Assembly (NCBI GenBank): GCA_903921455.1
Contig: CAIXPZ010000215.1
Span: 1-26,703 of the forward strand
Direction: 5' to 3'
Length of the DNA: 26,703 bases
Source of the DNA: an uncultured Verrucomicrobia subdivision 3 bacterium
GTDB taxonomy: Bacteria; Verrucomicrobiota; Verrucomicrobiae; Limisphaerales; UBA11358
Under the pieces are notes generated by a model, which worked only from the letters and a program-made list of their open reading frames with translations, was not told the DNA's origin and made no database searches. Made by a program: the position numbers and the translations under genes. Shown piece by piece: positions 1 to 26,703 of this stretch. Position 1 is the first letter of the stretch. Each line of letters opens with the position of its first letter.

Positions 1-132
1 CCACATCACGGAAAAGATGCCGAGCTCGGTGTAGCTCGGCGTGCGGCCGAGGATTTCCACGGCGTGGGCGTATTCTTCCGGCGTGAGGTTGTGTTTGGCA
101 ACCAACTCTGGGGTGATGGCGGGTTCGGTCAT
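1..132 (-). CDS. purL: Phosphoribosylformylglycinamidine synthase large subunit PurL, N-terminal fragment
   Basis: The first 44 codons of a gene that runs off the left edge. The fragment starts [20 protein letters not shown] and continues through an [18 protein letters not shown] stretch, which is the characteristic N-terminus of the small-type PurL that works with PurS and PurQ. PurL is the ATP-dependent amidotransferase subunit that turns FGAR into FGAM in de novo purine synthesis. The ATG at 130-132 fits the family start. There is no clear Shine-Dalgarno sequence, since the 24 bases upstream are almost pure A/T on this strand. Transcription would come through from purS, purQ and the AbiTii-like gene. 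The call is firm although the protein is cut. Confidence 0.9.
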
Positions 133-156
133 GGAAATAAAATCAAAATTAAATAA

Positions 157-969
157 TTATTCTAGGCCCAACGACTTTCTCACAATTTCTGCGCTCGCTC
201 CCAAGAAATCCTTGTTCTTAACAACCCAACCTTTTGCTTTTTCAATCAAGCTGGGTTTTTGAGCCGGCGAGGCTTTGGTCATTTCGTCCATTATGTTTTC
301 GAGAGCATTTCGTTCGGATTGGGGAACACCAGATTCTTTTAGAGTCTGATGAATCGAGCTGTAATCATACAGTTGCACATTTGAATGTGAAACGTTCCCG
401 ATTATTCCGGTGAACTTCTGGATATGAAATGTTTGGCTTGTGGCGGCCTTCATTTCCTTTTCATCAAAGCCCATATCTTCTCCAAGAATTCCGCGTTTTT
501 CTAATTCAACAGTCCAATTCAAAATTTCATTTTTTACAGCTTCTAAGATGCGGATGAGTTGATTGCTCGATATTACAATTCTTTGAGCCCACTGGCTTAC
601 CAAGTAATCACTGCCACCAAGTCCTTGGACTGGAATATGGGTTGGAGGTGGAAAATGGCATTGCTGCCCTTTCGACAAGCTTTCGATTTCAGAAATCGGA
701 AAAGACAAGGCATGCGATTCCTGAACGTTGCCTGCCATCTGCCAGCCACGGACTGGATTGTGGACATGCAAAGTGCCTCCGGCTGTGTATCTATAATCAG
801 GCACGGGTTTGCTTGTCGATTTGTAGCCGTTTAACTCTGCATCAATAAACTCTGAGATATCCGTTAAACCCAGTTTGGCTGAAATAAGTTTTGCGGTGCG
901 GAGAATTTCCGTCGTGGATTTAGACGAATTGAGAATGTCGCGCTGCAAATCTCGGACGAGTGATGACAT
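157..969 (-). CDS. AbiTii-domain protein (putative abortive-infection type defence protein)
   Basis: A 270-residue soluble protein. Its N-terminus (about residues 1-50, with [13 protein letters not shown], then a [18 protein letters not shown] stretch) resembles the AbiTii domain, whose hallmark is a helix followed by LGL...W/FI..ELNGY. I recognise this by pattern and not by a search. AbiTii proteins are linked to abortive phage infection, but their biochemical activity is not settled. The middle holds a beta-rich stretch (about 55-130) and the C-terminus (about 215-265) is helical and lysine-rich. The ATG at 967-969 has GGAG ten bases upstream. The gene is 58 bases after purQ and 24 bases before purL on the same strand, so it is probably co-transcribed with them. 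It is visibly more AT-rich than its neighbours, which suggests recent acquisition. Confidence 0.7.
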
Positions 970-1027
970 TATGTTCTCACTCCTTCGTTAATTTGATTTT
1001 CGACCAAGTTCATTCTCCACCTTCAAA

Positions 1028-1738
1028 TCACGCCGCTTGCGCGACCGTTTTGTTTTTGAGCGCGGCGAAGATGCTTTCGAAAATCCATTTGCCGTCGTCG
1101 CTGCCGAGCAGCGGTTCGCAGGCGCGTTCGGGATGCGGCATCAGGCCAGCCACGTTGCGCTTTTCATTGCAGATGCCGGCGATGTTCAGCAGCGCGCCGT
1201 TCGGATTCGCGCTGTCGGTCAGGTGGCCGTCCTGGTCGCAGTATTGCCAGAGGATTTGATTGTTGGCCTTAAGCTTCGCCAGCGTTTCTTCGTCGGCAAA
1301 ATAGCAGCCTTCGCCGTGGGCGATGGGCACGCGGAGAATTTTGCCCGCCGGAATCTGGCTGGTGAACGGCGAATCGTTCGTGGCGGTCTTGAGGAAGATG
1401 TTTTCGCAGTGGAATTGCAGGTCGCGATTGCGGATGAGCGCGCCGGGCAGCAGGTGCGATTCGGTCAGGACTTGAAAGCCGTTGCAGATGCCGATGACGA
1501 GGCCGCCGTTGTCGGCGAATTGTTTCACGGCCTGCATCACGGGGCTGAACCGCGCGATCGCGCCGCAGCGCAGGTAATCGCCGTAGCTGAAACCGCCGGG
1601 CACGATGACGCAGTCGGCGTCGCCGAGCGAGGCATCCTTGTGCCAGACGAGGCGCGCGGAATGGCCGAAGTGCCGCACGGCGTGGACGGCGTCCTGGTCG
1701 CAGTTGCTGGCGGGAAATTGGAGAACGGAAAAATTCAT
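1028..1738 (-). CDS. purQ: Phosphoribosylformylglycinamidine synthase glutaminase subunit PurQ
   Basis: A class I glutamine amidotransferase that supplies ammonia to PurL for FGAM formation. The 236-residue protein begins [20 protein letters not shown], and the P-x-SN-x-D start is typical of PurQ. The nucleophile is Cys85 in GICNG, and the catalytic His202 and Glu204 lie in [22 protein letters not shown] is the conserved phosphate and oxyanion region. An ATG six codons upstream is in frame, but it falls inside a repetitive linker, so the start at 1738 was chosen. It follows purS in transcription order and precedes the AbiTii-like gene. Confidence 0.95.
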
Positions 1739-1741
1739 GGC

Positions 1742-1800
1742 GTTAAATCGTTGCATCGTTGAATCGTGAATCGTCGCCCGAGGTAACGATTCAACGATTC
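1742..1800. repeat. Short ATCGT-type tandem linker with inverted repeat between purS and purQ
   Basis: The gap between purS and purQ consists almost entirely of repeated units such as AAATCGTTG, CATCGTTG and AATCGTGAATCGT, followed by their inverted copies. A perfect 13-base-pair inverted repeat joins 1755-1767 to 1786-1798, with an 18-base loop. A related linker lies between kdpA and kdpB at 16278-16310. It could form an RNA hairpin that modulates purQ translation or mRNA stability, but no function is proven. Confidence 0.6.
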
Positions 1801-1805
1801 ACGCT

Positions 1806-2048
1806 TCATTCGATTTCCAGTTTGTAATCTTCGATGACCGGGTTGCTCAACAGCTTGTGCGCCGCGTCGTTCAATGCCTTGGTCGCAGCGGCTTTGTCCG
1901 TGCCGGGCGCGAGGTCGATCTCGATGTATTTGCCGATGTGCACGCCGGTGACGCCGGTGTAGCCCATGTGTTCGAGGGCTTTTTTAACGGTGATGCCTTG
2001 CGGGTCAACGACCGCTTTCTTTGGGGTGATGATGATTTTTGCTTTCAT
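1806..2048 (-). CDS. purS: Phosphoribosylformylglycinamidine synthase subunit PurS
   Basis: An 80-residue protein starting MKAKIIITPKKAVVDPQGIT, which matches the size and N-terminus of PurS. It holds PurQ and PurL together and channels ammonia between them. Conserved features include DPQG near residues 15-18, a KKALEHMGY helix, and GKYIEID, with NPVIEDYKLEIE at the C-terminus. A longer frame starts 16 codons upstream, but family length favours the ATG at 2046-2048. It is the first gene of the minus-strand purine run and is divergent from zwf. No clear ribosome-binding site is visible. Confidence 0.92.
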   Translation of the reverse strand: MKAKIIITPKKAVVDPQGITVKKALEHMGYTGVTGVHIGKYIEIDLAPGTDKAAATKALNDAAHKLLSNPVIEDYKLEIE

Positions 2049-2232
2049 GCGCGCGCCGGAAAATTTTGCGGAAAAATTCCCCCGGAAGCGAGCCAAAAAG
2101 TTTTACGCGCGGATGGCCGGCGGGCGATCTCGTAATACCCGCATTCCCGGCCCCCGGGGATTATATCAATTTTCCGCCGCCAGAACATAAGGGGGAGTTG
2201 AAATTCGCCGCAAGTTGCGCCATTGTTCGCGC

Positions 2233-3795
2233 ATGAATGTTTCGGAACCCTTAGATGGCGCGCCGGTCTGCAATCTTGGCGAGACGCGCAAACCCGTGGA
2301 GCCCTGCACCATCGTCATCTTCGGCGCGAGCGGCGACCTCACGGCGCGCAAGCTGATTCCCGCGCTGTATCATCTCGCCAAGGACAAGCAGATGCCGCCG
2401 ACCTTCCGCATCATCGGCTTTGCGCGGCGCGAGAAGACCGATGAATCGTGGCGTCAGGAATTGCGCTCCGCCCTCGATCAGTTTTCGCGCACCAAGCCGG
2501 TGGACGAACAGGTCTGGAAGGATTTTTCGGCAAAGGTGTTTTATTGCGTCGGCGATCTCACTGACGCGGCGGCCTATGCCAAGCTTGAACAAAAGCTGAC
2601 TTCCTTCGGGAGCGCGCCGTTGCGGAAGAACCTTTTATTTTACCTCGCCACCCAGCCCAGCCAGTTCGGCGCGGTCGTCCAGCAATTGCACGATGCGAAG
2701 TTGCTTCACCGTGAAAACGGCGAACACGGCTGGCAGCGGCTGGTCGTGGAGAAGCCATTCGGGCACGACCTCGCGTCCGCGCACGCGTTGAACGCCGAGT
2801 TGACGCGCTTCGCCCACGAGTCGCAGGTCTGCCGCATTGATCATTATCTCGGCAAGGAAACGGTGCAGAACATCCTGATGTTCCGGTTTTCTAATTCCAT
2901 TTTCGAGCGGCTGTGGAACCGTGAATCCGTGGATCACGTCCAGATCACCGTCAGCGAAAAACTCGGCGTGGGCGAACGCGGCGGCTATTATGAGGAGGCT
3001 GGCGCGATCCGGGACATGGTGCAGAACCACATGCTGCAAGTCCTTGCGCTCATCGCGATGGAACCGCCCGTGTCGCTGGAAGCCGAGTCCGTGCGCGATG
3101 AAAAAGTCAAATTGCTGAAATCCATCCGCGCGCTCACGCCCGCCGACGTGGCCAAACAAGTCGTGCGCGGTCAATACTTCGCCGGCGCGGTCGGCGGCGA
3201 ACTGCGCCCCGGCTACCGGCAGGAACCCAAGGTGAAAACCGATTCCAACGTCGAAACCTTTGTCGCGATGAAGCTGCTGATCGACAACTGGCGCTGGTCG
3301 GGCGTGCCGTTCTATCTGCGCACCGGCAAAAACCTGCCGCAAAGCGCCAGCGAAGTGCGGATCCAATTTCGCCCCACGCCGAATGTTTTGTTCGCCGCCC
3401 AATGCGGGGAGAAGCTCGACGCCAACGCGCTCACCCTTCGCCTCCAGCCGAACGAGGGCATTTCCCTCCACTTCAACGGCAAGGTGCCCGGCATCGGCAC
3501 CAGCGTGCGCCCCGTGCGGATGCACTTTAGCTACAACGCCGAGTTTGGCGCTTATACGCCCGAAGCCTACGAGCGTCTGCTGCTCGACGCCATCGCCGGC
3601 GACGCGACCCTCTTCATCCGTCGCGACGAAGTGGAAACCGCGTGGCAAATCGTGGATTCCATCCGCGCCGGCTGGGAAGGCAAGCCGCTGACGAACCGTG
3701 AATTTTACGCCGCCGGCACCTGGGGGCCGATTGCGGCGGACGATTTGCTGGCGCAACTCGGTCACGAATGGCACGAGCCGCAGGTGATAAAATAA
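2233..3795 (+). CDS. zwf: Glucose-6-phosphate 1-dehydrogenase
   Basis: The enzyme oxidises glucose 6-phosphate to 6-phosphogluconolactone and reduces NADP+ (or NAD+), the entry step of the oxidative pentose phosphate pathway. The 520-residue protein has the nucleotide-binding GASGDLTARK at residues 31-40 and the signature RIDHYLGKE at 201-209, where Lys208 binds substrate and His204 belongs to the active-site signature. WRWSGVPFYLRTGK and the C-terminal beta domain are also present. The length is close to the usual 490-510 with a short N-terminal extension of about 20 residues. An in-frame TTG at 2215 is an alternative start, with GGGGGAG at 2191-2197 upstream. The gene stands alone, divergent from purS. 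Confidence 0.96.
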   Translation: MNVSEPLDGAPVCNLGETRKPVEPCTIVIFGASGDLTARKLIPALYHLAKDKQMPPTFRIIGFARREKTDESWRQELRSALDQFSRTKPVDEQVWKDFSAKVFYCVGDLTDAAAYAKLEQKLTSFGSAPLRKNLLFYLATQPSQFGAVVQQLHDAKLLHRENGEHGWQRLVVEKPFGHDLASAHALNAELTRFAHESQVCRIDHYLGKETVQNILMFRFSNSIFERLWNRESVDHVQITVSEKLGVGERGGYYEEAGAIRDMVQNHMLQVLALIAMEPPVSLEAESVRDEKVKLLKSIRALTPADVAKQVVRGQYFAGAVGGELRPGYRQEPKVKTDSNVETFVAMKLLIDNWRWSGVPFYLRTGKNLPQSASEVRIQFRPTPNVLFAAQCGEKLDANALTLRLQPNEGISLHFNGKVPGIGTSVRPVRMHFSYNAEFGAYTPEAYERLLLDAIAGDATLFIRRDEVETAWQIVDSIRAGWEGKPLTNREFYAAGTWGPIAADDLLAQLGHEWHEPQVIK

Positions 3796-3897
3796 ATTTT
3801 TCTCCCGCCAATTGTTAAAAACCCTGACAAAATTGTCCGGTTTCTGGGCGTCCTGAGGGGTGGTTGAAAAATATTTAATACCGCGCATCGTTTTAAC

Positions 3898-3926
3898 TTG
3901 TAACCAAACGGTTAATTAGCTATCTA
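3898..3926 (+). promoter_or_regulatory. Possible weak sigma-70 type promoter for the RNA upstream of accA
   Basis: TTGTAA at 3898-3903 and TATCTA at 3921-3926 are separated by 17 bases. Each matches the consensus only partly (4/6 and 3/6). The position would start transcription near 3933, in front of the structured region that ends at the terminator near 4160. Confidence 0.25.
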
Positions 3927-3929
3927 TGA

Positions 3930-4165
3930 AGGTGTCGGGCGCGAAAGTTTTTTGAAAACATTTTGAACTTTTTTCCAGCGGCAACGTCTGAAGATTAGTT
4001 GATAAAAATTTCGCTGTCCGTTTAGGGTTGGCATAGAGGTTTTGCTTGCGGTGCGGCTCGGACAGAGACCCCAAGTTGGTCGCATCGCCCTTCTGAGCGC
4101 CTGAGTGAAGGCGTATTTAACCTCATCACTGCAAAGGCCGGACGCAAGTCCGGCCTTTCGCTTTT
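3930..4165 (+). ncRNA. Candidate structured small RNA or accA leader
   Basis: No known RNA family was recognised. The sequence contains four complementary pairings in order. CTGTCCG at 4014-4020 is complementary to CGGACAG at 4059-4065. GCGGTGCGGC at 4048-4057 pairs with GTCGCATCGC at 4079-4088 using two G-U pairs. The interleaving of these two helices gives pseudoknot topology, or else two mutually exclusive folds. A small CGCCT/AGGCG hairpin follows near 4100-4115, and an 11-base-pair terminator with a GCAA tetraloop ends it. The 75 bases from terminator to accA mean it could be an independent small RNA or an attenuating 5' leader. The 5' end is a guess. Confidence 0.4.
4133..4164 (+). terminator. 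Rho-independent terminator
   Basis: The perfect stem AAAGGCCGGAC (4133-4143) / GTCCGGCCTTT (4148-4158) encloses a GCAA tetraloop and is followed by TCGCTTTT. It ends either the candidate RNA or zwf readthrough and sits upstream of accA. Confidence 0.85.
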
Positions 4166-4234
4166 CTGCCGGCTGCTTTCCCCGCCTGAATTCCGCATTG
4201 ATTACCCGCCCAAAGCCACTAAAATCTCCCACGC

Positions 4235-5254
4235 ATGAAACATCGGCTCGACTTCGAAAAGCCCATCATCGAACTGCAGAACAAGCTCGACGAACTCCGC
4301 GCCCATCCGGAGAAACATTCGCTGGGCATCAGTTTCGAAGAGGAAATCCTGATCATCGAAAAGAAGATTCAGGAGACGCGCCGGCAGATTTTTCTCCACC
4401 TCACCCCGTGGCAGCGGGTTCAACTCGCGCGGCATCCGCGCCGGCCTTACACGCTGGATTATTTTGAGAAAACCTTTTCCGATTTTCAGGAGCTTCACGG
4501 CGACCGCTTGTTTGCCGAGGATCGGGCGATGGTCTGCGGGTTTGCCAAACTGGGCGAACACCGGGTGCTCGTCGTCGGCACCCAGAAGGGTCGCGATACC
4601 AAGGAAAACATTCTGCGTAACTTCGGTTCCGCCCACCCTGAAGGCTACCGCAAGGCGCTGCGCTTGATGCGGCTGGCGAACAAATTCGGCCTGCCCATTA
4701 TCACCTTGATTGACACGGCGGGTGCCTATCCCGGCATCGGTGCGGAAGAGCGGCACATCGCTGAGGCGATTGCGGTCAACCTGCGCGAAATGACTCTGCT
4801 CGAAGTGCCGATCATCACCGCTGTCATCGGCGAAGGCGGTTCCGGTGGCGCGCTCGGTATCGGCGTGGCGGACCGGGTGTTGATCTTGGAGAACGCCTAT
4901 TATTCCGTCATCAGTCCCGAAGGCTGCGCGGCGATTCTTTGGAAAGATCGCGCCAACGCGGCCAAAGCCGCCGCCGCGCTGCGGATCACGGCGAAGGATT
5001 TATTGGAGCTGAAACTCGTGGACGAAATCGTTTCCGAACCGCTTGGCGGCGCGCACACCGATCCGGTGGTCATCGCTGCCACCTTGAAAATGCACCTGAT
5101 TAAGCATCTCGAGGAAGTCCTCGCCTTGCCCGTGCCGGAACGTTTGAAGCAGCGTTATCAGAAATTCCGCGCGCACGGCCATTTTGTCGAAAAAGCCGAT
5201 AATGCCGCGGAAATGAAGCCGGCCAAGTCGGGGCAAACGGTGGTCACCGCTTGA
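4235..5254 (+). CDS. accA: Acetyl-CoA carboxylase carboxyltransferase subunit alpha
   Basis: AccA forms the carboxyltransferase with AccD and moves the carboxyl group from biotin to acetyl-CoA, making malonyl-CoA for fatty acid synthesis. The 339-residue protein has the usual N-terminal helical hairpin (LDFEKPIIELQNKLDELR), ELHGDR, the near-invariant GTQKGRDTKENI followed by a PEGYRKALRLM stretch, IDTAGAYPGIGAEERHIAEA, and the glycine-rich GEGGSGGALGIGVAD. It is about 20 residues longer than most AccA proteins, and the extra lies at the C-terminus. The ATG at 4235 gives the standard N-terminus. The stop is two bases before the manA start, so the two are probably co-transcribed. Confidence 0.96.
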   Translation: MKHRLDFEKPIIELQNKLDELRAHPEKHSLGISFEEEILIIEKKIQETRRQIFLHLTPWQRVQLARHPRRPYTLDYFEKTFSDFQELHGDRLFAEDRAMVCGFAKLGEHRVLVVGTQKGRDTKENILRNFGSAHPEGYRKALRLMRLANKFGLPIITLIDTAGAYPGIGAEERHIAEAIAVNLREMTLLEVPIITAVIGEGGSGGALGIGVADRVLILENAYYSVISPEGCAAILWKDRANAAKAAAALRITAKDLLELKLVDEIVSEPLGGAHTDPVVIAATLKMHLIKHLEEVLALPVPERLKQRYQKFRAHGHFVEKADNAAEMKPAKSGQTVVTA

Positions 5255-5256
5255 CC

Positions 5257-6237
5257 ATGCTTTATCCTTTTGTTTTCAAGTCGATCTACAAGGATCGCAT
5301 CTGGGGCGGCCGCGAATTGGAACGCCTCTACGCTAAAAAAATTCCCGCCGGCCAGCCCATCGGCGAGGCCTGGGAAGTTTCCGACCGGCCCGGCGACGCC
5401 AGCGTCATAACCAACGGACCGCTTGCCGGGAAAGATATCCGCTGGCTCATGGAAAATCACGCGACGGAAATCCTGGGTGAAGCCAGGCCGGCGGCGGCCG
5501 GCCGTTTTCCGCTGCTCTGCAAAATCCTCGACGCTCGCGAAAAACTGTCGCTCCAGGTCCATCCGCCCGCCAGCCAGGCGGCGAAACTCAAAGGCGAGCC
5601 CAAGACTGAAATGTGGTTCATTGCCGACGCCGCGCCGAATGCGTGCTTGTATGTCGGCCTCCAGCGCGGCGTGACCCGCGCGGAGTTTGATCGGAAGATT
5701 TCCGACGGCACCGTGGCGGATTGCTTTCACCGCATTCCCGTCAAAGCCGGCGACACGATGTTTCTGCCGAGCGGGCGTGTTCACGCCATCGGCGACGGCT
5801 TGGTGATATTTGAGATCCAGCAGAATTCCGACACCACCTACCGTGTGTTCGATTGGAACCGTGTCGGTCTCGACGGCCGGCCGCGCGAATTGCACATCGC
5901 GCAATCGCTGGCGAGCATTGATTTCAACGACTTCGAGCCGGAACTCGTGCCTGCGAATTATCGCCCGGGTCCGGGTTTCCAATTCCGCCAGTTGGTGGAG
6001 GATCCGTTGTTCAACGTGCAGGAATTAGTGTTTGCAAACACCGGTTCCGTCAAGCTCGCCGGTCAATACCTGCGCATTATCGCCGTCACAAAGGGGGCGG
6101 CGGTCATCGCCGACGATAGCAGTGGACTGACCGCAGAATTGAAGGCCGGTGATTTTTGCCTGATTCCAGCCTGTTTGAAAAATGTCGAGGTTCGCGCGTC
6201 GGCCAATACCTCATTCCTCTGCACCGAGGCAAACTGA
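5257..6237 (+). CDS. manA: Mannose-6-phosphate isomerase, class I (short type)
   Basis: A zinc-dependent cupin enzyme interconverting mannose 6-phosphate and fructose 6-phosphate, linking glycolysis to GDP-mannose and surface sugar synthesis. The 326-residue protein begins MLYPFVFKSIYKDRIWGGRE. It has the zinc and active-site segments LQVHPPA, KTEMWFIADA, FLPSGRVHAIGDG and EIQQNSDTTYRVFDWNR, as in the short Bacillus-type enzymes. A TTG overlapping the accA stop would add two residues, but the ATG at 5257 is preferred. The gene follows accA by two bases and ends two bases from a convergent small ORF. Confidence 0.94.
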   Translation: MLYPFVFKSIYKDRIWGGRELERLYAKKIPAGQPIGEAWEVSDRPGDASVITNGPLAGKDIRWLMENHATEILGEARPAAAGRFPLLCKILDAREKLSLQVHPPASQAAKLKGEPKTEMWFIADAAPNACLYVGLQRGVTRAEFDRKISDGTVADCFHRIPVKAGDTMFLPSGRVHAIGDGLVIFEIQQNSDTTYRVFDWNRVGLDGRPRELHIAQSLASIDFNDFEPELVPANYRPGPGFQFRQLVEDPLFNVQELVFANTGSVKLAGQYLRIIAVTKGAAVIADDSSGLTAELKAGDFCLIPACLKNVEVRASANTSFLCTEAN

Positions 6238-6239
6238 CG

Positions 6240-6452
6240 TTACCAGAGAATTTTCGGTGAAGATTTTTCACCGTCTGGCCGGCCGCGGAACGCCGCCATT
6301 TCAAACTTTAACCAACGGCGGAATTTTCCCGGGAACCCCGCCGGCTGATTTCCGTCGGTAGTTTGTTGACTGATCTCCGCGCGGATCTTCGCTTTGCGGG
6401 CGGCGGTCCAGCGCCGATGACCATCCGCGACAAAATGGGTTTTGGCCTTCAT
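6240..6452 (-). CDS. Small basic protein coupled to yqgE, unknown function
   Basis: A 70-codon frame beginning MKAKTHFVADGHRRWTAARK. It is strongly basic, has no membrane segment, and I do not recognise the family. The ATG at 6450-6452 overlaps the yqgE stop as TGATG, which is the usual sign of translational coupling. It ends two bases from the manA stop on the other strand, so it fills the gap between the two genes. A GTG three codons upstream is an alternative start. The compact fit supports a real gene, but composition alone cannot prove it. Confidence 0.45.
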   Translation of the reverse strand: MKAKTHFVADGHRRWTAARKAKIRAEISQQTTDGNQPAGFPGKFRRWLKFEMAAFRGRPDGEKSSPKILW

Positions 6453-7015
6453 CAATTCCACGACAAATCCTCCGGCGTTTGCGCGAGCAGTTTGTTCTTC
6501 CAGCCGCCTTTGCGTTGCAGGACTTTTTGCCAGAGCTGTTCGGGCGGCGTTTCAAAAACCAGTTCCAGCGACGCGGGAAATGTCAGCCAGGATTTCCGCT
6601 TCATCTCGCTTTCCAGCTGGCCGGGACTCCAGCCGGAATAGCCGGCGAACATCCGCACCTTTTTCGTTGCGGAAAACACCTCGCCGATCTCCAGCAGGTC
6701 ATCCAGCGAATGACCGAGCGCAAGGTTTGGCAGCACGTCGGCTTCGGGAATGAAGCTGTCCGTGTGCAGATAGCTCAGCGCGCCGGGTTGCACCGGGCCG
6801 CCGAGGTAGAGCGGGGCGGCCTTGAGCAATTCCGGCAGGTCGGCGATGATCAAATCGCCGACAGTTTTACCGACGGTGCGGTTGAGGACGAGGCCGAACG
6901 CGCCCTCGGCGTCGTGCTTGCAGACGAGCAGCACGGTGTGCTGGAAAAAGGACCCGCCCAGCTGCCCGCTGTCGAGCAGCAGTTGCCCCTGCAAAGTTTT
7001 TCGTTTGTCGGCCAT
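6452..7015 (-). CDS. YqgE/AlgH family protein (UPF0301)
   Basis: A 187-residue protein with the UPF0301 pattern: LQGQLLLDSGQLGGSFFQHTV near the start, then HDAEGAFGLVLNRTVGKTVGD, LYLGGPVQPGALSYLHT, and MFAGYSGWSPGQLESEM. The family is widespread and its biochemical role is uncertain; in Pseudomonas AlgH has been linked to alginate regulation. The ATG at 7013-7015 gives the standard N-terminus. It overlaps a small basic ORF downstream and is separated from transketolase, on the same strand, by a strong terminator, so it is probably transcribed separately. Confidence 0.93.
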   Translation of the reverse strand: MADKRKTLQGQLLLDSGQLGGSFFQHTVLLVCKHDAEGAFGLVLNRTVGKTVGDLIIADLPELLKAAPLYLGGPVQPGALSYLHTDSFIPEADVLPNLALGHSLDDLLEIGEVFSATKKVRMFAGYSGWSPGQLESEMKRKSWLTFPASLELVFETPPEQLWQKVLQRKGGWKNKLLAQTPEDLSWN

Positions 7016-7052
7016 CGCTACCGGAAATGTGCCTCAAGTTTACGCCGCTGGC

Positions 7053-7092
7053 AAAAAAGAAAAACGCGGAGAATTGCTTCTCCGCGCTTTTT
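7053..7092 (-). terminator. Rho-independent terminator after transketolase
   Basis: CGCGGAGAA (7065-7073) and TTCTCCGCG (7078-7086) form a perfect 9-base-pair stem with a TTGC loop. On the minus strand the stem is followed by a T-rich run (complement of 7053-7064). It lies 17 bases beyond the transketolase stop. T residues on the other side could also let it act on the plus strand. Confidence 0.85.
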
Positions 7093-7108
7093 AATGTGAT
7101 CTCCGTAA

Positions 7109-8941
7109 TTACAGCGATTTGACCTTCTTGACAATCGCCGCGGCGTCGATGCCGAATGCGGCCATGAGTTCCTCGGCCTTGCCGGAGCGGGGGATGCCCA
7201 CCACGGCGAGCTTGTGCACCTTGATGCCTTCGCTCGAAAGTTCGCCCGCCACCGCGTCGCCGAGGCCGCCTTCGGCATAATGATCTTCCACCGTGATGAC
7301 CGTGTTGCCGGTCTTTTTCGCCGCCGCGAGAATTTCTTTTTTGCCGAGCGGCTTGATGCTGTAAGCATCAATCACGGTGACGTTGACGCCTTCGGCCTTC
7401 AGCGTGTCCGCCGCCTTCAGGGCTTCAAACAGCGTGACGCCCGCCCCCACGATGGTGACCTTGTCGCCCGTGCGCAGCACTTTGGCGCCGCCGATGGGGA
7501 ACGGCTCATCATTGCCATAAATGACCTGGGTCTTCGGGCGCGAGGTGCGCAGGAAGCAGACGCCTTTCACAATCGCCATCTGCTCAAGCAATTTTTCCGT
7601 GGCGACCGCGTCGGCCGGATACAAAACCGTGCTGCCGACCACCGCGCGCATCAAGGCCAGATCTTCCAGCGCCATTTGCGAGGGGCCGTCCTCGCCGATG
7701 CTGATGCCCACGTGAGAGCCGACCAGTTTCAAATTCGACTGCGAAATGCCCGCCACGCGGATCTGATCCGCGGCGCGCGTGAAGAACGTCGCAAACGTCG
7801 AGGCGAACGGCACGTGGCCGCGCGTGGCGAAACCGACGGCCACGGCGACGAGGTTCTGTTCCGCGATGAAACATTCGGTGAAGCGGTTCGGGAATTTCTT
7901 GAAGAATTTTTCCGAGTAGGTGGAATTCTTCGTGTCGCCGTCCATCGCGACGACCGCCGGATTCGCTTCGCCCACGCGGACGAGTGCCGCTCCGTAGGCT
8001 TCGCGGGTGGCGATCTTGTCCCCGAGGTTGTAGCTGATGGCCGGATAGCTCGCGGGGGCGGCCAGATTTGGCGCGGGCAGGGCGGTGGGCGCGGGAATTG
8101 CGACGCCGAGGCCGGACTTGGCGCTGGGCGAAAGTTCGGCTATGGCCGCCGCCGCTTCGTCTGCATTCAACGGCTTGCCGTGCCAGTTATCCTTGTCTTG
8201 CAAAAAGGAAACACCGGCACCTTTGTAGGTTTTGGCGATGATGGCCAGCGGGCGTTCGTCGAGGCCCACGCCGCTCAACACTTCCATGATTTCTTCCATG
8301 TCGTGGCCGTCGTCGAGCGTTTCGACGCGCCAGCCGAACGCTTCAAAGCGCTTGACGTAAATGTTGATGTCGTGACCGAACGCCGTGGCCTGACTCTGGC
8401 CGAGACGGTTGGCGTCCACAATCGCGATGAGATTGCTCAACTTGTAGAAACCGGCGAGCGAAGCGGCTTCCCAGACGGCCCCTTCAGCGATTTCTCCGTC
8501 GCCCATCAAAACGTAAGTGTTGTAATCCAGCTTGTCCTGCCGCGCGGCAAGGGCCATGCCCACGCCGACGCCGAGGCCCTGGCCGAGCGAGCCCGTCGCC
8601 ACATCGGCGAAGGCCAGGCGCGGCGTGGGATGTCCTTCGAGGTCGTTGCCAAACTGGCGGAGTTTCACCAGTTCGCTGACTGGCACAAAGCCGTTTTCCG
8701 CCCACGCGGCGTAGAGCAGCGGTGCGGCGTGGCCTTTGGAGAGAATGAAGCGGTCGTTGTTGTAGAAATGCGGGTTTTTCGCGTCATACTTCATGTGGCC
8801 GAAGAACAGCGCGGCGACCACGTCCGCCGCCGAGCAGCAGGAGGTCGGGTGGCCGCTGCCGGCCGCCGTGGTGGCGTTAATGGAGTGGATGCGCAGTTGG
8901 TTGGCGATGCCCTTCAGCAATTCAATGTCCGTTTCAATCAT
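7109..8941 (-). CDS. tkt: Transketolase (short, mammalian-type)
   Basis: A thiamine diphosphate enzyme that moves two-carbon units between sugar phosphates in the non-oxidative pentose phosphate pathway. The 610-residue protein is shorter than the roughly 660 residues of E. coli TktA and resembles the animal-type enzymes. The N-terminal half has GSGHPTSCCSAADVVAALFF, SKGHAAPLLYAAWA, DVATGSLGQGLGVGVGMALA and the TPP/metal-binding GDGEIAEGAVWEAA ... NRLGQ. An alanine/proline linker (around 275-300) leads into the pyrimidine-binding half (AMDGDTKNSTYSEKF, FIAEQNLVAVAVG). The ATG at 8941 was chosen over an upstream in-frame start because IETDIELLKGIANQLR is the family N-terminus. It complements zwf in the same pathway. 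Confidence 0.96.
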   Translation of the reverse strand: MIETDIELLKGIANQLRIHSINATTAAGSGHPTSCCSAADVVAALFFGHMKYDAKNPHFYNNDRFILSKGHAAPLLYAAWAENGFVPVSELVKLRQFGNDLEGHPTPRLAFADVATGSLGQGLGVGVGMALAARQDKLDYNTYVLMGDGEIAEGAVWEAASLAGFYKLSNLIAIVDANRLGQSQATAFGHDINIYVKRFEAFGWRVETLDDGHDMEEIMEVLSGVGLDERPLAIIAKTYKGAGVSFLQDKDNWHGKPLNADEAAAAIAELSPSAKSGLGVAIPAPTALPAPNLAAPASYPAISYNLGDKIATREAYGAALVRVGEANPAVVAMDGDTKNSTYSEKFFKKFPNRFTECFIAEQNLVAVAVGFATRGHVPFASTFATFFTRAADQIRVAGISQSNLKLVGSHVGISIGEDGPSQMALEDLALMRAVVGSTVLYPADAVATEKLLEQMAIVKGVCFLRTSRPKTQVIYGNDEPFPIGGAKVLRTGDKVTIVGAGVTLFEALKAADTLKAEGVNVTVIDAYSIKPLGKKEILAAAKKTGNTVITVEDHYAEGGLGDAVAGELSSEGIKVHKLAVVGIPRSGKAEELMAAFGIDAAAIVKKVKSL

Positions 8942-9007
8942 AAATTTTAAGAACGCAGAGGTTAGCGGACAGGCGGCGAAAGCCAAGAATGAAAATACAA
9001 CTAAGGG

Positions 9008-9628
9008 TCACGGCGTCAGCGCATGGCCGGCAATGGTGCAGGTCGGCACGCCATCCACGCTATTGATGAAATAGGTTCCCCCTTCTGGGCAGACGGGAAA
9101 GGTTCCGTCTTTCAGATAAGGTAGCAAATCTCTCGCGGTCGGCTCCGCGTCATTGCGTTTATTCTTTTCCAGCGCCCACTGCTGTTTGGCGCCGTCTATT
9201 TGACGGAGGTTATTGATGCAGGCGTTGCGATGTATAATGGCGAGGCCGGCATCGGTGACGAGGCGGTTCTCGGCTTGTAATTGTTGCAGGTGATCCTGTT
9301 GCAACTGGAGCGCGGTGCGGGCGGTTGTCAGCTGGCGGGTGGTCTGCGCCAGTTCGGTCTCCAGTTGGCTGATGGTGGCTTGGGCCTTGGCGAGCCGGTT
9401 GGTGATGATATCGTTTTGCTTGTGCAGTTTGGCGATTTCTGCCGCCTGCAAGCCGGCGTTGGAGTTTTTCAGCTCGTCGAGATCCTTCTGCATCTGGCCC
9501 ATCTGGATTTGAGCCTCACGCGCCTCGGTCAGGGCCGCATCCTTTTCGCGGGTGGCGTGGAATAGGAGGATTTCCGCGACCAGCATTAGCGCCAGGCACA
9601 GCCATGCGAACCAGCGTTTGAGATTCAT
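9008..9628 (-). CDS. Membrane-anchored coiled-coil protein with pseudopilin-like C-terminal domain
   Basis: A 206-residue protein in three parts. Residues about 7-23 are one hydrophobic segment (signal anchor). Residues about 28-125 are rich in A, E, K, Q and L and form a predicted coiled coil. Residues about 136-204 carry ACINNLRQIDGAKQQWALE, DLLPYLKDGTFPVCPEGGTY and a VPTCTIAGHAL ending, which resemble the periplasmic part of the PulG/PilE-like pseudopilins common in Verrucomicrobiota and Planctomycetota. The classic GFTLIE pilin signal is absent; the coiled coil replaces it. The last two cysteines (residues 180 and 197) could form a disulphide loop. It lies upstream of tkt on the same strand, 66 bases away. 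The domain assignment is by eye. Confidence 0.75.
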   Translation of the reverse strand: MNLKRWFAWLCLALMLVAEILLFHATREKDAALTEAREAQIQMGQMQKDLDELKNSNAGLQAAEIAKLHKQNDIITNRLAKAQATISQLETELAQTTRQLTTARTALQLQQDHLQQLQAENRLVTDAGLAIIHRNACINNLRQIDGAKQQWALEKNKRNDAEPTARDLLPYLKDGTFPVCPEGGTYFINSVDGVPTCTIAGHALTP

Positions 9629-10250
9629 GGTGGGGCAGTTGTCGCGCTTTTGGGGGACGGCGTCAAATCAGAAATGATGGTGCGCACGGCGGGAGTTAAA
9701 CTCTAACAACCATTTTAGGCTAAACCGTGAATCGGGACACGTCGTCTCTTTTCAGCGTCCAGCGCATTTCAGCGCCGGGGATATTTCGTTTAACAACCCT
9801 CCACTGAAGGAACTATTATGTCTCCCCAAGCAGGCTGGATAACCACGCTGAATAACTTCCAGAATGGCATGGTCGGGTTCAACGAATGGGGTCCAAGCAT
9901 GTCCGTAACGTCCCCAAATCCAGAAATAGCGGCAGTCCGGCTTGTTGCTTGTTGACAATTTTTCGGAACGGGCTTTTAATCGTTTTTGCCCTCGGCCGAA
10001 ATGCTGGGGCAACGGTTCCTCAAACCTTCCTGCGCCGCTCGGATGAGCGCGCGTTGCCATGCTGTCGTGATGCGTCCCTGAACCAGTCTTTTTGATTTTT
10101 CGACGCGTCATGGCTCAATCAAACATTAACCCTCGCCCGCAATGTGCGGAGCGTCACGAATTATGGCTGCGATAATGACCGGTTTGTCGGAATTTGCATT
10201 TGTCTTCGCGTTCACTCACGCCCGTTGCCGGCTCATTAGAATGACCTGCC
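9629..10250. other. 622-base gap with no firm gene
   Basis: Between two divergent genes. Two overlapping frames are weakly protein-like: a 119-codon minus-strand frame (9752-10111) and a 45-codon plus-strand frame (9818-9955), which has a good ribosome-binding site. Neither is recognised. Composition is less GC-rich than the flanking genes. I see no repeat or terminator. Confidence 0.6.
9818..9955 (+). CDS. Possible small ORF, 45 codons, unknown
   Basis: It starts MSPQAGWITTLNNFQNGMVG and ends in a cysteine before TGA. AAGGA lies six to seven bases upstream of the ATG, which is a better ribosome-binding site than most genes in this window have. There is no membrane segment and no recognised family. 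A minus-strand frame covers the same DNA, and at most one of the two is likely to be real. Treat as a guess. Confidence 0.2.
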   Translation: MSPQAGWITTLNNFQNGMVGFNEWGPSMSVTSPNPEIAAVRLVAC

Positions 10251-11711
10251 ATGAACCTGATTGTCTCCCGAATCCTGGGCCGCGCCAGCGACCTGGTCCA
10301 AGTGGAACCCACCATCGCCCTGTTTATCGGGGCGGCCTTGATTGCGGTTTTTCTCACCGCCCTGCTGCCCGCCAAACCCGCCGCCGATGCCGGTGATAGT
10401 TCCAGTTTGGTCTGGACGCTGTATCACAACTTGCTGCGACTGACCTGGTCGCTCCTGCTGGTGCTCCTGCTCGCCGGGACGATTTCCGTGCTGCGCTCCT
10501 ACCTCCAGCATAGCCTGGCAAATTTTCAGCGAACCCACGGGCGCATTACGCAGGCGAATTACAACGCCGTCCAGACCATCTGGGGCGCGGAACAGGTGCA
10601 GGGCGACTTGAATGTGGACATCTACCACACCGAGGAGATCATCGAGCGCATCGAATCCGAAGACCCGGCCAAGCCGGCGCTGATCAAGCGGAAGACCATT
10701 CACAAATCGGTCACCGGCAACCCGTTTGTCCTGACCCGCCATCAAGTGACGTTACGCCAGAATCCGCGCAAGAAGGGCTCGGCCTTTTACGATGGTTATG
10801 AGACCGACTGCGCCTTTGCCTGGAAGTTGAGAAACCCGTCCGCCGCCGCCCAGAAAATCATCCTCACCTTTCCCCTCCCGGCCCAGGGCGCGATGTATGA
10901 CGGGTTGGCGGCCACGCTCAATGGCCGGGATGTGCTGCCCGAAATGCAGATCAAGGACGCCAGCCTGGTGCTGGAGCGGGAGGTGACGCCGGATGAGATG
11001 TTGGATTTTCGGGTCGCATTCAAAAGCCGCGGACTGTCCTGTTGGAATTTTCAGGTGCGGGAGGCGCGGGAGATCCGCGACTTCCTGCTCACCCTGACGC
11101 TGCCTGATTTAAGCAGGGCCAGGCTCAATTACCCGGACGGTTGCATGCCGCCAACGGACATCCGGCCGACGAAGGATAATTCAGGCAGTGTGCTGATGTA
11201 TCGGCTCGATCATGCGCTGACCGACAAAGGCATGGGCATTGCCCTGCCGAAACTCGCCCAGCCCGGGGAAACGACCCGGGCTGTCCTCGACGAAACCGAG
11301 AACGCCTGGCTGCTGGGGTTCGCGGCGCTGGCCCTGTCGCTGACGATTGCCGGGGTGCGCCACGCCGTGCTGCTGACCATCCTGTTTGTGACCGCAACAG
11401 GGTTTGCTTATGGCTTGCTGGCCGATTTTAGTGATTTTCTGTTCGGTTTTTGGGGAACCTTCGTCGTGGTCTTGTTGCCGTTGTTCCTGCTGTGTGCGGG
11501 GCTGTTGCTGCGGGTCGCGTCCGCGGTCGGCAAGGGACTGGCCGTTCTGTTCCTATTCCTCGGCGTGGTATATCCTTGCGTCGCCGGCCTCGACCCCGGC
11601 CACCAGCCGCTGTATCTCAACCTCTGTGCCCTGGGCTTGCTACTGTTCACCGCCTGGCGGCTGCTGAAACGGCTGGCCGCCAACACCCCGACGGGACCAA
11701 CAAATGTTTGA
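10251..11711 (+). CDS. Polytopic inner-membrane protein, unknown function (CreD-like topology)
   Basis: A 486-residue protein with two N-terminal hydrophobic segments (about 21-41 and 60-82), a long soluble region (about 85-350) that includes KRKTIHKSVTGNPFVLTRHQ and a beta-rich stretch around LRNPSAAAQKIILTFPLP, and about five membrane segments from 353 to the C-terminus. The layout of anchor, extracytoplasmic domain and helical bundle resembles CreD-family proteins, but I cannot claim sequence homology. Its last 8 bases overlap the start of the FtsA-like gene, implying translational coupling and perhaps a shared role at the membrane. The ATG at 10251 has no strong Shine-Dalgarno sequence. 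Confidence 0.8.
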   Translation: MNLIVSRILGRASDLVQVEPTIALFIGAALIAVFLTALLPAKPAADAGDSSSLVWTLYHNLLRLTWSLLLVLLLAGTISVLRSYLQHSLANFQRTHGRITQANYNAVQTIWGAEQVQGDLNVDIYHTEEIIERIESEDPAKPALIKRKTIHKSVTGNPFVLTRHQVTLRQNPRKKGSAFYDGYETDCAFAWKLRNPSAAAQKIILTFPLPAQGAMYDGLAATLNGRDVLPEMQIKDASLVLEREVTPDEMLDFRVAFKSRGLSCWNFQVREAREIRDFLLTLTLPDLSRARLNYPDGCMPPTDIRPTKDNSGSVLMYRLDHALTDKGMGIALPKLAQPGETTRAVLDETENAWLLGFAALALSLTIAGVRHAVLLTILFVTATGFAYGLLADFSDFLFGFWGTFVVVLLPLFLLCAGLLLRVASAVGKGLAVLFLFLGVVYPCVAGLDPGHQPLYLNLCALGLLLFTAWRLLKRLAANTPTGPTNV

Positions 11712-12930
11712 TAGTTCCAACATCATTGCCGGCATTGAAATCGGCACGTCAAAAATATGTGTCGTGGTGGGCGAACAGGCCGCCGGCGGCCCGCTGAATA
11801 TCATCGGTATCGGCCAGGCGCTCACGCAGGGCGTGCGCAAGGGCGAGATCATCAATCCCACGGAGGTGGAGGAGGACTTGCGCAACGCCATAGCGGAGGC
11901 GGAGCAGATGGCGGATGTGGAGATCCGCAGCGTTTATCTGGGCGTTACCGGTGGACACCTCCGGGGCTATAACCAGCGCGGCTTTCATCGCGTGGTGGCC
12001 GCGGACCGGGAGATTACGCTGGAAGATGTCCTGGATGTGGTCGAAAACGCCAAAGCCGTCAATCTGCCGGCCGAAAATTCGCTCGTCCACACTGTCCGGC
12101 AACATTTTCTGGTGGATGGCGAAGGCGGGGTGAGCGATCCCGTCGGCATGCACGGCGCGCAGTTGGAGGTGGACATGCACATCATTCACGGCAAAACCAA
12201 CCGCCTGCAAAATGCCATCCGCCTCGTCCGGGCCACGTCTTTGCAGGTGAATGATATTGTGTTCACCGGCCTCGCCTCGTCGCTCGCCGTGCTGACCGGA
12301 GAACAAAAGGAATTGGGGGCCCTCATCATCGATATCGGGGGTGGCACCACGGAATATGTGGTGTATGCCGAAGGCGTGCTCCGGTATTCCGGTGTGTTGA
12401 GCATTGGCGGTGACCATGTGGCCAACGATCTGGCTTATGGCTTGAAAGTTTCATTGAGCCGGGCTGAAAAATTAAAGCTGGAGCATGGATCCGCGGTGGT
12501 TACTGAATCAGCCCGGGACCAGACCATTGCCATCACCAACGAATTCGGCATGGAACTCAAGCGGGTGAAACTGGAACATGTGCAGCGGATCATGTCGCTG
12601 CGTCTGGAGGAGATCTTTCAAGTCATCGCGGAGGAGTTGGCGGCGGCCGGTCTGACGGAGTTTCTGCGCGCCGGCGTGTTTCTGACTGGGGGCTGCGCTC
12701 ATACGCCGGGCATCGTGATGCTGGCCGAAAAAACCTTCCAGATGAACGTTGCTTTGGGTCAGGCTGGCGCCATGAGCGGTCTGGCGACAACCCTGAACCA
12801 GCCCGGTTTTGCCGCCGCTCTCGGCCTCGTTCAATATGGCGCGCTGCGGCAGCACCAACCTTCGGTGCGACCTTCCTGGCTGGCCAGGCTCAAGGAATTC
12901 ATCAAAAAACTGCTGAACTTCGTGAGATAG
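11704..12930 (+). CDS. ftsA: Cell division protein FtsA-like actin-family ATPase
   Basis: An actin-fold protein that in most bacteria tethers FtsZ to the membrane. The 408-residue protein has phosphate 1 (IIAGIEIGTSKICVVVGE), the FtsA-specific 1C region (IRSVYLGVTGGHLRGYN), phosphate 2 (LGALIIDIGGGTTEYVVY), the adenosine region (AGVFLTGGCAHTPGI) and a C-terminal amphipathic helix (WLARLKEFIKKLLNFVR) suited to membrane binding. It overlaps the upstream membrane-protein gene by 8 bases. No ftsQ, ftsZ or mur gene is nearby, so this is either a relocated ftsA or a paralogue. The family call is firm; the role in division is inferred. Confidence 0.88.
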   Translation: MFDSSNIIAGIEIGTSKICVVVGEQAAGGPLNIIGIGQALTQGVRKGEIINPTEVEEDLRNAIAEAEQMADVEIRSVYLGVTGGHLRGYNQRGFHRVVAADREITLEDVLDVVENAKAVNLPAENSLVHTVRQHFLVDGEGGVSDPVGMHGAQLEVDMHIIHGKTNRLQNAIRLVRATSLQVNDIVFTGLASSLAVLTGEQKELGALIIDIGGGTTEYVVYAEGVLRYSGVLSIGGDHVANDLAYGLKVSLSRAEKLKLEHGSAVVTESARDQTIAITNEFGMELKRVKLEHVQRIMSLRLEEIFQVIAEELAAAGLTEFLRAGVFLTGGCAHTPGIVMLAEKTFQMNVALGQAGAMSGLATTLNQPGFAAALGLVQYGALRQHQPSVRPSWLARLKEFIKKLLNFVR

Positions 12931-12945
12931 GGTGGGCCTCTCGTT

Positions 12946-13197
12946 TTATCTCAATGTCGAGCTGGCCGCAAAATAGACTTCCTCCGTTCGTTCGCCCGCG
13001 CCCGGCCACAATATTTCCTCCACGGCCACAATCACCACGGCGTGGAAACCTTGATTGGCATCAAGCAGTTCATCGGCACTTTCGGTCATCGCTATCTTGA
13101 AATACCTGCCACCGTAATGAACATTTGAAACATCTGCGACCGCTACATCATCACCGAGAAAACCAGCTGCCGGAAACCGTCTCATCAAAAGTGGCAT
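12946..13197 (-). CDS. Small hypothetical protein, 83 codons
   Basis: It begins MPLLMRRFPAAGFLGDDVAV and contains SNVHYGGRYFKIAMTESADE followed by FHAVVIVAVEEILWPG. The sequence reads like a small folded alpha/beta domain with no signal peptide or membrane helix, but I do not recognise a family. It is convergent with the FtsA-like gene, 15 bases from its stop. No clear ribosome-binding site is visible. It could be an intact small gene or the tail of a decayed one. Confidence 0.4.
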   Translation of the reverse strand: MPLLMRRFPAAGFLGDDVAVADVSNVHYGGRYFKIAMTESADELLDANQGFHAVVIVAVEEILWPGAGERTEEVYFAASSTLR

Positions 13198-13399
13198 GAT
13201 TAGTGGGGGCCAATCAGTGCGTCAATGCCTCGTCCCCGGTGGTGGAACTTCGTTCGTTCTTCATTCGCTTTTATCGCGGCGGCACATGATAGCTTAGGGG
13301 AGCCACCGCCGCCGCCAGCAATCCGTTTCTCCGCCGGGTCCTGCTTGGGGGGCCGGATTTAGATTGCTCACCCGGTCTTTTCGGTTTCCAATCTTCGCT

Positions 13400-13801
13400 A
13401 TGAAAATGACGTTCCTGCTGACCGCCGCCCTGGCTTTGACCTTTTTTTCCGCCCTGGCTGAATCCTCGGCCACTAACACACCCGCGCTGCTTCGTCTGGG
13501 AGCCTTGGATGCCCAGAAACATTACGATGAAACCGCCATCGTCACCGGCAAGGTTATTCAGGTGTCCATCCGCCCCAAACTCGTCTTCCTGAACCTCGAC
13601 AAGCCGCATCCCGGTTCGCCCTTCGCCGCCGTTATCTTCAGCAAAGACACGAATGGCTTTGGCAACTTGAAATCGCTCGAAGGCAAATCGGTTGAAATTT
13701 CCGGCAAGATCAAGGAGTTCAACGATGCCCCCGAAATCGTGATTTCCAGCACCAACCAGTTGACCGTTATCACGAATTCATCTGTCGGCCTCCAAAAGTG
13801 A
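13400..13801 (+). CDS. Secreted OB-fold-like protein
   Basis: A 133-residue protein with an N-terminal signal peptide (MKMTFLLTAALALTFFSALA, probable cleavage after about residue 20). The rest is a compact beta-rich domain: AIVTGKVIQVSIRPKLVFLN, then AAVIFSKD, KSLEGKSVEISGKIKEFNDA and PEIVISSTNQLTVI. This alternation (VTGKV ... VFLNL ... VEISGKI ... PEIVI) is typical of small exported OB-fold domains that resemble nucleic-acid-binding folds. No enzymatic residues are seen and the ligand is unknown. The ATG at 13400 was chosen because it starts the signal peptide; a longer in-frame start lies 12 codons upstream. A candidate small RNA and a terminator follow. Confidence 0.72.
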   Translation: MKMTFLLTAALALTFFSALAESSATNTPALLRLGALDAQKHYDETAIVTGKVIQVSIRPKLVFLNLDKPHPGSPFAAVIFSKDTNGFGNLKSLEGKSVEISGKIKEFNDAPEIVISSTNQLTVITNSSVGLQK

Positions 13802-13804
13802 AGG

Positions 13805-13975
13805 TCATCCTTGGGAAAGGGCAATCGCTGTTGGTTGCCCGCTGGCACGCGTGTCCCCAACACTGGTGACAAGCCAAAATCTGGATCTGTTAATCTAAAT
13901 GCGTTGGGAGTAGTGACCCAACCGAAAAACCCAAGTGTTGTTGATAGAGGCCGGAGTAGTGTCCGGCCTTTTTTC
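13805..13975 (+). ncRNA. Candidate small RNA or structured 3' untranslated region
   Basis: Directly after the OB-fold gene come three hairpins in a row: GGGCAA/TTGCCC near 13818-13840, GTTGGG/CCCAAC near 13903-13922, and the terminator at 13948-13969. Such a chain could be an independent small RNA or a stabilised 3' end of the upstream mRNA. No known family was recognised. Confidence 0.3.
13948..13974 (+). terminator. Rho-independent terminator
   Basis: AGGCCGGA (13948-13955) and TCCGGCCT (13962-13969) form a perfect stem around GTAGTG, followed by TTTTT. It separates the OB-fold gene from kdp. Confidence 0.85.
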
Positions 13976-14203
13976 CTCCATCGTCCTCCCGCCGCCTCAA
14001 ACCGTTCTCGCCGCCACATTGCTGGGTCATGGCCAAAGCGCAGAGCCTCCTGTTCAAGCCATCAATGGCTATCTCAAATTCTCCACTCCAAAGTTGTGAC
14101 TGACTGATCATCCGAACTGGTCAGACGTCAGATACAACAAAATTCTTAGCGGACGCATGGTAGAATGACTGTCTGGCCGCACGGTTTTCGTATTCTAGGT
14201 GTC

Positions 14204-14229
14204 CATATTTTTATGCCGTTTTAATACGG
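14204..14229 (+). promoter_or_regulatory. Possible KdpE operator upstream of kdp
   Basis: Two T-rich octamer-like units, ATTTTTAT and GTTTTAAT, are separated by three bases and overlap a CCGT/ACGG inverted repeat. E. coli KdpE binds a T-rich direct repeat at a similar place. Position 60-85 bases before the first kdp ORF is suitable. This is inference from resemblance only. Confidence 0.25.
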
Positions 14230-14287
14230 TTGCGCCCTGTTTTGATTAGGCCATCCGGGATAGTTGGGACAAAGTGACCCTGTATTT

Positions 14288-14371
14288 ATGACTGACCTGA
14301 TTTACCTCGGCCTCATCGCGGCCTTCTTTGTGGCCGGCGGTTTTTATGCCCGCTGCTGCGGGAAACTTTGA
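14288..14371 (+). CDS. Kdp-associated membrane micropeptide, 27 residues
   Basis: A 27-codon frame beginning MTDLIYLGLIAAFFVAGGFY with a single hydrophobic helix (about residues 4-20) and a short ARCCGKL tail. It starts the kdp run and ends two bases before the kdpF start. It is not KdpF itself, which follows. I recall similar short ORFs in front of kdpF in other genomes but cannot verify this here. A second membrane-embedded helper of the transporter is the simplest idea. No strong ribosome-binding site is visible. Confidence 0.55.
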   Translation: MTDLIYLGLIAAFFVAGGFYARCCGKL

Positions 14372-14373
14372 TT

Positions 14374-14457
14374 ATGGAAAACTACGTCCTGGGCGGTACT
14401 TCGCTGCTGCTGTTCATCTATCTCGTCGTGGCGATGCTGCGCCCGGAGAAATTTTAA
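14374..14457 (+). CDS. kdpF: Potassium-transporting ATPase small subunit KdpF
   Basis: A 27-residue single-helix peptide, MENYVLGGTSLLLFIYLVVA then MLRPEKF. The L-x-P-E-x-F ending after a hydrophobic helix is the hallmark of KdpF, which binds and stabilises the KdpABC complex in the membrane. It ends 13 bases before kdpA, and its stop codon lies in the ribosome-binding region of kdpA (AAGGA at 14456-14460), so translation of the two is probably coupled. Confidence 0.85.
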   Translation: MENYVLGGTSLLLFIYLVVAMLRPEKF

Positions 14458-14470
14458 GGAATTAATTATC

Positions 14471-16270
14471 ATGCGCTCGATTGACTGGTTGCAACTCGGC
14501 CTGTTCGTGGCTGCCCTCGCCCTCATCACCAAACCGATGGGCCTGTATCTCGGTCAGGTGTTGGATGCGAAAGGTGGAACGTGGTTTGATCCCCTCCTCA
14601 AGCCGCTCGAAAAAACCACCTGCCGCCTCATGGGTGTGGACGCCGGGCGCGAGCAGGATTGGAAACAATACACCGTTGCCATGCTGCTGTTCAGCGCAGT
14701 TACTTGTATTTTCACTTACGCCATCTTGCGACTGCAAAATCTCCTGCCCCTGAATCCCCAGGGTTTTGGCGCGCTGTCACCCGATCTGGCCTTCAATACC
14801 GCCGTCAGCTTCACCACCAACACCAACTGGCAGAGCTACAGCGGCGAATCCACCATGTCGTATCTCTCGCAAATGGTTGCTCTGGTCATCCACAATTTCG
14901 GCTCGGCGGCCACCGGCATCGCCATCGCCGCGGCGCTCGTGCGCGGCATCGCGCGGCATTCAGTCACGACCCTCGGCAACTTCTGGGTGGACCTTGTTCG
15001 CACCACTTATTATTTGCTGTTGCCAATTTGTGTCGTGTTCGCCGTGGTGCTCGTGTCACAGGGCGTCATCCAAAATTTCAATCCCTACACCAAGGCGAAA
15101 CTACTCGAACCGATGAAAATTTCCGTGGCCAAAACCGACACGAGCGGCAAGCCGATTCTCAACCAGGCGGGAAATCCGGTGATGGAAGAACAAATCGTCA
15201 CCGACCAGACCATTGTTCAAGGCCCGATGGCTTCACAAATCGCCATCAAAATGCTCGGCACCAACGGCGGCGGCTATGCCAACGCCAACGCCGCGCATCC
15301 GTTTGAAAATCCCACGCCGCTTTCCAACTTCCTCCAGATGCTCTCCATCTTCGCCATCGGCAGCGGGCTCACCTATTACCTCGGTCGCATGACGAAAAAT
15401 CAGGCGCATGGCTGGTCTATATGGACGGCGATGATGATACTCTTCGTTGGCGGCGCAGTGTTGTGTTGGTGGGCGGAGGCGCACGGCAATCTGATTCACC
15501 AGCAACTCGGCATTGTTGCCGCCGATGGCAATATGGAAGGCAAGGAAGTCCGCTTCGGCATTTTCAACTCCGCCTTGTTCGCCACGGTCACCACCGACGC
15601 CTCGTGCGGCGCGGTCAACGCCATGCACGATTCCTTCACGCCGCTGGGCGGATTCGTGCCGCTGTTCAACATCCAACTCGGCGAAATCATCATCGGCGGC
15701 GTCGGCGCGGGGCTTTACGGAATGCTCGTCTTCGTCGTGCTCGCCGTCTTCATCGCCGGACTGATGGTCGGGCGGACACCGGAATATCTCGGCAAGAAAA
15801 TTCAATCCTTCGAGGTGAAGATGGCGATGCTCTCGTTGCTGATTCTCTGTCTGACGATTCTCGGGTTCGCAGCCTGGGCGTCGGTGAGCCAGTGGGGTTT
15901 GGCCGGATTGAACAACAACGGCCCGCATGGCTTGAGCGAAATTCTTTACGCCTATTCTTCGTGCGTCGGCAACAACGGCAGCGCGTTCGCCGGCTTGAGT
16001 GCGAATACGCCTTGGTATAACACCACGCTGGGAATCGCCATGCTGTTCGGGCGATTCCTGATGATCGTGCCGATCATGGCGCTGGCCGGCGCGCTCGCGC
16101 AAAAGAAAATCTCCCCGCCCAGCGGCGGCACCTTTCCGGTGTCGGGCGCCACGTTTGTCATCCTGCTGCTCGGCACCGTCCTGCTTGTGGGCGCGCTGAA
16201 CTTTCTGCCCTGCCTCGCCCTCGGCCCGGTGGTCGAACACTTCCTGATGCTCCAGGGAGAATTGTTTTAG
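14471..16270 (+). CDS. kdpA: Potassium-transporting ATPase subunit KdpA
   Basis: The potassium-translocating, channel-like subunit of the KdpFABC pump. The 599-residue protein has about ten membrane segments and the selectivity-loop regions of the family: NTAVSFTTNTNWQSYSGEST, KMLGTNGGGYANANAAHPFE, FATVTTDASCGAVNAMHDSF and SSCVGNNGSAFAGLSANTPW. Its size is near the upper end for KdpA (about 560-600). It has a good Shine-Dalgarno sequence, AAGGA, ten bases upstream. It is followed by a short ATCGT-repeat linker and kdpB. Confidence 0.97.
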   Translation: MRSIDWLQLGLFVAALALITKPMGLYLGQVLDAKGGTWFDPLLKPLEKTTCRLMGVDAGREQDWKQYTVAMLLFSAVTCIFTYAILRLQNLLPLNPQGFGALSPDLAFNTAVSFTTNTNWQSYSGESTMSYLSQMVALVIHNFGSAATGIAIAAALVRGIARHSVTTLGNFWVDLVRTTYYLLLPICVVFAVVLVSQGVIQNFNPYTKAKLLEPMKISVAKTDTSGKPILNQAGNPVMEEQIVTDQTIVQGPMASQIAIKMLGTNGGGYANANAAHPFENPTPLSNFLQMLSIFAIGSGLTYYLGRMTKNQAHGWSIWTAMMILFVGGAVLCWWAEAHGNLIHQQLGIVAADGNMEGKEVRFGIFNSALFATVTTDASCGAVNAMHDSFTPLGGFVPLFNIQLGEIIIGGVGAGLYGMLVFVVLAVFIAGLMVGRTPEYLGKKIQSFEVKMAMLSLLILCLTILGFAAWASVSQWGLAGLNNNGPHGLSEILYAYSSCVGNNGSAFAGLSANTPWYNTTLGIAMLFGRFLMIVPIMALAGALAQKKISPPSGGTFPVSGATFVILLLGTVLLVGALNFLPCLALGPVVEHFLMLQGELF

Positions 16271-16277
16271 CCAAATG

Positions 16278-16310
16278 GCAATCGCAAATCGTCATTCGTA
16301 AATCGTAAAT
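16278..16310 (+). repeat. ATCGT-type tandem linker between kdpA and kdpB
   Basis: Four short related units in a row (AATCGCA, AATCGTC, ATTCGTA, AATCGTA) occupy most of the 43-base gap. They resemble the linker between purS and purQ at 1742-1800. There is no clear ribosome-binding site for kdpB within it. Confidence 0.55.
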
Positions 16311-16313
16311 TAT

Positions 16314-18326
16314 ATGACTCACCAAGCTCCTTCGCTTTTCGACCGGAACATCGCCGGACCGGCGGTCGTGGATGCGTTCAAAAAACTCGACCCGCGCCTG
16401 ATGATCAAGAATCCGGTCATGTTCGTCACCATGGTTGGTGCCGCGGTGACGACGGTGGCTATTTTCACCGCCACGGCGGATCGCGGTTTCATCGCGCAGA
16501 TTGGGCTGTGGCTCTGGTTCACTGTGCTATTCGCCAATTTCGCCGAAGCGATGGCCGAGGGCCGCGGCAAAGCGCAGGCGCAGGCATTGCGCAAAACTCG
16601 CGTGTTGACCAAAACCCGCCGCGTCGGCAAAAACGGCATTGAGGAAATCAGCGCCACCGAATTGCGCAAGGACGACATCGTGGTCGTGCGCGCCGGTGAA
16701 GTGATTCCGGCCGACGGTGACGTGATCGAAGGCGCGGCGAGCGTGGACGAATCCGCCATCACCGGCGAATCCGCACCGGTCATCCGTGAAAGCGGCGGCG
16801 ACCGCAGCGCCGTGACTGGCGGCACGCGCGTGCTGTCGGACGAAATCAAAATTCGCATTTCTGTCAATCCTGGCGAGGGTTTTCTGGACCGCATGATTTC
16901 ACTCGTCGAAGGCGCGCAGCGCCAGAAAACGCCGAATGAAATCGCGCTGACCATTCTGCTTTCCGCGCTCACGGTGATTTTCCTGCTCGTGTGTGTCACG
17001 CTCAAGCCGTTCGGCATTTATTCGGCCGCAAATTTTTCCGTGCCGGTGCTGGTCGCGCTGCTGGTCTGCTTGATTCCAACTACGATCGGTGGATTGTTGA
17101 GCGCCATTGGCATTGCCGGCATGGATCGGCTGCTCCAGCGGAACGTCCTGGCCATGAGCGGTCGTGCCGTGGAGGCCGCCGGCGACGTGGATGTGCTGCT
17201 GCTCGACAAGACCGGCACCATCACGCTCGGCAACCGCCAGGCGACGGAATTCATTCCCGCCCCGGGAGTGACCGAGCAGGAAATCGCCGACGCCGCGCAA
17301 TTGTCGTCGCTCGCCGACGAAACGCCCGAAGGCCGCAGCGTCGTGGTGCTGGCGAAAAAATTCGGCATCCGCGAACGGCAGATTCACGAAATGCACGGCG
17401 CGAGCTTCGTCAAGTTCACCGCGCAGACGCGGATGAGCGGCGTGGATGTGGACGGTGTGCAATATCGCAAGGGCGCAACCAATGCCATCCGCGATTTCGT
17501 TTCCACGCCAATGTCCGCGTCGGTGGAGCGCGCGGTGGAAAACATCTCCCGTTCCGGTGGCACGCCGCTTGTCGTGGCCACGCGCGAAAAAGTGCTCGGC
17601 GTCATCCACCTGAAAGACGTCGTCAAGGGCGGCATCAAGGAACGCTTTGCGCAGCTTCGCAAGATGGGCATCAAGACGATCATGATCACCGGCGACAACC
17701 AGCTGACCGCCGCCGCAATTGCCGCTGAGGCGGGCGTGGATGATTTTCTCGCCGAGGCGAAACCGGAAGACAAGCTCGCGCTCATCCGTCGCGAGCAAAC
17801 CGGCGGGCGCATGGTGGCGATGATTGGCGATGGCACGAACGACGCCCCTGCTCTCGCCCAGGCCGACGTCGGCGTGGCGATGAACACCGGCACGCAAGCC
17901 GCGAAGGAAGCCGGCAACATGATTGACCTTGATTCGAATCCGACGAAGCTTCTCGAAGTCATTGAAATTGGAAAACAGCTTTTGATCACGCGCGGCTCGC
18001 TGACGACGTTCAGCATCGCCAACGACGTGGCCAAATACTTCGCCATCATTCCGGCGATGCTCATGGTCACGTTCCCGGTCATCATGCCGCTGAACATCAT
18101 GCACCTGCACAACCCCAACAGCGCCATCTTGAGCGCCGTGATTTTCAACGCGCTTATAATCATTGCGTTGATTCCGCTCGCGCTGCGCGGTGTGGCCTTC
18201 AAGCCCATCGGCGCGCTCGCCATGTTGCAGCGCAACCTGCTCATCTACGGCGGCGGGGGCGTGCTGCTTCCGTTTATCGGCATCAAGGCAATTGATCTCC
18301 TAATCACCGGTTTGAAACTGGTTTGA
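16314..18326 (+). CDS. kdpB: Potassium-transporting P-type ATPase subunit KdpB
   Basis: The catalytic subunit of KdpFABC, hydrolysing ATP to drive high-affinity potassium import. The 670-residue protein has all P-type landmarks: TGES in [20 protein letters not shown] (actuator domain), [11 protein letters not shown] with the phosphorylated Asp298, the nucleotide-binding [30 protein letters not shown], and [20 protein letters not shown]. The length is normal (about 680). The ATG at 16314 gives the standard N-terminus. A 212-base gap with a REP/MITE-like element separates it from kdpC, which is unusual for this operon. Confidence 0.97.
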
Positions 18327-18355
18327 GTAATGAAAAGAGTATTGTCCAACGCTAG

Positions 18356-18510
18356 CTCTCACCCCGGCCCTCTTCCCCGGGGAGAGAGAGAATTGTATCC
18401 CGACTTACTCAAATGCCAGCGACTGGGATTGCCGGACGCGCATACGAAACGACCGAAACTTCCATTTGCTGTTCCCTCTCCTGGGGGGGGAGAGGGTCAG
18501 GGTGAGGGCG
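18356..18510. repeat. REP/MITE-like inverted-repeat element between kdpB and kdpC
   Basis: Two arms face each other. The left arm at 18358-18378 begins CTCACCCCGGCCCTCTTCCC, and the right arm at 18486-18506 is its reverse complement at 18 of 21 positions, ending AGAGGGTCAGGGTGAG. Each arm also makes its own hairpin (CTCTTCCCCGGGGAGAG on the left, CCCTCTCC with GGGAGAGGG on the right). The CTCACCC...CCCTCTCCCC motif is a widespread short mobile repeat type in bacteria. It encodes nothing and has no transposase nearby. An eight-G run at 18483-18490 is prone to sequencing error. Confidence 0.75.
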
Positions 18511-18538
18511 GACGTCAAACTATCCATACCAAAACAAT

Positions 18539-19129
18539 ATGAAACATCTCGTAACTGAAATTCGTGCGGCGATGATGGTCACGGTTATGTTCGCCATCGT
18601 CTGCTGTGGCATCTATCCCCTCGTCGTGTTCGGCATCGGGCAAACGTTGTTTTATAACAAAGCCAACGGCAGTTTGTTGGTTGACCGCACTGGTTCGGTG
18701 CGCGGCTCGCGACTGATCGGGCAGCAATTCACGTCGGAGAAATATTTCCAGTCGCGCCCCTCGGCGGCAGGCAACGGCTACGACGCCACCAGTTCCGGCG
18801 GCAGCAACCTCGGGCCGACCTCTTCGAACCTTGTGGCCACCATCACGCAACGCCTCGTTGATTACCGCATGCAAAATTTTCTGGCGACCAACGCTCCGGT
18901 TCCCGCCGATGCCGTCACCGCGTCCGGCAGCGGACTTGACCCGCACATCAGCGTTCGCAATGCCGAACTGCAGGCGCCGCGCGTCGCGAAGACCAGAAAT
19001 CTGCCGTTGGAAAATGTCTTGGAACTTGTTCGCCGGAATACTGATCATGCGAGCCTCGGCATTTTTGGCGAACCCGGTGTGAACGTGCTTCCGCTCAATC
19101 TCGCGATGGATGAGCAGGCTGCCCACTAA
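18539..19129 (+). CDS. kdpC: Potassium-transporting ATPase subunit KdpC
   Basis: KdpC joins KdpA and KdpB and raises ATP-binding affinity. The 196-residue protein has one N-terminal membrane helix (about 10-35, MMVTVMFAIVCCGIYPLVVF), then the family segments GSRLIGQQFTSEKYFQSRPS, SSGGSNLGPTSSNL, and VTASGSGLDPHISVRNAELQ, followed by APRVAKTRNLPLENVLELV. Full length. It lies 212 bases after kdpB beyond a repeat element, so it may depend on readthrough or on a local promoter. Confidence 0.96.
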   Translation: MKHLVTEIRAAMMVTVMFAIVCCGIYPLVVFGIGQTLFYNKANGSLLVDRTGSVRGSRLIGQQFTSEKYFQSRPSAAGNGYDATSSGGSNLGPTSSNLVATITQRLVDYRMQNFLATNAPVPADAVTASGSGLDPHISVRNAELQAPRVAKTRNLPLENVLELVRRNTDHASLGIFGEPGVNVLPLNLAMDEQAAH

Positions 19130-19150
19130 CAGCCCGGCGGCGACATCACC

Positions 19151-19318
19151 ATGAACGAATTGAAAATGCTCATATTTCTGCTCGCCGGCACTATCGGGAT
19201 TGCGGTGTTTGCCAGTTGGATGCTGCAGCTTCTGGGTCCGCCGAAAAACAAAAAGGTGAATTCCACCGCAGATTCATTAAGCTCCCATTGTGACCGAACG
19301 CGACCGTCCCAATCCTGA
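19151..19318 (+). CDS. Small single-helix membrane ORF between kdpC and kdpD
   Basis: A 55-codon frame starting MNELKMLIFLLAGTIGIAVF with one clear membrane helix (about residues 5-29) and then a polar tail beginning with PPKNKK. It begins 21 bases after the kdpC stop and overlaps the kdpD GTG start by 29 bases in another frame, an arrangement that suggests coupled translation. I do not recognise a family. It could be a regulator or assembly helper of the Kdp pump or of the KdpD sensor. Confidence 0.5.
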   Translation: MNELKMLIFLLAGTIGIAVFASWMLQLLGPPKNKKVNSTADSLSSHCDRTRPSQS

Positions 19319-21965
19319 TGCGTTGCTGGCCGCGCTGCAACGCGACGAGGCCCGTCAGCGTCGCGGTCGGCTCAAGGTCTTTCTCGGCATGTGCGCCGGC
19401 GTGGGCAAGACCTATGCGATGCTGGAAGCCGCGCGGCGCGAATTCGTCGCCGGCCGCGAGGTGGTCATCGGCTATCTCGAAACGCACGGCCGCAAGGAAA
19501 CCGATGCGCTTGCGGAGGGTTTGCCGGCCATTCCCCGCCGGCAAATGGAATACCGCGGAATCCAATTGAGCGAATTCGATCTGGATGTCGCGCTGGCCCG
19601 TAAACCACAGTTGATGCTTGTTGATGAATTCGCCCACTCCAACGCGCCGGAGTCACGTCATCCGAAGCGTTACCAGGACGTGCTGGAACTGCTCAATGCG
19701 GGCATTGACGTTTTCACCACGCTCAACATTCAGCACCTCGAAAGCCGCGCGGAAGCCGTCGCCCAAATCACCGGCGTGACGATCCACGAAACCGTGCCCG
19801 ACACGGCGTTGACGGATGCGGAATTTGAGCTGGTGGATTTGCCGCCGGACGAATTGCGGGCGCGGCTCGCGGCCGGAAAAGTGTATTTGCCCGAACGCGC
19901 CGCTACCGCCCAGGACCGGTTTTTCCGCTCCGGCAACCTATCTGCCCTGCGCGAATTGGCCCTGCGTTTCACGGCGGAACACGTCGGCCAGGATGTCCTG
20001 GAAGAGCGCCGCGCACATGGCGCGGGGGCGCCGTGGAAATCCGGTCAGCGCCTGTTGGTCGCCGTCAGTGCCAGCCCGACCTCGGCGTCACTCGTGCGCT
20101 GGACCCGGCGTCTCGCTGGTGAATTGCACGCCGCTTGGCTCGCCGTCTATGTCGAGTCCACGCGCGCTTTGTCCGACGAAGACCAGGCACGGCTGGCAAA
20201 GAATCTGGCTCTGGCGCGCGAGCTCGGCGCCGAAATCATCACCACGACCGACGACGATGTGGTGCGCGGCATCCTGCGCACGGCGCGCGAACAGAATGCC
20301 ACGCAAATCGTGGTCGGCAAACCGGCGGGCTGGCGCGTGGTTGAACTCTTTCGCGGCGGCTCCGTGTTGAACCGCCTGATTCGCGAGAGCGGACAGATTG
20401 ATGTTCACGTCGTCCGAGCCGAGGGGGAGAAAGTGGCCAGCCGCCCGGTGCGCCCGGAAAATTTCGGGAAAATTGATTTCCGCATTTACGCGTGGGTGGC
20501 CGGCATCGTGGCGGGCGTCACGGGCTTGAATGTGGTGCTGGACCAGTTCGTTGGCTTCTACGCGCTGGCGCTGACCTATCTGCTCGCGGTGGTGGTGCTG
20601 GCGTTGTTCGTCGGGCGCGGCCCGGTTTTCTTCGCGGCAACCTTGAGCGCGCTGCTGTGGAATTTTTTCTTCCTGCCGCCGCGCTTCACTTTTTTTATCA
20701 CCAGCTTCCAGGACGGCATGATGTTTGCGATGTATTTCATCGTGGCCTTGGTGCTGGGGCAATTGACGGCGCGTATCCGCGCGCAGCAAGCCGCCGAGCG
20801 GCAGCGCGAACAGCGCGCGACGGCGCTGTATCTGCTCACGCGCGATCTGGCGGAGTCGCCCGACCTCGCGCAACTGCTCGCGGTCGTCATCCAGCAGGTC
20901 GGCAATACCTTTCGTGCGGATGTGGCGCTGTCGTTGCCGGACGAATCGCAGACGGCGCCGGTCACTCCCTATTTCGCCAGTTCATGGGTGCTGTCGGACA
21001 AGGAGCAAACCGTCGCGACCTGGGCGTTTCAACACCGGCAGCCGGCGGGTCGTGGCACGGACAGTTTGCCCGCCGGCGATGGTTTGCATCTGCCGCTCGT
21101 TGCCGGCGCGCGCGCCATTGGCGTGTTGAGCCTGCGCTTTCATGACCCAGCCTCTTTGTCGCCGGCGCAGCGCGACTTGCTCGATGCCTTCACCCGGCAG
21201 ATCGCCTTGGTCTTCGACCGCGAGCGGTTGCGTGACGCGGAGATCCAGGCAAAATTTCTCGCGGAATCCGAACGCTTGGGCACGATGCTTCTCAATTCCG
21301 TTTCGCACGAACTGCGCACGCCGCTCGCGGCCATCAGCAGCGTGGCCAGCGGCTTGCGCGCGGCGGGTGCACTCAATGCCGCGCAGCAGTCCTTGACGGT
21401 TGAACTGGACGAGGCCACCCGGCGTTTGAACCGGCTCGTGCGCAATCTGCTCGACCTTTCGCGCCTCGAGGCGGGCCATTTACGGTTGAATACCGACTGG
21501 CACGACCTGCAGGATTTAGTGCGTTCGGCGCTACAGAATCTTGGCCGGTCCTTGTGCCGGCACGAATTCAAAATGGATATTCCTAGCGATTTTCCGCCGG
21601 TAAAACTGGATGCGATATTGACGGAACAAATTCTGGTAAATTTGCTCGGCAATGCCGCCGTTCATACGCCGCCGGGGACGAAAGTGGAGATTTCGGCGCG
21701 GGCGGAGGAAAATCGATTGGTGTTGCGCGTGGCCGACAACGGCCCTGGTTTGCCTGCCGGTGATACGGCCCGCTGGTTTGACCGCTTTCAGCGTGGCCCG
21801 GATGCGGTGGCGGGTGGCACCGGCATTGGCTTGTCGCTCGTCAAAGGATTTGCCGAAGTCCAGGGCGGCAGCATCAGCGCCGGGAATCGTCCTGGCGGTG
21901 GTGCGTTATTCACGGTTAAATTGCCGCTGACCAAGCTGCCGCCGGTCCCGAAGGAAAACGAATGA
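19290..21965 (+). CDS. kdpD: Sensor histidine kinase KdpD
   Basis: A membrane sensor kinase that controls kdp expression through KdpE in response to low potassium or turgor. The 891-residue protein has the KdpD N-terminal domain with Walker-type GMCAGVGKTYAML (about 33-45) and VDEFAHSNAPESRHPKRYQD, a Usp-like domain (about 250-370), four membrane helices (about 400-495), a GAF-like domain (about 520-650), HisKA with SVSHELRTPLAAI (phosphorylated His673), and an ATPase domain with NLLGNAAVHTPPGTKV, DNGPGLP and GTGIGLSLVKGFAEVQGG. The start is GTG at 19290. The stop overlaps kdpE as ATGA. Confidence 0.95.
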   Translation: MTERDRPNPDALLAALQRDEARQRRGRLKVFLGMCAGVGKTYAMLEAARREFVAGREVVIGYLETHGRKETDALAEGLPAIPRRQMEYRGIQLSEFDLDVALARKPQLMLVDEFAHSNAPESRHPKRYQDVLELLNAGIDVFTTLNIQHLESRAEAVAQITGVTIHETVPDTALTDAEFELVDLPPDELRARLAAGKVYLPERAATAQDRFFRSGNLSALRELALRFTAEHVGQDVLEERRAHGAGAPWKSGQRLLVAVSASPTSASLVRWTRRLAGELHAAWLAVYVESTRALSDEDQARLAKNLALARELGAEIITTTDDDVVRGILRTAREQNATQIVVGKPAGWRVVELFRGGSVLNRLIRESGQIDVHVVRAEGEKVASRPVRPENFGKIDFRIYAWVAGIVAGVTGLNVVLDQFVGFYALALTYLLAVVVLALFVGRGPVFFAATLSALLWNFFFLPPRFTFFITSFQDGMMFAMYFIVALVLGQLTARIRAQQAAERQREQRATALYLLTRDLAESPDLAQLLAVVIQQVGNTFRADVALSLPDESQTAPVTPYFASSWVLSDKEQTVATWAFQHRQPAGRGTDSLPAGDGLHLPLVAGARAIGVLSLRFHDPASLSPAQRDLLDAFTRQIALVFDRERLRDAEIQAKFLAESERLGTMLLNSVSHELRTPLAAISSVASGLRAAGALNAAQQSLTVELDEATRRLNRLVRNLLDLSRLEAGHLRLNTDWHDLQDLVRSALQNLGRSLCRHEFKMDIPSDFPPVKLDAILTEQILVNLLGNAAVHTPPGTKVEISARAEENRLVLRVADNGPGLPAGDTARWFDRFQRGPDAVAGGTGIGLSLVKGFAEVQGGSISAGNRPGGGALFTVKLPLTKLPPVPKENE

Positions 21966-22657
21966 ATCTTAATGACAAGCCGCTGGTGTTGATTGTGGAC
22001 GACGAACCGCAGATTCGCCGCTTGTTGACGGTCACTTTGGAAGCCAATGATTATCGTGTGCTCGTGGCGGTAAGCGGTCAGGAAGGGGTCGTGCTCGCGG
22101 CGCAGCATCGGCCCGCCTTGGTGATACTGGATCTCGGCCTGCAGGATTTTTCGGGGCAGGAAGTGCTGCGCCGGTTGCGCGAATGGAGCAACTTGCCGGT
22201 GATCGTGCTGTCAGTGCAGGACGATGAAAAAGGCAAGGTCGCCGCACTGGATGCCGGGGCGGATGATTATGTTACCAAACCGTTCAACACCGACGAACTG
22301 CTCGCGCGCTTGCGCGTGGCCTTGCGGCGTTCGCACAAGACCGGGGAAGCCGCCGTCGTTCACGCCAAAAATCTGGTAGTGGATCTCGCCAACCGCCGGG
22401 TCACTGTAGCCGGCCGGGAAGTGAAACTTTCCAAAATCGAATATGATTTACTCCGGTTGCTGGCGCGCCACGCCGGAAAAGTTTTGACACACCGGCAGAT
22501 TCTCCAGGAAGTCTGGGGGCTGGGGCATGAGCACGATACACATTACCTTCGGGTTTACATTGCTCACTTGCGCGGGAAGCTTGAGAACAACCCGGAGTCG
22601 CCAGAACTTATCCTGACGGAATTGGGTGTCGGATACCGTTTTCTTGCTTCTGAATAA
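21962..22657 (+). CDS. kdpE: Response regulator KdpE
   Basis: An OmpR-family DNA-binding response regulator that activates kdpFABC when phosphorylated by KdpD. The 231-residue protein has a receiver domain with acidic residues Asp13/Asp14 (IVDDEPQIRR), phospho-acceptor Asp57 (VILDLGLQDFSG), Ser84 (VIVLSVQDDE) and Lys106 (DDYVTKPF). A winged-helix domain follows, with LSKIEYDLLRLLARHAGKVL, VWGLGHEHDTHYLRVYIAHL and a GVGYRF end. It overlaps kdpD by 4 bases (ATGA) and is the last gene of the kdp run. No good terminator follows. Confidence 0.95.
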   Translation: MNLNDKPLVLIVDDEPQIRRLLTVTLEANDYRVLVAVSGQEGVVLAAQHRPALVILDLGLQDFSGQEVLRRLREWSNLPVIVLSVQDDEKGKVAALDAGADDYVTKPFNTDELLARLRVALRRSHKTGEAAVVHAKNLVVDLANRRVTVAGREVKLSKIEYDLLRLLARHAGKVLTHRQILQEVWGLGHEHDTHYLRVYIAHLRGKLENNPESPELILTELGVGYRFLASE

Positions 22658-22869
22658 TCTGAACGTCGAGGGTTGATTCTTAACTAGTAGGAATCTCTGT
22701 ATGTCGTTTGAAAAAGCAACTTAGGTGCGAGTCTCAGCAGCGGCCGTCTTATGCTCAATTTACCATGAACATCTCCACAGCGTTTGGCACATTTTCAATA
22801 GAATCTCCTGCGATTCGCCTTAAACCAGTTTAACTCGATTACTGAAGATTTCACAGATGGTTTTAGAAG

Positions 22870-23640
22870 TCATTTTATGGGCGTATTGGACCGGATGACT
22901 TCGATTTGGTGCAGGCGATGGGAGAGAACCGCAAGGCCTTCCGCGAGATCTTCCTTCTGGGTCACAACTCCATTGGGCAATTGCAGCTTGGCGGGAGTGA
23001 AATTCCAAATGCCTTTGACGCCGGCGCGCACCATCACGTCGGCGGTTTCTTGCGCCACTGGCCCCGGAACCGTCAACATGGCCAGCTGAATTTCCCCGCG
23101 GCGGACAAATGGGATCAGTTGCCCGATGGGCTGAACTTTGCGCCCATGAACCCATCTGCCAATGACTTTCGGATCGCTGTCAAAGGCTCCGACAATCCGA
23201 AAACCATAGTCGTGGAAGCCTTGATGACCCAACAGGGCCGTGCCTAGATTGCCGACGCCAACCAGCACCGCCTTGATTTGGTGGTTCCAGCCCAGAAAAC
23301 GCTCGATGTCGGCAATCAACTCCGTGATGCGAAAGCCAATGCGCGGTGTGCCGATGGCACCGGTAATGGCCAGATCCTTCCGCACAATCACCGACTCCAG
23401 GTGGTGCACGCTCGCCAACACCGTCCCAGACACATATTCCTGCCCCTCCGCTTGCAGAACCCGCAGCAGTTGCAAATAGGAAGGCATCCTTTTGACGCAG
23501 GCCAGTCCCGCCTTGCGCACGCCATCAGCTTGGCGCAGCAGGGTTTCGGGAAAAGCAGTCTTCTCATCCGTTAAAGGGAGCGTTGGCCGCACGTTGGGGC
23601 GTGCGCGGGAGCTGCTTTGGGGCCGGGCCTTTGTTATCAT
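22870..23640 (-). CDS. Rex-family redox-sensing repressor, with N-terminal extension
   Basis: Rex repressors sense the NADH/NAD+ ratio through a Rossmann domain and bind DNA through a winged helix. This 256-residue copy has the winged helix around residues 50-105 (PSYLQLLRVLQAEGQEYVSG, then VIVRKDLAITGAIGTPRIGF) and the NAD-binding AVLVGVGNLGTALLG at about 125-138. VKGIWNFTPAKL and VTQKEDLAEGLAVL follow in the C-terminal half. The first 50 residues are basic and polar and have no counterpart in standard Rex. The DNA-binding part departs more from the consensus than the second copy at 23927. It faces away from the second rex across a control region of 286 bases. Confidence 0.88.
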   Translation of the reverse strand: MITKARPQSSSRARPNVRPTLPLTDEKTAFPETLLRQADGVRKAGLACVKRMPSYLQLLRVLQAEGQEYVSGTVLASVHHLESVIVRKDLAITGAIGTPRIGFRITELIADIERFLGWNHQIKAVLVGVGNLGTALLGHQGFHDYGFRIVGAFDSDPKVIGRWVHGRKVQPIGQLIPFVRRGEIQLAMLTVPGPVAQETADVMVRAGVKGIWNFTPAKLQLPNGVVTQKEDLAEGLAVLSHRLHQIEVIRSNTPIK

Positions 23641-23668
23641 AAACGGTGCGTTTGCCAGAGACTGACAA

Positions 23669-23713
23669 TATCGTGATTTCGTTAACGATAGGAACAGAAC
23701 GACTCCTCGGCAA
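23669..23713 (-). promoter_or_regulatory. Predicted promoter with overlapping inverted-repeat operator for the minus-strand rex gene
   Basis: On the minus strand a -35 like TTGCCG (complement of 23708-23713) and a -10 like TATCGT (complement of 23685-23690) are 17 bases apart. The -10 is one arm of the inverted repeat TATCGT-N10-ACGATA at 23669-23690, whose centre includes CGTTAACG. Overlap of an operator with the -10 is the classic layout for autorepression. The repeat is not the textbook Rex box TTGTGAA-N4-TTCACAA. Confidence 0.4.
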
Positions 23714-23728
23714 CCAAATCTAGCTCTT

Positions 23729-23763
23729 TCCGGACTTTGCCCATGCTGGAAGCCAAGTCCGGA
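23729..23763. repeat. Perfect 9-base-pair inverted repeat between the two rex genes
   Basis: TCCGGACTT (23729-23737) and AAGTCCGGA (23755-23763) are exact reverse complements, with 17 bases between them. A second smaller repeat, CATTGG/CCAATG, lies at 23768-23787. There is no T-run for a standard terminator. They may be operator half-sites or an RNA hairpin. Confidence 0.6.
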
Positions 23764-23824
23764 GTGCCATTGGCCCTTTAACCAATGCGGATTCTATGAT
23801 CTTGCGGCATCTGCTAATCCCATT

Positions 23825-23894
23825 CACAGGGATAACTTATACTTTCTTGCCACCCTGTGCATTAGGTTGACAAAAGTGCCTCCGCGGTTTTAAT
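23825..23894 (+). promoter_or_regulatory. Strong sigma-70 type promoter with upstream inverted repeat, driving rex-hydCB
   Basis: A perfect -35 TTGACA (23867-23872) is followed after 16 bases by TTTAAT (23889-23894), which matches the -10 consensus at 5 of 6 positions. The expected start is near 23901, about 26 bases before the rex ATG. Directly upstream lies the inverted repeat CACAGGG (23825-23831) / CCCTGTG (23853-23859). Its TTCACA/TGTG parts resemble Rex half-sites. Confidence 0.6.
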
Positions 23895-23926
23895 AGAGAA
23901 ATATATATTGATATAGAGTTCACGAT

Positions 23927-24655
23927 ATGATGATCAAAACCCAGTTGCAACGACCGGACGGGACGCCTCTGAAGGTCGTCTCGGAGCCGGCCTTGAAGCG
24001 GTTGCCGCTGTATCATCGCTTCCTGAAGGAGCGGCAGGCCGCCGGGCATGAAAAGGTTTCCTGCACCGACATCGGCCTGGTTTTGAATTTGGATCCCACT
24101 CAGGTGCGCAAAGATTTGGAGTCGGTCGGTATCGTCGGTCGCCCGCGCATCGGCTATACGCTGGCGACTTTGATTGGCGAACTGGAAGCGTTCCTCGGTT
24201 GGAACAATGTGAACGACGCTTTTCTGGTCGGTGCTGGCAGCATGGGGTCGGCGCTGCTGGGCTATCGGAAGTTTGAACAATGCGGGCTGAAAATCGTGAC
24301 GGCCTTTGACTTGGATCCTTCCAAGACCGGCACGCGGATTCATGGCAAACATGTCCTCCCGCTGGAAAAGTTGCCTGACCTCGCGCGCCGGATGCATATT
24401 CTCATCGGCATCATCACTGTGCCGGCGGCCGAAGCCCAAGCCGTGGCGGATTTGATGGTTCAAGGCGGCATTCGGGCGATCTGGAATTTTGCGCCGATCC
24501 GCCTGCGCTCGCCGGAGCATGTCATCATCCATAACGAGGATCTTTATTGTTCGCTGGCCTCGCTATCGCAAAAACTATTTATGGCTCTGCAGATTACCCC
24601 TCCGGAAGCGGAACGGAAGACCAAGACCGCGGTTTCTGCGGCTCTTTCAAATTAG
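23927..24655 (+). CDS. rex: Redox-sensing transcriptional repressor Rex
   Basis: A 242-residue Rex with canonical parts: RLPLYHRFLKE (N-terminal helix), VSCTDIGLVLNLDPTQVRKD (winged helix, RKDL at 61-64), GRPRIGYTLATLIGELEAFL, the NAD-binding FLVGAGSMGSALLGY (Gly102 to Gly107), ITVPAAEAQAVADLMVQGGI and the IWNFAPIRL end. Rex represses fermentation and hydrogenase genes until NADH rises. An ATG pair at 23927 and 23930 leaves the exact start open. Nineteen bases separate it from the NuoE-like gene, so the regulator probably controls its own operon. It is clearly related to the neighbouring minus-strand copy. Confidence 0.94.
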   Translation: MMIKTQLQRPDGTPLKVVSEPALKRLPLYHRFLKERQAAGHEKVSCTDIGLVLNLDPTQVRKDLESVGIVGRPRIGYTLATLIGELEAFLGWNNVNDAFLVGAGSMGSALLGYRKFEQCGLKIVTAFDLDPSKTGTRIHGKHVLPLEKLPDLARRMHILIGIITVPAAEAQAVADLMVQGGIRAIWNFAPIRLRSPEHVIIHNEDLYCSLASLSQKLFMALQITPPEAERKTKTAVSAALSN

Positions 24656-24674
24656 CCAACAAAGAACAACATCC

Positions 24675-25178
24675 ATGCGCCCTCAATCAAAGCCTGACTG
24701 TAACGGCAGAAAGTTTGTGAAAGTTTTCACAATCTTGGAAAAACACGGACGAAAACCCTCACGGCTGGTGCCGATTCTCCAGGCCGTGCAGGAGGAATAC
24801 CGCTACCTGCCAAAAGAAGTATTAACCTACGTCGCCACGTCGCTCGATATTTCGCCGGCGCGCGTTTTTGGCGTCGCCACGTTCTACACGCACTTTGCGA
24901 TTGAGCCGAAGGGTAAGCACATCGTCCGGCTGTGCGACGGGACCGCATGCCATGTGAAGGACTCCATTCCGATCCTCGACGCCATCCGCAAGCGCCTCAA
25001 GCTCGAAGGCAAAAAAGTCACCACCGATGACATGCTGTTCACCGTCGAAACGGTCGCGTGTCTCGGCGCATGCGGCCTCGCGCCCGTTGTGGTGGTGGAC
25101 GACCAGGTGCATGGCGCGGTGACACCCGCCAGCGGCGTGAAACTTGTCGAAGAAATTATCGCCCGGGAACAATCGTAA
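24675..25178 (+). CDS. NuoE/HydC-like [2Fe-2S] subunit of a bifurcating hydrogenase or NADH dehydrogenase
   Basis: A 167-residue thioredoxin-like ferredoxin subunit. A helical N-terminal part contains SRLVPILQAVQEEYRYLPKE. The [2Fe-2S] domain has cysteines C87 and C92 (LCDGTACH) and C129 and C133 (ACLGACG), the C-x4-C...C-x3-C pattern of NuoE, HydC and HndA. It passes electrons between partner subunits. The ATG at 24675 was chosen; a longer open frame upstream only overlaps rex. The stop overlaps the next ATG (TAATG). Context (Rex upstream, HydB-type partner downstream) favours HydC over complex I NuoE. Confidence 0.9.
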   Translation: MRPQSKPDCNGRKFVKVFTILEKHGRKPSRLVPILQAVQEEYRYLPKEVLTYVATSLDISPARVFGVATFYTHFAIEPKGKHIVRLCDGTACHVKDSIPILDAIRKRLKLEGKKVTTDDMLFTVETVACLGACGLAPVVVVDDQVHGAVTPASGVKLVEEIIAREQS

Positions 25179-26656
25179 TGAACCCTCAACTCATTTTGGA
25201 TCCGGCCGCCGGCAATGGCGGCAAAACCCAGCGGCGCGTCATTGTTTGTGCCGGCACCGGCTGCGTCGCCAACGGCGCTTACAAAGTCATCACGGCTTTC
25301 AATGATCAAATCGCCGCTGCCGGCATCAGCGTCACGACCGAATTCCGGGCGGAAACCTCCCGGCACGATCTGCGGCTGAACAAAAGTGGCTGCCAGGGCT
25401 TCTGCCAGATGGGACCGCTCGTCACGATTTTGCCGGACGAAATCCTCTACAACAAAGTGAAGGTGGAGGACGTCGAGGAAATCGTCCGCGAGACGCTCGT
25501 TGGCGGCAAAGTGGTGGATCGCCTGCTCTATGTTGATCCCGCCACGAAGAAGTACTGCAAGAGCATTGATGACATTCCCTTTTACCAGCGTCAGCAGCGG
25601 TTCGTATTGAAGGAATGCGGGGTGATTGACCCCGAAAGCATTCTGGAATATCTCCACCACGGTGGTTACCTGGCGGCGAAAAAGGCGATCTTGAAAATGT
25701 CGCCGGAAGAGATCGTGCAGGAAATCACGAAGTCCGGTTTGCGCGGCCGTGGTGGTGGTGGCTTCCCGACCGGTCGCAAATGGGAGGCGGCGCGCACGCA
25801 GAAGAGCGTGAAGAAATACGTGATTTGCAACGCCGACGAAGGCGATCCCGGTGCGTTTATGAACCGCAGCGTGATGGAAGGCAATCCGCACAGCGTGCTC
25901 GAAGGCCTCATGATCGCCGCCCGCGCTATCGGTGCGGATGAGACTTTGATTTATGTGCGCGCGGAATATCCCCTCGCCGTCGCGCGGATGAAACGCGCGG
26001 TTGAGGATGCGCAGAAGCTCGGCTACCTCGGCGACAATGTTTTTGGTTCCGGCCAGAATTTGAACTGCGAAGTGCTGGATGGCGCGGGCGCTTTCGTCTG
26101 CGGCGAAGAAACTGCGATGATCGCCTCGATCGAAGGCCAGCGCGGCATGCCTCGGCCCAAGCCGCCGTTCCCGGCGCAGAGCGGATTGTGGGGCAAGCCG
26201 ACGATTATCAACAACGTCGAGACGCTGGCCCATGCTGTCCGCGTCATCAAAGATGGAGCGGATAATTTTCGCAAGCTCGGTTCAACCGCTTCGCCCGGTA
26301 CCAAAACTTTCGCGCTGACGGGACACGTTGCCAACACCGGCCTGATCGAAGTTCCGTTCGGCACCACCCTGCGCGAAGTGGTTTTAAATATCGGCGGCGG
26401 TATCACGGATCGTCGCGGAAAGGTGAAGGCGAACGGTTTCAAGGCCGTGCAAATTGGCGGACCGTCGGGCGGTTGTCTGACGCAGGATCATCTGGATTTG
26501 CCGCTCGACTATGATTCGCTCCGCAGCGTCGGTGCGATGGTTGGCTCTGGCGGTCTGGTTGCGATGAATGAAAAGACCTGCATGGTCAGTATCGCCCGGT
26601 TCTTCATGGATTTCACCCAGCGCGAAAGCTGCGGCAAATGCGTGCTCTGCCGCTAA
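25178..26656 (+). pseudogene. NuoF/HydB-like NADH-binding subunit, interrupted by an in-frame TAA
   Basis: The protein has an N-terminal thioredoxin-like [2Fe-2S] domain with C24, C29, C72 and C76, absent from ordinary complex I NuoF and typical of HydB/HndC. The flavin/NADH core follows: GLRGRGGGGFPTGRKW (FMN/NADH loop, about 187-202), NADEGDPGAFMNR, GAGAFVCGEETAMIASIEGQ, and GGPSGGCL. The [4Fe-4S] motif ESCGKCVLCR (C485, C488, C491) runs into TAA at 26654-26656, where the family has Glu. In the same frame the sequence goes on GTRQLLAMLDDIIEG to the window edge, exactly as expected of the intact gene. A single G-to-T change of GAA to TAA explains it. It could be a real nonsense mutation, a sequencing error or, less likely, recoding. 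Without readthrough the fourth cluster ligand and any C-terminal ferredoxin domain would be lost. Confidence 0.85.
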
Positions 26657-26703
26657 GGCACCCGCCAGTTGCTCGCGATGCTCGACGACATCATCGAAGG
26701 CCG

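Follow-up and report, generated by a model that had tools for sequence, protein, structure and literature searches.

An in-frame TAA close to a contig end in a hydB-like gene of an uncultured Verrucomicrobiota bacterium

When an apparently sound gene is interrupted by a single stop codon a few tens of bases before a metagenome contig ends, does the stop belong to the organism or to the assembly? The question arises for a hydB/nuoF-like gene at the end of the window, by which we mean the whole stretch of DNA analysed (26,703 nucleotides), apparently a complete contig. The gene opens with an ATG at 25178-25180 on the forward strand, and 492 codons precede an in-frame TAA at 26654-26656. Directly 5' of this TAA, the decapeptide ESCGKCVLCR (26624..26653, forward strand; encoded by GAAAGCTGCGGCAAATGCGTGCTCTGCCGC) holds three cysteines of a conserved [4Fe-4S] site, while past it the same frame continues as GTRQLLAMLDDIIEG plus 2 bases up to the contig end (26657..26703, forward strand; 47 bases). 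The first base of the TAA (26654) is thus the 50th from the edge, at 26703. A previous interpretation, made from the letters alone (hereafter the sequence-only reading), had described the series ESCGKCVLCR, TAA and GTRQLLAMLDDIIEG at these same positions, and correctly so. It had offered three options, a freshly inactivated gene, a wrong base, or a codon read through; this interpretation is supported, and we now rank a wrong or mixed base at the edge first, a recent nonsense mutation second and readthrough third. The main reason for doubting the stop is that the contig ends 47 bases beyond it, a circumstance which the sequence-only reading had not weighed. In the sequence as given the TAA is a real departure; its presence in the organism is not demonstrable from the contig alone.

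The interrupted gene and its operon

The part of the gene 5' of the stop (25178..26653, forward strand; 492 residues) was characterized by Pfam and PDB matches. It comprises a [2Fe-2S] thioredoxin-like domain, an FMN-binding domain, an SLBB-like stretch and the start of a 4Fe-4S domain. PF01257 (residues 19-105) and PF01512 (51K FMN-binding; residues 183-352) score above the Pfam cut-off, PF10531 (SLBB; residues 378-413) reaches 26.6 bits, slightly below its cut-off of 27, and PF10589 is matched at residues 472-492 by profile positions 2-22 of 85 only. A complete NuoF-type 4Fe-4S domain was not found in the window; its remainder would fall past the TAA, mostly beyond the sequence. In L001, a metagenome-assembled genome (MAG) labelled uncultured Verrucomicrobia subdivision 3 whose protein is 94% identical to the window HydB, PF10589 is matched over positions 2-85, and the hydB product of 627 residues ends with a Fer4 match at 573-595.

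The best PDB matches, 7t2r_B and 7p5h_B, are both hydrogenase B/beta subunits, and their alignments to the window HydB terminate in ESCGKCVPCR. The top-scoring solved structure is 7t2r_B (E 7.7e-182), the HydB of a NiFe hydrogenase, which we take to belong to the bifurcating NiFe-HydABCSL; unlike in that system, the gene 3' of hydB in L001 encodes an [FeFe] HydA (PF02906) rather than a NiFe large subunit. The HydB of the bifurcating HydABC of Thermotoga maritima (7p5h_B) matches window residues 21-492 (E 4.1e-171) and shares with them the FMN domain and the ESCGKCV-CR motif. In contrast to 7p5h_B, the window frame is interrupted and the C-terminal part would fall beyond the sequence end, whereas the relatives possess this part, followed downstream by an [FeFe] HydA. 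NuoF of respiratory complex I also has FMN and 4Fe-4S domains in common with the window HydB, and TIGR01959 (NuoF) is matched at 397.7 bits against a cut-off of 558.65, a score lowered by the query being a cut piece; this is perhaps also part of the cause why three NuoF models match below their cut-offs. Unlike NuoF, the window HydB carries an extra N-terminal [2Fe-2S] domain, and in L001 there is a C-terminal Fer4 domain besides.

Immediately upstream lies a hydC/nuoE-like gene (24675..25178, forward strand; PF01257 at residues 19-160, profile positions 3-143 of 145), the stop codon of which shares one base (25178) with the hydB start codon. It is preceded by a gene for a Rex-family redox-sensing repressor (23927..24655, forward strand; NF003994, 284.2 bits against a cut-off of 130, profile positions 7-210 of 217) and by a second, divergent Rex-family gene (22870..23640, reverse strand; NF003994, 249.6 bits against 130, positions 8-212 of 217). 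The same divergent pair is seen in the matching stretch of L001 (3701-4597, reverse; 4745-5473, forward), which aligns to the window in a single alignment from 22910 to 26703 with 82.7% of bases identical. The gene order there is two divergent rex genes, hydC, hydB, hydA, a radical SAM/BATS protein, a lyase-family gene and a GTPase; of the last three, the first (HydG or HydE) and the third (HydF) presumably correspond to hydrogenase maturases. Downstream of hydB, all six close relatives show a frame with TSCCP[AG]W, which we take to be a HydA motif. In the window, hydC is present and the position of hydA would be beyond the end. The relatives thus show the gene to be part of an [FeFe]-hydrogenase operon of the HydABC type. 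Further upstream, the window contains a kdpABC-kdpD-kdpE cluster for potassium transport and sensing (14471-22657).

Overall, we are dealing with an ordinary hydB, encoding a subunit of a trimeric [FeFe] hydrogenase (HydABC), from a member of the Verrucomicrobiota near MAGs labelled Verrucomicrobia subdivision 3. The HydABC of this organism is probably electron-bifurcating, as judged only by its likeness to characterised bifurcating [FeFe] hydrogenases. The C-terminal domain of HydB, with clusters B3 and B4, is described in one paper as occurring in all characterised bifurcating [FeFe] hydrogenases and as believed essential (PMC9499530).

The codon in relatives and the constraint on the gene

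Of 7,995 homologous proteins we inspected the best 120: a motif pattern placed Glu at the position of the stop in 119 of these; the remaining one, P0079, escaped the pattern because one motif Cys is Phe, and has the Glu nevertheless. The family residue named by the sequence-only reading was therefore the right one (120 of 120), and its statement that TAA lies one base away from a Glu codon holds against the six closest relatives. At the DNA level, we compared 80 loci out of at least 575 relatives: the codon is GAA in 45, GAG in 33 and GAC in one (L054), and one locus (L051) ends before the motif, so that a stop occurs at this site in none of the 79 loci that reach it. A search of 49 genomes in the family of G001 gave six (G001 included) that match nearly the whole rex-hydC-hydB query at 80-87% DNA identity. 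The codon comparison in close relatives that had been proposed earlier gives, for these six, GAA in five and GAG in one, each within an unbroken hydB of 627 or 629 residues, with 134 residues and 11 cysteines following the motif Glu in all six. In two genomes at a greater distance the codon is GAG (G003) and GAA (G004). Across 387 genomes of the phylum, with at most three candidates scored per genome, none of the matches listed has an internal stop, the best 60 (63-100% identical) included. In a separate search, the only internal stop among the matches listed is a TGA in a short G004 fragment, a weak match (E 3.2e-8) that is not an orthologue. The 49 genomes yielded no further sequence from this species, the closest being 87% identical at the DNA level, which leaves room for a real, strain-specific nonsense allele and to that extent counts against an artefact. 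Viral contigs scanned with 60 bases from near the window end, the variable base left open, gave no match, and our literature search found no paper joining hydrogenase, HydB and an in-frame stop codon.

The gene is under strong purifying constraint up to the stop and seemingly beyond it. Over the 492 codons, dN/dS with the six closest relatives ranges from 0.033, for the closest genome, to 0.065; the more distant G003 and G004 give 0.085 and 0.094. The values for the six are similar to those of hydC (0.041-0.081 against the six relatives) and lower than those of the adjacent rex (0.117-0.142). The 45 bases past the TAA differ from the six close relatives at 2 to 7 positions, and the peptide they encode is identical in five, with a single I-to-V change in G036; against G003 and G004 there are 5 and 6 differences, with two amino-acid changes each. 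The frame is thus family-like after the stop, as the sequence-only reading had maintained. Where all six relatives agree, the private changes of the window comprise 15 synonymous and 6 nonsynonymous ones, and the 6 include the stop. Strong selection together with family-like bases after the stop indicates that no decay preceded it. An old pseudogene is accordingly rejected, as no relaxed selection is seen; a loss of coding constraint was not detected over these codons, although an inactivation of very recent date would not show in this way.

Origin of the stop codon

We consider the TAA to be probably an artefact of sequencing, assembly or strain mixing at the contig end. The final 50 bases of a metagenome contig would have retained an erroneous base, or one contributed by a minor or mixed strain path, and the contig ends there in DNA so conserved that related genomes have long exact words in common. 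The base would then be wrong for the organism, as we infer from the stop lying 50 bases from the end, homologues free of stops, strong selection, no other broken gene and conserved DNA at the edge. The final 30 codons before the edge are the fourth least divergent of 479 overlapping 30-codon segments. The longest exact run shared within the gene (36-54 bases) begins at 26600-26618 for four of the six relatives, although in one of the four, G050, the run near the edge ties with one at another place. For the other two, G036 and the closest genome, G037, the longest run is found elsewhere (50 bases at 25193), which counts against an artefact. Short-read metagenome assemblies tend to break in such shared stretches, where the reads of related strains mix, and the 50 bases from the variant base to the end might reflect a de Bruijn assembler's word length. 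Another genome of the phylum offers a parallel that we count in favor of the artefact: the contig G183:C501, of 3,058 bases and with a protein 63% identical, stops two codons and two bases past the same Glu, and may hint at an assembly break point in this stretch, an anecdote rather than a measured rate. L051 likewise ends inside hydB, some 27 codons before the position of the stop, and is equally an anecdote and not a measured rate. On the other hand, the surroundings of the stop show no frameshift and no cluster of odd bases such as would mark a poor end, which also counts against an artefact.

The soundness of the remaining genes was judged by family coverage, since the 19 other frames in the window came from a list of open reading frames and a count of internal stops would be uninformative. 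Thirteen of the 19 were compared with their families. Eleven of the 13 (zwf, accA, tkt, ftsA, kdpB, kdpC, kdpD, kdpE, both rex genes and hydC) match a profile nearly end to end in a single stretch, whereas kdpA is covered in two stretches and manA partially only. No further broken gene was found among the 13.

Less likely, yet to be taken seriously, is a real nonsense mutation of very recent date, which the strain may carry in fixed or polymorphic form. It would truncate HydB within the [4Fe-4S] motif and disable an NAD-linked bifurcating hydrogenase. A single base change is enough, and the undamaged frame on either side is what a fresh loss would leave. Judged by the relatives, HydB would lose everything from the Glu onward, 135 residues and 11 cysteines, including the larger part of the [4Fe-4S] domain as well as the C-terminal ferredoxin domain; if the stop is real, HydB should not work. 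Against it stand the selection data given above, with no sign of relaxation even toward the closest genome and a preponderance of synonymous private changes, and the condition of hydC and both rex genes, which match their families nearly end to end. The position is also improbable for a mutation, with a chance of about 3% of falling within 50 bases of the edge if lesions were uniform over the 1,526 gene bases present. A more particular scenario, rather improbable in our judgment, is a population in the course of losing its bifurcating hydrogenase, where a fresh hydB nonsense allele would segregate with an intact one and would itself cause the contig break. Were the stop real, one strain would recently have lost its NAD/ferredoxin-linked H2 metabolism, an event of a common type. 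The case serves as a caution: where DNA is very conserved, a private lesion some tens of bases from the end of a contig calls for supporting reads before it is named a pseudogene or a case of recoding.

Readthrough or recoding of the TAA, yielding full-length HydB, is very improbable. The frame is indeed family-like for 15 codons past the TAA; yet TAA ends six of the 19 other frames in the window (TGA ends 10 and TAG 3), and at least five of these belong to genes that match their family nearly end to end (zwf, tkt, kdpC, kdpE and hydC). As it closes full-length genes, TAA is an ordinary terminator here, and recoding is rejected on this ground: the window gives no sign of a code with a sense TAA, and the stop is conserved in none of the 79 loci reaching the site. 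Nor were direct or inverted repeats of at least 14 bases found at 25900-26703, where the sequence ends 47 bases past the stop. A split gene yielding two polypeptides, the second restarting at an in-frame TTG (26669) or ATG (26678) downstream of the TAA, is hardly credible and was rejected, since such a break would interrupt a single [4Fe-4S] site, whose fourth cysteine we place downstream of the stop by analogy with NuoF, and all six close relatives have one unbroken frame. None of these explanations amounts to a new kind of system.

Two other sequences depart from the motif in ways of their own. In P0079, otherwise full-length with 627 residues, the substitution of Phe for one cysteine of the motif ESCGKCVLCREGT gives ESCGKFVLCREGT, which would be either a modified cluster site or a further error in sequence. 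In L054 (position 1722), the GAC noted above replaces the motif Glu by Asp, the sole case in the 79 loci reaching the motif: ESCGKCLLCRDGTRQ.
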